Assembly (NCBI RefSeq): GCF_030817415.1
Contig: NZ_JAUSZI010000002.1
Coordinates: 11,755,501-11,819,500, forward strand
Direction: 5' to 3'
DNA: 64,000 nt
Origin: Streptomyces umbrinus
GTDB taxonomy: Bacteria > Actinomycetota > Actinomycetes > Streptomycetales > Streptomycetaceae
Both the position numbers and the translations under genes were made by a program. The notes below the pieces were generated by a model. It did no database searches, was not told where the DNA came from, and saw only the letters and a list, made by a program, of their open reading frames with translations. This document shows positions 1 to 64,000 of this stretch, one piece after another (position 1 is the stretch's first letter; every line of letters starts with the position of its first letter).

Positions 1-474
1 GCGTGGGCCCGCTTCCTGAGCTCAGCTCGGAGGAGCCGCCCGCACCCGTGCCAGCCGCCCGGCATCCGGCTCAGGCGTTCGGGGACTTCACCCCAGGTGT
101 GCAGTGCGGCGGCCGCAGCTGTGGCGCGATGCCTTCTGGCGTCGTCAACGACGTGGGTCCGCTCCGCGTACCGGCATCGTGTGTCCAAGTCTTCACCGGT
201 GAACGTCAGCTCCCCTTCGTTTTCCTGGCCTTGACCGTCGGCGTCATGATCCGGTGGGCCGTCGATCTCCCGCCGGCAAGATATTTCTTCACACCAAACT
301 CAACTGCCGTCGGGAGCCCGCCGGTTACGCCCCGTCGACACCCACCGCGGCACCGCTGGTACCACAGTCGCGTTTATGACGCGTGACCGCGTCGCTGGTA
401 GTGGTGTCGGCGGGCGGTGTGCTGGTGTCTTCGTCGCCAGCGTGAGCGGCGCAGTTGAGCACAGGACGCCTCCT
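1..474. other. left edge, no confident gene
   Basis: No recognisable gene lies here. On the minus strand a frame stays open from about position 290 to the left edge and reads as an Arg-rich protein with a fairly GC-rich third codon position. It has an in-frame stop upstream and no start that I can defend. It could be the remains of a gene that continues past the edge. The A+T-richer stretch around 280-310 may be non-coding. Confidence 0.2.
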
Positions 475-1425
475 TCAGCTTCCGTTCGCGGCCGAGCGCG
501 GTGGCTGCCGTGCCTGGTTCCGGAACTGTGCGGGCGATGAGCCGACCACGCGGCGGAACGCGGTGCTGAACGCGCTCTCGGACAGGTAGCCCGTGGCCCG
601 TGCGAGCTCGGAGATCGTCAGAGTGTCGCGGGCGAGGGCGTCGCGCGCGAGGCTCATGCGCCATTGGATCAGGTACTCCAACGGCGGGACCCCGACGTGG
701 CTCTTGAAGGCCTGGGCGAACGTGGAACGCGACATGTGGCTGATCTCGGCGAGCTCCTTGAGGCTCCAGGAGTGGGCCACGTCCGCGTGCACGGCACGCA
801 GGGCGGCACCGATGCCGTCCTCGTTCAGGGCGCCCAGCCAACCGGTGGGCCGGTCTGTCTGACCGGCGTGAGCACGCAGCATGTGCACGAGCAGGATCTG
901 TGCGAGGTGGTTCTGCACCAGCGGGCCGCCGACGGCGGCGACACCGACCTCGGTGGCCAGGAGATCGATCAGCTGCGCGAGCCGCCCGCCATGAGGATCG
1001 TCCACGCGGACGATCACGAGCGGCGGCAGAAGATCGGTCAGGAGGGCCGCGTTACTGTCGTCGAACGCGATGTGCCCGACGCAGAGGTAGAGGTCCTCCT
1101 CGGACTCCGGGCCGATCCGCACGAACCCGTCTTGGGCACCCGCCCACACCTGCTCCGCAGGGCGCGGGCTTGCGTCGAGCGTGCTGGCCAGCACGTAAGG
1201 CGGGGGGTTGCCCAGCATAAAGGTGTCACCCTCATGCAGGAGCACCGGCTCGTGCCCTTCGAGGATCAACCAGCACGTGCCGCGCACGAGACCCCCGATC
1301 CGCACGTGCAAGAACGTGTCGAAGCGCAACGCCCACTCACCCACGGCCCGGAGGTTGGGCCCGATCACCGTGCGAGGCCGGAGCAGGCCGATCGCGTCAG
1401 CCACTGGATCCCGAAACCCGAGCAC
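475..1425 (-). CDS. AraC-family transcriptional regulator (cupin_6 + HTH_18)
   Basis: This is a one-component transcription regulator. Roughly the first 180 residues form an AraC-type cupin sensor (WLILEGHEPVLLHEGDTFML region). The last 100 carry two helix-turn-helix motifs, with WSLKELAEISHMSRSTFAQAFK in the first and the conserved ATGYLSESAFSTAFRR in the second. I chose the GTG at 1425. The upstream GTG at 1434 overlaps the AGGAGG ribosome site at 1434-1439, whereas the GTG at 1425 sits 8 bases after it. It is divergent from the SDR gene at 1548, and this arrangement usually means the regulator controls that neighbour. The inducer is unknown. Confidence 0.88.
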   Translation of the reverse strand: MLGFRDPVADAIGLLRPRTVIGPNLRAVGEWALRFDTFLHVRIGGLVRGTCWLILEGHEPVLLHEGDTFMLGNPPPYVLASTLDASPRPAEQVWAGAQDGFVRIGPESEEDLYLCVGHIAFDDSNAALLTDLLPPLVIVRVDDPHGGRLAQLIDLLATEVGVAAVGGPLVQNHLAQILLVHMLRAHAGQTDRPTGWLGALNEDGIGAALRAVHADVAHSWSLKELAEISHMSRSTFAQAFKSHVGVPPLEYLIQWRMSLARDALARDTLTISELARATGYLSESAFSTAFRRVVGSSPAQFRNQARQPPRSAANGS

Positions 1426-1547
1426 CGACGACACCTCCTGGACGATACGTAAAGAACGCCGGACTCTGCATTATGGATAGTATCCCCGATCTCCCGCAGT
1501 ATCGATGTCGAACGGATCGGCATCGAGACAGTGACGGAGACACTCAC

Positions 1548-2300
1548 ATGGGACAGCTGGAAGGCAAGACGTCGGTGGTCACCGGAGGCAGCACCGGTAT
1601 CGGTCTGGCCACCGCCGTCCGGCTGGCGGACGAGGGCGCGTACGTGTTCGTCACCGGCCGACGCGAGTCCGAACTGGAGGCCGCCGTCAAGACCATCGGA
1701 GCAGACCGGGCCACCGCGGTCGTCGGCGACATCTCGAAGCCGGAGGACCTGGACCGGCTCTACGAGGCGGTCCGGGCGCGAGGCGAGGGTTTGGACGTGC
1801 TCGTGGCAAACGCGGCGGTCGGTGCGTTCGTGACGCTGGAACAGACCACCGAGGAGCACTTCGACCAGACCTTCGCGGTCAACGTCCGAGGCACGCTGTT
1901 CACCGTGCAGAAGGCGTTGCCGCTGCTCAACGACGGAGCCTCGATCGTCCTGGTCGGTTCGACGGCCGGCGACCGTGGAGTAGAGGCGTTCGGCGCGTAC
2001 GCGGCGTCGAAGGCGGCCGTCCGGTCCTTCGCGCGGACGTGGTCCAACGAGCTCAAGGACCGTGGCATCCGGGTCAACGCGGTCTCGCCGGCATGGATCG
2101 AGACTCCCGGGGGCACCGCCGCTTTCGGCGACGAGGAGACCGCCCGGGCCGTCAAGGAGAATGTCGCCGCGACCGTGGCCAAGGGCCGCATGGGTCAGCC
2201 TGAGGAGGCCGCCGCAGTCGTGGCCTTCCTGGCCTCGGAACAGAGCAGCTACGTCGTCGGCGCGAACATCTACGTCGACGGTGGCACGAACCAGATCTGA
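1548..2300 (+). CDS. SDR-family NAD(P)-dependent oxidoreductase
   Basis: This is a classical short-chain dehydrogenase of about 250 residues. It has the cofactor motif TGGSTGIG near residue 14, the NAA(V) motif around residue 87, and the catalytic Ser with YAASK (Tyr and Lys) near 150. The C-terminal VVGANIYVDGG is typical of the family. I chose the ATG at 1548 because it begins MGQLEGKTSVVTGG; an upstream in-frame start would add 25 residues without homology. The substrate cannot be read from sequence. The divergent AraC regulator at 475-1425 probably controls it. Confidence 0.9.
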   Translation: MGQLEGKTSVVTGGSTGIGLATAVRLADEGAYVFVTGRRESELEAAVKTIGADRATAVVGDISKPEDLDRLYEAVRARGEGLDVLVANAAVGAFVTLEQTTEEHFDQTFAVNVRGTLFTVQKALPLLNDGASIVLVGSTAGDRGVEAFGAYAASKAAVRSFARTWSNELKDRGIRVNAVSPAWIETPGGTAAFGDEETARAVKENVAATVAKGRMGQPEEAAAVVAFLASEQSSYVVGANIYVDGGTNQI

Positions 2301-2342
2301 GCAGGCACCATACGGTGGGTGGCATCTGAAGCGTTCCAGGTT

Positions 2343-2918
2343 CTATGCCGCTACTACCAGGAGCGTGCGGTGAACCGCCCGTCGCCTCGCTTGCGCGGCC
2401 AGCAGCGGTCGGCGAGCTTGGTCATCTTCGCGCGCAGCCGTTCCAGCTTGCCGCGCACCTTCACCTGAAGGCCCAGTTCCTCGCCCACCGCCCTTACCTG
2501 GACGGGGCCGTCGGCGGCCCGCGCGATCGCCAGGATCTTGCGGCAGCCGGCGGGCGGAGCGGCCTCGTCGGGATTCTCGCTGCGGTGCGGGATCAGCAGG
2601 ACCGCCCGCCCCGCCAACCGGGCGGGAGTCGGGGCGGGTGTGCGCGGCGGCCTCCGCCGCGGCCCGGTCCTGCTCGGCCAGCCGGTTCAGGACCCGCTCG
2701 GCGATCAGCAGCTCCTCTCGCCCGGCCTGGACCTCCTGCAGCTGCCTGGCCAACTCCTCGGCCAGCGTGTCCAGTTCACTCCGGCGAGCCGTGATCCGCT
2801 CCAGCTCCTGGATGCCCACGCCCTCACCGCGGCATCTCCCTGTACCGACCCGGTGACGGACAGTAAGAGCGGCACGGTCCTCGGCGCGGCGGAACCCGAC
2901 AACGACTCCGGCCGGCAT
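2343..2918 (-). pseudogene. frameshifted remnant of a Streptomyces coiled-coil hypothetical protein
   Basis: Two minus-strand frames together make one protein. The upstream part is a coiled coil rich in Glu, Arg and Leu (IQELERITARRSELDTLAEE and following, about 2665-2830). The downstream part (about 2354-2610) contains a short helix-turn-helix-like stretch, QVRAVGEELGLQVKVRGKLE. They lie in different frames, so at least one indel has occurred near 2600-2640. I recognise the overall pattern as a Streptomyces hypothetical that often sits by insertion sequences, but I do not know its function. Confidence 0.55.
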
Positions 2919-3281
2919 GTCAGACGATCCTCACCGTGGACACCCGCCGACGGCCGGCATGAGTATCCCCCCGTCCCTCACGCCAGACCCGTGACCTGCG
3001 AACTTCACGTTGCGCAGACCTCGGTGGGCATGGAATCCGTCGCAGGCGCGCGTACTGCCGGTGCCTGGGCGCGGACGCTGGCGATGCGGTCGGCGCCTCA
3101 TGCAGTCCGGGTGGCATACCAGCGCGGCTGGTGGTTGTCGTGCGCGGTCAGGATCACAAGGACGACCGACTGGGATACGGCTGATGGTCCGCAGTGTCCC
3201 CGCCTGGCAGCCCAGTTGCGCTTCACGGACGCCGATGGCCATGCCTGACCGGCTCGCCCAAACGCCCGACGGCGACGTTAG
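2919..3281. other. 363-bp gap, no gene recognised
   Basis: Short frames are open on both strands, but none resembles a known family or has a convincing ribosome site. The stretch ends at the operator-like repeats upstream of the isochorismatase-like gene. Confidence 0.3.
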
Positions 3282-3326
3282 TTGACGTGTCAATCATCAG
3301 CATTTAGCGTAGGTGACGCGTCAACC
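3282..3326. promoter_or_regulatory. paired operator-like palindromes, TTGAC-NN-GTCAA type
   Basis: TTGACGTGTCAA lies at 3282-3293, and GGTGACGCGTCAACC at 3312-3326 with a perfect 10-bp core TGACGCGTCA. Their centres are about 31 bp apart, near three helical turns. They precede the hydrolase gene at 3438. Closely similar sites lie at 10091-10133. The binding protein is not identified; HxlR- or MarR-type regulators bind sites of this general form. Confidence 0.55.
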
Positions 3327-3437
3327 AAATGGTTTGGGGTCGCCAGTCCGGCCAGCCCGTATCTGCCACTGCGGGGCATCGAGATGTCGGTGCACTGCCG
3401 GAGACCCGCGGACGCAAAGTTCCAGAAGGGGAATCTC

Positions 3438-4094
3438 GTGAGTACTGAGAACAAGGCCGGACTCGGCGCGCTGCTGACGCCCGAGGAGAGCGTCCTCGCC
3501 CTCATCGACCACCAGCCGTTCCAGGTCGCCAACCTGCACAGCCACGAACCGACGATGGTCATCAACAACGCTGTCGGGCTCGCCAAGGCTGCCAAGGTGT
3601 TCGACGTTCCGACCATTCTGACAACCGTCCTGGAGGAGCGCGGTGGCTTTCTTGTCCAGGGTCTGCAGGATGTGTTCCCGGAGCAGAAGCCGATCAACAG
3701 GACCTTCATCAACACCTGGCAGGACGAGCGCGTCGTGGATGCCGTCAAGGCGACAGGACGCAAGAAGCTGATCATTGCCGGCCTCTGGACGGAGATCTGT
3801 GTGGCCATGCCGGCGATCCAGGCGGCGGGCGAGGGCTTCGAGGTCTTCGTCGTCACCGACGCGTCGGGCGGCGTCTCGAAGGAGGCCCACGACATGGCGG
3901 TGCAGCGCATGATCCAGGCGGGCGTGGCCCCGATCACCTGGATGGCCGTGCTGGGCGAGTGGCAGCGCGACTGGGCCCGCGAGAAGACCGTGGAGGGCGT
4001 GGCCGAGGTCCAGGCGCAGCATGGCGGTGCCAGCGGTGTGGCCTTCGCCTGGGAGATGCAACTCCTGGCCACGCCCACCGGAAGCGAGGCATGA
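3438..4094 (+). CDS. isochorismatase-family cysteine hydrolase (YcaC-like)
   Basis: This is a predicted hydrolase of the isochorismatase-like fold, 218 residues. The catalytic Asp is in ALIDHQPFQV (around residue 22), a lysine lies in the RKKLIIAG strand, and the Cys nucleophile is in GLWTEICVAMPA near residue 121. This is the arrangement of YcaC-type amidohydrolases of unknown substrate. I chose the GTG at 3438 because it follows AGAAGGGG by about 6 bases and gives the family's normal N-terminus. The two operator-like palindromes at 3282-3326 lie 110 bp upstream and probably control it. Confidence 0.87.
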   Translation: MSTENKAGLGALLTPEESVLALIDHQPFQVANLHSHEPTMVINNAVGLAKAAKVFDVPTILTTVLEERGGFLVQGLQDVFPEQKPINRTFINTWQDERVVDAVKATGRKKLIIAGLWTEICVAMPAIQAAGEGFEVFVVTDASGGVSKEAHDMAVQRMIQAGVAPITWMAVLGEWQRDWAREKTVEGVAEVQAQHGGASGVAFAWEMQLLATPTGSEA

Positions 4095-4110
4095 CAGCGC
4101 CGCTACGTCG

Positions 4111-4806
4111 GCACCGATCCGTATCGGGTACTGCCTGTCGTCAACCGGTCCCCTCGCGGACAACAGCCGGTCGGCCCGTCTCGCTCATGAAATCGGGCGC
4201 CAGGACGTCAACAGCCGATTCTCGGCGCCAAGTCGAATGCCGAGAAGTACGGCATACAGGTGGTTCACGAAGCCACGTATCCGCTGTCGACGGAGGATCT
4301 TGCTCCCGTATGTGACGCGGTCGCCCAAAGCGGCAGTGACCTGTTGTTCCTGTGTTCCTGGTTGGTCGACTCGGTAGGCCTGGCGCGCACCATCCGTTTT
4401 CATCACGTTCGGCCGAAGCCGGCCGACGGTGCCATGATCGGACCCCAGAACACGGCGGTGAGGACGAGGCTCGGCCCGCTGATCAACGGTTTCGTGAACT
4501 ACGGGCACTACATGGCTCCACTCGCCTATGCGCAGATGCAGGTGGTCGCCCAAGGACGGTCTCGACGACGCGAGCCTCTCGGCGTACGCGCGGCAGGTGA
4601 CCTTCCCGACCGTCATGGGCGATGTCAGGTTCGGCGCCAAGGGCGAGTCGCCGGAACCGGGTGTCCTGCAGGTCCAGTTCCAGGAAGTTTCCGGCCATGA
4701 GGTCGGTCAATTCCGGAACGGGGCGAGGCAGATCATCGTATCCCCACCGGAATCTTCTTCCGGCAACCTCAACTTCCCTTACACGGAAGCTCTCACCGCC
4801 GAGTGA
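4111..4806 (+). pseudogene. broken branched-chain amino acid/urea-type ABC transporter substrate-binding protein
   Basis: Pieces in three frames belong to a Peripla_BP_6 (AmiC/UrtA-like) protein. The N-terminal piece, IRIGYCLSSTGPLADNSRSA, starts about 4111. The middle piece (KYGIQVVHEATYPLSTEDLA to MIGPQNTAVRT) is at about 4245-4470. The C-terminal piece (MGDVRFGAKGESPEPGVLQV) is at about 4600-4750. The expected central segment after the first piece is missing. In the middle piece NY is joined directly to GHYMAP, which is a second deletion. A frameshift near 4550 separates the last part. An intact member has about 400 residues, so this copy cannot work. Confidence 0.75.
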
Positions 4807-4849
4807 CGGAGGCCGATCGCAGCCTTTCGAGAACGGGCCGCCGGGGATT

Positions 4850-5184
4850 CCGGCGGCCCGTTCGTCGGCCCGAGGGTCGGCCATCTTCCGCGGGGAGTCG
4901 ACGCGGCCCTCCAAGCCTCCGGAGGCCAGGGTGTGGTCTCATCGTCGACCGCCGTGGCGCCCTCGGCGTCGCTGGCCGGTGACAGCGGCACACCACCCTT
5001 CGTGACGACCGACGTTGCACCGAGTGCATAGGACCGCCGGCCTCACCAGGTGCTGCACCTCGTACTGTATGTATCCGTTGTACCGGCGCTCCGGTTCATC
5101 GAGCAGACCGAGACGGTGACAGTGGCGGACGGTGTTCACCGTCGTGTCCGCCGGCTCAGCAAGCTGGCGAGTGCTCCACGGCAT
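4850..5184 (-). pseudogene. frameshifted MerR-family regulator fragment
   Basis: The first 45 residues (MPWSTRQLAEPADTTVNTVR, then HCHRLGLLDEPERRYNGY) are a MerR winged helix-turn-helix with its N-terminal TRQLAE and GLLDEPERR motifs. After about 5050 the frame is lost. The continuation, GVPLSPASDAEGATAVDDE, resembles the MerR linker GVPLSQIAE but lies in another frame. No effector domain remains. The substitution P for L in LAEPADTT and C for Y in RHCHRLG also suggest decay. Confidence 0.65.
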
Positions 5185-5268
5185 GTCGTACCCCTCCCGC
5201 GTTCGAGGGGCGTATGTGGCGGTTCCGCGTCATGAGAAGCCGTCAGGGGAACAGCCGGTCATCCATCG

Positions 5269-6237
<969 letters not shown>

Positions 6238-6247
6238 TCATGCGCGC

Positions 6248-7555
6248 TCAACCGCCCTGACCTCCTCCCGTGATCGCGGCGTGTAGGTCAGCGTGATCCA
6301 TATTGTCCACGAGTGTGACTCGGCCGCCAACGCCGGGATCGGGATCGGGCATGATCGATTCCGGGTCGACGAGGTAGACCTCGTGACCATTCAGCGTCAG
6401 CCGGCGCGCGACCTCCAGAAGCACGCGCCGTGCCACGTCGTCGATCGAATAGACCCTTGTCAGGTCCACAGCCACCCTGACTTCCGAAGGTGAGATGTCC
6501 ATGGCTTTCCGAACTACTCTCTCGGCTCCGGCAAAGCCGATGCCACCTTGCAGTTGCAGGACCCGGAGCGCGTTCGGTCCGCTGCCAACGACATGGTTGG
6601 ACCGCACGACGGCACGCGCGGCGGCCGGGACCTCCATCACATGCAGACCCATGTCTGAAGAGAATCGTTCGAACAGTGACACCCCGCGAACGCTGTTCCC
6701 GTGACTATCCAGTCGTGGTGAGAACGTGCCAATGCCGATCTGTCCGGGGAGCGCGCCGATCAGGCCCCCGGCCACCCCGCTCTTTGCCGGAATACCGACC
6801 TGGGTTGCCCAGTCACCAGCGGCGTCATACATTCCACAGCTGAACATGACGCTCAGCACCTGACGCGCCACCGGTTCCGGCACCACCTGCTCACCCGAGA
6901 GAGGGTTTATCCCACGGTTGGCCAACGTCGCAGCCATCATGGCCAGATCTCGGGTGGTGACGAGTACGGAACACTGGCGGGTGTAGCCGTCCACGACGGC
7001 CCTTGGGTCCTTGGTGAGGACGTTGTGACTGCGGAGCATGTGTGCAATGGCGAGGTTGCGGTGCGCGTGCTCCATCTCTGACGCACATACCGCCTCATCC
7101 ATCTTCAGCCGACGACCGGCGAACGCCGACAGGCCGTGGAGCACACGCTCCACACGCTCTGTCGGATTGAGGTCCTCCGCGCCGGCCAGTGAGTGCACGG
7201 TGATCGCGCCGGCGTTGATCATGGGATTGAGGGGGCGCCCCGTATCGCTCTCGAGAGAGATCTCGTTGAACGCCTCTCCGGACGGCTCGACCCCGACTTT
7301 GGCGAGCACAGGGTCGAATCCGCGATCAGACAGGGCCAACGCATATATGAACGGCTTGGAGATCGATTGGATTGTGAATTCGATATCGATGTCACCGGCA
7401 CCATAGACCTCTCCGTCAATCATGGCAAAGGCCGCACCGAGGCGCTCGGTGTCCGCTGTCGCGAGCTCAGGGATGTATCCCGCCGGATCTCCGGACGTGT
7501 CCGACTCCACATCTCTCAGTGCCTCGGCCAGGTAGTCGGGAATGATTGGCCGCAT
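6248..7555 (-). CDS. glsA: glutaminase with C-terminal STAS domain
   Basis: The predicted reaction is hydrolysis of L-glutamine to glutamate and ammonia. The serine-dependent beta-lactamase-like glutaminase domain covers about residues 1-300. Its SxxK motif is in IQSISKPFIYAL (Ser about residue 52), followed by PMINAGAI, and ends with KSGVAGGLIGALPGQIGIG. A STAS domain follows (about 325-425; SPSEVRVAVDLTRVYSIDDV), as in other long actinobacterial glutaminases. I chose the ATG at 7555 because GGAGGA precedes it by 3 bases; earlier starts at 7570 and 7585 lack a site. It is a single gene. Confidence 0.9.
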   Translation of the reverse strand: MRPIIPDYLAEALRDVESDTSGDPAGYIPELATADTERLGAAFAMIDGEVYGAGDIDIEFTIQSISKPFIYALALSDRGFDPVLAKVGVEPSGEAFNEISLESDTGRPLNPMINAGAITVHSLAGAEDLNPTERVERVLHGLSAFAGRRLKMDEAVCASEMEHAHRNLAIAHMLRSHNVLTKDPRAVVDGYTRQCSVLVTTRDLAMMAATLANRGINPLSGEQVVPEPVARQVLSVMFSCGMYDAAGDWATQVGIPAKSGVAGGLIGALPGQIGIGTFSPRLDSHGNSVRGVSLFERFSSDMGLHVMEVPAAARAVVRSNHVVGSGPNALRVLQLQGGIGFAGAERVVRKAMDISPSEVRVAVDLTRVYSIDDVARRVLLEVARRLTLNGHEVYLVDPESIMPDPDPGVGGRVTLVDNMDHADLHAAITGGGQGG

Positions 7556-7679
7556 TCGTCCTCCATGCATAGCTGCAATCTTCACGCTGTGAGAACCGCG
7601 TTGCGTCCGACCTAGTACCAGGCTGCATCTGGCGGCGCTTCACGGCGGCACATTGCCGATGCAACCCCGGGGGATTACC

Positions 7680-8072
7680 TCACGTTTCGCCGAGCGCGGC
7701 GCGCGTGATTACTCCTATGTCGTCAGGTGTCGGCTGGCGAAACGCACCACCGTTCGCGATGAATTCGTCGCCTTGCACCTGCAGATGGCGAGCGAACATC
7801 GGGCACAGCGGCACGACGGTGATGTTTTCACGAATGCTGTCTGTGAGTGCCTTGCTTATGAGCAGCGCAACCAGATCACGTCCACCGAAATCCTGGCACA
7901 CCTCGGTATGGAAGAATATTCGTTCTTCGCTTGCGCCAGGTATGACGACGAAGTCGGCTGTGCCGACGGGTGTTCCGTCGGCGCGAACAATTGTGTAGGC
8001 GCTGATCGGGCTGGCGAGATCGAGATCGACCGTCACGGATGCACTGGTGTTGTGGGTGAACCCTTGAGTCAT
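7680..8072 (-). CDS. GNAT N-acetyltransferase, YjdJ-like
   Basis: This is a small (130-residue) acetyltransferase-fold protein of the YjdJ/Gcn5-related type. The core is ERIFFHTEVCQDFGGRDLVA, where the usual motif is FxHTEVxxxxxGxGLAxxL, followed by VVPLCPMFARHL. The second Gly of the acetyl-CoA loop is Asp here (GGRDL), so binding could be altered. A ribosome site, GAAGGG, lies 7 bases upstream. A second, shorter YjdJ-like gene lies at 14064. The substrate is unknown. Confidence 0.75.
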   Translation of the reverse strand: MTQGFTHNTSASVTVDLDLASPISAYTIVRADGTPVGTADFVVIPGASEERIFFHTEVCQDFGGRDLVALLISKALTDSIRENITVVPLCPMFARHLQVQGDEFIANGGAFRQPTPDDIGVITRAALGET

Positions 8073-8148
8073 CTGACTGCCCTTCTTCAGAGAGCGTCAC
8101 GGCGTGGCCACAGTTCTCCGGTCCGGCCGAGGTGCTTCTGTCTTTCTG

Positions 8149-8817
8149 TTATGAGTGCTCGAAGAGTCTTGTCGGAGCAGGGGCGGCGGTAAGCACGCGA
8201 AGCCGGTCGGCGTCGACATTGGCTCCGAAGGCGGGGGTTCCGGGCTCGAGCCGGACGCCCGCCGCGAGATCGCCGATGGTGAGTGGGTCGAATCCGAGAG
8301 TGTCGACCAGCGCAGACACGACGGCGAGATCCTCGGGCGAGTCACCGGCGATCGCGATGGCCTTGCGTCCGAGGCTGCCGGACGGACGAGCTCCGTCTTC
8401 GAGGTCGTGGTAGCCCATGTGGTTGAGGGCTTTCACGACACGTGCGGCCGTCAGGAACCGTTGAACGACTTCGCTCGAAGAGGTGTCGGGCGGGAGGATC
8501 GCTTCGCGGGGACCATCGACCTCCCACCAGTGGTTCATCGCATCGATGACCAGCTTTCCCCCCAGCTTCGGGACCGGGAGGTCGCGGTGTTTGCCGAGCG
8601 GGAGAGCGAGGACCACCACGTCGGCGGCCTCCGCGGCCTGGGCCGGCCACACGGCGGTCGCTCCGGGGGTGAGGATCTTGGCGGTAAGCGCGATCTTGGA
8701 GGGGTCACCGGACCCGGAGATCAGGACTCGACAGCCGGAGGCGACCGCCAGGCGCGCCACGACGGTGCCCAGTTTCCCGGCTCCCAGAATCCCGACAGTG
8801 GTGACGGGGCGGGTCAT
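8149..8817 (-). CDS. NADPH-dependent F420 reductase-like dehydrogenase
   Basis: This is a 222-residue Rossmann protein with [16 protein letters not shown] at the N-terminus. It matches the F420:NADP oxidoreductase/YrpG-like family, which lacks a separate substrate domain. [11 protein letters not shown] and [11 protein letters not shown] are further family blocks. The ATG overlaps the stop of the upstream luciferase-like gene (ATGA at 8814-8817), so the two are translationally coupled. The pair suggests that this enzyme supplies reduced flavin or F420, or acts on the same substrate. Which cofactor is used cannot be decided from sequence alone. Confidence 0.8.
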
Positions 8818-9902
8818 CGTGTCGCTCCCGCCGTGGCCGCGGGCTGCTCGGTCAGAAGCTCGCGGACCCGAGGGATGACTTGGGTGCCGTACAACTCGAC
8901 CGAACGTAGACGTGCGGAGGCTGAAACGGTGCCGGCGGCGGAGTAAATCATGTCGAACCGGCCCGCGTTCAGTACTCGGACGGCATGGGCGATTTTGGTC
9001 GCGACCGTCTCAACCGAGCCGACATACAGCGACCCGCGGTCCACCTCGGCGTCGAATTCTTCCCGGCGGAGCGGCGGCCAGCCGCGCTGCCCCCCGATCC
9101 GGTCGCGGATCTCCTTGTACCCAGGGTAGAAGAGCTCCTTGGCTTCTTCGTCGGTGGAGGCGACGAAGCCGGGCGAATGCATTCCGATCGGCTGTGCGGT
9201 CGTGCCGAACTCCTCGCTGGCACGCCGGTACAGATCCACGTAGGGCGCGAACCGATCGGGGGCGCCGCCGATGATGGCGAGCATGAGCCCGAAGCCGTGT
9301 TGAGCGGTGCGGAGCACGGACTGCGGTGTCCCGCCAACCCCTACCCAGGTGTTGAGGCGTCCTGAATCGGTCTTCGGGTACACGTCCGCATTGTGCAGGG
9401 CGGCGCGCGTGGTGCCTTCCCAGGTGACCGGCCCCTCGTCCAGCAGACGGTGGAAAAGGTCGATCTTCTCCTCGAACAGCACCTCGTAGTCCTTCAGGTC
9501 GTACCCGAACAGGGGGAACGACTCGGTGAAGGAACCACGTCCGAGGATCACCTCGGCCCGGCCGTTGGAGAGCGCGTCGACCGTGGCGAACCGCTGGAAC
9601 ACGCGCACCGGGTCGTCCGAGGACAGCACTGTCACGCCCGAGGCGAGCCGGATGCGCTCGGTGGCGGTCGCGATGCCCGCCAGTACTGTCTCAGGGCTGG
9701 AGATCGCGTACTCGGGTCGGTGGTGCTCACCCAAGGCGACCACGTCGATGCCGACCTGGTCGGCAAGGACCGCTTCGGTCACTGCGGCGCGGATCGCCTG
9801 CGCGTGCGAGACGATCATGCCCTGGTCGTTTCGGGGCCGGTCTCCGAAGCTGTCGATGCCGAACTCGATTTGCGAGACATCCCTCGTGTTCACTTCGTTC
9901 AA
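8814..9902 (-). CDS. LLM-class flavin/F420-dependent monooxygenase
   Basis: This is a bacterial luciferase-like monooxygenase of 362 residues with the TIM-barrel blocks [40 protein letters not shown] and [11 protein letters not shown]. Such enzymes oxidise a substrate with reduced FMN or F420. The start is probably TTG at 9902; a GTG at 9893 is an equal alternative and neither has a strong ribosome site. It is the first gene of a two-gene operon with the reductase at 8149. Operator-like palindromes at 10091-10133 lie about 190 bp upstream. Confidence 0.85.
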
Positions 9903-10517
9903 CGCTTTCGTTGTGTCGGGGCGTGGCAGTGCACGGTTCGTGACGACCGGGCGGGACGTCGGTGCCGGCCGACCGGGACTTCGATCTCCCGCCCGCTCAT
10001 GAGGTGCAGGTATGACCTCCGCTTTTCAACCCGAACAGCAGGACTCGTGTCGCAGTCCCCTTTTTCACCCGCACCACCTCCGCCGATCTAGTTGACACGT
10101 AAACATGGCACCCTCCTGGTTGTCGTGTCAACCAGATCGTGGCATGGCTGGTGCAGCTGCACGTCAGCGAACTGGTGCCTGGTCCACAACCGGGCCGACC
10201 GGTGCTTGTTCGGGCCGTTCGCCGGCCGGTGTTCCAGACCAACGGTGATCGTCGACATCCTGACTGGACAATGAGTCGCTCCACAATCGGCGAAGCCTCT
10301 GTGCGTTGGCTCCAACTGCCGGTTGTGCGCTGGTCACCACCTCGGGCGAGACGTGACCCATGCTCTGCGCCGGGAGCGGGCACAGGGCGCGCCCGTGGGC
10401 TTCGTCGCGGAGCGGTAACCCGCTTTCGAACAGATCGAATGAGATGACCTCAACGGTCACGAGCTGGTCTCCGACGGTCGTCACAACCCGGCGAACCCAG
10501 CGGCGGTCAGCCTCTGA
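9903..10517. other. 615-bp intergenic region
   Basis: This is the leader of the luciferase-like operon, with the operator-like palindromes at 10091-10133. The rest, up to the 3' end of the AraC gene, contains only short frames that I do not recognise. Minus strand 10164-10484 is open but has no known family. Confidence 0.35.
10091..10133. promoter_or_regulatory. operator-like palindromes matching those at 3282-3326
   Basis: GTTGACACGTAAAC lies at 10091-10104 and GGTTGTCGTGTCAACC at 10118-10133. The half-site TTGAC/GTCAA and the spacing match the pair upstream of the isochorismatase-like gene. They probably mark a common regulator for both loci. Confidence 0.5.
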
Positions 10518-11462
10518 TCAGGTGTTCTTCCGGACGTACTCGCTGGGTGCCAGTCCGTAGCGCTGCTTGAAGGCGCGGCTGAAGTGGCTGCCGTCGGCGA
10601 ACTGCCAGTGCGCGGCGACTTCCGAGACGGTCAGCCGAGACACCACCAGCGCCTTCCTGGCCGACTCCAAGCGCCGTTCCCGGATGTATGCGGTCACCGA
10701 TTCTCCACCCGCTGCGAACGCGCGCTGCAGAGTACGCACAGAAACGTTCAGCTCCCGGGCCAGCATCGCCGACGAGAGATCGACGTCGGCGAGCCGCTCC
10801 TCCGCGAGGTTCTTCGCCGCCTGGGCGAGGGCCGGGGCAAGGCGGGTGTTCACGTCGTCGAAGCCGTGATGCGTCACCGCGGTGGCCAGCTCGATCAGTG
10901 TGTCCCGTGCGGCCTGGACACCGGCCGGGCTCAGATCGGGCAGCGTCTCCTCAACCATGTTGGCGTGCGCTACCAGGAGACGTACCTCGGCGGCGTCGGC
11001 GCGACCGGCGACTTCCCGGCCGCCGAGTAAGAGGGAGAAGGGCGCAGCGGGCAACACGATGCACTGCGCTCTCGTGTGGGGCGGGAGAGCGAAGTGATGC
11101 ATACGCCCGGCATGCCGGAGCAGGAAACGCCCCGCCACCACGGTGTGCTCCACAGTGTTTCGTCTGCTGCCCAGCGCCCAGGCTCCGCTGCGCACCAGCC
11201 ACAGGCGTACCTGATCGGCGTCATGACTTGGTCCGTCCGCCGTCTGTGCTGCCGACACCCCGTCCACGCTGGTGATCGCCACGTCGCGCACCTTGGCGGC
11301 ACGGAAGCGCAGCCGGAAGTCGGTCGTTGTCGCCGCGCTGAACCGGGGGAGGGGGAACCCGTCTCCAACATGGGTACGCCAGCTCCGCTCGAAGTCGTCC
11401 CGACCGGTCGTGGCCGCACGGCGTGAGTCGAGCGAGAAAGATGCCGTCTTGTTGTCGTCCAT
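10518..11462 (-). CDS. AraC-family regulator (AraC_binding_2/FeaR-like)
   Basis: This is a 314-residue regulator. An N-terminal ligand domain of the FeaR type (about residues 40-200) is followed by a C-terminal double HTH starting near 215. The C-terminus contains LARELNVSVRTLQRAFAAGG in the first HTH and VAAHWQFADGSHFSRAFKQR YGLAPSEYVR in the second. The start ATG at 11462 has a weak site (TAGGACT). It is divergent from the SDR gene at 11588, which it likely controls. Confidence 0.88.
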   Translation of the reverse strand: MDDNKTASFSLDSRRAATTGRDDFERSWRTHVGDGFPLPRFSAATTTDFRLRFRAAKVRDVAITSVDGVSAAQTADGPSHDADQVRLWLVRSGAWALGSRRNTVEHTVVAGRFLLRHAGRMHHFALPPHTRAQCIVLPAAPFSLLLGGREVAGRADAAEVRLLVAHANMVEETLPDLSPAGVQAARDTLIELATAVTHHGFDDVNTRLAPALAQAAKNLAEERLADVDLSSAMLARELNVSVRTLQRAFAAGGESVTAYIRERRLESARKALVVSRLTVSEVAAHWQFADGSHFSRAFKQRYGLAPSEYVRKNT

Positions 11463-11587
11463 AGTCCTACGGGTCTGCTCTCAGGATGTGTTTGTCGCCG
11501 ATGTTCCGGTCGGTTGTCGCCCTGATACATGCCGCGACTTCCGTGATCTTCCTAGTGTTCGAAGCACCCATGCATCAGGAGGACTTG

Positions 11588-12361
11588 GTGAACGACCAGA
11601 ACAGCCGCGTGGCCGTGATCACCGGCGCCGGGGGCGGCCTGGGCGTCCATATCGCGCACCGCTTCGCCGCCGACGGATACACCACCGTACTGGTGGGGCG
11701 TACCGAATCGACCTTGCGCCAGGCTGTCGAGAGCGGTCCGGACGGGGGTGACATGCACCTGTGGGTCGGCGATGTCTCCGACCTGACCGCCGTCACGGCG
11801 CTCATGAACGGGGTGGCCGAGCGGTTCGGGCATCTGGACGTACTCGTCAACAACGCAGGGCTGGCGCAGCCGGGCACTGTGGAGAGCACCAGCGAGGATG
11901 CCTATCGCGCCATGATGAGCGTGAACGTCGACGGCCCGTTCTTTGCCTCCCGGGCCGCCTTGCCCCACCTGCGCGCGGCCCGCGGGTGCATCGTCAACAT
12001 CGGTTCCGTGGGCGGCGTGCGCGGTGACTGGACACAGGCCGCCTACAACGCGACCAAGGGCGCGGTGGCCAATCTGACCAATGCGATGGCCCTCGACCAC
12101 GGCCGGGAGATCCGGGTCAACGCGGTCCATCCCGGTGTGACGACCAGCAGCGAGGAGATCCGGGCAGCGCTCGCCGAAGGCACGCCGCTGCGCGACCGGT
12201 TCGACGACCGCGTGCCCATGGGCCGGCCCGGCGATCCCGCCGAGGTGGCCGCTGTCGTGGCGTTCCTCGCCGGTGACGGCGCCTCGTACGTCAACGGCGC
12301 GCACATCGCCGTCGATGGTGGTCTGACCGCGTCGAACGGCCAGACCAATCTCTTCCGCTGA
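11588..12361 (+). CDS. SDR-family oxidoreductase
   Basis: This is a short-chain dehydrogenase of 257 residues. It has the cofactor motif TGAGGGLG near residue 11, VNNAG near 91, the catalytic Ser in IVNIGSVGG, and YNATK as the YxxxK pair. The C-terminus SYVNGAHIAVDGG is typical. I chose the GTG at 11588 because AGGAGG at 11577-11582 precedes it by 5 bases; an ATG at 11570 lies upstream of that site. The AraC gene is divergent, and a SnoaL-like gene follows 136 bp downstream, possibly in the same unit. Confidence 0.9.
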   Translation: MNDQNSRVAVITGAGGGLGVHIAHRFAADGYTTVLVGRTESTLRQAVESGPDGGDMHLWVGDVSDLTAVTALMNGVAERFGHLDVLVNNAGLAQPGTVESTSEDAYRAMMSVNVDGPFFASRAALPHLRAARGCIVNIGSVGGVRGDWTQAAYNATKGAVANLTNAMALDHGREIRVNAVHPGVTTSSEEIRAALAEGTPLRDRFDDRVPMGRPGDPAEVAAVVAFLAGDGASYVNGAHIAVDGGLTASNGQTNLFR

Positions 12362-12497
12362 TGTGGCGCGACCACGGCTGCAGTTTTGCAGGGGCGTCGC
12401 CGCGACCGAGCCGGGGACCCGCGCCGCCTGACCGCGGCCATGCGATCCGGTAGTACCGGGAGCCCGGTGACTGGAAGACACCGCAGGGACAGAGCCG

Positions 12498-12896
12498 ATG
12501 ACGGACGACATGGAGATGAGCACGATGAGCCGACAGGACCCGGTCGAGCGTCTCAGGGACGCGATCAACTCGCATGATCCTCAGCAGGTGGCGGACTGCT
12601 TCACCCCGGATTACGTGGCCGAGGTGCCGCATCGCCCAGCGGAAGGATTCACTGGCAACGAGCATGTACTCGCCAACTGGACCGCAATCTACGGCCGGCT
12701 TCCTGACATCCGGGCACAGCTCCTGCGCCGTGCCACCGCAGGCCCGGAATTCTGGACAGAGTGGGAGATGGTGGGTACCGGGCCGGACGGCGCGACGGTG
12801 GTGCTGGGCGGGCCTGCCATTGTTTGGATCCGAGACGGACGGATCGCCCGGTCACGGTTCTACCTGGGTCCGGTCCCAGCTCCTGTACCGACGTAG
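12498..12896 (+). CDS. SnoaL/NTF2-like protein
   Basis: This is a small (132-residue) protein of the NTF2-like superfamily. The family signature is the N-terminal helix pair DPVERLRDAINSHDPQQVAD, then CFTPDYVAEVPH, and the terminal strand AIVWIRDGRIARSRFYLG. Members act as cyclases or isomerases, or as small ligand-binding proteins. No catalytic residue can be assigned here. A start at 12525 (MSRQDP) is also possible. It follows the SDR in the same direction. Confidence 0.72.
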   Translation: MTDDMEMSTMSRQDPVERLRDAINSHDPQQVADCFTPDYVAEVPHRPAEGFTGNEHVLANWTAIYGRLPDIRAQLLRRATAGPEFWTEWEMVGTGPDGATVVLGGPAIVWIRDGRIARSRFYLGPVPAPVPT

Positions 12897-13159
12897 GTGA
12901 CTCCAGGCGAGGAGCTGTTCCATCGATCGGGACGTCGGGCGTGGCCTCTGAGGGCCCTTGGCAAGGGACACCATCCGGCGCTCGAGGAGGCCCGCGGAAT
13001 GCTTGGCCTGCCGGCCGACCCTTCTGACCCCGGACGAGTGGCTCAGCGGTGAGCGAGTCCGTCGCGCACTCGGCCGGCGGCCCGCACGCCATGACGTCCC
13101 CGCCGGGCTGCTACAGGGCTGCCGTCCCGTGATCCAGGGAGCTGCATCCCCTCGCCCGG

Positions 13160-13627
13160 TCAGTCCGGCTGCTTCTCCATGTGGTCCAGGACACGCTTGC
13201 TCAGCTGGGCGAGTGTGCTGAGCTGGTTCGGGGTCAGGGCATCGATGAACAGGCGGCGGACGTGCTCGACGTGCTGGGGTGCGGCCTCTTCGATCGCCTT
13301 GTAACCGCCGGGGGTGGCGACGATGAATGCTCCGCGTCCGTCGTCGGGGCATTCCTCCTTGGACACGAGCCCGCGTTTCGCCATCCGCGTGACCTGATGG
13401 GACATCCGGCTCTTTTCCCACTCCACGCGTTTGGCCAGGTCCAGGAAGCGCATCCGCCCGTCGCCTCTTTCGGTGAGGCTTACGAGCACGAGGTAGTCTG
13501 CGGCGGACATTCCGGAGTCGGCCTGTATGCGGCGGGACAGTCGTCCGACGAGTTTCTCCTGCATGCGGATGAAGCTGTCCCAGGCGGCCTTCTCTTCCGG
13601 ATCGAGCCAGCGCGGCGGTGCGTCCAT
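13160..13627 (-). CDS. MarR-family transcriptional regulator
   Basis: This is a 155-residue winged-helix regulator. The wHTH spans about residues 45-110 (SAADYLVLVSLTERGDGRMR, then KRVEWEKSRMSHQVTRMAKR GLV), with the wing at DDGRGAFIVATPGG. Flanking helices should form the dimer interface. A palindromic site 350 bp upstream (13973-13986) lies in the promoter of the divergent GNAT gene and is a likely target. No cysteine-based redox switch can be claimed from this sequence. Confidence 0.88.
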   Translation of the reverse strand: MDAPPRWLDPEEKAAWDSFIRMQEKLVGRLSRRIQADSGMSAADYLVLVSLTERGDGRMRFLDLAKRVEWEKSRMSHQVTRMAKRGLVSKEECPDDGRGAFIVATPGGYKAIEEAAPQHVEHVRRLFIDALTPNQLSTLAQLSKRVLDHMEKQPD

Positions 13628-13972
13628 GAGGGCAGTCTAACGAAATTGTTGACAGCTCATCCACTCGCGGTGGGGGGGGCGATGTGACCCTCGGCGAGGC
13701 CACGTCCGTCGTGACCGAGGCGCTTCGGCGCAGACCCGGCCTTGGTGCGCGAGCAGGAAGGTGCCGGGGTCGATGCCCGTCGGACGGGCGGAGAGCGTAC
13801 CGAAGCTGTCCGGTTCGAAGCCACGAGCGCGTGGTGCGGACCGCGTCTCCCGCAGGTCGAGTTCCAGGGATTTGTCGGCCGTGAGGTCGGGTAATGCCGG
13901 AGCTGGTCCCGGCGGATCGCCGTGTCGACGGATTCTCCTGCACCGCGCGCTCGCTCCCTCGTCGACTGTTAA
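13628..13972. other. 345-bp gap with a possible ABC-binding-protein scrap
   Basis: On the plus strand, about 13750-13893 reads EAVRFEATSAWCGPRLPQVE then FQGFVGREVG and stops. The last part resembles the C-terminal segment VLQVQFQEVSGHEVGQF of the broken binding protein at 4111-4806. The match is short, so I treat it only as a possible remnant. Confidence 0.3.
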
Positions 13973-14001
13973 GTTGATGCATCAACCTGATGAGGTTAGG
14001 C
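13973..14001 (+). promoter_or_regulatory. promoter with perfect GTTGATGCATCAAC operator
   Basis: A perfect 14-bp palindrome, GTTGATGCATCAAC, lies at 13973-13986. It contains a possible -35 box (TTGATG, 13974-13979), and 17 bases later TAGGCT (13997-14002) could be the -10 box. Transcription would run toward the GNAT gene at 14064. The MarR protein encoded 350 bp away on the other strand is the natural candidate binder. Confidence 0.5.
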
Positions 14002-14063
14002 TGATGCCCCGGCCGGCGGGATTCTGCCGAGTTGAGCGGGATCAGGCCCCACAAGGAGGACAC

Positions 14064-14372
14064 ATGACGGTCGAAGTGAGCGACGTGCCCGAGGCGAAGC
14101 GCTACGAGGCCCGTGTCGATGGAGAGACCAAGGTGGCGGGCGTCGCGGAATACATCCGTACGACGGAGCTCGTTGCCTTCGTGCACACCGAGGTCGAGGC
14201 GGAGTACGAGGGCGCGGGAGTCGGGTCCGCGCTGGCCCGCACGGCCCTTGACGAGGCACGTGCCGCGAACCTGCGGGTGCTGGCCACCTGCCCCTTCTTC
14301 GCGGGCTGGATCAGCCGACACCCCGAGTACCAGGACCTGCTGTACCAGTCCCGCAGCCAGGTCAGTGACTGA
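14064..14372 (+). CDS. GNAT N-acetyltransferase, YjdJ-like
   Basis: This is a 102-residue acetyltransferase of the YjdJ type. Its core is LVAFVHTEVEAEYEGAGVGS, giving the HTEV motif and the acetyl-CoA loop GAGVGSALAR, followed by VLATCPFFAGWI. Unlike the copy at 7680, the loop is intact. The ATG follows AAGGAGGA by 4 bases. In E. coli, yjdJ lies next to yjdI, and here a YjdI-like Fe-S gene also follows directly. The two are probably co-transcribed. Confidence 0.85.
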   Translation: MTVEVSDVPEAKRYEARVDGETKVAGVAEYIRTTELVAFVHTEVEAEYEGAGVGSALARTALDEARAANLRVLATCPFFAGWISRHPEYQDLLYQSRSQVSD

Positions 14373-14402
14373 GAAGCCGACACGACGGTGGTGAAGGCGG
14401 GC

Positions 14403-14813
14403 ATGAGCGGCGAATCAGAGCGGAAGACATACCGGGCGGAGTCGATCACGGTGACTTTCGAGGCCAGGCGCTGCCTCCATGCCGCCGAATGCGTCCATGG
14501 CCTGCCCGAGGTGTTCGACACGACGAAGCGGCCGTGGATCCAACCGGATGGATCCACGGCCGAGCGGCTGGCGGAAGTGGTGCGGCGCTGTCCCTCGGGC
14601 GCGCTCCGGTACGAACTCGTAGAGGGCGTGGCGGAAACCCCCGACCGGCCCACCACGATCACCCGCAGTGCCACCGGTCAGCTGGCCGTGCGCGGGGAGC
14701 TGAGTGTGGACACGCCGCAGGGCGCACGCGCCGAGACCAGGGTCGTGCTGTGCGGCTGCGGGCAGAGCCGCCTCCAGCCGTACTGCGACCGTGCGGGGCC
14801 CTGCGGTCAGTGA
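14403..14813 (+). CDS. YjdI-type divergent 4Fe-4S protein with CDGSH-like C-terminus
   Basis: This 136-residue protein has two iron-sulfur modules. The N-terminal half is a mono-cluster 4Fe-4S domain (Fer4_19; Cys in RRCLHAAECVHG and VVRRCPSGALRYE). The C-terminal 30 residues are CDGSH-like (VLCGCGQSRLQPYCDRAGPC). The conserved His of CDGSH is absent, because CDG-SH is replaced by CDRAGPC. The second cluster may therefore be lost or bound by the final Cys. I use the ATG at 14403, with AAGG just before it; GTG at 14388 is the alternative. A perfect 13-bp inverted repeat lies within the gene at 14529-14562. Confidence 0.82.
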   Translation: MSGESERKTYRAESITVTFEARRCLHAAECVHGLPEVFDTTKRPWIQPDGSTAERLAEVVRRCPSGALRYELVEGVAETPDRPTTITRSATGQLAVRGELSVDTPQGARAETRVVLCGCGQSRLQPYCDRAGPCGQ

Positions 14814-14886
14814 CGCGGCCGTGCGGTTCTCCGAGTACGGCACCTCTGACGTGCTGAGCATCGTCGATCTCCCGGGCGGGCCAACA
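14805..14886 (+). pseudogene. N-terminal scrap of a quinone oxidoreductase-like MDR enzyme
   Basis: The frame reads AVRFSEYGTSDVLSIVDLPG, which closely follows the start of zinc-independent medium-chain reductases (RAVRFSEYGGPDVLEVVD). Only about 25 residues remain before unrelated sequence. There is no cofactor domain. Confidence 0.5.
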
Positions 14887-14918
14887 AGTAGAGGCGGCCC
14901 GCTCGCCCCGCCGCTGCG

Positions 14919-15326
14919 TCACGGGGGGGCGGCGGTACGGTGCCAGGCGGCCCAGCCGAGGAAGGCATCGACCGCCGGAGCGTCCCATCGGTCCGAGTCG
15001 CGCTTGGTGAGCCTGCCGCGCTGGGCCTCATCGGACACGTCGACCAGACAGACCGCGATGCCATCCAGCAACGGGGCGGAGGGGCTGGCCAGGACCTCTC
15101 CCAGCGGGGACTGCCCGGTCAGCAGGAGGTCGACTCCACGGTCCTGGTATTCCAGTGCGCGACGCACCCACGTCTCGGTCATGCGGCTTCGCCACTGGCG
15201 ATCGGCGTCTTCCGGTACGCCGAGTTCGTCGAAGTCGTGCACGGCGATCCGCCCCAGCCGCTCGCCCACGGAGTAGGCGAGCGTGGTCTTGCCCGAACAG
15301 CTGGAGCCGGTCAGTTTGAGCAGCAT
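14919..15326 (-). CDS. small P-loop NTPase/kinase-like protein, probably C-terminally truncated
   Basis: This is a 135-residue P-loop protein. The Walker A motif is LTGSSCSGKTTLAYSV at residue 5, and a D-F-D-E-L motif lies near residue 30 (VHDFDELGVPED). DLLLTGQSPLGEVL should hold the Walker B-like strand. Related actinobacterial proteins I recall end in a longer tail after FLGWAAWHR, but here the frame runs into a G-rich run (7 G) and stops, next to the MDR scrap. Loss of the C-terminus is likely. Confidence 0.65.
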   Translation of the reverse strand: MLLKLTGSSCSGKTTLAYSVGERLGRIAVHDFDELGVPEDADRQWRSRMTETWVRRALEYQDRGVDLLLTGQSPLGEVLASPSAPLLDGIAVCLVDVSDEAQRGRLTKRDSDRWDAPAVDAFLGWAAWHRTAAPP

Positions 15327-15414
15327 CTCACCAGGGTGGCAGGTCAGTAGTCATGTCCTCGAAGGGTCTTCCCTGGAACCTTCCGAACCCGCTCTGGCTT
15401 GTCACGGCCAATCG

Positions 15415-15760
15415 TTGATGGCAGCGACCAGCACGGTCGCTTGGTAGCGGACAGCCAGCCTCTCGAATCTCGCCGCCACCGCGCGGTGCCTCTTCAGCAG
15501 GTTGATCCCGCACTCCACCGCGTGTCGCTCGCGGTGGTCGACCTTGTCGAACTTCGGCGGCCGGCCGCCCACGGGAGCCGAGGTCCTTGCGATTGCGGAC
15601 CTGGTAGGCCTTCTCCTGGATCGTGCAGCCTATGCCACATCTGCACAGGTAGGCGCGGTTCGCGCGGGATCCGTAGACCTTATCGGTCCGCACCACCCCT
15701 TGACCAAAGCCAAAGGGGGCACCCCCGACGGCCTGCTCGATCCGGTCTTCGGGATCCGCT
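15415..15760 (-). mobile_element. IS5-family transposase C-terminal remnant
   Basis: The minus strand reads MVRTDKVYGSRANRAYLCRC and then [20 protein letters not shown], a typical IS5 (DDE_Tnp_1) C-terminal segment. After a frameshift near 15560 it continues with [20 protein letters not shown], then [15 protein letters not shown], including the catalytic Glu context ECGIN. The N-terminal half and the inverted repeats are absent, so it is not mobile. Confidence 0.8.
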
Positions 15761-15777
15761 CCCCGCCTGAGTGCTCG

Positions 15778-16761
15778 TCAGCGTCGCCCGGCCAGTGCCT
15801 GGTCGGCGTTGGCCAGTTGAGTACGCATGTCCTTCTTGACGGCGGTGAGTTCGCGTTGCTTCGCAGCCATCGCTCGCCGCTGGTACGCCGCGTCGACCGA
15901 CGACCAGACGCCGATGACGTTCGTCTCCTGTTTGCAGGCCACGTCCGTGCTTGCGAGCGTGAGCTCGGCCCGGCCGGCCGTCGGACCGTTGAACTTGGGG
16001 TCCTTGCCGGGCGCTCGGGTCGGGTCGGCGTAGGTGTAGTCGCTGTTGTGCCGCTCCATGCACCGTGACCAGGCACGGAAGACCGCCACCACACGAGGAT
16101 CGCGTTGTGAGTCACGGTAGCTGCCGATGTTGATCGCGCCGACGAGCTCCCGGTTCCCCAGCTTCTGTGGGTCCCCCGACAGTGCCTTGGTGGCCTCGCC
16201 CTGGCAACCGCCCGCAGGGAGCCGACGACCGTGCGAGTCAGCGCCCGCCGGTGTGCCGTCCGGATTCAACCCGCGCAGAACGAGCATTGCCTCCCGCCCC
16301 GGCTGCGGCCCCGTGGGCTTGTCCTTGACCTGCGGCGGCACCGAGCCGGGAACCGGGTGGTAGCCGTAGCGTGCTGCCTTGGCCACGTCCATGATGCCGT
16401 ACCGGTGCGCCGTGTTGGCCGGGTTCAGCGTGCCCGTCTTCGGGATGGGACCGGTGGGGGCGGGCCAGGAATGGCCGAAGCGCCGCATGCACGACTCGGT
16501 CAGTACCGCCTTGGCCCGGAACAGGCGCCCGACCTGGCGGTCGGTGAACAGGTAGGGCTCGACGGGCAGTACCAGGGAGCTGACGTCGAGCATTTTCGGC
16601 ACTGCGATGACGGGAAGCGGCCCGGAAGCCGTCGGTGTTCCAGGCGGAGTGGGCGTCGGCGTCGACTCCGCCGCCTGTCCCTGCGCGCACGCCGCCGTGA
16701 CGGCGAGCAGGATGACGGCCGCCCCGAGACGCCTGGTCCTGTGAATTCGTCGCGCCGGCAT
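15778..16761 (-). CDS. secreted lipoprotein, function unknown
   Basis: This is a 327-residue protein with an N-terminal signal ending in a lipobox (LLAVTAAC, Cys about 25). A Thr/Pro-rich linker (ESTPTPTPPGTPTASG) follows, as in actinobacterial surface lipoproteins. The mature part has four Cys (CMRRFG, GGCQG, SRCMERH, VACKQE) that may form disulfides, and a Lys-rich C-terminal helix. I do not recognise a catalytic domain. The start ATG at 16761 has GGAAGG 10 bases upstream. It lies upstream of nothing obvious in the same operon. Confidence 0.75.
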   Translation of the reverse strand: MPARRIHRTRRLGAAVILLAVTAACAQGQAAESTPTPTPPGTPTASGPLPVIAVPKMLDVSSLVLPVEPYLFTDRQVGRLFRAKAVLTESCMRRFGHSWPAPTGPIPKTGTLNPANTAHRYGIMDVAKAARYGYHPVPGSVPPQVKDKPTGPQPGREAMLVLRGLNPDGTPAGADSHGRRLPAGGCQGEATKALSGDPQKLGNRELVGAINIGSYRDSQRDPRVVAVFRAWSRCMERHNSDYTYADPTRAPGKDPKFNGPTAGRAELTLASTDVACKQETNVIGVWSSVDAAYQRRAMAAKQRELTAVKKDMRTQLANADQALAGRR

Positions 16762-16837
16762 GTTGTCGTATCCCTTCCGGGGTGCGGGTGCGGCAGTGCG
16801 AGCCCGCCCACCAGTGCGCGGGCGGGCCGGACACGCA

Positions 16838-17287
16838 TCAGCCGGCGTAGTACCAGCCGAGCGAGGCGTTGTTGTTCTGTACTCCGGAGTTCAGCGCGCG
16901 GGCCTCTCCGGGCCAGACGTCGTCGTAGGGAGCGTCGCCGCTGGCGTTCTGGTTCTCGTTGTAGAAGATGCGGGCCCTGAAGTTCTGATCGTTGTTCCAG
17001 GCGCGATACACGTTGTTCTTCACGTTCTGGCCGTGGCCCTCGCCGTCGGCCGCGAAAGTGTGCCCCGCGAAGTCATTGACCCCGGTGCCGTACTTGCTCC
17101 AGGAGCTGTTGCTGGAGCCGCTGTAGTAGAGGTAGACGTTGCTGTCCCAGCTGGCCAGCTGGACCTGGGCGGGCGCGGCTGCGGCTTCCCCCTTCGCGGC
17201 AGCCGGCGCGGTGGCCAGGACGGTGCTACCGGCGATCAGTGCTGCGGTGACCGCGATGGATCCCACCACACGACGTGCAGTTGTCAC
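16838..17287 (-). CDS. small secreted protein, peptidase-inhibitor I36-like
   Basis: This 149-residue protein has a Sec signal (TAALIAGSTVLATAPAAAKG, cleavage about residue 32). The mature part is rich in Asn, Tyr, Gly and Ser (VYLYYSGSSNSSWSKYG, YNENQNASGD) and suggests a beta-rich fold like the I36 inhibitor or crystallin-like proteins. That family call is tentative. The start is GTG at 17287, with GGAGGAG 3 bases before it. It is 76 bp from the lipoprotein in the same direction and could be co-transcribed. Confidence 0.75.
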   Translation of the reverse strand: MTTARRVVGSIAVTAALIAGSTVLATAPAAAKGEAAAAPAQVQLASWDSNVYLYYSGSSNSSWSKYGTGVNDFAGHTFAADGEGHGQNVKNNVYRAWNNDQNFRARIFYNENQNASGDAPYDDVWPGEARALNSGVQNNNASLGWYYAG

Positions 17288-17503
17288 GATGCTCCTCCGT
17301 TGGCGTACGGAACGGGGTGGCGCTTCAGCAGCAGTCGGCCGCCTGCGCGAGCCTCCCCCGTGTTGATCGGCCCTGAGACTAAGCCGGGCCCGGCACTGCT
17401 CGGTCCTGACAGATGTCAGGACCGAGCCGCCGTCGGGACTGTGCGGTGCGGCAGCTGGCGGCAGGTCCCCTGGCCTTCGCCAACGCCGAGACCTGACTGG
17501 ACG

Positions 17504-17866
17504 TTAAGTCCGTTTCTGGTTGGGGCCTCGTCCGGGTTGGGTGAGGAAGCCTTGGCGGGCGAGGCGGGCGAGGCGGGCGAGGCGGGCGAGGCGGGCGAGG
17601 CGGGCGCGGGTGACGTTGACCGACGCTTCGTGGGTGGGCATGCCGAGGAGTTCGTGCAGCTCGCGGGCTCGGAACTCCTGGTCGGGGTGCTGGTTGAAGG
17701 CGTTCACTATGGCCTGGTAGGCGGTGTTCGTCTCGAGCGGTTCGGAGCCTTCCCTCGCCGGTGCGAGTTCGGCGATGACCTGGTCGCGGAAGGAGCGCCG
17801 GTTCTCCACCGAGGCGGCGGAACCGCTCGCGAACTCGACCCGGTGGCACTCCGGTCCGTTGTCCAT
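17504..17866 (-). CDS. Streptomyces hypothetical with expanded Leu-Ala-Arg repeat
   Basis: This is a 120-residue protein. Its N-terminal two thirds ([40 protein letters not shown]) resembles a Streptomyces hypothetical. [20 protein letters not shown] looks like a small winged-helix segment. After this comes a run of Arg-Leu-Ala repeats ([13 protein letters not shown]) encoded by a 9-bp tandem repeat at 17554-17607; relatives I recall have about one unit here. I chose the ATG at 17866, preceded by AGAGGGG; a TTG at 17902 is unlikely. The function is unknown. Confidence 0.65.
17554..17607. repeat. 9-bp tandem repeat in coding sequence
   Basis: The unit GGCGGGCGA is repeated five times without error (17554-17598), followed by a sixth copy with one change (GGCGGGCGC, 17599-17607). 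It stays in frame and encodes the Leu-Ala-Arg run of the gene on the minus strand. Replication slippage would change the number of units. Confidence 0.9.
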
Positions 17867-18171
17867 GCCCCTCTTGCTTCCCTGCCACTTCGGCGGGGTC
17901 AACTATGCCAAGTGAGGGGGGCACGGCACCCACACCCCGGACCTGGGCCGGCGCTGCGCGCGGATCGCTACGGGGCGGCACGCGTGACGTGGCCCGGATC
18001 ACGGTTGTTGCTCTCTGGTGGCAGCCCGCTTCGCCGTGTAGCGTCGTCCTCAGATGTCGTGGTTCGCAGTTCCTGCCCGCGCTCCGGCGCGGGCTTCTTG
18101 CTGTGCAGTCCAGGGCGATCACCTCCGGGGCCGCGCGGTGCGGTTCCCGACATCGACTGGAAGGCACCAGC

Positions 18172-18375
18172 ATGGCCAGGGGAACCGTCAAGTGGTTCAA
18201 CGCTGAAAAGGGCTTCGGCTTCATCGAGCAGGACGGCGGCGGACCGGACGTCTTCGCCCACTACTCCAACATCAACTCCTCCGGCTTCCGCGAGCTCCAA
18301 GAAGGCCAGGTCGTGAACTTCGACGTCACGCAGGGGCAGAAGGGCCCGCAGGCGGAGAACATCACGCCCGCCTGA
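18172..18375 (+). CDS. cspA: cold-shock protein
   Basis: This is a 67-residue single-domain cold shock protein that should bind single-stranded RNA/DNA as a chaperone. RNP1 is KGFGFIEQ (about 15-22) and RNP2 is DVFAHYSNI (about 29-37). The C-terminus ends AENITPA. The ATG at 18172 has GGAAGG 9 bases before it. The 130-bp leader upstream is long enough for post-transcriptional control, as in other csp genes. A strong hairpin follows. Confidence 0.95.
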
Positions 18376-18391
18376 CGCCACGGTCAGACAT

Positions 18392-18432
18392 CGTCGGGCC
18401 CCGGAACATGTCTCATGTTCCGGGGCCCGACG
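18392..18432. terminator. perfect 19-bp hairpin after cspA
   Basis: CGTCGGGCCCCGGAACATG (18392-18410), loop TCT, then its exact reverse complement (18414-18432). It lies 17 bp after the cspA stop. No U-run follows, as is usual in high-GC actinobacteria. It may terminate transcription from both sides. Confidence 0.85.
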
Positions 18433-18555
18433 CATCGTGTGCCGCAGTGGGAACGACGTCCCAGTCCCAAGTGCTTGAACCGATTGCTGCCTATCGGTGC
18501 GACGAGTTGGCCGTGCCAGTTGCACGCCAGCAGGTGGAGAGTGAACTCTGCGCGG

Positions 18556-19038
18556 TCATTTCCTGGGAATTGCACCGTACGCAGGGCGTCCCGCTATGGC
18601 CTCGTGCTGGAAGTGCTGGAAGTTGGTGAGAGCAAACCAGCCGCAGGGCTCGACCCGACCGGGAAGCACGTCGTCGTTCTCGTCCACGTAGCCGTCGGTG
18701 CTGGCGTCGTAGAAGCAGTGCCGCTTCAGCAGGTGCGTGGGTTCCAGGTCTTCGTGGGCCACGGTCCGGAAATACCCCTTGTTCCATGCCCAGTTGATGG
18801 TGAAGAAGGGAGGCATGAGTAGCCGGTCCGGAGTCAGCACTCCCGGATCCGGCTCCGGAGCTTCGGCGGGAACGTCGGAGAGGTAGGCGAGGATGCCGCC
18901 GGGGAACCTGCCTCGTGGACCACTCTCACCGATCTTGACGATTCTGCCGAACCGGTACGCGGAGGCCTCCAGCCGGAGCGCAAACACGTCGCCCACGTGG
19001 TGCGAGCGACGCTGCCCCTTCATCTTCTTCAACGGCAT
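18556..19038 (-). CDS. Imm26-like immunity protein
   Basis: This 160-residue protein resembles the Imm26 family of bacterial polymorphic-toxin immunity proteins. The family start is GDVFALRLEASAYRFGRIVK, followed by aromatic-rich strands (PFFTINWAWNKGYF) and FYDASTDGYVDENDDVLPG. No matching toxin gene is visible in the window; an IS630 copy lies directly upstream. I use the ATG at 19038, with AAAGGAG 12 bases before it, in preference to a TTG at 19074. The family call needs a profile search. Confidence 0.6.
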   Translation of the reverse strand: MPLKKMKGQRRSHHVGDVFALRLEASAYRFGRIVKIGESGPRGRFPGGILAYLSDVPAEAPEPDPGVLTPDRLLMPPFFTINWAWNKGYFRTVAHEDLEPTHLLKRHCFYDASTDGYVDENDDVLPGRVEPCGWFALTNFQHFQHEAIAGRPAYGAIPRK

Positions 19039-19109
19039 GACGAAGCGCGCTCCTTTGACGAATGCGCGCCCCAATTCCCCGGAAACGGCCAGAGGGCGCG
19101 ACCGAGATC

Positions 19110-20150
19110 ATGGCAACGACGGCGAGCGGTTCGTGCGGGGTGAGAAGACCTCGGTGATCGCGAAGGATTTGCGGGTGAGCGAGCGGTCGGTGGAGCGGTG
19201 GCGTCGTGCCTGGCGCGAGGGTGGAGCGACGGCGCTGGCGTCCTCAGGCCCGGCGAAATCGCCCAAAATATCCGAGGCGCAGTTCGCCGTGCTGGAGGAG
19301 GAACTCGGCAGGGGGCCGGCCGCGCGCGGCTGGGAAGACCAGCGGTGGACGCTGGAACGCGTCAAGACGGCGATCGCCCGCAAGTTCCATGTCACCTGCT
19401 CGATCTCGGGGGTGTGGCGGCTGCTGCACCGGCACGGCTGGTCCTGGCAGAGCCCGGCCCGCCGGGCGCTCGAGCGCGACGAACTCGCCGTGGGGTTGTG
19501 GAAGAAAGACGTGTGGCCGCAGGTGGAAGCACCGCGGCGGCGCTCGGGGCCTGCATCCTCTTCGAGGACGAGGCCGGGTTCGCGATGACGCCGCCGCATG
19601 CCCGAACCTGGAGCCGGCGCGGACGCACTCCCGTGGTGCGGGTCCGTGGCCGGTCCCGGCGTCGGATCTCGATCGCCGCGCTGGCCTGCTACAAGCCCGG
19701 CGAGAGGTCCCGGCTTATCTACCGTCCGCGCTTCCACCTGCCCTGGAAGGGCGCCCGCAAGAGCTTCGCCTGGACCGACTACCGCGACCTCGCCGTCCGC
19801 GCTCACCTGCAGCTCGGCGCCCCCATCGTTCTGGTCTGGGACAATCTGAACACTCACCGGGCAGCTGGGATGCGCCAATACGCCGCTGACCACGACTGGC
19901 TCACCATCTGCCAGCTCCCCAGTTACGCACCCGATCTCAACCCGGTGGAAGGGATCTGGTCGTTACTTCGGCGCGGAGCCCTGGCCAACGTCGCCTTCAC
20001 CGACCCCGACCCCGACCACCTCACCCGCACCCTGCGCCGGGCACTGAGCCAGATCCAGCGCCGCCCCGACCTCATCGACGGCTGCCTGACAGAGAACCGG
20101 ACTGACCATCACCCCAAATCTGACGCTAATACGAAAAGCTTCAGTACCCG
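19110..20150 (+). mobile_element. IS630-family transposase, frameshifted, 5' truncated
   Basis: The N-terminal part (EKTSVIAKDLRVSERSVERW, HTH domain; about 19119-19520) is in one frame. The catalytic part (ILFEDEAGF with the first Asp, VWDNLNTHR with the second Asp, PDLNPVEGIWS with Glu; about 19540-20110) is in the -1 frame. The shift falls between about 19505 and 19560. IS630 elements can use programmed frameshifting, but no clear slippery heptamer is seen there. The 5' end is missing and the C-terminus is also shifted by an indel, so I consider the copy dead. Confidence 0.8.
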
Positions 20151-20812
20151 TGAACCGGCTGCCCGTGAGGGCATGACGGCCGCATACAAGACACAGGGGC
20201 CGGCTGGCTCAGGGAGCGACTCCCGTCGGCCGGCCGCACCCATGTCGCGGGCGCGCCCCGGGGCCAGGCCATCGCATGCGGGACGACCCGAAGGGCGCAC
20301 TTCCCGCGCGCTGCCGACTCCGAGCGCTCCACTGTTCGGGTGACGTGACGTCAACATGCTTGTCAACGACGTGGTGCAAATGGGTTACTTTACGTATCCG
20401 AACAGGTGGGCCGCCCGTCCCTCCACAGGAGAGTGGCAGCTGGCCCACCGTCGGCCCCAGGGACGGCGTTCCAGGCCGGGGTTCGGCTGCCGTCCTGACC
20501 GTTTTCCTGAGTGCCCGCAGAGGCAGCGGTTTCCGGCCGACGTGTTCTTCCCTCACCACTGTTTCGATCGGCCTGAGCGGGAGGGCCGTCCGCGTTCTCG
20601 ACGACAGAGCGCTGGCCCCTTCCCAGGCCCATAGGCCGATGTGGCCACATCGGCTGATCGGGCTCCCGGGCGGCTGTGAGCCGCCGACTCCAGGTCCCGG
20701 CAAGAAAATCCACGGCAGCGCCCACTGATCGCTGACGAGCGTCGGTGAGCACGGGCCGCCGAGGACAGACCGTTCCTACGCACATCCAGTCCGTCCGAGC
20801 AGGAGGCACATC
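20151..20812. other. 660-bp gap between IS630 and a hypothetical gene
   Basis: I see no gene here. Short frames exist on both strands without family resemblance. A stretch with lower GC (20350-20400) precedes the hypothetical gene at 20813 and may hold its promoter. Confidence 0.3.
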
Positions 20813-21223
20813 ATGCCTTTCATCCAGCAGAGCACATCGGGCCCAGTGGCAGGCTCCGCCGAGTACTTCGTCCCCATCACGGTCACCGGCGAGCAAACCG
20901 CCACACTGCTGCCCGGTGAAACCGCAGACGTCACCCTCACCTTCACCAACCCGAACAGCAATGTAAGGGCCCAACTGACCTCCATTGCCGTCGGCGAAGT
21001 CGTTGTCGACACCGTGGCGAACGCCGACGACATGACGTACTGCCACGATCAGATCGAACTGTCCACAGCCGGCGTGGGCCCCCTGCCCACGCTTGACCTC
21101 AGTCAGGCCAACCTGCCATTCGTGCTGGCTGCCGCTGTGAAGTTGAAGGAAGACTCCGACATCCGCTGTCAAGGGATGACGTTTCACACCACGTGGACGG
21201 TCCAGGCCCAGGCCATCCGCTGA
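20813..21223 (+). CDS. hypothetical protein with beta-rich composition
   Basis: This is a 136-residue protein that I do not recognise. It is rich in Thr and Val (ATLLPGETADVTLTFTNPNS) and looks like a beta-sandwich, as in Ig-like or tail-associated proteins. There is no signal peptide and no membrane segment. The ATG has CAGGAGG 5 bases before it, which is strong evidence of translation. The codon pattern is that of a real gene. It lies alone between IS630 fragments. Confidence 0.65.
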   Translation: MPFIQQSTSGPVAGSAEYFVPITVTGEQTATLLPGETADVTLTFTNPNSNVRAQLTSIAVGEVVVDTVANADDMTYCHDQIELSTAGVGPLPTLDLSQANLPFVLAAAVKLKEDSDIRCQGMTFHTTWTVQAQAIR

Positions 21224-21539
21224 GCGCGGTCCTCATCACCTACGCCATCGAATGAGCCGGGCGATGGACTGCATCCCGGCGTAAACCGAAGGTCTGGCGC
21301 GCGGCGTCACTCCCAGTATCCAGCGACAGGTCTGTTGATCGTCCACAGGAGATACGTGCCTGAGCCCGGTTCAACCGCCGCCGAAAGGGGTGCGGGAGGC
21401 CCCCCACAGACGCCACTGCCAAGGACCAGCCGCGGTCCGCAGCGCGCAGCTGGAGACCGCCGTCACGCTGCGCAGGCGGCTGCGTTCACGGCACCAGATC
21501 GCCGCCGCGCTCATGTCGGAAGTCGCTTTCGCCGACGGT

Positions 21540-21592
21540 TCCACCGACCGCTCGCTCACCCGCAAATCCTTCGCGATCACCGAGGTCTTCTC
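21540..21592 (-). repeat. 53-bp IS630 fragment, inverted copy of 19142-19194
   Basis: The 53 bases are the exact reverse complement of 19142-19194 and encode EKTSVIAKDLRVSERSV on the minus strand. Upstream the minus strand shows only REKTSV after unrelated sequence, so this is a truncated IS630 5' end. The sequence at 21224-21539, before it, shows no gene that I can name. Confidence 0.85.
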
Positions 21593-21668
21593 GCGTATCG
21601 CATACAACCGGCGTAGCGCAGGGATCATCCCCCGACACCAACCCGAAAACCTCAGTAACGGTAGTTCG

Positions 21669-22450
21669 TTAAATCCGGCGGTAGAGGTCAATGCCGTGTC
21701 CGGTGGTGACCGCGTCGATCAGGGCCTGGAGCTCGGAGGGCGGGTCTTTGTCCGTCCAGGCTCGCCACCATTGGTTGAGAGTGACGGCGGGGGCGAGCCA
21801 GGAACGGATCGCCCGTAAGGCCCTGGGCCAGCAGGGCTGTTGGTGCTGGTGGGACAGGGCCGGCCCCCCTCTCTGGCTCCTCGCTGGGGCACAGGTCCGG
21901 CGCGGTGGCATCCACGGGGCCGGGTGGGGCGAACCATTGGTCCCAGCAGAAGGAGAAGGCGCAGTTGACGAGGGTCTGATGTCGTCGGATGGCACGGTCG
22001 GAACGGACTTGGAAGTCGGCCCAGCCGAGTTCGTCCTTGACCTGCTTGTAGCTCTGCTCGATCCACGGCCGCAGGCCGTAGAGGCGGACGATCTCGGCGA
22101 GGTCGGCCGGCGGGTGCGGGCTGGTGGCGGCGCAGGCTGCGTTGGGGTGGGGCAGGTTGGTGGCCAGGTACCAGGTGGACGTCTCGGGCAGGCTGGCCGG
22201 GTGGGTGGTGGCCACCACGAGCCGGATCACACCGTTGGGGCCCCGCCAGTCCAGCTGGGCGTCGGCGGCCCACCAGGTCGCGGTGCGTCCGTTGCGGAAG
22301 GTGCGGGTCACCGGCTGCCAGTCGCCGCTCTGTTCCGGGCCGTGCCAGGCGAGTTCGCGGGCGGCGTCGACGGGCCGGAAGGCGTCCTTGTACTGCCAGG
22401 TGCCGTGGCCGCGTTTGAGGGCCATCACGAACGGCATGCGGGCGTCGGAC
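21669..22450 (-). pseudogene. IS701-family transposase, C-terminal half (split by IS3)
   Basis: This is the C-terminal half of an IS701-type DDE transposase, read from 22450 down to 21669. Key blocks are ARMPFVMALKRGHGTWQYKD, GLRPWIEQSYKQVKDELGW (the catalytic Glu is in IEQSYK) and, after a frameshift near 21880, TLNQWWRAWTDKDPPSELQA LIDAVTTG. The other half lies at 23774-24419. The IS3 insertion and two frameshifts make it dead. Confidence 0.85.
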
Positions 22451-22538
22451 TGAGGTTCCCCCTGCCGGTCGGACAGCTTGATACTGGGACGGATGGTCCC
22501 GGAGGAAGCAGTCACAGGTAGTGAGCCAGAAGAGCAAC

Positions 22539-22826
22539 ATGAGTAAGCGGTACACGGCCGAGTTCAAGCGGGACGCGGTCGCCTTGGCGTTGTCCTCGGA
22601 GAAGACGGTCACCGAGGTGGCGAGTGATCTGGGCGTGAGTCCGGAAGGGCTGCGCGGGTGGGTGAAGCAGGCGAAGATCGACCGCGGTGAGGGGCCCGCC
22701 GGGGCTTTGACCACTGCGGAGCGTGAGGGGCTGGTCCGGCTGCGGCGGAAGGTCCGCGAGCAGGAGGCCACGATCGAGGTTCTGGGAAAAGCGACCGCCT
22801 TCTTCGCTCAGGACAAGATGAGGTAG
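22539..22826 (+). CDS. IS3-family transposase OrfA
   Basis: This is the N-terminal DNA-binding half of the transposase, about 95 residues. It holds a helix-turn-helix (KRDAVALALSSEKTVTEVAS, then LGVSPEGLRGWVKQAK) and a leucine-zipper-like tail (EGLVRLRRKVREQEATIEVL). I chose the ATG at 22539 (MSKRYTAEFK). The reading frame ends at 22826. Before that, GGGAAAA at 22784-22790 allows a -1 shift into OrfB. Confidence 0.88.
   Translation: MSKRYTAEFKRDAVALALSSEKTVTEVASDLGVSPEGLRGWVKQAKIDRGEGPAGALTTAEREGLVRLRRKVREQEATIEVLGKATAFFAQDKMR
22784..22790 (+). other. -1 frameshift slippery heptamer GGGAAAA
   Basis: In the OrfA frame the codons are GGA AAA preceded by G, which is the canonical X XXY YYZ arrangement. 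A -1 slip moves to codons beginning AGC GAC CGC, and the new frame is open into OrfB without a stop. This is the usual way IS3 elements make the full transposase OrfAB. Confidence 0.8.
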
Positions 22827-23740
22827 GCACCGCGGCACGGTGTCACCTCATCGATGCGGAGAAGGCATCGGAGGGGAATCTCGCAGGTCACAGCGTTGCG
22901 TTTCTGTGCCGTGTGCTGGGGGTGTCCCGTTCCACCTACTACGCGCACAGGGCGGCAGGGCCGGCCCGGGCGGTGCGGGAGCGGGCCGAGGAGGTGCTGG
23001 TGGGCGAGATCCGGGTGCTGCATGCCGGATCTCGCGGTGCCTACGGGGCCCCGCGTGTCCACGCCGCCCTGCGGCGGGCCGGGCGGGCGGTGAACTCCAA
23101 GAAGGTCGAGCGGCTGATGCGCAAACACCGGATCGCCGGGATCACCCGCCGCCGGCGTCGGGGCCTGACCCGGCAGGCGAAGCGGGCGGTGTTCGCGCTC
23201 GACCTGATCGGCCGGGACTTCACCGCACCCCGGCCCGGGATGCGCTTGGTCGGAGACATGACCGAACTTGTCACGCTGGAAGGCAAGTTGTATCTGGCGA
23301 CCTGCATCGATCTCGCGACGCGGGAGGTGGTCGGCTGGGCGATGGCCGACCACCACCGCGCCGAGCTGCCGGTCGCTGCCCTGCGGATGGCGGCCGGGCG
23401 TGGCGGCCTGGAGTACCGCTGCATCATGCACACGGATCGCGGCAGTGAATACACGAGTGACGAATTCCGCACCGAAATAGGCAAGTTGCGCATGAGGCAG
23501 TCGATGGGACGCGTCGGCTCTTGTTACGATAACGCCGCCGCGGAAAGCTGGTTCGCCATCCTGAAAGCGGAGATCGGGACGACCGTGTGGGAGACCCGCG
23601 AGGCGGCCCGGGCCGACGTTTTCCGCTACATCGAGGTCGAGTACAACCGCAGCCGACTCCGTCGGCACCCCGACTACGGGTACGTCACCCCGCTCGAAAC
23701 GAGATCCCTGCTCAGGCAGAACCTCGCCCCGGCAGCGTAA
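22790..23740 (+). CDS. IS3-family transposase OrfB (reached by frameshift)
   Basis: This is the catalytic part. The HTH_21 region includes VGTAARCHLIDAEKASEGNL. The rve integrase core has the DDE residues in LVGDMTELVTLEG (first Asp), CIMHTDRGSEYTSDEF (second Asp) and YDNAAAESWFAILKAEIG (Glu). The frame is open from the slippery heptamer to the stop, so OrfAB can be made as one protein. The first independent start would be near 22913. The gene appears intact and the element may still be active. Confidence 0.88.
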   Translation, partial: SDRLLRSGQDEVGTAARCHLIDAEKASEGNLAGHSVAFLCRVLGVSRSTYYAHRAAGPARAVRERAEEVLVGEIRVLHAGSRGAYGAPRVHAALRRAGRAVNSKKVERLMRKHRIAGITRRRRRGLTRQAKRAVFALDLIGRDFTAPRPGMRLVGDMTELVTLEGKLYLATCIDLATREVVGWAMADHHRAELPVAALRMAAGRGGLEYRCIMHTDRGSEYTSDEFRTEIGKLRMRQSMGRVGSCYDNAAAESWFAILKAEIGTTVWETREAARADVFRYIEVEYNRSRLRRHPDYGYVTPLETRSLLRQNLAPAA

Positions 23741-23773
23741 ACACCCGCTGTCCAGTTCGCGGGGGGAACTTCA

Positions 23774-24419
23774 GACAGTTCGGCGCGGAAGGTGTTGTGG
23801 TCGCCGTAGGCGCAGTCGGCGACGACCGCCCGGAACACCACGCCGGCCGTCTTTGCCGCGCGGGCCAGGGCGGCCCCGATCTGCAGCTTGGTGCGAAAGG
23901 GCGGGTCGTTCTTCCCGCCGGGGAAGTGGTGGGCGGGGGTGTAGGGCACGGCATGCAGCGGGTAGTAGAGGCGTTCGTCGGCCCAGCAGGTGGTCACCGT
24001 GACCACGCCGCGGTCGATCTTCCCGACCGAGCCGAGGTACTGCTTGCCCACGTGCGCGGTCGCGCTGCCGTCCTTGCGGTCACGGAATCGTCGATGACCA
24101 GCACCCCGCCGTCATGCGGCGCGGTCGCCGGGTCGGCCAGCAACAGCTCAAGGTGGCGGGCGTTGATTTGCGCGCCGTCCCAGGTCGATTCGGACAGGAA
24201 GAACTGCAGGCGCTGCACGGCCGCATGGTGGGCACCCGCCACGGGCTCCGTGCCGGCCAGGCAGGTGAGCGTTTTGTTGCGGTCCCGGGGCAGCAACAGG
24301 CCGGCCAGGTATTCGCGAAACCCCCGCCGCTGGGCCAACGTCCCGAAGAGATCGTCGAAGCCGGCGGCGTACGCCTCCAGCGGGCCCGGTGCGGGCGGAC
24401 ACGGCAGCCGCTTCGTCAT
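23774..24419 (-). pseudogene. IS701-family transposase, N-terminal half
   Basis: This is the N-terminal half of the IS701 transposase, beginning at the ATG at 24419 (MTKRLPCPPAPGPLEAYAAG). It contains the first catalytic Asp in GGVLVIDDS. A single-base loss near 24080 (IDDS-G-DRKDG) changes frame; the rest continues in another frame as GKQYLGSVGKIDRGVVTVTT, then ADCAYGDHNTFRAELS. It joins the half at 21669-22450 across the IS3 insertion. Confidence 0.85.
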
Positions 24420-24454
24420 CTCAGGCTCCCCAGACCGTAGTTGACGCCTTCACC

Positions 24455-25141
24455 TCACGGCCTACTCCCGCACGAACCCGCCGTCAACAAACCACCGCTA
24501 GGTGCCGTGGCTGCGCAGTCCGAGCACGTTCGTTTGGGCCAGGCCTTGCGCACGCTGGGGTATGCGGCGGCGATCGGGGACAGCAGGGTCACGCCGGCCG
24601 CGGTGTAGGCGATGCTGGCGGCGGTGACCAGCACGGTCAGCAGCGGGCCGAGTGTGTCGCAGCCCAGGTGGCGCTTGCGCCCGATGTTCCGTTTGCCGGT
24701 GTCGGTGCCCTGGTCGGTGGGATGCGCGGTGGCGGAGGTTTTCACGGTCTGGGAGGCCAGCTCGCAGGCAGACGGCTCGGCTCCACGGCCTTCGGCCTCG
24801 CGGACCAGGCGCCGCAGCAGCCTTGTGAGCTGCTCGAACACCCCGTCCTGCTGCCACTTGGCGCAGTAGTTGTAGACCGTGGCCCACGGGGCGCAGTCGT
24901 GCGGCAGGTAGCGGCAGGGGACGCCGGTGCGGTCCACGTGGAGGGATCGCGTTCATGATCTGTCGCAGGTCGTGCAGGGGCGGGCGGTCGGTGTCCTGGC
25001 GTCACGGCGGCGCCGGGTCCGCCCGGCAGTGAGTACGGGTTCGATCAGCTCCGAGCGCTCGTCGGGCAGGTCGCTGGGGTAGCCGTCGCGCGGGGTCAGG
25101 TTTCCGATGTACCGCGCGGTGACCGGCCCGGCCAGGGGCAA
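24455..25141 (-). mobile_element. IS5-family transposase, frameshifted and 3' truncated
   Basis: The N-terminus (YPSDLPDERSELIEPVL, about 25090) and the central part (DRTGVPCRYLPHDCAPWATV YNYCAKWQQDGVFEQL, then IGRKRHLGCDTLGPLLTVL) are parts of an IS5 (DUF4096 + DDE) transposase. They lie in different frames, with shifts near 24960 and 25000. The catalytic end is missing; the sequence diverges near 24560. It is not active. Confidence 0.8.
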
Positions 25142-25304
25142 AGACCAAGGAGCCGGGCCGAGTTGGGATGAGACAGGAGGTGCCAGGACGAAACGGCTCG
25201 CTTCCGGCCCAGCGCAACCCAGCTGCTCACTGGCCTCTCCCGCCTCACTCCACTGGGTCTGCCCATACGCAATGTATCGGCGTGAAACAGCGCCAAGCGC
25301 TCAC

Positions 25305-26135
25305 TTAGAATTCCTCGTGCACATCCGGATCTCCGCCCATACGCTCATGGGCACGGTCGGCGATCGCGTGCATGTCCGCCGGGCTCAGCTCGAAGCCGAA
25401 GACGTCGAGATTCGCGCGCTGTCGCCCCGGATCCGACGACTTCGGGATCGGCACTGCCCCGAGCTGCGTGTGCCAGCGCAGGACCACCTGGCCCGGCGTC
25501 ACTCCGTGTGCCTCGGCGGTGCTGACGACGATGGGGTCGTCCAGGAGGCCGGAACCGCGGCCCAGCGGGCTCCAGCTCTCGGTCAGGATGCCCTTGGCGG
25601 TGTGGAAGGCCCGCAGTTCGTCCTGCGGGAAGTGAGGGTGCAGTTCGATCTGGTTGACGGAGGGCAGGATGCCGGTCTCCTTCTCCAGCCTCTCGATGTG
25701 CTCCGGCGTGAAGTTGGAGACGCCGATCGACCGCACGGGACCCTCCTCGCGCAGCTTGATCATGGCCCGCCAGGAGTCGACGTACTTGCCGACGCGGGGC
25801 AGCGGCCAGTGGATGAGATACAGGTCGACGTAGTCCAGGCCGAGCCGGGCGCGGGACTCCTCGAAGGAGGCCAGGGTCTCCTCATACCCGTGGTGCCGGC
25901 CCGGGAGCTTGGTCGTCACCACGATCTCCTCGCGGGGGACGCCGCTGCGGGCGACGCCGAGCCCGACACCGACCTCGTTGCGGTAGTTCGTCGCCGTGTC
26001 GACCAGGCGGTAGCCCAGACGCAGGCCCTCCGCCACCGCTCCTTCCGCCTCCGCGTCGCTCATGGGCCAGGTGCCCAGGCCGATCGCCGGGAACCTGGTG
26101 CCGTCGTTGAGCGTGTGTACCGGGATGCTGATCAC
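25305..26135 (-). CDS. aldo/keto reductase (AKR5-like)
   Basis: This is an NADPH-dependent oxidoreductase, predicted 276 residues. The catalytic tetrad is visible: Asp in LVDTATNYRNE and Tyr of that block, Lys in VVTTKLPG, and His in LYLIHWPLP. The NADPH-binding loop is VPIPKSS. I chose the GTG at 26135, in the context GGTAGTGATCAGC with GAAGGGAAGG upstream; starts further 5' have no site. The divergent gene at 26226 is a LacI regulator. The AKR may belong to the fructan or sugar module or be controlled by the regulator, but this is not shown. Confidence 0.88.
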   Translation of the reverse strand: MISIPVHTLNDGTRFPAIGLGTWPMSDAEAEGAVAEGLRLGYRLVDTATNYRNEVGVGLGVARSGVPREEIVVTTKLPGRHHGYEETLASFEESRARLGLDYVDLYLIHWPLPRVGKYVDSWRAMIKLREEGPVRSIGVSNFTPEHIERLEKETGILPSVNQIELHPHFPQDELRAFHTAKGILTESWSPLGRGSGLLDDPIVVSTAEAHGVTPGQVVLRWHTQLGAVPIPKSSDPGRQRANLDVFGFELSPADMHAIADRAHERMGGDPDVHEEF

Positions 26136-26225
26136 TACCGGACCTTCCCTTCGACTGTGTCGTCCCCCCAGCGTCACGGATAGGGTGAGCAGTGATCAAG
26201 TGCACGGGCGGGGAACCGGCGGGGG

Positions 26226-27308
26226 ATGAAGGCAGCGGACGGCATGGGCAGCAGTGAGGAGAAGCAGCCGGCAGGCCATGGACGCCCCACGTCCCGGGAC
26301 GTCGCGCGGCTCGCGGGCGTGTCGCACACCGCGGTCTCCTTCGTGTTCAACGGCCGGGCCGAGGGCAACCTCTCGCCGGCCACCCAGGAACGCATCCGCC
26401 AGGCCGCCGCCCAGCTCGGATACCGCCCCGATCCCGTCGCACGCGGACTGCGCCGCCGTCGTACGGCCGTGATCGGCCTGGTCACCGACGAGATCGCCTC
26501 CTCGCCCTTCGCCGGCCGGCTGCTGCGCGGCGCGATGGACACCGCCTGGGACCACGAGCACCTCGTCCTGACCGTCGACTCCGGAGGCGACCGTGCCAAG
26601 GAGGACGCCGCGGTCGCCGAGCTTCTCGACCGACGTGTGGACGGCATCATCTACGCCGCCTTCTCCCTGCGCCGCGTCCGCGTCCCCGAGGGCCTGCACC
26701 GCACCCATTCCGTCCTCGCCAACTGCGTTCCCGAGGACGGCTCGCTGCCTGCTGTCATCCCCGCCGAACGCGCCGGAGGCCGTATGGCCGCCCGTCTGCT
26801 CCTCGACGAGGGGCACCGCAGGATCGCCCACGTCGGGGGCCTCGACGACATCGCCTCGGTCGAGCGGCTGCGCGGCTTGCGTGACGCGCTGCGCGTTGAG
26901 GGGATCACCGTCCCCAATGAGTGGGTCGTGCGGACCGGCGGCGAGATCTCCGGCGGCTACGAGGGAGCGCTGCGGCTGCTCGACGGCGTGCCCGCCGACC
27001 GCCGCCCCACCGGGTTCTTCTGCTACAACGACCGCGTCGCCGCGGGCGCACTGCACGCCGCTGCCCGGCTCGGTATCACCGTCCCCGAAGATCTGTCCGT
27101 GGTCGGGTACGACGACCAGGAGCACATGGCCGCCTTCCTGTCCCCGCCCCTGACCACCGTCGCCCTCCCGCACCGGGCGATGGGCGAGGCGGCCACCCGG
27201 CTCCTCCTCGACGCCATCGAGACAGGCAAGACGCCGCCCGCGACGGTACGGCGCCTCGCCGGCCCGGTGATCAGCCGCTCGTCGGTGGGACCTGCTCCCA
27301 TCCGATGA
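26226..27308 (+). CDS. LacI-family transcriptional regulator
   Basis: This is a 360-residue regulator. The LacI HTH (TSRDVARLAGVSHTAVSFVF) sits near residue 22, with the hinge helix at LSPATQERIRQAAAQLGYRP. A sugar-binding periplasmic-binding-protein-like domain follows (AVIGLVTDEIASSPF onward; GYDDQEHMAAFLSPPLTTV). It probably controls fructan genes and acts on sites such as 31886-31899 and 31969-31982. It is convergent with the GH32 gene at 27271, and their ends overlap by 38 bp. Confidence 0.88.
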   Translation: MKAADGMGSSEEKQPAGHGRPTSRDVARLAGVSHTAVSFVFNGRAEGNLSPATQERIRQAAAQLGYRPDPVARGLRRRRTAVIGLVTDEIASSPFAGRLLRGAMDTAWDHEHLVLTVDSGGDRAKEDAAVAELLDRRVDGIIYAAFSLRRVRVPEGLHRTHSVLANCVPEDGSLPAVIPAERAGGRMAARLLLDEGHRRIAHVGGLDDIASVERLRGLRDALRVEGITVPNEWVVRTGGEISGGYEGALRLLDGVPADRRPTGFFCYNDRVAAGALHAAARLGITVPEDLSVVGYDDQEHMAAFLSPPLTTVALPHRAMGEAATRLLLDAIETGKTPPATVRRLAGPVISRSSVGPAPIR

Positions 27309-28653
27309 CGGTGGCCCCGGCCCCGGACACGACGAGTTCGGGCACGTCGTCGGGACGTCGGTAGATCCGCTCGGTGACGGTGGCGCGATCGTCGGCGAAC
27401 AGCTCGAACAGGGAGCCGTCGACGAGGATACGCACCTCCCGCGCGGGCGCCCGCACGACGAGGGGGACCGACCCCTCGCTCCGGGTCCGCGGCCAGTGGC
27501 TGCGATCCAGGGTCACGGTGCCTTCGTCCGGGTCGAGGCGGATCGTCAGCTCCGCGCCGGAGGCGGAGCGCAGCAGGCTGACGGTGGTCGGTGTGCCGGC
27601 GGTGACCGTCAGGTCGTACGACTGCGGCAGCGGGGTGCGTTCCGGTGCGGTGGCGAACGGCTCGGCCGCGCGCAGCAGTCGCAGCTCCGGAGCCGGTACG
27701 ACGTTCAGCGCGCCGTCCGGATGGACGCCCACGACCCTCGGTGCGGTGAGGACGCCGGCCCAGCCCGCAGCGTCCACCTCGTCCTGCTCACGGGCCTCCC
27801 AGGACCAGCCCCACATCAGGGCCCGGTTTGCCTCCTGGAGGACTGCGGGTGCGTAGAAGTCCTGCCCGTGGTCGAGCCGGCCGCCGGTGCGGGCCCCGAA
27901 CCGCAGCCCACCGTCGCTGTCCGGCTCGAGACGGCCTGTCAGGAAGCCAGTGCCCATCGGGTCGCCGTCCCACTGTGACACCACGAGCACCCACTGCCCG
28001 CTCGCCGTCGCGAACAGCTGCGGGCACTCCCAGCCGGTTGCCTTGTCGCCGAACACGTCCGTCGCCACAGGGTCGTTGCCGTCGAGCAGCACACCGGCGA
28101 ACCGCCAGTGGGCCAGGTCGTCGCAGTCGTAGAGCAGGACCGACGGCGTGCCGTCGGAGTGGCCCGCCCCGATCAGTGCCCAGCGCCGCCCGCCGCTGCG
28201 GAAGACGAACGGGTCGCGGAACATCACGACGTCCAGGCCGGCCGGCGGGCCGGTCACGACCGGTGTGGGCAGGGGCTTCCAGTCGGTGAGGGTCTCGTCG
28301 TCCGGGACGACCGCCCGGGCCAGGCAGATGGTGCCGAGGCCGCCGTGATGGCGATTGACACCGGTGTATACGGCGGTCGGTACGCCGTCGTCGTCGACCA
28401 CGCACCCGGACCAGCAGCCCGCCTCGTCGGGGCCGCCGGGTGTCGGGGTGAGCGCGATGGGGTGGTGTTCCCAGTGGGCGAGGTCGCGACTGGAGGCATG
28501 GCCCCAGTGGACGTTCGCGTGGCGCGGGGCGTCGGGGTTGTGCTGGTAGAAGAGATGGTAGCGGTCGCGCCAACGGAACGGCCCGTTCGGGTCGTTGAGC
28601 CACTGGGCGGGCGGACGGACCCGAAAACGCGGGGCGTCGCGGTCGTGCTTCAA
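27271..28653 (-). CDS. GH32 beta-fructosidase, cytoplasmic
   Basis: This is a 460-residue glycoside hydrolase family 32 enzyme without a signal peptide, so it acts on imported fructosides. The nucleophile Asp is in QWLNDPNGPF (about residue 17), FRDPF is the transition-state Asp, and GWECPQL holds the acid/base Glu. A C-terminal beta-sandwich follows. The start is TTG at 28653, with AGGAG 9 bases before it. It overlaps the permease stop (TTGA), so translation is coupled. It is last in the ABC operon. Confidence 0.86.
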   Translation of the reverse strand: MKHDRDAPRFRVRPPAQWLNDPNGPFRWRDRYHLFYQHNPDAPRHANVHWGHASSRDLAHWEHHPIALTPTPGGPDEAGCWSGCVVDDDGVPTAVYTGVNRHHGGLGTICLARAVVPDDETLTDWKPLPTPVVTGPPAGLDVVMFRDPFVFRSGGRRWALIGAGHSDGTPSVLLYDCDDLAHWRFAGVLLDGNDPVATDVFGDKATGWECPQLFATASGQWVLVVSQWDGDPMGTGFLTGRLEPDSDGGLRFGARTGGRLDHGQDFYAPAVLQEANRALMWGWSWEAREQDEVDAAGWAGVLTAPRVVGVHPDGALNVVPAPELRLLRAAEPFATAPERTPLPQSYDLTVTAGTPTTVSLLRSASGAELTIRLDPDEGTVTLDRSHWPRTRSEGSVPLVVRAPAREVRILVDGSLFELFADDRATVTERIYRRPDDVPELVVSGAGATVIGWEQVPPTSG

Positions 28654-29504
28654 CGGTTGACTCCTGCGGAGGTGATGCCCTCGCGCAGAGGGCGCTGGCC
28701 GACGACGAACACGGCGACGGCGGGGATCATGGAAAGGACGACACCGGCGAGGACGACCGAGATGGAGCCGGTGCCGAGATTGCCCTGGAGGGAGACGAGG
28801 CCCAGCGGCAGGGTGTAGTTCTGGCCAGAGGTCTCCAGGATCAGCGGCCGGAAGAACTCGTTCCAGTGGTAGTTGAAAGCCAGCACTCCGACGATCGCGA
28901 GGCCGGGCGCGGCCAGCGGGGCGTAGACCGAGCGGAAGATCCGCCAGGGCCCGCAGCCGTCCAGCATCGCCGCCTCGCCCAGGTCCTTCGGCATGCCGAG
29001 AAAGTACTGGCGCATCAGGAAGGTGCCGAACGCGGTCGGAAACGCCGGGATGATCAGACCGAGCAGTGTGTCGGTCAGACTCATCGACTTGAGCACCAGG
29101 AACACCGGAACGATCGTGACCTGCAAGGGGACCATCATGGTTGCGAGGACCAGTGCGAACAGCGGCTTCTTGAAGCGGAATTCGAGACGGGCGAACGCGT
29201 AGCCGGCGAGACCCGCGGTGATCATCTGGCCGACTGCGATCAAGGCGGTCACGAGGGTGGAGTTCAGGGCGAGCAGCCACACATCGATCTGGTCGAAGAC
29301 CCCGCGGTAGGACTCCACGGTCGGATTGGTCGGAATGATCCTCGGCGGCAGGTCGAAGGACTCGGCCGGCGTGCGCAGCGAGGTGGAGACGGTCCAGATG
29401 ACCGGACCGAGCGTCAGCAGGGCGCACACCGCCAGTGCGGTGATCCGCGCCCACGGAGCGAGCGAGTGGCGGGCCCGGCTCACGGTCGAAATCGCTTGGG
29501 TCAT
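28650..29504 (-). CDS. carbohydrate ABC transporter permease (MalG-like)
   Basis: This is an inner-membrane permease of about 284 residues with six predicted helices. The cytoplasmic EAA loop is GEAAMLDGCGPWRIFRSVYA, which contacts the ATPase. It pairs with the permease at 29521, 16 bp upstream. No ATP-binding gene is in the operon, so a shared MsiK-type ATPase is likely, as in Streptomyces sugar importers. Confidence 0.9.
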   Translation of the reverse strand: MTQAISTVSRARHSLAPWARITALAVCALLTLGPVIWTVSTSLRTPAESFDLPPRIIPTNPTVESYRGVFDQIDVWLLALNSTLVTALIAVGQMITAGLAGYAFARLEFRFKKPLFALVLATMMVPLQVTIVPVFLVLKSMSLTDTLLGLIIPAFPTAFGTFLMRQYFLGMPKDLGEAAMLDGCGPWRIFRSVYAPLAAPGLAIVGVLAFNYHWNEFFRPLILETSGQNYTLPLGLVSLQGNLGTGSISVVLAGVVLSMIPAVAVFVVGQRPLREGITSAGVNR

Positions 29505-29520
29505 GGGGGATTCACCCGGC

Positions 29521-30471
29521 TCACTGGTAGTGGACGAAACGCCGGCTGAGCCGGAACTGGAGGGCGGTGACCGCCATGATCAGAACGAACAGCAGCACGC
29601 CCACCGCGGACGCCTCGCCGAAGCGGAGCTGCTCGAACGCGCTCTCGTAGATGACCATCACGACGGTGCGGGTGGAGTCGCCGGGCCCGCCGTTGGTGAG
29701 GACGTACGGCTGCTCGAAGACCTGCAGGGCGTTGATGATGCCGACCACCGACGCGACCAGCAGGGTGGGTGACAGCAGCGGCAGAGTGACGTTGAGGTGC
29801 TTGCGCAGACCGGTCGCGCCATCGAGGGAGGCGGCCTCGTGGATCTCCTTGGGGATGTTGTTCAGGCCCCCGACGAACAGCAGGAAGGAGAAGCCGAACT
29901 GCTGCCAGACGTAGACGAGTATGACCGCCGCCATCGCCGAGTTCTCGGAGGTGAGCCACGGCACCGGAGCGATGCCGATCAGCCCGAGCAGCCAGTTGAC
30001 GACACCGAAGTCCTGGTTGAACAGGTACTTCATCACCACCGAGATCGACGCGGCGGACAGCACCAGCGGGAAGAAGAACGCCGAACGGAACACCGAGCGC
30101 AGCCACACCGGCATCCGTCCGTTCACCGCGAGCGCCAGCACCAGTGCGATCAGCAGTTGGAGCGCGACCGCGAGCACCATGAACACGAGCGTGTTGCGGA
30201 AGGACACCAGGACGGTCGAATCGCTCAGCGTCTCGCGGTAGTTGGCGGCGCCCGCGAAGCTGGGGTCGTCGATCACGTTCCAGTGGAAGAGGCTCAGCAC
30301 CACCGAGCCGGCGATCGGGACGACCGTGAAGACGACGATGCCGACGATCGTCGGGGCCAGGAACAGCGTGGCCAGCAGGCGGGTGCCGCGGTCGCGGGCG
30401 GACGGTGGCGCGGGTGGCACGGGCGGGGGAGTCACCGTCCTGGTCCGGGCGGAGGTCCGGGTGGTCGTCAT
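29521..30471 (-). CDS. carbohydrate ABC transporter permease (MalF-like)
   Basis: This is the second permease, 316 residues. Six helices are predicted, with a Pro- and Thr-rich N-terminal tail (VTPPPVPPAPPSARDRGTRL). The EAA loop is HEAASLDGATGLRKHLNVTL. The ATG overlaps the binding-protein stop (ATGA at 30468-30471), showing coupled translation. Confidence 0.9.
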   Translation of the reverse strand: MTTTRTSARTRTVTPPPVPPAPPSARDRGTRLLATLFLAPTIVGIVVFTVVPIAGSVVLSLFHWNVIDDPSFAGAANYRETLSDSTVLVSFRNTLVFMVLAVALQLLIALVLALAVNGRMPVWLRSVFRSAFFFPLVLSAASISVVMKYLFNQDFGVVNWLLGLIGIAPVPWLTSENSAMAAVILVYVWQQFGFSFLLFVGGLNNIPKEIHEAASLDGATGLRKHLNVTLPLLSPTLLVASVVGIINALQVFEQPYVLTNGGPGDSTRTVVMVIYESAFEQLRFGEASAVGVLLFVLIMAVTALQFRLSRRFVHYQ

Positions 30472-31877
30472 ACGTCACGCTCCATGGCCTTCTCCAGATC
30501 GCCCTGCATCCGGCGCAGGGCGGGACCCACCGAGCGCCGGGCGGCGAGCGCGGTTCCGGTGTGCTTGAGCAGCACCTGCTCGACCTCGGCGACCTGCGGC
30601 GGGGCGGGGATCGGCCCGGTGTCGGGGAACTTGTCGAGGGTGTCGTAGAAGGTCTGCCAGTGGTTCGGGCCGGTCTCCCGGTAGCGGTCGGCGGTCAGCA
30701 TCGAACGGCGGGCCGGCGTGGTCTGGTTGGTCTTGAACAGCCGCATCAGCGTGTCCCTTCGGGCGGCGTACTTGATGAACTCCCAGGCCTCCTCCTGCCG
30801 CTTCGACGTGCGCAGCAGGGCGTAGCCGGCGGCGCCGAACTGCATGCGCTGGGTGCGCCAGCGTGGGAAGTACTGCACGTCGTAGTCGGCTGCCTGCATG
30901 CCCGCGAGATGCAGACCGCCCGCCCAGAAGCCGCCGGCTGGCGTGACGCCGACCCGGCCGGTGGAGAACACGCCGACGAGGTTCTGGCCGTTGCCGCCCT
31001 CGGGGCGGGTGCACAGGTCCTCATGGATGAGGGAGGCGAGGTAGTCGTACACCTCCTCCACGCGGTCGTGTGTGGCCTGCGGGGTCGTCCAGCGGAAGCC
31101 GCCCCCGCGACCCTGCCGTTCGGCGGCCGGGTAGAAGGAGTCCCACAGCCAGGCGCCGCCGGGCGCCTTGGTCTCGGTGAGCAGGTTCGTGCCGTTGGCG
31201 AAGAGCCAGGGCACCACACCGCCCCACAGGCGGTTGGTCCAGAAGTACGGGGTGAACCGGCTGCCGCTGGACTTCTTCATATCCCTCAGCAGCGAGGTGA
31301 AGTCGTCGCGGGTCCAGTCGGCCGCGGGGAAGCTCGCGCCCGCCCGCTTCAGGACCTGGTTGTTGAGGTACATGTCGGCCGCGTTGAATTCGACCGGCAG
31401 CTGGTAGAGGCTTCCCTCGTACATCATCGACTCCACCAGTGAGGGGTGGACGTCGGCGAAGTACTCGCGCAGTTCGGCCGCGTCCCGCTTCACCCACTGG
31501 TCCAGCGCGACGCCGAGGCGCTGGGCGAAGAGCTGGACGCCCTCGGTGGCGACATAGACGAGGTCGGGGGCGGTGCCCGCCGCGATCTGGGTGAGGATCT
31601 TCGCGAAGAAGTCCGACCAGTCGACGGCCTGCACCGCGTTGATCCGGAGCTTGATGTCGGGGTGCACCTCGCCGAAGCCCTCGGTGAGGGTGCGGATGGC
31701 CTCGGGTCCGTAGGCGGGGCCGAGGGTGGCGACGACGAGGGAACCGTCGTCGCGGCCGGGGATGTCGGCTCCGGTGAGCCGGTCCCAGCTCGCTGCGGTG
31801 CCGGTCAGGGCTGCGGCACCCGCGCCGTAGGCGCCGTACCGCAGCAGCCTGCGGCGGGAGACGTGCGAGTCGGTCAT
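30468..31877 (-). CDS. ABC transporter substrate-binding protein, Tat-exported
   Basis: This is a family 1 extracellular solute-binding protein of 469 residues. The N-terminus is a twin-arginine signal (SRRRLLRYGAYGAGAAALTG) with no lipobox Cys visible in the first 40 residues, unusual for an actinobacterial binding protein. SBP_bac_1 blocks such as TLTEGFGEVHPDIKLRINAV and GTAPDLVYVATEG follow. I use the ATG at 31877. It heads the importer operon and is divergent from the secreted GH32; the two share operator-like sites. Confidence 0.88.
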   Translation of the reverse strand: MTDSHVSRRRLLRYGAYGAGAAALTGTAASWDRLTGADIPGRDDGSLVVATLGPAYGPEAIRTLTEGFGEVHPDIKLRINAVQAVDWSDFFAKILTQIAAGTAPDLVYVATEGVQLFAQRLGVALDQWVKRDAAELREYFADVHPSLVESMMYEGSLYQLPVEFNAADMYLNNQVLKRAGASFPAADWTRDDFTSLLRDMKKSSGSRFTPYFWTNRLWGGVVPWLFANGTNLLTETKAPGGAWLWDSFYPAAERQGRGGGFRWTTPQATHDRVEEVYDYLASLIHEDLCTRPEGGNGQNLVGVFSTGRVGVTPAGGFWAGGLHLAGMQAADYDVQYFPRWRTQRMQFGAAGYALLRTSKRQEEAWEFIKYAARRDTLMRLFKTNQTTPARRSMLTADRYRETGPNHWQTFYDTLDKFPDTGPIPAPPQVAEVEQVLLKHTGTALAARRSVGPALRRMQGDLEKAMERDV

Positions 31878-31885
31878 CAACGGGC

Positions 31886-31982
31886 CTAACTCGTGTTAGT
31901 TGAGGGTTGATGCCCCAGATGATGGAAAGTGCGCAACGGTGCTGTCAAGTGTCGTGCACCCCTTGACCTTTAACGAGTTAGG
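31886..31982. promoter_or_regulatory. paired LacI-type operator candidates between importer and GH32
   Basis: CTAACTCGTGTTAG lies at 31886-31899. On the opposite strand, CCTAACTCGTTAAA corresponds to 31969-31982 (read forward TTTAACGAGTTAGG). Both share CTAACTCGT. The first site lies 9 bp before the binding-protein start and the second next to a TTGACC -35-like box at 31963-31968 facing the GH32 gene. Confidence 0.6.
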
Positions 31983-32054
31983 TCGCACAGTCCTGACCCC
32001 ATGAGCCGCCGTTCCGAGCTCAACGAGCTCAGTGACGAGAGGAAACGATGTGTG

Positions 32055-33602
32055 ATGCGTGGGATGTCCAGGAGAGCGCTCTTCACCGGATCGGCCGCGG
32101 GCGCGGCAGTCGTGCTGCTGCCGGCCGCATCCCCGGCCGCCGCGAAACCCAAGTCCGCAGCCGGTTGCGCCAGTTACCGCGCCGCGTACCACTTCACGGT
32201 CCCTGACCAGTGGAAGAACGATCCGCAGCGACCGGTGTGGATCGACGGCGAGTACCACTACTACTACCTCTACAACGCGCACTACCTGACGGGCGGCACG
32301 ACCGCGGGCACCGCCTGGCGGCTGGCTACCAGCACCGATCTGGTCGTGTTCACCGACCGCGGGATCGCCGTGCCGAAGGACACCACCCCGGTCGGCGACG
32401 TCTGGTCGGGCTCGGCGGTGGTCGACACCGACAACACCGCCGGCTTCGGCGCGGGCGCGGTGATCGTCATCGCCACCATGGCGCCCGACGACGTCACTCA
32501 GGCGCAGTACCTGTACTACTCCACCGACGGCGGCCGCACCTTCCGCAACCACGGCACCGACCCGGTGCTGGCCAACCCCGGTGTGCACGACTTCCGCGAT
32601 CCCAAGGTCGTCCGCGACGAGGAACGCGGTCGCTGGGTGATGACCCTCGCCGAGAACAACAAGATCGGCTTCTACCACTCGGCGGACCTGAAGTCGTGGA
32701 CGTACGTCGGCGGTTTCATCAAGGACGGCATCGGCGTCCTGGAGTGTCCCGACCTGTTCCGCATCACCGCGGACGACGGCACGGCGAAGTGGGTGCTGGG
32801 CGCGAGCGCCAACGGCAAGGCGGCCGGGCTGCCCAACACGTACGCGTACTGGACCGGTTCCTTCGACGGCACCACGTTCACCGCCGACACGAGCGATCCG
32901 CAGTGGCTCGACCACGGGTGGGACTGGTACGGGGCGGTCACGTTCGAGAGGCGCCGGGACGACGGTTCGGTGGATCCGTCCGTCCGGCACGCGATCGGCT
33001 GGCTCAACAACTGGGACTACGCCAACACCACCCCCACCATCGACTGCGACGGTTTCAACGGCACCGACTCGATCGTCCGCGAGATCACCCTGAAGCGGGC
33101 CGCGAACGGGACGTACTACCTCGCCTCGCGGCCGGTCTCCGCCCTGGACGACCACGTCTCGCGCACCGTGGACCTGGGCGACCTGGAGGTCGACGGCACC
33201 CGCGTCCTCGACTACACCGGCACGTCCTACGAGGTGACCGCCGAGATCACCTGGGACACACTGACCGGCGCCGGCCTCCAGCTGCGCCGTTCTCCCGACG
33301 GGGGGCGGCACATCGACGCCGGGATCTACGACGACTTCGCGTTCGTCAACCGCCGCACCACCGTCAACCCCGACAACTCCGGCAAGTGGCAGGAGAGTCA
33401 CAGCCCCTTCGACCCGTCGGCCCGCACGGTGAGGCTGCGGATCCTGGTCGACCGCACGTCCGTCGAGATGTTCGTCGACGACGGCCGGTACGTGCACTCG
33501 TCGCAGGCGTTCCCGTATCTGATCGACACGGGGCTCGCGCTGTTCTCGATCGGGGGCACGGCGGTGTTCCGGAACACAGTGATACGGGAGTTCACCATGT
33601 GA
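32055..33602 (+). CDS. secreted GH32 levanase/fructan hydrolase
   Basis: This is a Tat-exported GH32 enzyme of about 515 residues (MRGMSRRALFTGSAAGAAVV, then AAAKPK). Catalytic Asp is in QWKNDPQRP, the RDPK block contains the second Asp, and LECPDLF carries the acid/base Glu. The C-terminal beta-sandwich ends at TVIREFTM. The NDPQ rather than NDPN motif puts it with levanase- or fructotransferase-type enzymes. I chose the ATG at 32055, with GAGAGG upstream. It is divergent from the ABC operon and likely the outer partner of the importer. Confidence 0.9.
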   Translation: MRGMSRRALFTGSAAGAAVVLLPAASPAAAKPKSAAGCASYRAAYHFTVPDQWKNDPQRPVWIDGEYHYYYLYNAHYLTGGTTAGTAWRLATSTDLVVFTDRGIAVPKDTTPVGDVWSGSAVVDTDNTAGFGAGAVIVIATMAPDDVTQAQYLYYSTDGGRTFRNHGTDPVLANPGVHDFRDPKVVRDEERGRWVMTLAENNKIGFYHSADLKSWTYVGGFIKDGIGVLECPDLFRITADDGTAKWVLGASANGKAAGLPNTYAYWTGSFDGTTFTADTSDPQWLDHGWDWYGAVTFERRRDDGSVDPSVRHAIGWLNNWDYANTTPTIDCDGFNGTDSIVREITLKRAANGTYYLASRPVSALDDHVSRTVDLGDLEVDGTRVLDYTGTSYEVTAEITWDTLTGAGLQLRRSPDGGRHIDAGIYDDFAFVNRRTTVNPDNSGKWQESHSPFDPSARTVRLRILVDRTSVEMFVDDGRYVHSSQAFPYLIDTGLALFSIGGTAVFRNTVIREFTM

Positions 33603-34225
33603 AGTCCTGAACTCACCGCGTTCAAAAAGAAGGTGGGGCCGGAGGCCGGGAGTGCGCACGCTTGGCTCGTGAGGGTCGAAGACGGCGTACTCATCGACGC
33701 GCTGGGCAGCGAGCCACACCGCCGGGACGCCTTCCGGGCACTCCTGCTGCGTGGCCCTGCGCTGGATTCCGGAAGGCGCTCAACGGTGGTTCGTGGAGCG
33801 CGCGTTCGCTCATCTTCTCCGGTTCCGCCAACGGCCGGGACGGATCGTCCCGGCCGTCACGTTCAGCAGCGTCGACTTGCCGCAACCGGAAGGGCCGAGG
33901 ACTGTGCGAGTTCCTGTACGGCCAACTGCGCCCACTCTTCGAGGGCCGAGCGTTCATCGTCAGTGGCGGCACGCTGTGCTCCGAGCAGCCTCTGGAGGTT
34001 GGCCACCGTAGCGAGCCTTCGACGAACGGCGGACGAGGGGCACGGGGTGGATCCCGCCGCTCCGGGTCCACAACAAGCCGCCGATGTCGATGCTCTGTTG
34101 GGCATCGATGCCCCTGACGAAGACCAAGGGCGGCGCTGAGCTGACCGCCACCCTCTGACGCCGGCGCGGCCGCAACGATCGTGAACGCCGTGCTGCCGAA
34201 GCCGAACAATCGGTCATCGGTCGGG
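33603..34225. other. 623-bp gap, possible DNA-modification gene debris
   Basis: No intact gene. On the minus strand about 33900-34030 reads RRLATVANLQRLLGAQRAAT DDERSALEEWA, which resembles the start of large phage-type helicase/methylase proteins (ANLxALRxL ... ATPEERxxLxxW). The match is short and out of context, so I hold it at low confidence. The plus strand has open frames with no family resemblance. Confidence 0.3.
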
Positions 34226-34585
34226 CTACGTATTGACCCAGCTCCTGACCAGGGTCACGAAGGCCTCCTCGTTGGCCTTGACGTCGTCCAGGTCCTGGAA
34301 GATGACCGTGGCCCTGTCACTGCTGATCCAACCGAGCAGACCACTCTCATCGCTGAACCTGAAGTCCGCCCGGTCGTCCTTCACCTTGGCACCTCGATGG
34401 AAGATGAGTTGGACGCCCTTCTTGGCCCGGAGCTGAAAGGTCACCCGGTCCTCGCCCCCACGGAGAAAGCTGGGTGCCTTCCACTTCACGTTTTCGGTGA
34501 TGCCAGGGTCCGAGCCGAGGACAGCGGCCCGCAGATACTCGATTGTCTCCTTCTGAGAGGGCGGTACGTGACTTGATGTCTGTAT
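34226..34585 (-). CDS. DUF1801-type small protein, start codon uncertain
   Basis: This is a protein of about 119 residues related to DUF1801. Its blocks include QKETIEYLRAAVLGSDPGIT, ENVKWKAPSFLRGGEDRVTF and VIFQDLDDVKANEEAFVTLV. The conserved N-terminus extends upstream to about 34585, where the family Met (in MQTSSH) would be the codon ATA. No ATG, GTG or TTG lies near it. Translation from a GTG at 34489 would remove the first 32 residues. It may use ATA, or the start has been lost; the MFS debris at 34579 begins exactly there. Confidence 0.6.
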   Translation of the reverse strand: MQTSSHVPPSQKETIEYLRAAVLGSDPGITENVKWKAPSFLRGGEDRVTFQLRAKKGVQLIFHRGAKVKDDRADFRFSDESGLLGWISSDRATVIFQDLDDVKANEEAFVTLVRSWVNT

Positions 34586-34948
34586 TGCCCTCCCCGCTGA
34601 CCGGCTGGCTCGTCGACCGGTACGGCCGTACGCCGATAGCCGCAGCCTCCTTGCCTCACCCTCCTCGCCGCCGGAATCAAATCACCGCCGCCGCGGCGCC
34701 TGCCGCGGCTGGGCTGGAACCTGGGCCTCGTCTCCGGCACCGCGATGATCACCGATGCCGTGCCGCTGGCCACCCGCGCCAAGAACCAGGGCATGGCCGA
34801 CGTCTCCATCGCCATCGCCGGCGCCACCGGGGGCTTCAGCTCCGGCCTCGTCGTCTCCGCCTCCGGCTACCCCGTCCTCGCCCTCACCGGCGGCATCCTC
34901 GCTCTCGCCGTCCTCCCCGCGATCGCCACCAGTGCGAGCAGCCGGTGA
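34579..34948 (+). pseudogene. MFS transporter debris
   Basis: LPSPLTGWLVDRYGRTPIAA (34580-34640) is the conserved loop between two MFS helices. After a frameshift near 34660 the frame at 34745-34948 reads GWNLGLVSGTAMITDAVPLA and AGATGGFSSGLVVSASGYPV, ending in LAVLPAIATSASSR. Most of the protein is absent. This fragment touches the start of the DUF1801 gene. Confidence 0.65.
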
Positions 34949-35136
34949 CCCGGCCTGCCCCGTCGGGGGAAGCCGGCCGCCCTCACCGTCGACGGCACCG
35001 GGCACCGTCGTCCACGTCTTCGCCAGAACCTCATCCGCCCGATGCTGAACTCGACAGAGACCGCCAACCCGTCCTCGGCGGCCTCCAGCCAATGGAGGCG
35101 GTGCGGTGGATCAGCTGCGGTGCCACGCCGGTGCGG

Positions 35137-35586
35137 TCACTTCCAGTCGCTGTTCGATGGCGCCGTCGCTGTTGGCTCCGTTTCTTGGGCGGCCGCTTGC
35201 TTGTGCTCGATGAGGGCCGTGGTACCGGCTACCACCGCAGAAAGAGCCACGGCGGCGGACAGCATGGTCGAGGTACGGCTGACGTCGCGCCGCAGGCCCG
35301 CAGCCAGGAAAGCGGCGGCATCGACCGAGTCCATGACGATGTTCACCGCAAGAAACTGCTGCTGCTGGGGCCGGGTGAAACTGTCCATCCGTTGCAGTCC
35401 AAGCCCGAGAGCAGCGTTGCGGATCGCGAACATCCGTGAATAAGGGATCGCGGGGGTACCGCTAGCCGTGAGCTGGAAAAACCGCGCGGCCAGCCGCGGG
35501 GTGAACAAGTGGGTGGCCGCGACGATGAAGCGCCCGGTCGTCAGCGCTCTGCGGGAAGGAACCAGGTGGAGGGGAAATTTGGACAT
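35137..35586 (-). CDS. small membrane protein downstream of the FAD-AOS fusion
   Basis: This is a 149-residue protein that I do not recognise. Two or three membrane-spanning stretches are likely: VSRTSTMLSAAVALSAVVAG is one, and AIRNAALGLGL and FLAVNIVMDSVDAAAFLAAG are weaker. The N-terminus is basic (SRRALTTGRF). The ATG at 35586 has AAAGGA 6 bases before it. It lies 119 bp after the fusion gene in the same direction and may be in its operon. Confidence 0.6.
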   Translation of the reverse strand: MSKFPLHLVPSRRALTTGRFIVAATHLFTPRLAARFFQLTASGTPAIPYSRMFAIRNAALGLGLQRMDSFTRPQQQQFLAVNIVMDSVDAAAFLAAGLRRDVSRTSTMLSAAVALSAVVAGTTALIEHKQAAAQETEPTATAPSNSDWK

Positions 35587-35616
35587 GGAGAATCCTTTCA
35601 ATCCGGAACGGGCCGG

Positions 35617-35694
35617 TCAGTTGTTCAGGAGGTGGCGGGTCAGGAATTCGACCTGGTCCGCAACGACGGCGTCGAACGCCGGCAGGCCGCTCAT
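35617..35694 (-). CDS. possible 25-residue peptide or C-terminal scrap
   Basis: In the gap between the fusion and the membrane protein, the frame reads MSGLPAFDAVVADQVEFLTR HLLNN and stops. The sequence looks like a C-terminal helix of an alpha/beta hydrolase. Its ribosome site is weak (CCAGG, next to the ATG). It may be the remnant of a lost gene or a small peptide. Confidence 0.3.
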   Translation of the reverse strand: MSGLPAFDAVVADQVEFLTRHLLNN

Positions 35695-35705
35695 CCTGGG
35701 ACGCT

Positions 35706-38342
35706 TCAGCGCGAGTCGGGGCGGGCGAGGCCCGAAGCGGCGTCGAGGCTGTCGATGGCGGTTCGGGCCTCGGACACCGCCGCGGCGATCGCGGCGGCGG
35801 CCTGCCCGGCTTGTTCGGGCGTGTGGGACGGCATGACCTGTAGGCGCAGTCTGGCGGAGCCGCTTGGCACCACGGGGTATTCGACGACCATGGCCGCCAC
35901 TCCGCGCGGGCGCAGATTACGGTGTGTGAGGCGTGCTACGCGTTCGTCGCCGATGACGGCGGGAACGATCGGACCCGGGCTGCCCAGGCAGGCCAGTCCG
36001 TGGTCGGCCAGAGCTTCACGCAGTGCCGACGCGGCGTCGAGTGTCTGCCGGCGCAGCCGTGCTCCTTCCGGGGACATCGCGATCCGCAATGCGGCGTCGG
36101 CTGCCGCGGCCTGGGCGGGCGACAAGGCGTTGGAGAAGACGTGCGAGGTGGCGTAGGTCTCGATGTAGCTTCGGACGGCGGGCGAGGCAGTGGCCACAAA
36201 GCCTCCGTTGGAGGCGAAGGTCTTGGAGAAGCTGCCCATCACCAGGTCGACTTGGCCGGCGAGCTGTTGGATCCCGATCTGGCCCTGCCCTCCGGGGCCG
36301 GTGGATCCGAGGTCGTGGGCGACGTCGACGAGGAGGGTCGCCTCGTACTCGTGGCAGATGTCCTGGAGCCGGGCGAGGTCGGGGCTGTCGGCGTTCATGG
36401 AGAAGAGGCCTTCGGTGACGACCAGAATGGCGTGGTGGGGATCCCGGTCGCGCAGTTCGCGCAGTACGGCGTGGACGGCTTCGTTGTCCAGGTGCGGCAC
36501 CCGGTGGACGTTGCGCGAGGCGGCGTGGGCCCCCTGGGAGAGGCTGGCGTGGGCATAGTGGTCCATGACCACGTGGTCGTAGTGGCGGACCAGGGCGTTG
36601 ATCGGTCCGTACGCGGCGGCCCAGCCGGTCGGGAAGAGGACGACATGGTCCGTTTCCACGAGTTCGGCGATGCTCTGTTCAAGGCGCCGGGAATGGACGG
36701 TGTTGCCGATGGCCGCTGCCGAACCGGCGCTGTGCACACCGAACTCGGCGATGGCGGCGGTCGCCGCCTCGACCACCTCGGGGTGGTTGCTCAGCCCCAG
36801 GTAATCCTGGGAGGCGAAGTTGATCCCCTCCAGGACCCGCCCACCGGCATCGAGGAGCCGGGTCGTGGACAGCGGCGCAGCGGCAAGGGTCCTGGAGTAC
36901 AGCCACGTCTCCGATTCGACGCGGGCGCTGTACCAGCGGTGGAACGGCTCCACCCGCTCCAGTAGTCGGCTGCCGGTCGGGGAGGCGAAGCTGCGCACCG
37001 TGTGAGTGAGTGCCAGGTGCTCGTCCTCCGCTGTGTCCTGTGCGGCGAACGGGTTGCTGTCGGACGCCACGGTCGGTTCGTCCGCCGGAGGGGCGACGCT
37101 GGAGTTCGAGGACAGGATGCGCTGCATGCTGTCGACGGAGAAGACGGCGTCGGGGTCGACCGTGTCGCTGAACACTCCGAGGAGTGTGCTGGCGTGGCGC
37201 AGGTCGGAGCTCGCCGCGCGGAACAGGTTTACCTCAGAGGCCTCTGTTGCCCGCATCTCGGCCTGGGAACAGACGAAGTCGTAGTACTTCCAGCTGTCGA
37301 GGTGACGGCGCTCGCGGTAGTCCGACAGCGACCTCGTGAGGTCGTCTCCGGCGGCGAGGGCGGGGCCAATGGTCTGGGCGAGCAGTTCGGCGTCCCTGAG
37401 GGCGTGCGTCATGCCGCTGGCGGTGGCTGGGTCCTTGAACGATGCCGCGTCCCCGACCAGAGCCCAGCCGTCGCCGGACACCTCGCGGATGAAGGGGGTC
37501 TGGTCGTTGGTCATGAAGAATCCGGAGACGCGTGTCGCGCCGTCGACCAGGGCCGCCATGTCTGGGCTGACGTAGTCCAGCGCCTGGGCGAAATGGGCCG
37601 CGCTGTCCTGCCGGAAGGCCTGGTACCAGTCACTGGGGCCGTAGACCAACGCCATCGTCTGGCCGCCGCTGGTCGGGCTTAACGCCATACCGAGACGCCC
37701 CCGGCGCCGGAGCGTGGGAACCTTCAGAAGGTGGCTGTCGAGGTATGTGTAGCAGGCGAAGGATCCGTTGCGCCGCACGTCCTTGCGCGCGGCGCCTGCC
37801 AGCCGTGCCACGTGCGAGCGGCGGCCGTCGGCGCCGACGACGATCCTGGCCCGCTTGGTCGTCTCGGGCCCGTCGGGGCTCGACCGCCACCGCACGCCCA
37901 CCACCCGGCCGTCCTCCTCGACCAGTTCGGTCATCCGCGCGCCCTGCCGGACCTCGACGCCGCACTCAGCCGCGTACGCGAGCAGCAGGTCGTCCAGCAG
38001 GTCGCGGCGGGCGGAGAATGAGGCGTTGACGACGTCCTTGTCGTCCCCGTGCAAGCTGCGGAATCGGTTACGCAGGTCCTCCTCCGCCACTCCGGAGCGG
38101 ATGCTGACGCCTTCGATCACCAGGTCCACCTCCTCGAAGAAGGGGGCCACCGGGACGACCCGGTCCAGGACGCCGAGTCGAGCCAGGTAGCTGGTGCCGC
38201 GGGGCCACATGAAGTGCGTCGAAAGCACGTCCTTGGGAAAAGTGTCCTTCTCCAGGAGGAGGACACTTCGCCCTTGTTTGCTGAGATGAGCTGCCGTGGC
38301 GGCGCCCGCCAGGCGCCCGCCCACCACTACAACGTCATACAT
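35706..38342 (-). CDS. FAD-dependent oxidoreductase fused to an alpha-oxoamine synthase
   Basis: This is an 878-residue fusion of two enzymes. About residues 1-400 are an FAD oxidoreductase of the halogenase/geranylgeranyl-reductase kind: VVVVGGRLAGAATAAHLSKQ (FAD motif), VVGADGRRSHVARLAG (DG motif) and WALVGDAASFKDPATASGMT (GD motif). A linker follows (about 400-490). The second part (about 490-870) is a PLP fold-type I alpha-oxoamine synthase, the family of AONS, KBL and serine palmitoyltransferase: NFASQDYLGLSNHPEVVEAA, MDHYAHASL, VDVAHDLGSTGPGGQG, and GSFSKTFASNGGF with the PLP lysine. The start ATG at 38342 follows GAAGGAG. I know of no close match; which thioester and amino acid it uses cannot be read. 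Confidence 0.82.
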   Translation of the reverse strand: MYDVVVVGGRLAGAATAAHLSKQGRSVLLLEKDTFPKDVLSTHFMWPRGTSYLARLGVLDRVVPVAPFFEEVDLVIEGVSIRSGVAEEDLRNRFRSLHGDDKDVVNASFSARRDLLDDLLLAYAAECGVEVRQGARMTELVEEDGRVVGVRWRSSPDGPETTKRARIVVGADGRRSHVARLAGAARKDVRRNGSFACYTYLDSHLLKVPTLRRRGRLGMALSPTSGGQTMALVYGPSDWYQAFRQDSAAHFAQALDYVSPDMAALVDGATRVSGFFMTNDQTPFIREVSGDGWALVGDAASFKDPATASGMTHALRDAELLAQTIGPALAAGDDLTRSLSDYRERRHLDSWKYYDFVCSQAEMRATEASEVNLFRAASSDLRHASTLLGVFSDTVDPDAVFSVDSMQRILSSNSSVAPPADEPTVASDSNPFAAQDTAEDEHLALTHTVRSFASPTGSRLLERVEPFHRWYSARVESETWLYSRTLAAAPLSTTRLLDAGGRVLEGINFASQDYLGLSNHPEVVEAATAAIAEFGVHSAGSAAAIGNTVHSRRLEQSIAELVETDHVVLFPTGWAAAYGPINALVRHYDHVVMDHYAHASLSQGAHAASRNVHRVPHLDNEAVHAVLRELRDRDPHHAILVVTEGLFSMNADSPDLARLQDICHEYEATLLVDVAHDLGSTGPGGQGQIGIQQLAGQVDLVMGSFSKTFASNGGFVATASPAVRSYIETYATSHVFSNALSPAQAAAADAALRIAMSPEGARLRRQTLDAASALREALADHGLACLGSPGPIVPAVIGDERVARLTHRNLRPRGVAAMVVEYPVVPSGSARLRLQVMPSHTPEQAGQAAAAIAAAVSEARTAIDSLDAASGLARPDSR

Positions 38343-38400
38343 GGTGCTCCTTCAACATGCCTGTTTTGCTTGCTTGTTCAAGTATGTTGATCAACAATGA
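38343..38400 (-). promoter_or_regulatory. promoter/operator region of the fusion gene
   Basis: This A+T-richer stretch holds a perfect palindrome, TGTTGATCAACA, at about 38383-38394. Another TCAACAT/ATGTTGA pair spans the leader. The palindrome is near the place where a -35 box would lie, so a repressor could act there. The IS1182 remnant begins directly after it. Confidence 0.5.
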
Positions 38401-38401
38401 C

Positions 38402-38640
38402 GCCAGTACGCGATCCGTGCCGGCATCGAAGCCACCCCCTCCCAGAGCGTCCGCGCCTGCGGCCTGCGCCGAACCCGCTACCGAGGCCTGCCGAAAACGC
38501 ACATCGGGCACGTCCTGACCGCACTGGCCTGCAACGTCACCCGCATCGCCGACTGGATCGCCGAACCGACCCGCCCCCCGGCGGGCACCAAGCCACTTCC
38601 GCGCCCTCTGCACCGCCCCCAGCTGACCCCGGCAAGATCA
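38402..38640 (+). pseudogene. IS1182-family transposase C-terminal scrap
   Basis: The plus frame reads YAIRAGIEATPSQSVRACGL and RRTRYRGLPKTHIGHVLTAL then ACNVTRIADWI, which matches the C-terminal region of IS1182 transposases (YxxRAGIEGTxSQxVRxxGLRR). Everything before it is gone. It lies directly upstream of the fusion gene's promoter. Confidence 0.7.
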
Positions 38641-38811
38641 CCAACAGGTTCGCCAGGCCGGCTGCGCTGGCCTCCTCGGTGGGGGGAAAATCGGGGTGGG
38701 CGCCCGGTAAGCCGAAGACTCTGTGATGCCGGTCAGCTCGCCCAACAGGATGGCGATGGGGATCCGCTAGCGGACTTCGGTTTGCGCCACGGCCACCACG
38801 GTGACCGGCAG

Positions 38812-40190
38812 CGCGTGTGTCAGACTCAGCGACTTCCCGGATCCCTCCGGGCGCCCGTTCGATCGGCACGCGTGCGGGAGGGACACGGCGATGGCCAGAC
38901 AGGACGTGAAGGACGAGGTCCTCTATCTGCGGGCGGCGGGGCTGGATCTGGGCAAGCGGTTCCTGCTGGCGTGCGTACGCACGCCGTGCTTGAAGCGGCC
39001 GGGAACCTGGACGCTGGAGACCGAGCGGTTCGCCACCACCCCGGCCGAGATCCGGCGTCTGCTGGCCTGGCTACTCGAGCGCCGGGTCGAGGTGGTGGTG
39101 CTCGAGGCCACCTCGGACTACTGGCGCCACCTCTACTACACCTTGCAGCCGCATCTGAACCTGATGCTGGTCAACCCGGCCCACCTCAAGGGCATTCGGG
39201 GGCGCAAGAGCGACCCCAGCGACGCCGCGTTCCTGGCCCGGGCGGGCGCCTCGGGCATGGTGATGGGCTCCTTCGTGCCCGAGCGGGAGATCCGCGAACT
39301 GCGGGACCTGACCCGCCGCCGCACGCAGCTCATCACGGCACGCGGGCAGGAGGCCCAGCGGCTGGAGAAGGAACTCGAGGACACCGGCATGAAGCTGTCC
39401 TCGGTGCTCAGCGACATCACCGGGGCCAGCGGACGCGCCATCATCAACGCACTGATCGGCGGCGAGCGTGACCCCCAGGCGCTGGCCGACCTGGCCATCC
39501 GGCGGGCCCGCAGCAAGATCCCGGCCCTGGTTGAGGCACTGGACGGCACGTTCACCGAGCACCACGCGTTCATGTGCCGGCACTACCTCGACGAGATCGA
39601 CCACCTCACCGCCACGGCCGACCAGCTGGACCAGCGGATCACCGCGCTGCTGACCCGCCTGGAGCACAACAAGGACATCGAGAACCTGGACACCATCCCC
39701 GGCATCGGCCCCGCGGCGGCTGAGATCATCATCGCTGAGACCGGTGGGGACATGACCCAGTTCGCCACCGCCGGCCATCTCGCCTCCTGGATCGGGGTCT
39801 GCCCGGGCATGAACGAATCCGCCGGCGTCACCAAATCCGCCCGTACCCGCAACGGCAACAGCAACCTGAAACGGCTGTTGGGCATCGCCGCGATGTCGGT
39901 GACCCGGAACAAGGACTGCTATCTCAGCGCCTACTACCGGCGCATCGCCGCCCGCCGCGGACGACAGCGGGCCCTGGTCGCGGTGATGCGCAAACTCGCC
40001 GTCGCGATCTGGCACATCCTCCGCCACAAGACCCGCTACCAGGACCTCGGCGCCGACTACTTCACCCGCCGCGACCCTGAACGCGCCATGCGTCGCATGA
40101 CCAAGGAAGCCAACCGCCTCGGCCTCACCGTCCGCTTCGAGCCCATCGCAGCAACGGCCTGACCAGCACACTCACTCAACTTTTCGTGTC
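38812..40190 (+). mobile_element. IS110-family element
   Basis: This is an approximate element boundary around the intact transposase. A repeated GTGTCAGA block lies about 70 bp before the gene (about 38816) and after it (about 40187). IS110 elements have no inverted repeats and carry a non-coding bridge-RNA region; the 80-bp leader is a candidate for part of it, but I could not define it. The exact ends need comparison with other copies. Confidence 0.6.
38891..40162 (+). CDS. IS110-family transposase, intact
   Basis: This is a full-length IS110 recombinase of 423 residues. The DEDD_Tnp domain carries Asp in RAAGLDLGKRF (about 19), Glu in LEATSDYW and Asp in KSDPSDA. The C-terminal transposase_20 domain includes the IPGIGPAAAEIIIAETGGD block with its HhH fold and the later ESAGVTKSARTRNGNSN. 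The serine nucleophile would lie in the latter. The start ATG at 38891 has GGGAGG nearby. No frameshift is seen. Confidence 0.9.
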   Translation: MARQDVKDEVLYLRAAGLDLGKRFLLACVRTPCLKRPGTWTLETERFATTPAEIRRLLAWLLERRVEVVVLEATSDYWRHLYYTLQPHLNLMLVNPAHLKGIRGRKSDPSDAAFLARAGASGMVMGSFVPEREIRELRDLTRRRTQLITARGQEAQRLEKELEDTGMKLSSVLSDITGASGRAIINALIGGERDPQALADLAIRRARSKIPALVEALDGTFTEHHAFMCRHYLDEIDHLTATADQLDQRITALLTRLEHNKDIENLDTIPGIGPAAAEIIIAETGGDMTQFATAGHLASWIGVCPGMNESAGVTKSARTRNGNSNLKRLLGIAAMSVTRNKDCYLSAYYRRIAARRGRQRALVAVMRKLAVAIWHILRHKTRYQDLGADYFTRRDPERAMRRMTKEANRLGLTVRFEPIAATA

Positions 40191-40306
40191 AGAGTCACGG
40201 CATTGGCCCTAAGCCGAAACGGCTACTTGCCTTCGGCTTCGCGGGAGACGGGAGCCCACTCGGCCCACTCGGTGAGGTGTTGCTGGGGGAAGGATTTCCA
40301 TGGGGT

Positions 40307-41029
40307 TCAGAGCTCGGCGACGACGCGTCGTAGTGTGCCGGGCGCGATGCGCAGCATGGCGGGCATGACTTTCGTCTGACCGGGGAATGCCATGTTCCGC
40401 CCCCGCCGAAGAGCTTTCATCGTGACCGCTGCCACCTGTGCGGGAGTCAGTTTCTTCCCCGTGGCTTCGGCGTTCATGGGCGTGTCTGTAGACGGTGGGA
40501 GGACCTCGAGGACATGGGTGTGACTCTGCGGGGCGAGTTGACGGCGCAAGCCGTCCGCAAAGCCGTGCAGGCCGGCCTTCACCGCGCCGTGGGTAGGCGC
40601 GCGAGTGGGCGAGACCAAAGCGAACCCCGAGGTGATGAATACGATCGCGTCGAGCGATGGCCATCGCTCGAGCACTTCACCCGTCAAGTGGATGGGGGCG
40701 GTGAGGTTTAGCGCCACCTCGTCATCGAGAGTCGCGTTGGGGTTCTTGCCGGCGGCATAGTCTCGTTCCTCGAACGTACCGGCGTTGTTGACCAACACGT
40801 CCAAACGCCCGAAGCGATCAGCGACTGCTTGCAACAACGCTGCCCGATCGGCTGCGTCCGTCACATCGGCCCGCACGGCCAGCGCCTGCGGGTGTGCCTG
40901 CGCGAATCGGTCAAGCGCAGCCTGCGAACGCCCGCAAACGACGACAGACGCCCCGAGCTCCACGAAGGATTGCGCGAGGCTCAAGCCGATGCCTGAGGTT
41001 CCGCCAGTGATGAGTACGGTCTGTGACAC
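40307..41029 (-). CDS. SDR-family oxidoreductase
   Basis: This is a 240-residue short-chain dehydrogenase of the DltE type. The motif TGGTSGIG is at residue 8, VNNAG near 84, and the catalytic region FITSGFALVSPTRAPTHGAVK at about 137-158 has a His where the usual Tyr of YxxxK stands (THGAVK). This substitution could affect catalysis. I chose the GTG at 41029, with GAGAGG about 7 bases before it. It is divergent from the TetR gene, and both share the operator region 41050-41099. Confidence 0.85.
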   Translation of the reverse strand: MSQTVLITGGTSGIGLSLAQSFVELGASVVVCGRSQAALDRFAQAHPQALAVRADVTDAADRAALLQAVADRFGRLDVLVNNAGTFEERDYAAGKNPNATLDDEVALNLTAPIHLTGEVLERWPSLDAIVFITSGFALVSPTRAPTHGAVKAGLHGFADGLRRQLAPQSHTHVLEVLPPSTDTPMNAEATGKKLTPAQVAAVTMKALRRGRNMAFPGQTKVMPAMLRIAPGTLRRVVAEL

Positions 41030-41049
41030 GATGTCACCTCTCGCTATAA

Positions 41050-41099
41050 CGTACTGATTGGTACGAAATACTTTAGCACGCCCGTACCGATCGGTATCG
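41050..41099. promoter_or_regulatory. tandem TetR operators
   Basis: CGTACTGATTGGTACG lies at 41050-41065, and CGTACCGATCGGTATCG at 41083-41099. The two sites share CGTAC(C/T)GAT(C/T)GGTA, and their centres are about 33 bp apart. They sit between the SDR and TetR genes, so TetR likely represses both. Confidence 0.7.
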
Positions 41100-41117
41100 A
41101 AGGGGTAGGGTGAAGAA

Positions 41118-41726
41118 ATGTGCTCGACGACACCGACCCCTCCTGGCAGGCCTCGCGCGTTCGACATCGACGAGGCACTCGATCGTGCAGTCCTGGTGTT
41201 CTGGTCAAAGGGTTTCGAGGGCGCCAGCCTTGACGACCTCACCGAAGCGATGGGTATCAGCCGCCCCAGCCTGTACAGGGCCTTCGGTAGCAAAGAAGAC
41301 CTCTTCCACAAGGCGCTGGAGCGGTACACCGAGGGCTTGACCGCCTACTTCGCCCGAGCTCTGGCAGAGCCCACAAGTGCAGCAGTGGCTACTGCCGTGC
41401 TCCACGGGGCGGTCGAGGCGGCAACCATGCCGGGATTGCCCACGGGCTGCCTTGGCGTGCAGGGTGCGTTGGTCACCGGGGACGAGAGCCGCCCAGTCCG
41501 AGACGCACTCATCGCATGGCGCGAGGATGGGATAGCCCACTTGACGCGCCGGTTTCAACAGGCGGTGGACGCCGGTGACCTTCCGCCTTCCGCAGATCCT
41601 CATCTTCTTGCGCTCTACCTGAGAACAGTCGCCAATGGGATTGCCGTCCAGGCCGCGAGTGGTAGTTCCCGCCCTGAGCTGCTGCAAGTCGCGAACCTCG
41701 CGTTGGGCAGCTGGCCAAAGCCGTAG
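41118..41726 (+). CDS. TetR-family regulator
   Basis: This 202-residue protein begins with a TetR HTH (LDDLTEAMGISRPSLYRAFG SKEDLFHKAL, about residues 37-66). The C-terminal domain resembles the YxaF/LmrA group (PTGCLGVQGALVTGDESRPV), including the Cys of that motif. It is divergent from the SDR gene and should bind the operators at 41050-41099. Confidence 0.88.
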   Translation: MCSTTPTPPGRPRAFDIDEALDRAVLVFWSKGFEGASLDDLTEAMGISRPSLYRAFGSKEDLFHKALERYTEGLTAYFARALAEPTSAAVATAVLHGAVEAATMPGLPTGCLGVQGALVTGDESRPVRDALIAWREDGIAHLTRRFQQAVDAGDLPPSADPHLLALYLRTVANGIAVQAASGSSRPELLQVANLALGSWPKP

Positions 41727-41907
41727 TCAGCTAGCCTCGATTCGTCAGCAGCTGTGATTGCCAGACCGGGCTATCGGTTTGCCCTGTTTGTTCCGCGTGA
41801 TCGCGGGCGGGGCCCTCGCGTATCGCTCCGGCTGCGCCGGGGCCACGGCTCCCGGAGTGTGCTGGTCCTGCTCCTTCCTGGTCTTCGTCGGGGCTGGCGG
41901 CCGATCG

Positions 41908-42660
41908 TCAGGTGACGGCTGGGAGGGCGGTGAGTCGCTGCCAGCCGGTGGTAAACGCGGTCGCCCAGGGCCAGGTCCGCTCGATCCGCAGCCATCGGCG
42001 GCGGGCGTGGTCGGCGAGGCGGGTGGGCAGGTGGTAGAGGCGGAAGCGCATGGTGTCCGGCTCGGCGTCGGTCAGGTCGTCGATGTCGTGCAGGGCAGCA
42101 GCCGCAGCCATGCGTCGAGATCGGCGGCGAGGCTCGCATCGAGCATCCAGCCGCGGTTCACCTCCCACGAGGCGGACGGCAGGTTGCCCAGCCCCATCGC
42201 CTTGTTGGTGCGCACCCCGTCCTCGACGCCGGTGTGGGAGCGGTGCAGTACGTCCAGGAACTGGGCATGGCCTGAGCCGGCGATGCCCCACATGCGGCCG
42301 ATGTTGGTCGCGGTGATGCAGTAACGCCAGCCGGTCCTCTTCTCGAACGCGGTCAGCTTCTTCAGGTGCCGCCGGGTCGGGCGGACTCGACGCAGGATCA
42401 GCCGCATGCCCTCCGGCCAGCCCTCACGGGTGTTCACCCCGGTCAACTCGGCGACGAAGTAGCCCTCTTGGAGACTGCCGTACTGGCGCACGGAGGTCTC
42501 CCAGGCGGTCTCGGGCAGCTTTGCGATGGCCTTCTCGTCGTCATCGGTGATCTTCCAGCCGACCGTGTGACGCACCGTGCGCCGCATGGTGTTCAGGGCT
42601 TCCAGGCACTCCAGCAGCCCGTGGGTGGCGCCGGCGCCGTCTACCTGGACAGGTGTGCCA
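41908..42660 (-). pseudogene. IS1380-family transposase, 5' truncated and frameshifted
   Basis: The minus strand has the IS1380 C-terminal blocks WPEGMRLILRRVRPTRRHLK, FEKRTGWRYCITATNI and SHTGVEDGVRTNKAMGLGNL. After a frameshift near 42085 it continues as DAEPDTMRFRLYHLPTRLAD HARRR. The N-terminal part, with two catalytic Asp, is gone. It lies next to the enoyl-CoA hydratase. Confidence 0.82.
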
Positions 42661-42717
42661 ATCCCTGGAAGCTGCCGTGGGACAGGTCGACGGGGCTGCC
42701 GGAAGTGCCTCCGCTGC

Positions 42718-43506
42718 TCACCGACCGTGGAATTCGAGGGCGGGCCGCGGCCTGCCGGCCTTGTACGCCGTGACGGCGGAGGCGAGTCCGGCCTTGGCGT
42801 CCTGCGTCTCGAAGAGCGGCATGGCGAGGTCGAACATCACTTGGTCTGCGGCCGTGGTCCCATTGGCGGCCCAGACCTGGAGAAGTGCCTTGTGTGCCGC
42901 ATGGGCGCGGGTGGGCCCGTCGGCCAGCTTCCGCGCGAGGTCTGTTGCCTCCTGGAGCAGGGTGTCGTCGGCCACGACGCGGTTGACGACGCCGACATCC
43001 GCCATGGTCCGCGCGGGGATCTGCTCGGAGGTGAGTGCCCACTCGAAGGCCCGGGCCCGTCCCGCGCGTTCGGCGACGCGGTAGATGCCGCCCAGGAGGG
43101 TGACGATGCCGAGCGTCTGTTCCGGGTGGCCGAAGTGTGCAGATTCGGCGGCGATGATGACGTCCGCGCGCAGGGCGAGCTCGAAGCCGCCGCCCGAGCA
43201 CCGTCCCTGGACGGCGGCGATCACGGGGATGGGGAGCCGTTCGAAGGCGTTGAAGACATCCATGTAGTGCTCGAAAAGGGCCCGGAGTTCCGCGGTGCTC
43301 AGGTCGGGCCAGTCGACGATGTCGCCGCCGAAGCAGAAGTCGGGTCCGCCGGCGCGCAGGAGGACGGCGCGGGCGTTGCGTCGGGTGATGTCCTCGGTCG
43401 CGGCGGCGAGTTCGTCGGCCATCTGCCGGTCGATCCGATTCTGAGGCGGGTTGTTCAGGACCACGTCGGCGATGCCGTCGGTGACGGTAAGGGTGAGGTG
43501 GGGCAT
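42718..43506 (-). CDS. enoyl-CoA hydratase/isomerase family protein
   Basis: This is a 262-residue crotonase-fold protein. The oxyanion hole parts are FCFGGDI (about residue 63) and AVQGRCSGGGFELAL (about 107), and a catalytic Glu candidate is in HFGHPEQTLGIV. The second classical Glu is not obvious. The ATG at 43506 is followed by MPHLTLTVTDG. It is downstream of the alpha/beta hydrolase with a 61-bp gap, probably one operon. Confidence 0.85.
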   Translation of the reverse strand: MPHLTLTVTDGIADVVLNNPPQNRIDRQMADELAAATEDITRRNARAVLLRAGGPDFCFGGDIVDWPDLSTAELRALFEHYMDVFNAFERLPIPVIAAVQGRCSGGGFELALRADVIIAAESAHFGHPEQTLGIVTLLGGIYRVAERAGRARAFEWALTSEQIPARTMADVGVVNRVVADDTLLQEATDLARKLADGPTRAHAAHKALLQVWAANGTTAADQVMFDLAMPLFETQDAKAGLASAVTAYKAGRPRPALEFHGR

Positions 43507-43567
43507 GGGGGCCTTCTTGCGGTCGGGTCTGACGGGGGTGGGGTGGGCAGGAGCGGGTGAGGCGTCC

Positions 43568-44461
43568 TCAGGCCAGGTGCCGGCGGAACCAGTCGCGGGC
43601 TGCCGCGCTCGACTCCTCGAACCGGGAGAGGTAAGGGTCGAAGTGACCGCCGGGCAGCAGGACCAGATCCTTGGGCTGCAGCGCGCGTTCGTAGGCGGCG
43701 AGCGCCAGGTCCGTGACCGTGACGGTGTCGTGGTCGGCGACCACGAGCAGCAGCGGCGTGGGGGAGACGCGGCTGATCCAGGCACCCGGCTCGTACATGC
43801 GGGCGGCACGGGTGGAGCGCAGGGTGACCTGGTTCTCCCAGGCGCCGGGCGGGAGTTGCTGGAGGTAGAAGTCGATGGCGTCCTTGGCCCGGTAGGCCGC
43901 CGGCACTGCGGGGTCGTCGCTGACGATCGCCTGTGTACGGGGTGCCTCCCCCTGGAACTGGGCTCGCTCGTCTTGCGCGAAGGCGTCTTCAAGGCCGGCG
44001 GCGGCGTCCGGCGGGACACGGCGCAGGCCCTGCTCGTAGCCGCTGATCGTGGGCACCTGGGCGACCACGCACCGCGGGCGCCGGTCGGTGGCGCCCAGGA
44101 CGAGGGCGTGGCCGCCGGCGTAGCTGGTGCCCCACAGGCCTATCCGGTCGGGGTCGACTTCGGGTCGGCTCTCCAGATAGGAGATGGCGCGACGCCAGTC
44201 GGCGATCTGCTGCCAGGGGTCCACGTCCTGGCGGGGGAAGCCCTCGCTGGCGCCGAAGGTGCGGTGGTCGTGGAGGAGGACGACGAAGCCGTCCTCGGCG
44301 AAGGCCTCGGCGAACTGCTCCAGCCCGTGTTCCTTCACGCCCGCGTAACCGTGGGCCATGGTGATCGCCGGGTGCGGGCCGGGGCCGTCGGGGATGAAGA
44401 GCCAGCCGCGCAGAGTGACTCCACCCTCCGCGGTGAAGGCGATGTCGGTTCGTTGTGTCAT
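43568..44461 (-). CDS. alpha/beta hydrolase (dienelactone hydrolase-like)
   Basis: This is a 297-residue hydrolase. The nucleophile elbow is LWGTSYAGGHAL (Ser about residue 115), the acid is in LLLVVADHDTVT and the His in LLPGGHFDPYL. The N-terminal MAHGYAGVKEHGLEQFAEAF gives the oxyanion strand. The ATG at 44461 has AGGAGA 6 bases upstream. It lies upstream of the enoyl-CoA hydratase in the same direction. The substrate is unknown. Confidence 0.86.
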   Translation of the reverse strand: MTQRTDIAFTAEGGVTLRGWLFIPDGPGPHPAITMAHGYAGVKEHGLEQFAEAFAEDGFVVLLHDHRTFGASEGFPRQDVDPWQQIADWRRAISYLESRPEVDPDRIGLWGTSYAGGHALVLGATDRRPRCVVAQVPTISGYEQGLRRVPPDAAAGLEDAFAQDERAQFQGEAPRTQAIVSDDPAVPAAYRAKDAIDFYLQQLPPGAWENQVTLRSTRAARMYEPGAWISRVSPTPLLLVVADHDTVTVTDLALAAYERALQPKDLVLLPGGHFDPYLSRFEESSAAARDWFRRHLA

Positions 44462-44582
44462 GGGTCGTCTCTCCTGGCAAGGCGCGGCCGGCGCTCGGCT
44501 GTCGGCTGCTGTCATGGAATGCGGGGGTACGGGGCTGTGTGGGCGGGCGTTTGCGGTTCTCCACCGCGGCGGCGCTGGATGG

Positions 44583-44825
44583 TCAGGCCGTGCGGCCCGT
44601 GGGCGTCGTGGCCAGGAAGGCGTCGAGCAGTGCGGCGACCGCCGAGGGCCGCTCGACGTGCACCCAGTGACCGGCGCCTTCGACCGCGGTGGCCTGGACC
44701 GAGGCGGTGCACACCTCGGCGACGCCCGGCGTGTAGGCGAGGGAGAGGTCTTCGCCGCCCCGGAGCGGCACTGTCGCGGCAATCGCCATCTTGCCGCCGC
44801 GATGGAGCGCGAACACCGGTCCAGC
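44583..44825 (-). pseudogene. malic-enzyme scrap joined to an alpha/beta-hydrolase C-terminus
   Basis: One open frame contains two unrelated pieces. 44825-44699 reads GPVFALHRGGKMAIAATVPL RGGEDLSLAYTPGVAEVCTA, the conserved N-terminus of NAD-malic enzyme. Directly after it, 44702-44583 reads VQATAVEGAGHWVHVERPSA VAALLDAFL, the C-terminal His region of an alpha/beta hydrolase. Neither is complete. The join looks like a recombination product. Confidence 0.6.
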
Positions 44826-44871
44826 GAAATGGTCGGCCGCTTCCCCGTGCTCCGTTGGCGAATGCCAGGGC

Positions 44872-45101
44872 TCAGCCGGCCATGGCATCGAGGACGTCGC
44901 ACAGCCCTTCGCCGAGAGGGGGGAGCCGGTATGCGACCCGCGAGTGAACCAAGGGTAGGCAGTGGGGCTGACGATTGTCGCCGCCCCGCTCAGCTCGCCC
45001 TCCTCGAAAGTGCTGCGCCACCTGCTGTGGGAGCAGCCGCTGCACACAGCGAAGGCCATCGAGATCCAGGTCTTCGTGCCGATGGAGTCGATCCGGTCCA
45101 A
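44872..45101 (-). pseudogene. HxlR-family regulator remnant
   Basis: The last residues read RVAYRLPPLGEGLCDVLDAM AG, matching the wing and C-terminal helix of HxlR regulators (RVEYxLTPLGxxLxxVLDAM). The part before it (SHSRWRSTFEEGELSGAATI VSPTAYP) resembles SHKMLTRTLRELExxGIVSRTxYP in another frame. It is frameshifted and truncated at the N-terminus. Such a regulator could once have bound the TTGAC-NN-GTCAA sites seen elsewhere in the window, but this is speculation. Confidence 0.45.
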
Positions 45102-45359
45102 TCCGCATGTGCGTATAGGCGGTCAGTGACCAGTCTGTGTAGGTGGTACGGCGGGGTGGGTGGCCTATCGCCTTTGCTGGTGCGCGGGTTACGGCCACTC
45201 GGCGGGCGTCGGGCGGGAGGCCGGCCTCGCCGGCTCGGCCGTGACCTGGTCGACGTTGTGCCCGGGGTGTTGTTCGACGTGATCGAAGCCGACCGCAAGC
45301 TGGGCACCTGGCTGCGGTGGGTCCGGTTCGTCGCGGCCGCGGAGGAGCGCCCCGGAGGG

Positions 45360-45713
45360 TCAGGCGCACTCGGCGTTCACGTAAGGCTCCACGCGGCCGA
45401 CGCTCTCCTTGAGGACGAGGTCGAGCAGTCCGGGGAAGCGCTGGTCCAGGTCTTCCTTGCGCAGAGTGTTGAAACGGCGGGTGCCGACATCGTGCTGCCG
45501 GATGAGACCGGCCTCGCGCAGGACGCGGAAGTGGCGGGTGAGTACGGACGCGGTGACGTCCTGCGTGAAGCCGCTGCAGGCCAGACCGGGGGAGACGGAG
45601 AGGGTGACGACGATGGTGAGCCGTGTCTCGTCGGTCAGCGCGCTCATGATCTTGAAGAGGTCGAGGTCGTCCGTGTCGGGGTGGACGAGGGGGGATGAGG
45701 TGCGGCTGGCCAT
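45360..45713 (-). CDS. ArsR/SmtB-type HTH regulator
   Basis: This 117-residue winged-helix protein has FKIMSALTDETRLTIVVTLS near residue 20 and the recognition helix in TASVLTRHFRVLREAGLIRQ (about 54-73). No metal-binding Cys pair of the ELCVCDL type is present; a single Cys in LACSGFT and one at the C-terminus (NAECA) could sense something else. It is divergent from the aldehyde dehydrogenase (gap 170 bp) and probably controls it. Confidence 0.8.
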   Translation of the reverse strand: MASRTSSPLVHPDTDDLDLFKIMSALTDETRLTIVVTLSVSPGLACSGFTQDVTASVLTRHFRVLREAGLIRQHDVGTRRFNTLRKEDLDQRFPGLLDLVLKESVGRVEPYVNAECA

Positions 45714-45883
45714 GAGGAAAGAATAACCCCTGCCCTATGTTCGCGTCAGCGCGTACATGGGTTACAGTGAAGGCACGGATTGACCCTTCATCCGTCATCC
45801 ACCGGGTTGCCCATCACCGGTACTACGGCATGCCACGAACGCCTTTGACGGCGCGGCCTGCAATCAAGAACGGAGCACACCCC

Positions 45884-47230
45884 ATGACCACAACACAGGC
45901 GACCGAGCCGAGGACGCGCCGGACCGAAACTGCCGCGGAGGTGGTCGGCCGTCTTCGTGCGACGTTCAACACCGGCGTCACCCGCGGACTGGACTGGCGC
46001 GTCAGCCAACTGCAGCGGCTGCGGGCACTGCTGGTCGAGAACGAGCAGGAGCTGATCGAAGCCCTCTGGGCTGACCTGAGGAAGAACGCCGCCGAGGCCA
46101 AGACTCAGGAGATCGACTTCACCGTCGCCGACATCGACGAGGCGCTGGCGAATCTCGAGAGCTGGCTTCAGCCTCGCCCGGTGGAGGTTCCTGCCCACTT
46201 CGGTCCCACGACAACGGCCTACACCACGTACGACCCGCTCGGGGTCGTCCTGGTGATCGCTCCGTGGAATTTCCCGCTGCACCTTCTCATCGACCCCATC
46301 ATTGGCGCGCTGGCCGCCGGGAACACCGTGGTGGCCAAGCCGAGCGAGATGTCGGTGCACACCTCGGCGGTCGCTTCACGCCTGCTGCGTGAGTACTTCG
46401 ACGCCGACGTGCTCACCGTCGTCGAAGGGGGCGCCGAGGAGACCACGGCCCTCCTGGCGCAGCGTTTCGACCAGATCTTCTACACCGGCAACGGCACGGT
46501 CGGCCGGATCGTCATGGCCGCGGCAGCCAAGAACCTCACCCCCGTCACGCTCGAACTCGGAGGCAAGTCACCGGTCTTCGTGGCGCCCGACACCGACGTG
46601 GACGAGACCGCCAAGCGGCTGGTCGGCGCCAAGTTCGGCAACGCGGGGCAGCAGTGCATAGCCCCCGACTATGTCCTGGCCGATCCTGCCACCGCCGCCG
46701 CACTGGTCCCCGCCCTGCGTGCGGCGGTCGAAGCTCAGTTCGGCACCAGCCCGCAGACCTCGGCCGGCTTCGGCCGGATCATCAACGAGCGGCACTTCGA
46801 CCGGCTCACCGCTCTGCTGGACTCCGGCCGGGCGGCGGTGGGAGGCCAGCGCGACCGTGACGACCTGTTCATCGCACCGACGGTGCTCACCGATGTCGAC
46901 CCCGCATCGCCGGTCATGCAGGAGGAGATCTTCGGTCCGATCCTCGCCGTCGTCGAAGTCGAAGACCTCGATGCCGCCATCGCCTTCATCAACGAACGCG
47001 ACAAGCCCCTCGCGCTCTACGCCTTCACCGAGTCCGAGGCCACCAAGTCGCGCCTGGTGAACGAGACGTCCTCCGGCGGCGTCGCCTGGGGCCAGCCGGT
47101 GATGCAACTGCTCATGCCGGGACTGCCTTTCGGAGGCGTCGGCGAAAGCGGCATGGGCCGATACCACGGCCGGTACTCCCTCGAGACGTTCAGCCACCTC
47201 AAGGGCGTCGCGGACGTACCGCTCAACTAG
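45884..47230 (+). CDS. aldehyde dehydrogenase family protein
   Basis: This is an NAD(P)-dependent class 3-like aldehyde dehydrogenase of 448 residues. The catalytic Cys is in GQQCIAPDYVL (about 250), the Glu in LELGGKSPVF (about 218) and the Asn in IAPWNFPLHL (about 127). PFGGVGESGMGRYHG is the C-terminal class-3 motif. I chose the ATG at 45884 (MTTTQATEPR); earlier in-frame codons lack homology. The divergent ArsR gene likely regulates it. Confidence 0.9.
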   Translation: MTTTQATEPRTRRTETAAEVVGRLRATFNTGVTRGLDWRVSQLQRLRALLVENEQELIEALWADLRKNAAEAKTQEIDFTVADIDEALANLESWLQPRPVEVPAHFGPTTTAYTTYDPLGVVLVIAPWNFPLHLLIDPIIGALAAGNTVVAKPSEMSVHTSAVASRLLREYFDADVLTVVEGGAEETTALLAQRFDQIFYTGNGTVGRIVMAAAAKNLTPVTLELGGKSPVFVAPDTDVDETAKRLVGAKFGNAGQQCIAPDYVLADPATAAALVPALRAAVEAQFGTSPQTSAGFGRIINERHFDRLTALLDSGRAAVGGQRDRDDLFIAPTVLTDVDPASPVMQEEIFGPILAVVEVEDLDAAIAFINERDKPLALYAFTESEATKSRLVNETSSGGVAWGQPVMQLLMPGLPFGGVGESGMGRYHGRYSLETFSHLKGVADVPLN

Positions 47231-47733
47231 GCCCGCGCTTTCGTGAAGCAGGCTGGCCGATGGGCGATCGGCCGGCGGACGTGCCTCAGGCCGGTGAGAA
47301 TGAGGATCGCTGAGATCGCTGTTCCCACCCCCGCCGCAATCGCGTTCCAGGTGAAGCCGTGTATCGGTCCTCTTCGCGGGGGCGCGTCGAGGGAGTCGGT
47401 CGCGGCGCGGCCTGCAGACATCGATCCGTACCGACTCCGGCGGCGGCACCCATGACTTCGTCAGCTGGCCGGCTGCTGATCGTGCGCAAGGAGCGAACGC
47501 CCGTACTCCGGCGGGCAGTTGCGCTTGACAGGCGTCGACACCGACGCTGACGCCGACGGCATGCGGCTCTCACCGCGTTCGCCGCCCCCACCCCGATCAC
47601 GGTCCTGGAACCGCGTCACCGTCAGCGGCCCACGCCTGCCCGAGGACCCCATCCGCGCCTCCGCCGGGACAGCGTGGACCCCCTGCGTCGCAGACGTTCA
47701 TCCCCTTTCCCTCCGTATTGCAGAAAGAAGCCC
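47231..47733. other. 503-bp gap
   Basis: On the minus strand, 47227-47421 could code a short protein with one hydrophobic stretch (NAIAAGVGTAISAILILTGL). It might be the C-terminal scrap of a membrane protein. Nothing else is recognisable. Confidence 0.25.
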
Positions 47734-48846
47734 ATGGCTGTGAATATTTCAGAAGTTACGCCCGTTCCATCACTCTTCTCCCCCGTCTCTCTCGGGAAGA
47801 TCGAGCTCGCCAACCGCATCGTCATGGCACCGCTGACCCGGGTCCGGGCCGGTTCCTCCGGCATCCCCGGGGACCTCATGGTCGAGTACTACCGGCAGCG
47901 GGCGAGCGTCGGAATGATCATCACCGAGGGCACCTACCCCGACCACGCGTCGCAGGGGTATGTCGGTGAGCCGGGCATCGCCACCGACGAGCAGGCGGCC
48001 GGCTGGCAGCGGGTGTTCGAGGCGGTGCACGCCGAGGGCGGCCACATCGTCCTGCAGATCATGCACGCCGGCCGCGGCACCCACCCCGACATCAACGGCG
48101 ACCGCCGCATCCTCGCCCCCAGCGCGATCGCCATCGACAATAAGACGTTCACCGAGAAGGGCGAGCAGCCCTACCCCGTACCGGAAGCGATGACCACCGC
48201 AGAGATCCGTGCAGCCCTGGAGGACTTCGTCGCCGCGGCCCGCCGGGCCATCGAGGCGGGAGCGGACGGCGTGGAAATCCACGGGGCCAACGGCTACCTG
48301 CTCCAGGAGTTCCTTTCCCCGGCGGCCAACCAGCGCACCGATGGATACGGCGGCTCGCCGCACAACCGCGCCCGCTTCGTCGTCGAGGTCGTCACGGCGG
48401 TCGCCCAGGCCGTCGGTGCCGAGCGGGTCGGGCTGCGGATCTCGCCGGAGGTCGACCTCGGGGACGTCTTCGAGACCGACCGGGACGACGTCCTGGCCAC
48501 CTACGGCACCCTGATGGACCAACTGCGCCCGCTGGGCCTGGCCTACCTCTCCGTACTGCACGCCGAGCCGGGCGGCGACCTTGTGCAGGAGCTGCGGCGG
48601 CGCTTCGACGGCAAGCTGATTGTCAACAGCGGCCCCTTCGGGGGGCAGACCACCCGCGAGCAGGCGCTGCAGCAGATCGAGGCCGACCACGCCGACGCCG
48701 TGGCCGTGGGCCGGGCCCTCATCGCCAACCCCGACCTGGTCGAGCGCTGGCAGGGTGGCCACCCGGAGAACGAGCCGCGGCCGGAACTGTTCTACGGGCC
48801 GGGCGCCGAGGGCTACACCGACTACCCGTTCCTCGAAGCGGCTTGA
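47734..48846 (+). CDS. old yellow enzyme-type alkene reductase
   Basis: This is an FMN-dependent NAD(P)H oxidoreductase of 370 residues. FMN-binding blocks are MAPLTRVRAG (about residue 31), LQIMHAGRGTHP (Gln and His), EIHGANGYLLQEFLSPAANQ (catalytic His-Asn pair), and DAVAVGRALIANPDL. The ATG at 47734 has AGAAAGAAG just before. Such enzymes reduce alpha,beta-unsaturated carbonyls. It follows the aldehyde dehydrogenase with a long gap and probably has its own promoter. Confidence 0.9.
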   Translation: MAVNISEVTPVPSLFSPVSLGKIELANRIVMAPLTRVRAGSSGIPGDLMVEYYRQRASVGMIITEGTYPDHASQGYVGEPGIATDEQAAGWQRVFEAVHAEGGHIVLQIMHAGRGTHPDINGDRRILAPSAIAIDNKTFTEKGEQPYPVPEAMTTAEIRAALEDFVAAARRAIEAGADGVEIHGANGYLLQEFLSPAANQRTDGYGGSPHNRARFVVEVVTAVAQAVGAERVGLRISPEVDLGDVFETDRDDVLATYGTLMDQLRPLGLAYLSVLHAEPGGDLVQELRRRFDGKLIVNSGPFGGQTTREQALQQIEADHADAVAVGRALIANPDLVERWQGGHPENEPRPELFYGPGAEGYTDYPFLEAA

Positions 48847-49234
48847 GCCCACGGTCACGCCTGTCCATGCGGCAGCCCCACTCACCCATGGACAGGCACC
48901 CGACCGGCGACACCGTGTCCGCCGCTTTGAGCCCGCGGTCACACCGGCGATCACCGGCTCGAGGACCGTCGGGTCCGTCAGGGCGTTGACGGTCCGCAGG
49001 TTCCTGGTCCGCAGCCTGCGTTCGGTGACCTCGTCGAGCACATCGCTCTCGTGCGTGGCCACCGCGGCGGCCTTCGGCCACAGCTGACGCCTATGACAGT
49101 TTTCCGGCGGCGGCCCATCAACCAGGTCCGCCTTCCGTAAGGGAGTCCTTCGCCGATATCCGTCCCCGCTGTACACCGGCGCCCATGCCGTCCAGCCCGA
49201 ACGCTGGGAATGGGGGTGACGAAAGGGGCTGTCG
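48847..49234. other. 388-bp gap
   Basis: On the minus strand, about 48930-49090 reads KAAAVATHESDVLDEVTERR LRTRNLRTVNALTDPTVLEP in an open frame. It looks protein-like, but I cannot name it; it could be a remnant. No ribosome site is evident. Confidence 0.25.
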
Positions 49235-49390
49235 GTGGGGCGGGATCTGGGTCTGGACGGGGTGGTGGACTACTTCACCCTGTCCGGCGACGAGGCGGGC
49301 TGGTTACGGAACAAAAGCGGCGCCACCAGGCTGGGCTTCGCCGTCCATCTGAAATTTTGCGACGGCGACCTCGGAGGCGGTTCACGAGTT
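49235..49390 (+). pseudogene. Tn3-family transposase N-terminal scrap
   Basis: The plus frame reads GRDLGLDGVVDYFTLSGDEA GWLRNKSGATRLGFAVHLKF, which matches the DUF4158 N-terminal domain of Tn3 transposases (WTLxxDExxLVxNKxGATRLGFALLLKFF). After LKF it diverges. Only about 45 residues remain of nearly 1000. Confidence 0.6.
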
Positions 49391-49648
49391 ACTCGGCACC
49401 TGATTCGCCGCTCGTTAACGGCTCCCCGACCGACGCCACCACTGGTCCAGGGCCCTTCACGCCGGAGGGCCCTGAGCCATGCCCGCAGTGGACAACGGAC
49501 AGAACGAAACCCCATCCATGACTTTGGCTCACCCGCCCACCCCGGCAGCAGCGCAGGGCCGTCCCGGCCTGGCACGCCGCGCGAGGGATGATGGGGATGG
49601 AATGACGGAACGTGAGGTCAGGAGCTTCCATGGCGCGAGCCCTGCCGG

Positions 49649-49864
49649 GTGATGGACCTCGTCGTGGGGGGCATCGCCGACGACTACACGGGCCGCCTGA
49701 CGGCCGTCCGCACCGACATCACGCGCTGTCCGGCCGCAACCGAGCGATACGGGATCACCGGAGCCCCGTCCTGCGTCCTGCTGAAGGGGGGAGAGGCGGT
49801 GGCGCACGGCACGGGGCCCATGACCACCGCCGAGGTACGCAAGTTCCTGGACGGCCACCTCTGA
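49649..49864 (+). CDS. thioredoxin-like C-terminal fragment
   Basis: This is a 71-residue frame resembling the C-terminal half of thioredoxin: GRLTAVRTDITRCPAATERY GITGAPSCVLLKGGEAVAHG. The cis-Pro position is in GAPSCVLL. The N-terminal half with the WCxxC active site is missing, so it is either a remnant or a redox-dead fold. The upstream ATG at 49602 opens a frame that stops after 17 codons. Confidence 0.5.
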   Translation: MMDLVVGGIADDYTGRLTAVRTDITRCPAATERYGITGAPSCVLLKGGEAVAHGTGPMTTAEVRKFLDGHL

Positions 49865-50527
49865 GCGGCCGCTGCGGCACGTGGCCGCGACGCCGTCACG
49901 TCTCGTCTGTGAGAGCTGCGCCGCCTGAGACACCTTGGGGCTGAGACACCCCACAGGTCACATAACACCGTCGACCGCCGTGTCGTCGGGCAGCCCAGGT
50001 ATGCGACGCAGCGTCACTGCTCTCCGGAGCCGCCCGCAGACGCTCAGTTCAGCTACGAGCACCTGTTTGAACGGAGACGGCAGGGGCACTCAGGGCGTGG
50101 CTGAGCGGCCATGGGGGAGGGCCGCGGACCCGGTGTGACCGGGTCCGCGGTTCTCCTGCAGCCGAGAGGTACTGGCCTGGCCGTCGTTGAGCCGCAGCTC
50201 GGCGGGCCGCCCCGGCCGCCCCGGCCGGCACGGCGTCTCGGCCATCTGTCTCCCCAGCCGAGGTGCGGCAGTTGGAGTTCCCCGGCGTATGAGGGCACGG
50301 TGCTCGCCGTCGTCCACGACTACTCGTTCCCCCGCTGCCTGACATCCCGCAGTGACCGCCGGGCGCTGGAGAAGGTGAAGGTGGCACGAGGCAGGGAAGG
50401 GCGAAGCGGCTCCGGAAATACACGGTGCCGGGCGATGCGCAGGGAGGGCAGGCCGAAATCGGAAGCGGTCGCGCCGGCGCCCCGGCACACGGACTTGTGT
50501 GCCGGGGCGTGTGTCTCCGCGGTCGGT
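49865..50527. other. 663-bp gap with a strong hairpin
   Basis: No gene is recognised. A plus-strand frame (about 50000-50100) ends just before a strong hairpin at 50122-50150. A small RNA could end there, but there is no further evidence. Confidence 0.3.
50122..50150. terminator. perfect 13-bp hairpin
   Basis: CCGCGGACCCGGT (50122-50134), loop GTG, then the exact reverse complement (50138-50150). Its upstream transcript is unclear. It could also end transcription from the Rv2629-like gene, whose 3' end lies 380 bp away. Confidence 0.6.
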
Positions 50528-51634
50528 CTAGGCCCAGCGGAGCAGCGCTCCGAGCCCGCCCACCGGAGTGTCCTGGGGGCCGGCCACTGTTACCGACAGG
50601 GCGGGTGCGCCCGTGGCCACCGCGGAGCGCAGGAGCGCGTCGTCCGCACGGGCGGGCCAGGGGTTCGGCTGGCCGAGCACCTTGGTGTCCGTGCGACGTA
50701 CCGCCAACTGGTCTGGGGCCTCGCCTATCCACACCTCGCGGTGTGCGTCGGGGCCGGCCGGGCGGATCAGGAGTTCGCTGATCCGGTGCTCCCGGGCCGC
50801 CTCGACCAGCGCGGGAACGTCCTCCACGGCGCCGACATGGCCTTCCGCGTCCGGCGACCGGGCTGCCACGAACCGCTCAAGTTCATCGGCCGCCCTGCGG
50901 TGGACATGCTCCGCGCGGGCCCGCTCCACGTCCTTGTCCAGCAGCTTGCTGCCGGGCCCGTGAGGGGCCTCGACCACGAGATCGTGCAGCCTCTGCGGCA
51001 GCCGTTCGCGCACGGCCCGCCGCTCTCGGTCGTCTCCGACGAGTATCAGCAGGTCGGCGCGGGTTTCCTCCTGGCACACCGCGAGTGCCTCCGCGATCTC
51101 GGCCGCGTTGTGCTCCCAGGTGTTCTCGACCTTGAGCTGGAAGTGCCGCTCGGACCAGTCGGAGGTGCTGGTCCGGTGCACGGGCCACTGCCGCCCGGTC
51201 ACCGAGCCCGCGTCCTTGCTGCCCCGTGCGCCCCGCAGTTCGAAGTCGGCGCCCCGGCGGTCGATGTAGGCGACCACACAGAGCGGGTCCTCGCCGACCA
51301 GGTCGAGTAGTGGGGCGGTGCGCGGCAGGGCCGACCACTGAGCGGACAGGCTCCCGGGGGATGCGGCCAGGGCAGGGTCGAGCACCACCTCGCCGGCGGT
51401 GGCGAACAGGGCCCGGCCGTGTGGCTCGGGGGAGTGCCGCAGCTCCTCCAGCGCTCCTCGGACTGCCTGGCAGGTGGCCTCGTCGGCGCCTTGCCCGGCG
51501 AGTTCCGTGGCCGCCGCCCGGGCCATCAGTGACCTCTCGTGCGGGGTGCCCTCCGTATGCCGAGAAGTGTCGGCGTACACGGAGGCCCACGGCCCAGGAT
51601 GTTCGTACAGCGGGTGGAGAAAGGCGAGATCCAT
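50528..51634 (-). CDS. Rv2629/Vms1-like release-factor-fold protein
   Basis: This is a 368-residue protein of the bacterial eRF1-like (baeRF/Rv2629) family, with an N-terminal segment (MDLAFLHPLYEHPGPWASVY ADTSRHTEG) and a central VLS/baeRF core (LCVVAYIDRRGADFELRGAR). The C-terminal third has the L7Ae-like part (DVPALVEAAREHRISELLIR). M. tuberculosis Rv2629 belongs to the hypoxia regulon. The ATG at 51634 has GGAGGAACC 2 bases before it. The role may be ribosome or stress related; that is inference. Confidence 0.8.
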   Translation of the reverse strand: MDLAFLHPLYEHPGPWASVYADTSRHTEGTPHERSLMARAAATELAGQGADEATCQAVRGALEELRHSPEPHGRALFATAGEVVLDPALAASPGSLSAQWSALPRTAPLLDLVGEDPLCVVAYIDRRGADFELRGARGSKDAGSVTGRQWPVHRTSTSDWSERHFQLKVENTWEHNAAEIAEALAVCQEETRADLLILVGDDRERRAVRERLPQRLHDLVVEAPHGPGSKLLDKDVERARAEHVHRRAADELERFVAARSPDAEGHVGAVEDVPALVEAAREHRISELLIRPAGPDAHREVWIGEAPDQLAVRRTDTKVLGQPNPWPARADDALLRSAVATGAPALSVTVAGPQDTPVGGLGALLRWA

Positions 51635-52260
51635 TGGTTCCTCCCGGATGCCGCTCGGGAAATTGCTGAGCGGGCGGGTACCCGAACCGCACCGAAAGAA
51701 CACGAAGATCGTGGTACCACTGGGCTCTGGGTGCAGTGTGCTGCGCCGCTTGGGCTGTGGCGCGCGTGCCCGTCGCATGACTGTCCACTGTCGAGAACGC
51801 TGGGCACGGGGGGCGAGACGTCGTATCGTCGCTCGGCGTTGATCAGCTCGCAGCCCTTCGGATGAGTCGGGTGGCGTGCCGACGGCGGTCAGCCCAGTTC
51901 GGGCCAGGGATCTGGCGAGCGACCCCGGGAGAGTGGTAGGGCGCCGGGGCGCGGTTGTATGCGCTGCCAGGAGTCTGGGGCAAGCGAAAGGCCAGGAGTT
52001 CCACGCTGGCGGGCGAAGCCGCGCATCGGGTCCCATGAGGAGCGAGACGCGCTCACCACACCAGCGCGCGACCGCTTGGTGACGGGGCTTGGTCACGGGC
52101 CGGTTTGAGCCTTTGCGACGTGGGGCACACAGTCCGGCAGGTGCTTGGGATGACAGGCCCACTCGCGAGAGCGGCCGACAGTCGGCTGTCTTCGGTGCCT
52201 GCCGCTCCCAGATGCTCTCGCGACTGTCTGACGCAGCGCGACGGGAGGAGAACAGACTCG
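51635..52260. other. 626-bp gap
   Basis: This is the upstream region of the Rv2629-like gene. I see no gene here that I can defend. GC content stays high and short frames have no family resemblance. Confidence 0.25.
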
Positions 52261-52416
52261 ATGAGCACAGGACAGGTACGTCAGCGCCTGAACGATGTCT
52301 CCTAGACCCTGTGCGTCGCCACTGGCACCCGTGACATCGGTGCCGCGCTCAAAGCCGCCCGCCATCAGCTTCTGAGCACCCGGCCCGAAAGCGACTCCTT
52401 CAGAGCCGCCACCTGA
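52261..52416 (+). pseudogene. DUF5133 remnant with internal amber stop
   Basis: The frame reads MSTGQVRQRLNDVS, TAG (52303-52305), then TLCVATGTRDIGAALKAARH QLLSTRPESDSFRAAT and a final TGA at 52414. DUF5133 proteins of Streptomyces contain LxDVAYTLCVxTGTRDxxAAL at the same place, with a Tyr codon where the TAG stands. A TAC to TAG change would explain it. The N-terminal half is also missing. Confidence 0.65.
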
Positions 52417-52749
52417 CACGTGCCGCCGCAACGGGCGAACCTGCCGACCGGACAAGCGCGACTCCCGCGGGCCGCCGGGCTGGCGTGCCCTGTGCAGGGC
52501 CGAGCCCGGCGTCGTCTCGGCCACCACGGGCGGCAGGCGCGTCCTCGTCACGGAGTCGCGCCGCACAGCACGGCGGCAGAGAGGACGCCGAGTGAACGGC
52601 ATCCCCGTTCTCCTGCACGCCCTCCACCACGCTGGGAAGCACCGGGTCGACCGGCTGATGGCGGTGGCGAGGGCCACCGCGCTGAGCACGAGGTCCACCA
52701 CATCGCCATCAGCCACCCCCACTGGTTCCGAGAACACCTTCTGCACCGG
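52417..52749. other. 333-bp gap
   Basis: No gene is recognised. It may include the lost C-terminal part of the exopolyphosphatase-like remnant that ends here. Confidence 0.25.
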
Positions 52750-53091
52750 GCCGAAACTTCCCTAGAGCACGACCTCCACCTGGGCGATCGGGCGGGGGTA
52801 CCGACGGCGGGCGTGTCGTCGATGTTCCGGGAGAAAGCCGCCCAGGCGGTGGGCAGTCGGCCCGAGCTGGGTCTGCTGCTCCTGCATGATCTGCGGGACC
52901 TGCACCTGGGCGCCACGGAAGCTCCCTGCACTTCCAATGCCTCATCGCCGATGGCTCCGTCGGGCTGGACGTGCTCGGACAGCCGTAGCTTCCACTTGAC
53001 CGGTGTGCACCGGTAGCGGTACACCTGCGTCGGTGTCCGCGGTGGCCAGACGGACCGTGTTCGACCCCGCATCCACCACGCTGACTCGCAT
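52750..53091 (-). pseudogene. Ppx/GppA phosphatase N-terminal remnant
   Basis: The ATG at 53091 begins MRVSVVDAGSNTVRLATADT DAGVPLPVHT, the conserved N-terminus of the Ppx/GppA family (VxVxDxGSNSxRL). A one-base indel near 53000 shifts the frame; the true continuation is KWKLRLSEHVQPDGAIGDEA LE. Beyond that, homology is lost. It cannot be functional. Confidence 0.7.
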
Positions 53092-53260
53092 GAGCCGCGA
53101 GTACCCGACCCGCCAGAGGCGAATCGCCCGAGGACAGCCCCCACCAACCCCGGTTCGTTCCCGGAAGCAGACGCCGAAGGTGGGAGGGAGTGCATGGTTT
53201 GCGCGTCATGTTTGCAGGCTCGATGGCGCGGCCCGAAGGTCCACCCGCGACTGCCGCCTG

Positions 53261-53728
53261 CTACTGCGAGTGCCGGAAACCCTCAGCACCTGGCTGGGCG
53301 GGAGCGGTCGGGTGGTTCTGCGTGGTTTGAAGGGCTGCCGACAGGTGTTGTTGGAGATGCTGCGGCATTTCGCCGCCAGGTCGTGCCGCTTCGACCAGGT
53401 AGTCGGCTACCTCGCGCAGTTTGGTGTTGCTGTGCTGGGAGACCTTTACCAGGATCTCCCATGCCGCCTCCGCGGAGCAGCCGAACCCCGACATCAGGAT
53501 TCCCCTTGCCATGTCGATGACCGGCCGGGTGTCCAGGGCTTGGCGCAGCTGATCGATCTCCTGCCGGAGCGCCTGCACGGCATCGGACTCGGAATGACTC
53601 TGGGACGCAGCCTGCGTGCTCCGCAGATGTACACGCGGCCTTTCGCCCCCGCAGCTTCGCTGAGAAGTCGAACTCTGTCGCATGACAATCGCCTGCCCGG
53701 CGCACGCATCCACTACACGTACGGCCAC
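53261..53728 (-). CDS. ANTAR-domain RNA-binding regulator
   Basis: This is a 155-residue protein with a single ANTAR domain (about residues 50-115): LRQEIDQLRQALDTRPVIDM, ARGILMSGFGCSAEAAWEIL and VKVSQHSNTKLREVADYLVE. ANTAR proteins act by binding terminator hairpins in nascent RNA. The N-terminus has no recognisable sensor domain; the start could be as late as MRQSSTS near 53683. It is divergent from the cytochrome b unit at 53888. Confidence 0.82.
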   Translation of the reverse strand: MAVRVVDACAGQAIVMRQSSTSQRSCGGERPRVHLRSTQAASQSHSESDAVQALRQEIDQLRQALDTRPVIDMARGILMSGFGCSAEAAWEILVKVSQHSNTKLREVADYLVEAARPGGEMPQHLQQHLSAALQTTQNHPTAPAQPGAEGFRHSQ

Positions 53729-53887
53729 ACAGACGGCTGCCTGCCGCCTCCGATCGGGTGCTGTGCGGCCACGGAGGAGTGTTCGGCCGTCTGTGGGTAC
53801 TTGCCGGCTGTTCAGTCGGGGATAGCTCGGGACAGAGGGCAGGGCGGCTCACGGGGACCGGGCCACGCCCGGCATGAGGAGGGTTTG

Positions 53888-53932
53888 GTGGACTACAAAC
53901 GTCACGGCGGGCCTGGCCCGGAGGACAAGTGA
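53888..53932 (+). CDS. 14-residue leader peptide upstream of cytochrome b
   Basis: GTG at 53888 is preceded by AGGAGGG (53877-53883), an ideal ribosome site. The peptide reads MDYKRHGGPGPEDK and stops at 53930-53932. Its TGA overlaps the GTG start (53929) of the cytochrome b gene. This is the classical layout for coupled translation. It could alternatively be the last codons of a lost qcrA gene. Confidence 0.5.
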   Translation: MDYKRHGGPGPEDK

Positions 53933-55476
53933 GGGCGGCGCGCCGGCAGTCCGCACCGCCCCCACCGACGGGGGGCGGCCGACCCCGCCGGCACGGGGAA
54001 CGCCTCGCGGACGCCGCGGACGGGCGGCTGCCCGTGCTCGACGGCGGCGGTCGGATGCTGCGTAAGGCGTTTCCCGACCACTGGTCCTTCCTCCTGGGCG
54101 AGATCGCGCTCTACAGCCTCGTTGTCCTACTGGTCACCGGGGTCTGGCTGACGCTGTTCTTCAAGCCGGAGATGAGTGAGGTGGTGTATCAGGGGCAGTA
54201 CGAGCCGCTGCGAGGTGTGCGGATGTCGGCAGCGTTCGATTCCACCCTGCACATCAGCTTCGACGTACGCGGCGGACTCCTGGTGCGACAGACACACCAC
54301 TGGGCGGCGCTCGTCTTCGTCGCCGCGATCGGCGTGCACCTGCTGCGGATCTTCTTCACCGGGGCCTTCCGCAGGCCCCGGGAAGTGAACTGGGTCATCG
54401 GCGTCACGCTGTTCGTGCTCGCTCTCGCCGAGGGCTTCGCGGGCTACTCGCTCCCCGACGACCTGCTGTCCGGCACGGGGCTGCGTATCGCGCAGGGCAT
54501 CATGCTGTCGATCCCGGTCGTGGGCACCTACGTGAGCATGTTCGTGTTCGGTGCCCAGTTCCCCGGCGAGGACATCGTCACGCGGCTCTACAGCATGCAC
54601 ATCCTGTTGTTGCCCGGGGCGCTGATCGCCCTGGTCACCGTGCATCTGGTCCTGGTCTTCTATCTGAAGCACACTCAGTGGCGCGGTCCCGGGAGGTCGC
54701 GGCAAAACGCCGTCGGCAAGCCGTTTTTCCCGCAGTTCGTGGCCTCTTCCGGGGGGCTGTTCTTCATGGTCTTCGGCGTTCTGGCGCTGCTCGGCGGTCT
54801 CGCCCAGATCAACCCGGTGTGGGTGTACGGGCCCTACCGGCCGGACCAGGTGTCCACCGGTTCCCAGCCGGACTGGTACGTCGGTTTCCTGGAGGGGGCG
54901 CTGCGGCTCGTACCACCGTGGGAGACGACCCTCGCCGGTCACACCTTGATGTGGAACGTGCTGCTCCCGGCGGTCGTCCTGCCCGCGCTGCTGTTCCTCG
55001 TCCTGTATCTGTATCCCTTTGTCGAGCAGCGGCTGACCGGGGAGTGGCGTCACGAGCAGCACTTGTGCGACCGGCCGCGGGAGCGCCCTGTGCGTACCGG
55101 TCTGGGTGCTGCCGGAGTCACCTTCTTCGGCGTCCTGCTGCTGGCCGGTGGCAACGACATCGTGGCGCAGACCTTCCGGGTCTCCCTCAACACCCTCACC
55201 TGGGTGCTGCGCGTCGCCCTCGTGGCGGGGCCCGTCCTCGCCTTCCTTGTCACCCGTCGGCTCTGCCACGCCCTCCTGGATACCGAACGTGGGCGTCTTG
55301 AGGACGGGGAGGAGACAGGAGAGGTGCGGCAGACCGTGGCAGGCGGGTACGAGAGCAGCCACCGGCCTGTCGACCGGTTCAGGCCCGGGGCTCCCCGGAT
55401 CCCGGTCAGCCCTGCCGACGGGCGTACTGGAACACCATCCCCAGAACCCCCCGAGCGAGCACCCCGAAACCGATGA
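53929..55476 (+). CDS. qcrB: cytochrome b subunit of a bc complex (QcrB paralogue)
   Basis: This is a 515-residue membrane protein of the bc1-type cytochrome b family. Heme ligands are in HHWAALVFVAAIGVHLLRIF and RLYSMHILLLPGALIALVTVHL. GYSLPDDLLSGTGLRIA is the Qo-site region, and the PEWY motif equivalent is PDWYVGFLEGALRLVPPWE. The start is GTG at 53929, with GGAGGACAA before it. No Rieske (qcrA) or cytochrome c (qcrC) gene is adjacent. The 3' end overlaps ctaF on the other strand by 71 bp. Confidence 0.88.
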   Translation: MRAARRQSAPPPPTGGGRPRRHGERLADAADGRLPVLDGGGRMLRKAFPDHWSFLLGEIALYSLVVLLVTGVWLTLFFKPEMSEVVYQGQYEPLRGVRMSAAFDSTLHISFDVRGGLLVRQTHHWAALVFVAAIGVHLLRIFFTGAFRRPREVNWVIGVTLFVLALAEGFAGYSLPDDLLSGTGLRIAQGIMLSIPVVGTYVSMFVFGAQFPGEDIVTRLYSMHILLLPGALIALVTVHLVLVFYLKHTQWRGPGRSRQNAVGKPFFPQFVASSGGLFFMVFGVLALLGGLAQINPVWVYGPYRPDQVSTGSQPDWYVGFLEGALRLVPPWETTLAGHTLMWNVLLPAVVLPALLFLVLYLYPFVEQRLTGEWRHEQHLCDRPRERPVRTGLGAAGVTFFGVLLLAGGNDIVAQTFRVSLNTLTWVLRVALVAGPVLAFLVTRRLCHALLDTERGRLEDGEETGEVRQTVAGGYESSHRPVDRFRPGAPRIPVSPADGRTGTPSPEPPERAPRNR

Positions 55477-55795
55477 GGAACAGCCACAGCCCGTAGACCA
55501 CACCCGTGGACGTGATCGCGAAGCCGAGAGCGGTGACGACCGGCCAGGGGCTCTGCGGCGGGAAGAACTCCAACGGCCCGCTGGAGTCGGCGACTTCCGC
55601 GTCGGTACGGTCCTGGGGGCGTCGGCCCTTGCGCCGGTACTGCATGGCGCAGAAGAAGCTCACCAGGGCGCCCATCAGGAAGGCGACCACCAGGGCAGCC
55701 GTTCCGGCCGGGTCGTGTGACCACCAGCCGTACAGCGCGGCGGCACCGGCGAAGAACGCGGCCACGCCACCGAAGAGGAATGCCTCGACCTTCAT
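55406..55795 (-). CDS. ctaF: cytochrome c oxidase subunit IV
   Basis: This is the 129-residue actinobacterial subunit IV (CtaF), with four hydrophobic helices ([39 protein letters not shown], then two C-terminal ones). [19 protein letters not shown] is the conserved centre. The ATG overlaps the ctaD stop (ATGA), so the two form one operon. Confidence 0.88.
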
Positions 55796-57465
55796 CGCAG
55801 TCCTTCCTTCTTCGCCTGTTTGACGATGTCGGGATGGTGCAGGTCGAAGGCGGGTGACTCGGAGCGCACCTGGGGAAGGGCCACGAAGTTGTGGCGGGGC
55901 GGCGGACAGGACGTCGCCCATTCCAGCCCGCGTCCGTAGCCCCAGGGATCGTCCTCGTCCACGCGCGTGCCGTAGCGGGCGGTGTGCCAGACGTTGAAGA
56001 GGAACGGCAGCGTGGAGATGCCGAGCAGGAAGGCGCCCACGGACGACAGGGTGTTGAGCAGTGTGAAGCCGTCGGCAGCCAGGTAGTCGGCGTACCTGCG
56101 CGGCATCCCCGCCTCGCCGAGCCAGTGCTGCACCAGGAAGGTCAGGTGGAAGGCGGGGAACAGCAGCCAGAAGTGCAGCTTGCCGAGCCGCTCGTCGAGC
56201 ATCTTGCCCGTGAACTTGGGCCACCAGAAGTAGAAACCGGCGAACATCGCGAAGACCACGGTGCCGAACAGCACGTAGTGCAGGTGGGCCACGATGAAGT
56301 ACGAGTCGGTGAGGTGGAAGTCGAGGGGCGGGGAGGCGATGAGCACCCCGCTCAGGCCGCCGAGCAGGAACGACACCAGGAAGCCGAGCGCCCACAGCAT
56401 CGGCGTTTCGAACGAGATCGACCCCTTGAGCATGGTGCCGATCCACGCGAAGAACTTGATCCCGGTGGGTACCGCGATCAGGAACGACATCAGGGAGAAG
56501 AACGGCAGCAGCACCGCACCGGTGGCGAACATGTGGTGCGCCCACACGACCGCCGACAGCATGGTGATCGCGATCGTCGCCCCGATGAGCGGCAGGTACC
56601 CGAACAGCGGCTTGCGCGAGAACACCGGCAGGATCTCCGAGATGATCCCGAAGAACGGCAGCGCGACGATGTAGACCTCCGGGTGACCGAAGAACCAGAA
56701 GAGGTGCTGCCAGAGCAGGGCGCCCCCGTTCGCCGGGTCGAAGATGTGCCCGCCGAACTTGCGGTCCGCTTCCAGGGCGAGCAGCGCGGCGGTCAGGACC
56801 GGGAACGCCGGCAGTACCAGGATCGAGGTGAACAGGATGTTCCACGTGAAGATCGGCATCCGGAACATCGTCATGCCGGGCGCGCGCAGACACAGGATCG
56901 TCGTGATGAAGTTGACCGCACCGAGCGTCGTCGACACTCCCGTGACGACCAGCCCCATCACCCACAGGTCACCGCCGGCGCCGGGGGAGTGGTAGGAACT
57001 GTTCAGCGGCGCGTATGCGAACCAGCCGAACGCCGCGGCGCCGCCCGGCACCAGGAAGCCGGCCACGACCATCAGCCCGCCGAACAGGTACATCCAGTAG
57101 GACAAGGCGTTCAGGCGTGGGAAGGCGACATCCGGGGCACCGATCTGCAGGGGCATCACCGCGTTGGCGAAGCCCGCGAACATCGGGGTGGCGAAGAGCA
57201 GCATCATGATCGTGCCATGGATCGTGAAGAGCTGGTTGTAGGTGTGCTCGTTCACGAACTGCAGTCCGGGGCGGGCGAGTTCGGCCCGCATCGCCAGCGC
57301 CAGCAGGCCGGCGAACAGGAAGAAGCCGAAGGCCGTGACCATGTAGAGACGGCCGATCTCCTTGTGATCCGTCGTCGTGGCCCAGCGCAGCAGCGTATGA
57401 CCCAGCGACTTTCTCGAGGCCGACGGAGACTCGGCTTTGTCGGCGCGTTCAGAGAGCTCGGTCAT
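55792..57465 (-). CDS. ctaD: cytochrome c oxidase subunit I
   Basis: This is a 557-residue heme-copper oxidase catalytic subunit with 12 helices. [12 protein letters not shown] gives the low-spin heme ligand; [16 protein letters not shown] gives CuB His and the His-Tyr cross-link; [10 protein letters not shown] the other CuB His pair; [12 protein letters not shown] the heme a3 and heme a ligands. The ATG at 57465 has GAGGAGG 4 bases upstream. Subunits II and III are not present. The K- and D-channel residues were not checked in detail. Confidence 0.93.
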
Positions 57466-57732
57466 CGTCCTCCTCAGCGGGGTACCTCCGGCCCAGGAGG
57501 CACCCCGAGAGCCATGACGCACGGGGAAGCGGCATGCGAGTGCCCTGGCAGCACGGTGGGAAACCGGGCCGGACACCGGCGTCGGCGACGCTATCGGCGA
57601 GCCAACGGAAAACCGCTTGCGCCACGCCCGCTGTCCGTCCTCGGAGGAGTTCGCCCCGGCCGCGCACATCCGAACGTGTGACGCCTCCCGGGCAGGCGGT
57701 ATCCGCTGCCCGGACCTGGGTACCCGGCCAAG

Positions 57733-58098
57733 ATGAACGTCATCGCCTATCAGGCAGCCGCGACGAATCCGGCCGGAGTGATCGCCCTCCTCATCGGCGG
57801 TCTCCTCATCGCCGGTGCCCTGGTGTGGGCCGTACGGCTCGGTATCAAGGTGCGGAGCCGCGAACCAGGGCCGCCGAGACGACACGAACAGCCCACGCTC
57901 CCCGAATCCGGACCGGTCCACGAGACCCGGGAGATGAGGGAACCGAACGAGGTCCCCCGCGCGGCGGACGAGAGCGAAAGGCTCACGCCGCACGATCTTC
58001 GGTCCTCCGGCAGCAGACGCAGCGAGAATCAGAAACGCCGACGCTGGAATCGCGGCTCCAGCGGCTCGTTCGGCGGCGGCGGCCCAGGCAAGACCTGA
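57733..58098 (+). CDS. DUF6479 small membrane protein
   Basis: This 121-residue protein has one helix ([20 protein letters not shown]) after a short N-terminus and then a long charged tail with Pro, Arg and Glu ([20 protein letters not shown]). This matches a Streptomyces DUF6479 pattern I recall. It lies divergent from ctaD. The function is unknown. Confidence 0.65.
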
Positions 58099-58351
58099 CG
58101 ACGACCCACTGGGTGTACCACGTGTCCGCCCTGGTCGGCGCGGGAGTCCTGTGTGCCGATGACCGGACGAGTTCCCCACGAGAGCCGACCGACGCCTTCC
58201 GACGGCCGGGCTGGAGTCTTCGTACGGCTCTCCCGGCTACTCGGTGCCTCGCACAAGTCGAGGAGGCCAGGCAGCTTGACGACCGGTGCACCCACTGGAC
58301 CACCAGGATCGGCGGGTGCGGCGCGAGTTCGACACCGAGATCGTCACAAGC

Positions 58352-58798
58352 TCAGTCCTGGTCGAGCAGAGGCGCGAGGAAGCCTTCCCAGTCCAGGTGA
58401 TCGCTCTCCGTGTCCCGGGGAACGAGCTGCAGGGTGACGTCCAGCCAGTTGGAGATCACGTCCCGTTCCATCTGGAAGACGGCGCAGCTCCTGAGCGGCC
58501 CGAGCCGGATACGCAGCCATCCACATCCGTCCGTCTGATGGACGGGCCATATGGCCACGTCGCCGATCCCCTCATGGCGGCGCAGCCCGAGCAGGAGTGC
58601 CTCTCGTGACAGGGACCAGTGGATCGAGGCGCCGTCGGTTTTCAGGCCGATGCGGACGGCGAACGGGTCCAGGGACGTGTAGTGCAACTCCAGGTCGAGG
58701 GGTACGGCAGGGCGGCCGTCGCGGACCAGGTGCGTACGGTGGTGCAGTGTGGTGGTGCGGTGGGGGTGAAATTCCGTCAGCGTGACTGGCTTTGACAC
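58352..58798 (-). CDS. SsgA-family sporulation/cell division protein
   Basis: This is a 148-residue member of the SsgA-like (SALP) family, found only in morphologically complex actinobacteria, where the proteins control septum site and wall synthesis. The conserved core is VPLDLELHYTSLDPFAVRIG, then LKTDGASIHWSLSREALLLG and GDVAIWPVHQTDGCGWLRIR. The ending EGFLAPLLDQD is typical. The gaps on each side (58099-58351 and 58799-59050) hold nothing that I recognise. Confidence 0.88.
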   Translation of the reverse strand: MSKPVTLTEFHPHRTTTLHHRTHLVRDGRPAVPLDLELHYTSLDPFAVRIGLKTDGASIHWSLSREALLLGLRRHEGIGDVAIWPVHQTDGCGWLRIRLGPLRSCAVFQMERDVISNWLDVTLQLVPRDTESDHLDWEGFLAPLLDQD

Positions 58799-59050
58799 GA
58801 GTGATCACTTCCGAAGCGTGAATGCGACAGGCCGACGGCCGCCCGCCCTCCTCGTACCTGCCGTCTCAAGCACGGGGTAGGACAGGTACCCCCGATTGTG
58901 GTGTTGCAACGGCTCCTGGAGCCCAAGGCGCAGGCCCGCCCCTCTCTTCCTGATCGCTGCCGGAGTGCTCGAGACGGACATCTGGGATTTCGTTTCCCGG
59001 TACGGAGAACGCGATACCTGAGAGGAACTCGTCATGAGTCGGGAGGACCT

Positions 59051-60040
59051 ATGAGCGGGACGAAACGACAGCGCCGGAATCGGACGGGCGACGGCCAGGA
59101 TGTTCGGCGCCCGCGGAGCCCGGGTGGCACTGCTCGCTCGTGGGAGGACGGGGCTCGACGCGGCTGCGGCCGACGTGCAGGACGCGGGTGGTCACGCGTT
59201 GCCCATCGTGGCCGACATGGCCGAACCCGACCAGGTCGAGGAGGCGGCCCGCCGCGTCGAGGAGGAGCTGGGCCCCATCGACGTTTGGGTGAACAACGCC
59301 TTCACCGCCGCCTTCGGCACCTTCATGGACGTGTCGCCGGAGGAGTTCCTCCAGGCGACGAGGTCGACCTATCTGGGCTATGTGAATGGCAGCCGTGCCG
59401 CCCTCGCCCGGATGCTGCCCCGGGACGGGGCACGATCGTGCAGGTCGGATCTGCCCTCGCCTACCGGGGTGTCCCGCTGCAGAGCGCGTACAGCGGCGCC
59501 AAGCACGCGATCCAGGGCTTCATCGAATCGGTGCGCTGCGAGCTGCTGCACGAGAAGTCCGGGGTCCGGGTCACGATGGTCCAGATGCCGGCCGTCAACA
59601 CCCCCCAGTTCACCTGGCTGCGCACGCATCTGCCCCGGCACGCTCAGTCGGTGCCCCCGATCTACCAGCTGGAGGCCGCTGCCCGCGCTGTGCTGCGCGC
59701 CGCCGACCATCCGCAGCGGCGCGAGTACTGGGTCGGTGCCTCGACAGTGGCGACGTTGCTGGCGAACTCCGTCGTACCGGGACTGCTGGACCGCTACCTC
59801 GCACGCGGTGGATTCGAGGCGCAGCAGACCGACGCCTTTCCGCCGACCACCGGGCACGGCAATCTCTTCGAGCCGGCGGACGAGAAGGGGGACTACGGCA
59901 CTCATGGCGTCTTCGACGACCGGGCTCACGCCTCCAGCCCGCAGCTGTGGGCCAGCCGTCACTACGTCGGACAGGCCGTAGCCGCCGCAGGATTCGCCGG
60001 GGCAGGTTACGCCGTACTGCGCCGATGTCTCAGGTCCTGA
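59051..60040 (+). pseudogene. SDR-family oxidoreductase, N-terminal deletion and frameshift
   Basis: GIGRATARMFGARGARVALL starts at about 59078, but the TGASS part of the cofactor loop is missing and replaced by a short unrelated N-terminus (MSGTKRQ). The frame continues to AALARMLPRDG near 59425. There a one- or two-base indel shifts it into the frame GTIVQVGSALAYRGVPLQSA YSGAKHAIQGF, which has the YxxxK pair. The rest of the protein is complete to 60040 (AGYAVLRRCLRS). Confidence 0.75.
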
Positions 60041-60230
60041 CCGTCGGCTGACCCTCAGCCGGCAGGCGGGGACAGCGGGCGAGGGGGCAGGCGTACCGCT
60101 CACCTCCCGGGATGCGCATGCGGCCCGCGCAGCTTCGCGTGTGTACCGAATGCTCTGCCCGGTTTGCGTGGGTGAGGCCAGGGATACACGGTCGGAGCAT
60201 CCCGGTCGCTGCAGGAGAGAGGAAAGAACC

Positions 60231-60791
60231 ATGGGCCACGGTGGAGATGTCATCGCGGAACTGACCACCGATCACCACGAGGTCGAGGAACTCTTCGGGC
60301 GGATCGACGCGCTGCCCCCGGGGGACAAGCAACGCCAGGTGTACGCCGAACAGGCAGTGATCGAGCTGGTGCGGCACTCGGTCGCCGAGGAGATGTACCT
60401 CTATCCGGCCGTACGCCAGGTCCTGCCGGACGGCGACACGATCGCCGACAAGGAGATCGAGGACCACGCCGAGGCCGAGCGGACCATGAAGGACCTTGAG
60501 GACGTCGACGCCGACGAGCCGGAATTCGACCGGCTCATCGCCAAGCTGATGACCGAGATCCGCTCGCACATCCGCGACGAGGAGGACAACCTCTTCCCGA
60601 AGCTGCGGTCCGTGGCCTCCGAGGACGAGCTGATGAAGCTGGGCGACGAGATCCGCCAGGCCAAGAAGACCGCTCCGACCCGCCCGCACCCGTCTGCTCC
60701 GGACACCCCGCCCGCCAACAAGCTGCTGGCCCCCGGCGCGGGCATGGTGGACCGCCTCAGAGACGCCCTGACGGGACGCGGCAAGGACTGA
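60231..60791 (+). CDS. hemerythrin-domain protein
   Basis: This is a 186-residue protein with a hemerythrin HHE-type domain (about residues 1-135) that would bind a di-iron site. Ligand-bearing helices include TDHHEVEELFGRI, VRHSVAEEMYLYPAV, IEDHAEAERTMKDL and IRSHIRDEEDNLFPKL. A Pro-rich tail follows (TAPTRPHPSAPDTPPANK). The ATG at 60231 has GGAGAGAGGAAAGAA before it. It may bind oxygen, iron or NO; this is not shown by sequence. Confidence 0.88.
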   Translation: MGHGGDVIAELTTDHHEVEELFGRIDALPPGDKQRQVYAEQAVIELVRHSVAEEMYLYPAVRQVLPDGDTIADKEIEDHAEAERTMKDLEDVDADEPEFDRLIAKLMTEIRSHIRDEEDNLFPKLRSVASEDELMKLGDEIRQAKKTAPTRPHPSAPDTPPANKLLAPGAGMVDRLRDALTGRGKD

Positions 60792-60860
60792 CGCAGCAAG
60801 GCGCCCGAGCCGGGCCCGGACGCCGACGCGCATCAGTGACTCCACAGCGGAAGGTTGTTC

Positions 60861-62272
60861 ATGGACCCGGTCGATCTGCCCCTGCCCGTCGTCCGCCGCC
60901 CGTCGACTTCTAACGACGTCGACATCGACGCCCTTCAACGGGAGCTGCGTGCCCGGGTCGACGGGGAGGTCCGGTTCGACCCGGGTACGCGTGCGGCGTA
61001 CTCGACGGACGGCTCCAACTACCGGCAGGTGCCGATCGGGGTCGTCGTCCCGCGGACGGCGGAGGCAACCGTTGAAGCAGTGACGGTGTGCCGCGAGCAC
61101 GGGGCACCGCTGCTGTCCCGGGGCGGAGGCACCAGCCTGGCCGGCGAATGCTGCAACACAGCGGTGGTCCTGGACTGGAGCAAGTACTGCGACCGGCTGC
61201 TGTCCGTGGACCCTCACCACCGGCGGTGCGTGGTCGAGCCGGGCATCGTCCTGGACGACCTGAACCGGCAGCTGGCCGAGTACGGCCTGCAGTACGGGCC
61301 GAAGCCGGCCACCCACCCGAGACGCTCGGCGGTGTCGCGCCCGAGCGGGGCGTGCCCCTCTTCGCCGAGCAGCGGTTCACCGACTGGTGGCGCGAGCGGG
61401 GCGGACCGCGCGGCGAAGGGCACCGGGGCGAGGTCGTCGTGTGGCCCGACACCTTCACCGACCACTTTCACCCCGCGATCGGCAAGGCCGCCGTGGAGGT
61501 CCTGGAAGCGGCCGGCTTCACGGTCAAAGTGCCCGACGCGGCGGTGTGCTGCGGACTGACCTGGATCTCCACCGGGCAACTGGGCATCGCCAGGCGGGTC
61601 CTCGGCCACACGATCGACGTCCTGCGCGAAGACCTGCGCCGGGGCACGCCCGTGGTCGGCCTCGAACCGAGCTGCACGGCCGTCTTCCGCGCCGACGCGG
61701 CCGAACTGCTGCCCAAGGACCCGGACGTGGCGCGCCTGCGTGAGCAGACCCGCACCCTGGCCGAACTCCTCGTCGAACGCGCCGACGACTGGCAGCCGCC
61801 GCGTGTCGACGCCCGTGCGGTGGTCCAGCGGCACTGCCACCAGTACGCCGTCATGGGCTTCGACGCCGAGGGGAAGATCCTCGAACGCGCCGGGGTCGAC
61901 GCCGACGTACTGGACGCCGGCTGCTGCGGACTGGCCGGAAACTTCGGCTTCGAGAAGGACCACTACGAGGTGTCCATGGCCTGCGCCGAGGCCGGACTGC
62001 TGCCCGCCGTGCGGGAGGCGGACGACGCGACACTGGTCCTCGCGGACGGCTTCAGCTGCCGCACGCAGGTCGACCAGGCCGACATCGGACGCACCCCCTT
62101 GCACCTGGCGGAAGTCCTGGCGGCGGCCCTCCGCGGACGGGACACCCGGCCGGACCGCCCCTCGCCCCCCGGACTGCGCGCACTGCTGCCCCTGGGCGCG
62201 GTCGCTGCGGCCACCGCGACGCTGGCCGCACTCGTCAGAGCGCGGCACTTCCGTCGCTGGCCCTTCCCTTGA
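60861..62272 (+). pseudogene. GlcD/GlpC-type FAD-linked oxidase, internal deletion
   Basis: The first 150 residues are the N-terminus of an FAD_binding_4 oxidase (VVVPRTAEATVEAVTVCREH, LLSRGGGTSLAGECCNTAVV). At about 61310 the frame jumps to the C-terminal region of the same protein class: CCG domains with VCCGLTWISTGQLGIARR and GLEPSCTAVF, then GCCGLAGNFGFEKDHYEVSM. The middle (rest of the FAD domain and 4Fe-4S domain, several hundred residues) is missing, and the two parts are in different frames. An intact member has about 950 residues. Confidence 0.75.
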
Positions 62273-62355
62273 GCCGCTTCGACAACCGGTGAACGGCAGG
62301 CATCGGCGACGCGCACGCCGGAACCACGACAGGGTCGCGGCAGAGCCGCTGCTGT

Positions 62356-63061
62356 TTACTGCCCGGCGGAAGTGTCGCTGCGGAAGCGTGCCGAGCACTC
62401 CAGCAGCAGGGCATGGACGAATCCCTGCGGGAGGTTCCCGCGCAGTTGGCGCTGCGAGACGTCGTACTCCTCGGCGAACAGTCCCGTGGGCCCGCATGCC
62501 GAGCGGGTGCGTTCGAACCACCGCACGGCCTCGGTTTCCAGACCCTGCGCGTGAGCGGCCAGCGCCATCGTGAAACCGCACAGCAAAAAGGCGCCTTCCG
62601 CGTCGCCCAGCTGTTCGTCGCCGTGTCGAAACCGGTAGACGTAGCCGTCCTCTGCCAGCCGGTGCATCACTTCCGCGCCGGTGAGCGCGAAGCTTGGGGC
62701 CGGCGGGCGGCACGGCTCCGCGGGCCAGCGGCAGCAGAAGGGCCGCCTCCGGGCCGGCATCGTCGGCGGCGCGCTGCCAGTGGCCGTCGGGATGCAGACA
62801 GCGTGACCGGGTGGCGTCCAGGATGCGCTCCGCCAGCCGGGACCGGTCCTCGGACGCTGAGGTGCGCACTTCAAGCGCCAGGTCGCGCAGGCCCACGACG
62901 CAGGAGAGCCGGGAGTGTGTCCACCAGCGGCTCTCCAGCTCCCACAGCCAGGCGATCTGTCCGCGCGGGTCGATGAGCGCGCCGCGCTCCCCCTCGGCGA
63001 TCAGGGCGTAGTCCCGCAGCACGAAGGGGCTGTCGGTGTCGTTCACGGGGTGGCTGCTCAT
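62356..63061 (-). pseudogene. GH15-type glucoamylase/trehalase, internal deletion
   Basis: The ATG at 63061 begins MSSHPVNDTDSPFVLRDYAL IAEGERGALIDPRGQIAWL, the conserved N-terminus of GH15-like proteins. It then jumps to the C-terminal part WWTHSRLSCVVGLRDLALEV, GHWQRAADDAG; after a frameshift near 62690 it ends with ALTGAEVMHRLAEDGYVYRF, YDVSQRQLRGNLPQGFVHAL. The catalytic centre is lost. Its start overlaps the stop of the enolase-like gene (ATGA). Confidence 0.75.
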
Positions 63062-64000
63062 GCCGTGCGGTGGCAGTCCGCGGCCGCCCGGTTCAGGGTG
63101 AGACCGTGGCCCGGTTCCCCGGACGCCCCCGGCGTGACGGTCCCGCCCTGTGGATCGAGCGGGCCGTGGAACAGCATGGTCTCGATGCGGACGTGGTCGT
63201 GGAACCACTCCAGATGACGGGTGTTGGGCACGGCCGCGGCGACGTGGGCGTGCAGATGTGGGGCGCAGTGACCCGAGATGTGCAGCCCGAGCCCCTCGGC
63301 GACGGCCGCCGCGCGCAACCACACGGTGACGCCACCGCAGCGGGTCACGTCGGCCTGAAGGCAGTCGACGGCTCCGGAGGCCGCCATCCGGGCGAAGTAC
63401 GGCAGGTCGTAGCCGTACTCACCGGCCACGACGTCCGCGGTGACGGCATCGCGCACCTCGCGCAGCCCGGCGAGGTCGTCGGAAGAGACGGGTTCCTCGA
63501 GCCAGATGACGCCGAGATCAGCCATGACCGCGGCTATGCGCACGGCCTGTTTGCGGGTGTAGCCACCGTTCGCGTCGACATACAGCTCCGCCGCGTCGCC
63601 CACGGTGCGGCGGGCCAGTCGGATGCGGTGCAGATCGCAGGCCTCCTGCCGGCCGCAGGATTCGGCGATCTTGATTTTCACGCGGTCGATGCCCTGCTTG
63701 GTCCAGCCGCGCAGTTGCTGTTCGAGCTGGGTGTCGTCGTACGTGGTGAGGCCGCCGCTGCCGTACACCGCGACCTTGTCGCGCGCCGAGCCCAGCAGTC
63801 GCACCAGGGGCAGTCCGAGCAGGCGCGCCTTGAGGTCCCACAGGGCGGTGTCGACGGCGGAGACGGCGCCGGCCTCGATGCCGGGCCTGCCGGTGTTGAG
63901 CACGGACGGCTCATGCGGTCGTTGGCCGCAGGGACTCCGAAGGCGTCCTGCCCGACGACGAGGTCCGCGAGCTCGTGCTCGACGACCGGGACTGTGGCGG
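63058..64000 (-). pseudogene. enolase-superfamily (mandelate racemase-like) protein, partial, frameshifted
   Basis: The gene enters from the right edge. From 63903 to 63058 the frame reads LNTGRPGIEAGAVSAVDTAL WDLKARLLG, then DRVKIKIAE (KxK base), AELYVDANGGYTRKQAV, WLEEPVSSDD and VAGEYGYD (metal ligands Asp, Glu, Glu) and ADVTRCGGVTVW. Upstream (63905-64000), VPVVEHELADLVVGQDAFGV PAANDRM is in another frame. A one-base loss near 63905 separates them. It is probably broken; a sequencing error is possible. Confidence 0.7.

What the first reader, a model, noticed from the sequence alone, without database searches (positions are those of the whole stretch)
35706..38342. FAD oxidoreductase fused to an alpha-oxoamine synthase
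A single 878-residue frame joins an FAD-dependent oxidoreductase to a PLP-dependent alpha-oxoamine synthase; all cofactor motifs of both halves appear intact (FAD GxGxxG region, GD motif, PLP lysine in GSFSKTFASNGG). I know of no described enzyme with this architecture. The domains are standard, but the fusion suggests that a decarboxylative condensation product is oxidised, or a substrate prepared, without release. There is no acyl carrier protein nearby.
Basis: partly seen in the sequence, partly recalled or inferred. Interest (0 to 1): 0.75.

Follow-up and report, generated by a model that had tools for sequence, protein, structure and literature searches.

The report
Flavoenzyme fused to oxoamine synthase
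A soil bacterium's gene joins two enzymes, one of a kind that builds small amino-ketone molecules and one that oxidises things with a flavin, into a single protein shared by distantly related bacteria; its relatives hint that it makes a small signal-like molecule, which has not been tested here.

Summary
The fusion is real. Window 35706-38342 (-) encodes 878 residues: a class A-type FAD oxidoreductase (1-~433) joined to an alpha-oxoamine synthase (AOS, ~434-878). A search listed 44 full-length fused clusters (40-98% identity; at least four phyla by record titles). PLP Lys707, His598, Asp673, His676, Arg833 and the FAD DG and GD motifs are invariant in 44 aligned rows. AlphaFold2: pLDDT 90.7, pTM 0.90. 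In Micromonospora, some Streptomyces and other actinomycetes the halves are adjacent genes; split FAD genes end within the stretch that is the fusion's linker.

Best functional clue: in Allokutzneria the same kind of FAD gene lies next to a different AOS, one that passes the curated cut-off for CqsA/LqsA-type alpha-hydroxyketone autoinducer synthases. Cousins of the fused AOS carry response-regulator domains or lie beside a histidine kinase. I infer a two-step synthase: the AOS makes an alpha-aminoketone, the FAD half oxidises it. Substrates, product and signalling are untested; the AOS half itself misses the CqsA, BioF, Kbl and SPT cut-offs, and the FAD half lacks halogenase motifs. No paper on this fusion appeared in the open-access listings seen. 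New variant of known kinds; interest 0.58.

The parts
35706..38342 (-). FAD oxidoreductase / alpha-oxoamine synthase fusion, 878 aa
   Evidence: ORF; Pfam; 44 full-length fused clusters; alignments A1/A3; AF2 model pLDDT 90.7, pTM 0.90
37044..38342 (-). FAD module, residues 1-433; split homologues stop at the equivalent of N-P-F (residues 431-433)
   Evidence: Pfam FAD_binding_3 2-356; ends of 16 split FAD genes
37023..37112 (-). junction/linker, residues 411-440, the weakest internal part of the model (block pLDDT 65-68) and variable in the family
35706..37043 (-). alpha-oxoamine synthase (AOS) module, residues 434-878 plus stop
36222..36224 (-). codon of PLP lysine K707 (MGSFSK707TFASNGG)
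   Evidence: aligned to the lysine of Kbl/BioF/SPT; 44 of 44
38347..38352 (-). ribosome-binding site AAGGAG before the ATG
   Evidence: sequence
38385..38396 (.). 12-bp perfect palindrome TGTTGATCAACA upstream of the start; possible operator, function not tested

Best explanation
A bifunctional two-step synthase of a small alpha-aminoketone-derived molecule of the alpha-hydroxyketone (CAI-1/LAI-1) type. Step 1 (inferred from conserved residues): the PLP half condenses an acyl thioester, probably an acyl-CoA since no carrier-protein motif is in the window, with an alpha-amino acid, loses CO2 and releases an alpha-aminoketone. Step 2 (inferred): the FAD half oxidises that product, most simply by removing two hydrogens at the C-N or C-alpha/C-beta bond to an imine/enaminone that can hydrolyse to an alpha-diketone. 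This would fill the step from saturated aminoketone to CAI-1 that PMC3376566 calls 'an unknown mechanism'. Shown: the two modules, conserved cofactor residues, fused and split forms, genetic linkage, and one partner exchange with a CqsA-type enzyme. Inferred: substrates, order of steps, kind of oxidation, and biological role (signal or other secondary metabolite).
For: (1) Linkage. Of 25 genome-contig loci with an FAD relative, 6 are fused and 13 have the AOS as next co-directional gene. In genome samples every close FAD gene has an AOS-type gene fused or directly downstream: 4 of 4 found in 392 Streptomyces (E <= 1e-150), 3 of 3 in 394 Actinomycetes, 8 of 8 in 180 genomes of G635's family; the own genome and G635 each lie in two samples. 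Control: of 11 fetched loci with only a distant FAD paralogue (33-37%), 0 has an AOS hit in the flanks held, up to about 1.5 kb on each side. (2) Partner exchange: the eighth, Allokutzneria (L040 = G844), has 15 bases downstream a 379-aa AOS scoring 444.5 bits to NF005526 'alpha-hydroxyketone-type quorum-sensing autoinducer synthase' (cut-off 428), the only genome of the 180 with a match over that cut-off. Its FAD protein falls inside the clade of split pairs (100*). (3) Split pairs lie in mostly unlike surroundings. (4) The AOS clade is tied to regulators: 51 of 120 listed homologues carry a receiver domain, 2 a cNMP-binding domain; Pseudorhodobacter L061 has AOS-histidine kinase-response regulator, as described for jqsA/jqsS/jqsR (PMC3566124, passages); Salipiger has a LuxR-type regulator before the AOS. 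(5) Conserved residues 44 of 44. (6) FAD and AOS trees share many subgroups, compared by eye.
Against: The window's AOS scores only 157.8 bits to NF005526 (cut-off 428) and more to BioF (277.4), so it is not itself a CqsA/LqsA equivalog. No sensor kinase or regulator is conserved beside the FAD-AOS pair: annotated neighbours differ from locus to locus (not every neighbour was annotated). Allokutzneria's operon continues with a P450 (PF00067), which suits a secondary metabolite as well as a signal. The partner exchange rests on one genome. The receiver, LuxR and kinase links of (4) belong to cousins without the FAD half; near fused genes I saw two cNMP-binding ORFs (L023, one directly downstream, one two genes upstream), a sigma-70-like ORF downstream (L038) and a TPR-histidine-kinase ORF 2.7 kb off on the other strand (L024), each in one locus. 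Five of the 25 loci have no AOS: L039 and L041 (38-40% identity) lie in a different cluster, so the flavin chemistry may suit another nitrogen substrate. No assay exists.
Confidence: 0.48

Rival explanations
1. The FAD half acts first: it oxidises or hydroxylates the amino acid or acyl substrate, which the AOS half then condenses.
For: Domain order FAD then AOS, and gene order FAD then AOS in the split pairs seen; DG and GD motifs of class A monooxygenases are present.
Against: Gene order says little about reaction order; many members of the AOS clade lack the FAD half (76 of 120 listed, one of them a fusion fragment), so the clade does not generally need a prepared substrate.
Confidence: 0.17
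2. The pair makes a secondary metabolite (pyrrole, pyrazine or similar amino-ketone-derived compound) with no signalling role.
For: AOS enzymes 33-35% identical to the window (H6, H9) lie in clusters with the gene order of one whose neighbours are named PigD and RedY (31% to P0110); an AOS cousin at 48% in S. clavuligerus pCLA1 lies beside a ketosynthase and what reads like an NRPS gene; P450 in the Allokutzneria operon.
Against: No PKS, NRPS or carrier gene among the annotated neighbours of fused or split FAD-AOS, and no ACP motif in the window; neighbours were annotated only in part.
Confidence: 0.2
3. The FAD half is not catalytic but a redox-sensing regulatory domain for the AOS, as the receiver and cNMP-binding domains of its cousins presumably are.
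For: Same AOS clade fused to PF00072 and PF00027 domains.
Against: The FAD half keeps invariant residues beyond the FAD motifs (S41, H43, R48, D304 and others), occurs as a separate gene, and accompanies a different AOS in Allokutzneria.
Confidence: 0.08
4. The FAD half is a flavin-dependent halogenase.
Against: The lysine of FasV, Bmp2 and Mpy16 aligns with E70/E71 (that of 3e1t, by its gaps, with I76); lysine stands there in 6, 1 and 0 of 44 rows. WxWxIP, seen in 3e1t, FasV and Bmp2, has no tryptophan in residues 214-231 of the 44 rows.
Confidence: 0.03
5. The FAD half is a reductase of the geranylgeranyl-reductase type acting on an unsaturated acyl chain before or after condensation.
For: TIGR02032 GG-red-SF matches residues 2-189 (84.9 bits).
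Against: Below that family's cut-off (158.8) and only over the FAD-binding part.
Confidence: 0.04

Closest known systems
alpha-oxoamine synthases (Kbl, BioF, SPT, ALAS)
   Different: Below the curated cut-offs (BioF 277.4/426.45, Kbl 219.6/460, SPT 212.8/640, ALAS 177.9/338.55); H537 where Kbl, BioF and SPT have Gly and Q512 where they have Asn, both invariant also in 10 mixed members of the clade; FAD module fused
CqsA/LqsA/JqsA alpha-hydroxyketone autoinducer synthases
   Same: Enzyme class; a CqsA-type enzyme over the NF005526 cut-off takes the AOS place beside the same kind of FAD gene in Allokutzneria; one AOS cousin has a kinase and response regulator next to it
   Different: Window AOS scores 157.8 of 428; no conserved sensor found next to the fusion
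flavin-dependent halogenases (3e1t, FasV, Bmp2, Mpy16, PltA)
   Same: Closest solved sequences and folds to the FAD half
   Different: Halogenase lysine and WxWxIP missing
BioWF, a natural fusion with an AOS (PMC9544090, search listing and abstract start only)
   Same: AOS fused to the enzyme of a neighbouring step
   Different: Partner is a pimeloyl-CoA synthetase, not a flavoenzyme

Membership tests
alpha-oxoamine synthase superfamily (fold type I) | PLP-binding lysine and stacking histidine | tested here: met
   K707 and H598 align with Kbl/BioF/SPT, 44 of 44; roles recalled
alpha-oxoamine synthase superfamily (fold type I) | Asp/His pair at the PLP ring and C-terminal carboxylate Arg | tested here: met
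   D673, H676, R833, 44 of 44; roles recalled
alpha-oxoamine synthase superfamily (fold type I) | decarboxylative acyl condensation activity | not testable with these tools
   needs assay
CqsA/LqsA equivalog (NF005526) | score at or above 428 bits | tested here: not met
   window AOS 157.8 bits; the Allokutzneria partner of the FAD gene meets it, 444.5
CqsA/LqsA-type quorum-sensing system | cognate sensor kinase encoded beside the synthase | tested here: inconclusive
   no kinase directly beside a fused or split FAD-AOS among the neighbours annotated, one TPR-kinase ORF 2.7 kb off in L024; not every neighbour was annotated; present for the AOS cousin L061
BioF equivalog (TIGR00858) | score at or above 426.45 | tested here: not met
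   277.4 bits
serine palmitoyltransferase (NF047600) | score at or above 640 | tested here: not met
   212.8 bits
Kbl, glycine C-acetyltransferase (NF005394) | score at or above 460 | tested here: not met
   219.6 bits
class A flavoprotein oxidoreductase (PF01494) | Pfam gathering score and DG/GD motifs | tested here: met
   83.8 bits against 22; D172-G173 and G297-D298, 44 of 44
class A flavoprotein oxidoreductase (PF01494) | NAD(P)H-dependent oxygenation | not testable with these tools
   needs assay
flavin-dependent halogenase | catalytic lysine (GFxxKxG-like in the solved relatives) and WxWxIP | tested here: not met
   that this lysine is the catalytic one is recalled

The most novel reading that the evidence does not exclude
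A previously undescribed family of one-protein (or two-gene) signal synthases, spread over at least four phyla, that makes an alpha-hydroxyketone/aminoketone-type signal by PLP condensation followed by flavin oxidation; it would give actinomycetes and Bacteroidota a CAI-1-like language and supply an enzyme for the amino-to-keto step of that chemistry.
Probability: 0.27. Interest if true: 0.8.

Novelty: new variant of a known kind. Interest (0 to 1): 0.58.

Why it matters
It joins two cofactor chemistries, PLP condensation and flavin oxidation, in one chain for which I found no description, in a unit small enough to express and test at once. If the product is of the CAI-1 type, it would explain how a saturated aminoketone becomes a diketone/hydroxyketone and would extend this signal class to actinomycetes. 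If it is not, it is still a promising biocatalyst: an AOS with a built-in flavin oxidation step. The split/fused series and the Allokutzneria partner exchange make the division of labour directly testable.

Tried and rejected
Sequencing error or chance ORF: rejected. Halogenase: rejected on motifs. BioF/Kbl/SPT identity: cut-offs missed. Role of the SDR gene (40307-41329) and TetR gene (41118-41726) upstream: part of the SDR stretch is also in L021, but an IS110 copy separates it from the fusion in the window; an SDR also lies directly downstream of the split pair in L056 but not in L057 (a phosphatase on the other strand), so not used. Conserved neighbours of split pairs: little beyond 150-180 bp upstream in several Micromonospora; exceptions are 0.8 kb downstream shared by L033 and L036, short upstream matches among L026, L027 and L034, and the near-identical flanks of L057/L058. 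N-N-bond-type cluster around L039/L041: no AOS there, not used for function. Other fused loci (L022, L024, L037, L038): neighbours not informative. VIA-align and Foldseek rows are mostly AOS structures, so the FAD half was ranked only through the few rows that reach it; I did not fold it alone. The model's coordinates are not readable, so the distance between the two active sites was not measured. ORF calling by GC3 alone misplaced several genes; a codon-usage caller was written, which put the fusion's start at 38210, but homologues support 38342. Rows: tree 47 used the window and P0002-P0044 (P0001, 98% identical, left out), 17 other AOS proteins and 16 split pairs; most of the rows labelled 'alone' that fall in the split clade are probably split pairs (P0063 groups with L033), but I could not see their contexts. 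A2 holds the window and 8 of the 44 fused clusters; A1 the window and 23. Paper listings were capped: 20 of 145 shown, 15 of 25 (59), 15 of 212 (68), 12 of 23 (90), 12 of 29 (91).

Full report
OBSERVATION. The window (64 kb, 61.5-72.7% GC in 2-kb steps) lies in an unnamed 12.4-Mb genome; its nearest named match is a Streptomyces (L021), so it is probably one. ORF 35706-38342 (-) is open for 878 codons with a good ribosome-binding site. Pfam finds FAD_binding_3 (2-356) and Aminotran_1_2 (506-852). A stretch of 3.9 kb, 97.7% identical and fused in the same way, is present in Streptomyces sp. AC555_RSS877 (L021).

FAMILY. A search of about 5.8 billion proteins gave 346 hits, of which 120 are listed: 44 clusters of full-length fusions (P0001-P0044, 98 to 40% identity), one fusion fragment (P0045), 51 with a response-regulator domain, 2 with a cNMP-binding domain and 22 with no extra Pfam domain (only proteins of 0.55-1.75 times the query length are candidates). 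Named sources cover Streptomyces, Kitasatospora (on a plasmid), Flavivirga and a Bdellovibrio MAG, with an Aquimarina, two Flavobacteriaceae and an Archangium MAG from genome contigs: at least four phyla by record titles. Searching with the AOS half alone gave 5676 hits among 7997 scored candidates; the best 120 are 51-57% identical.

FUSED AND SPLIT. Of 25 loci found with the FAD half, tblastn shows 6 fused (L021-L024, L037, L038), 13 Micromonospora loci with FAD and AOS as adjacent co-directional genes, 1 (L040) with a different AOS-like gene, and 5 without an AOS hit: L039 and L041 (38-40% identity) and L043-L045 (33-35%). In 16 split loci the FAD protein ends in YQQN[PLM]FA (13 Micromonospora) or YLRNPFS (3 Streptomyces), the equivalent of N431-P-F433 of the fusion; the called AOS gene starts within a few tens of bases or overlaps by 1-4. 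The split AOS has about 80-120 N-terminal residues that the fusion lacks. Close FAD genes occur in 4 of 392 Streptomyces genomes (the window's fusion and three split pairs; 101 genomes hold some FAD relative at E <= 1e-60), 3 of 394 Actinomycetes genomes and 8 of 180 genomes of G635's family; each has an AOS-type gene fused or next to it (the own genome and G635 each appear in two samples). As a control, 11 fetched loci with only a distant FAD paralogue (33-37%) show no AOS hit in the flanks held, up to about 1.5 kb on each side. The converse fails: in the 394, one of four genomes with the AOS clade lacks a close FAD gene (G729), and 8 of the 12 Streptomyces genomes with the AOS clade have a more distant AOS (41-42%) without one. 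Around split pairs, similarity between loci mostly ends near the ends of the two genes, with the exceptions told under Tried and rejected. AOS and FAD trees share many subgroups by eye; the split pairs fall into one clade in both, together with rows of unseen context (100*; quick method, SH-aLRT only).

FUNCTION. Three lines bear on it. First, company: each close FAD gene of the genome samples had an AOS-type gene with it, distant paralogues did not. Second, partner exchange: in Allokutzneria (L040, identical to G844) the gene directly downstream of the FAD gene scores 444.5 bits to NF005526 (cut-off 428), the CqsA/LqsA-type autoinducer synthase, the only match over the cut-off in 180 genomes of that family; a P450 gene follows, overlapping by a base. 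Third, several associations of the AOS clade are regulatory: receiver-AOS and cNMP-AOS fusions, AOS-histidine kinase-receiver on a Pseudorhodobacter plasmid, a LuxR-type regulator before the AOS in Salipiger, and two cNMP-binding ORFs near the fused gene in L023. JqsA, JqsS and JqsR are linked in a like way (PMC3566124, passages). PMC3376566 (passages) says that CqsA makes an aminoketone from decanoyl-CoA and (S)-2-aminobutyrate, or an enaminone from SAM, and that the former becomes CAI-1 by an unknown mechanism. A flavin oxidation of the aminoketone would be such a mechanism. I therefore rate an aminoketone-then-oxidation synthase of this chemical type as most likely (0.48), with signalling as its possible but unproven use.

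AGAINST. The window's AOS is far below the CqsA cut-off (157.8 bits) and no receptor was found conserved next to FAD-AOS; the neighbours annotated are a mixed lot. One genome carries the partner exchange. AOS enzymes 33-35% identical lie in prodigiosin-type clusters, and a 48% identical cousin on S. clavuligerus pCLA1 lies by a ketosynthase and what reads like an NRPS gene, so natural-product roles occur among relatives.

LITERATURE. Searches of the open-access library listed no paper that describes an FAD-AOS fusion, judged from titles and abstract starts of capped lists; most subscription papers are not held. Two papers were read in passages.

Noticed in passing
window 38648-40189: An IS110-type element (transposase ORF up to 40162) present in the window and absent from the otherwise matching L021 sequence: about 1.54 kb inserted upstream of the fusion.
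   Followed up: partly
L061:7962-11342: Pseudorhodobacter plasmid: AOS of the same clade followed by a histidine kinase with a hydrophobic N-terminal part and a response regulator, like cqsA-cqsS / jqsA-jqsS-jqsR.
   Followed up: partly
P0062-P0120 (51 of the 120 proteins listed): Response-regulator receiver domains fused to the AOS clade: a synthase apparently under direct phosphorelay control; contexts not seen.
   Followed up: no
L039:5365-17449 and L041: A relative of the FAD half in a cluster that shares, in two MAGs of different phyla, a cupin-methionyl-tRNA-synthetase-like fusion, a Lys/Orn N-monooxygenase-like gene, a DAO-type flavoenzyme, MatE and ATP-grasp genes (adenylation and PLP-decarboxylase genes annotated in L039), like N-N bond-forming pathways (that likeness is recalled).
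   Followed up: partly
L059:4678-11978: S. clavuligerus pCLA1: cluster without annotation in this collection, with what reads like an NRPS gene, a ketosynthase, an AOS of this clade and a following 224-aa ORF without a Pfam match.
   Followed up: no
window 35137-35601 (-): 154-codon ORF with two weakly hydrophobic stretches, about 100 bases downstream of the fusion and also in L021; no Pfam or NCBIfam match.
   Followed up: partly
window 38385-38396: Perfect 12-bp palindrome TGTTGATCAACA between the fusion and the IS element, a possible operator.
   Followed up: no
L040:12361-13614: P450 gene (PF00067) overlapping the end of the CqsA-type gene in the FAD operon of Allokutzneria, amid genes that read like trp/his biosynthesis.
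   Followed up: partly
L056:6799-7578: Short-chain dehydrogenase gene on the same strand directly downstream of the split FAD-AOS pair in one unnamed Streptomyces genome; a dehydrogenase is the last step to CAI-1 (PMC3376566, passages).
   Followed up: no
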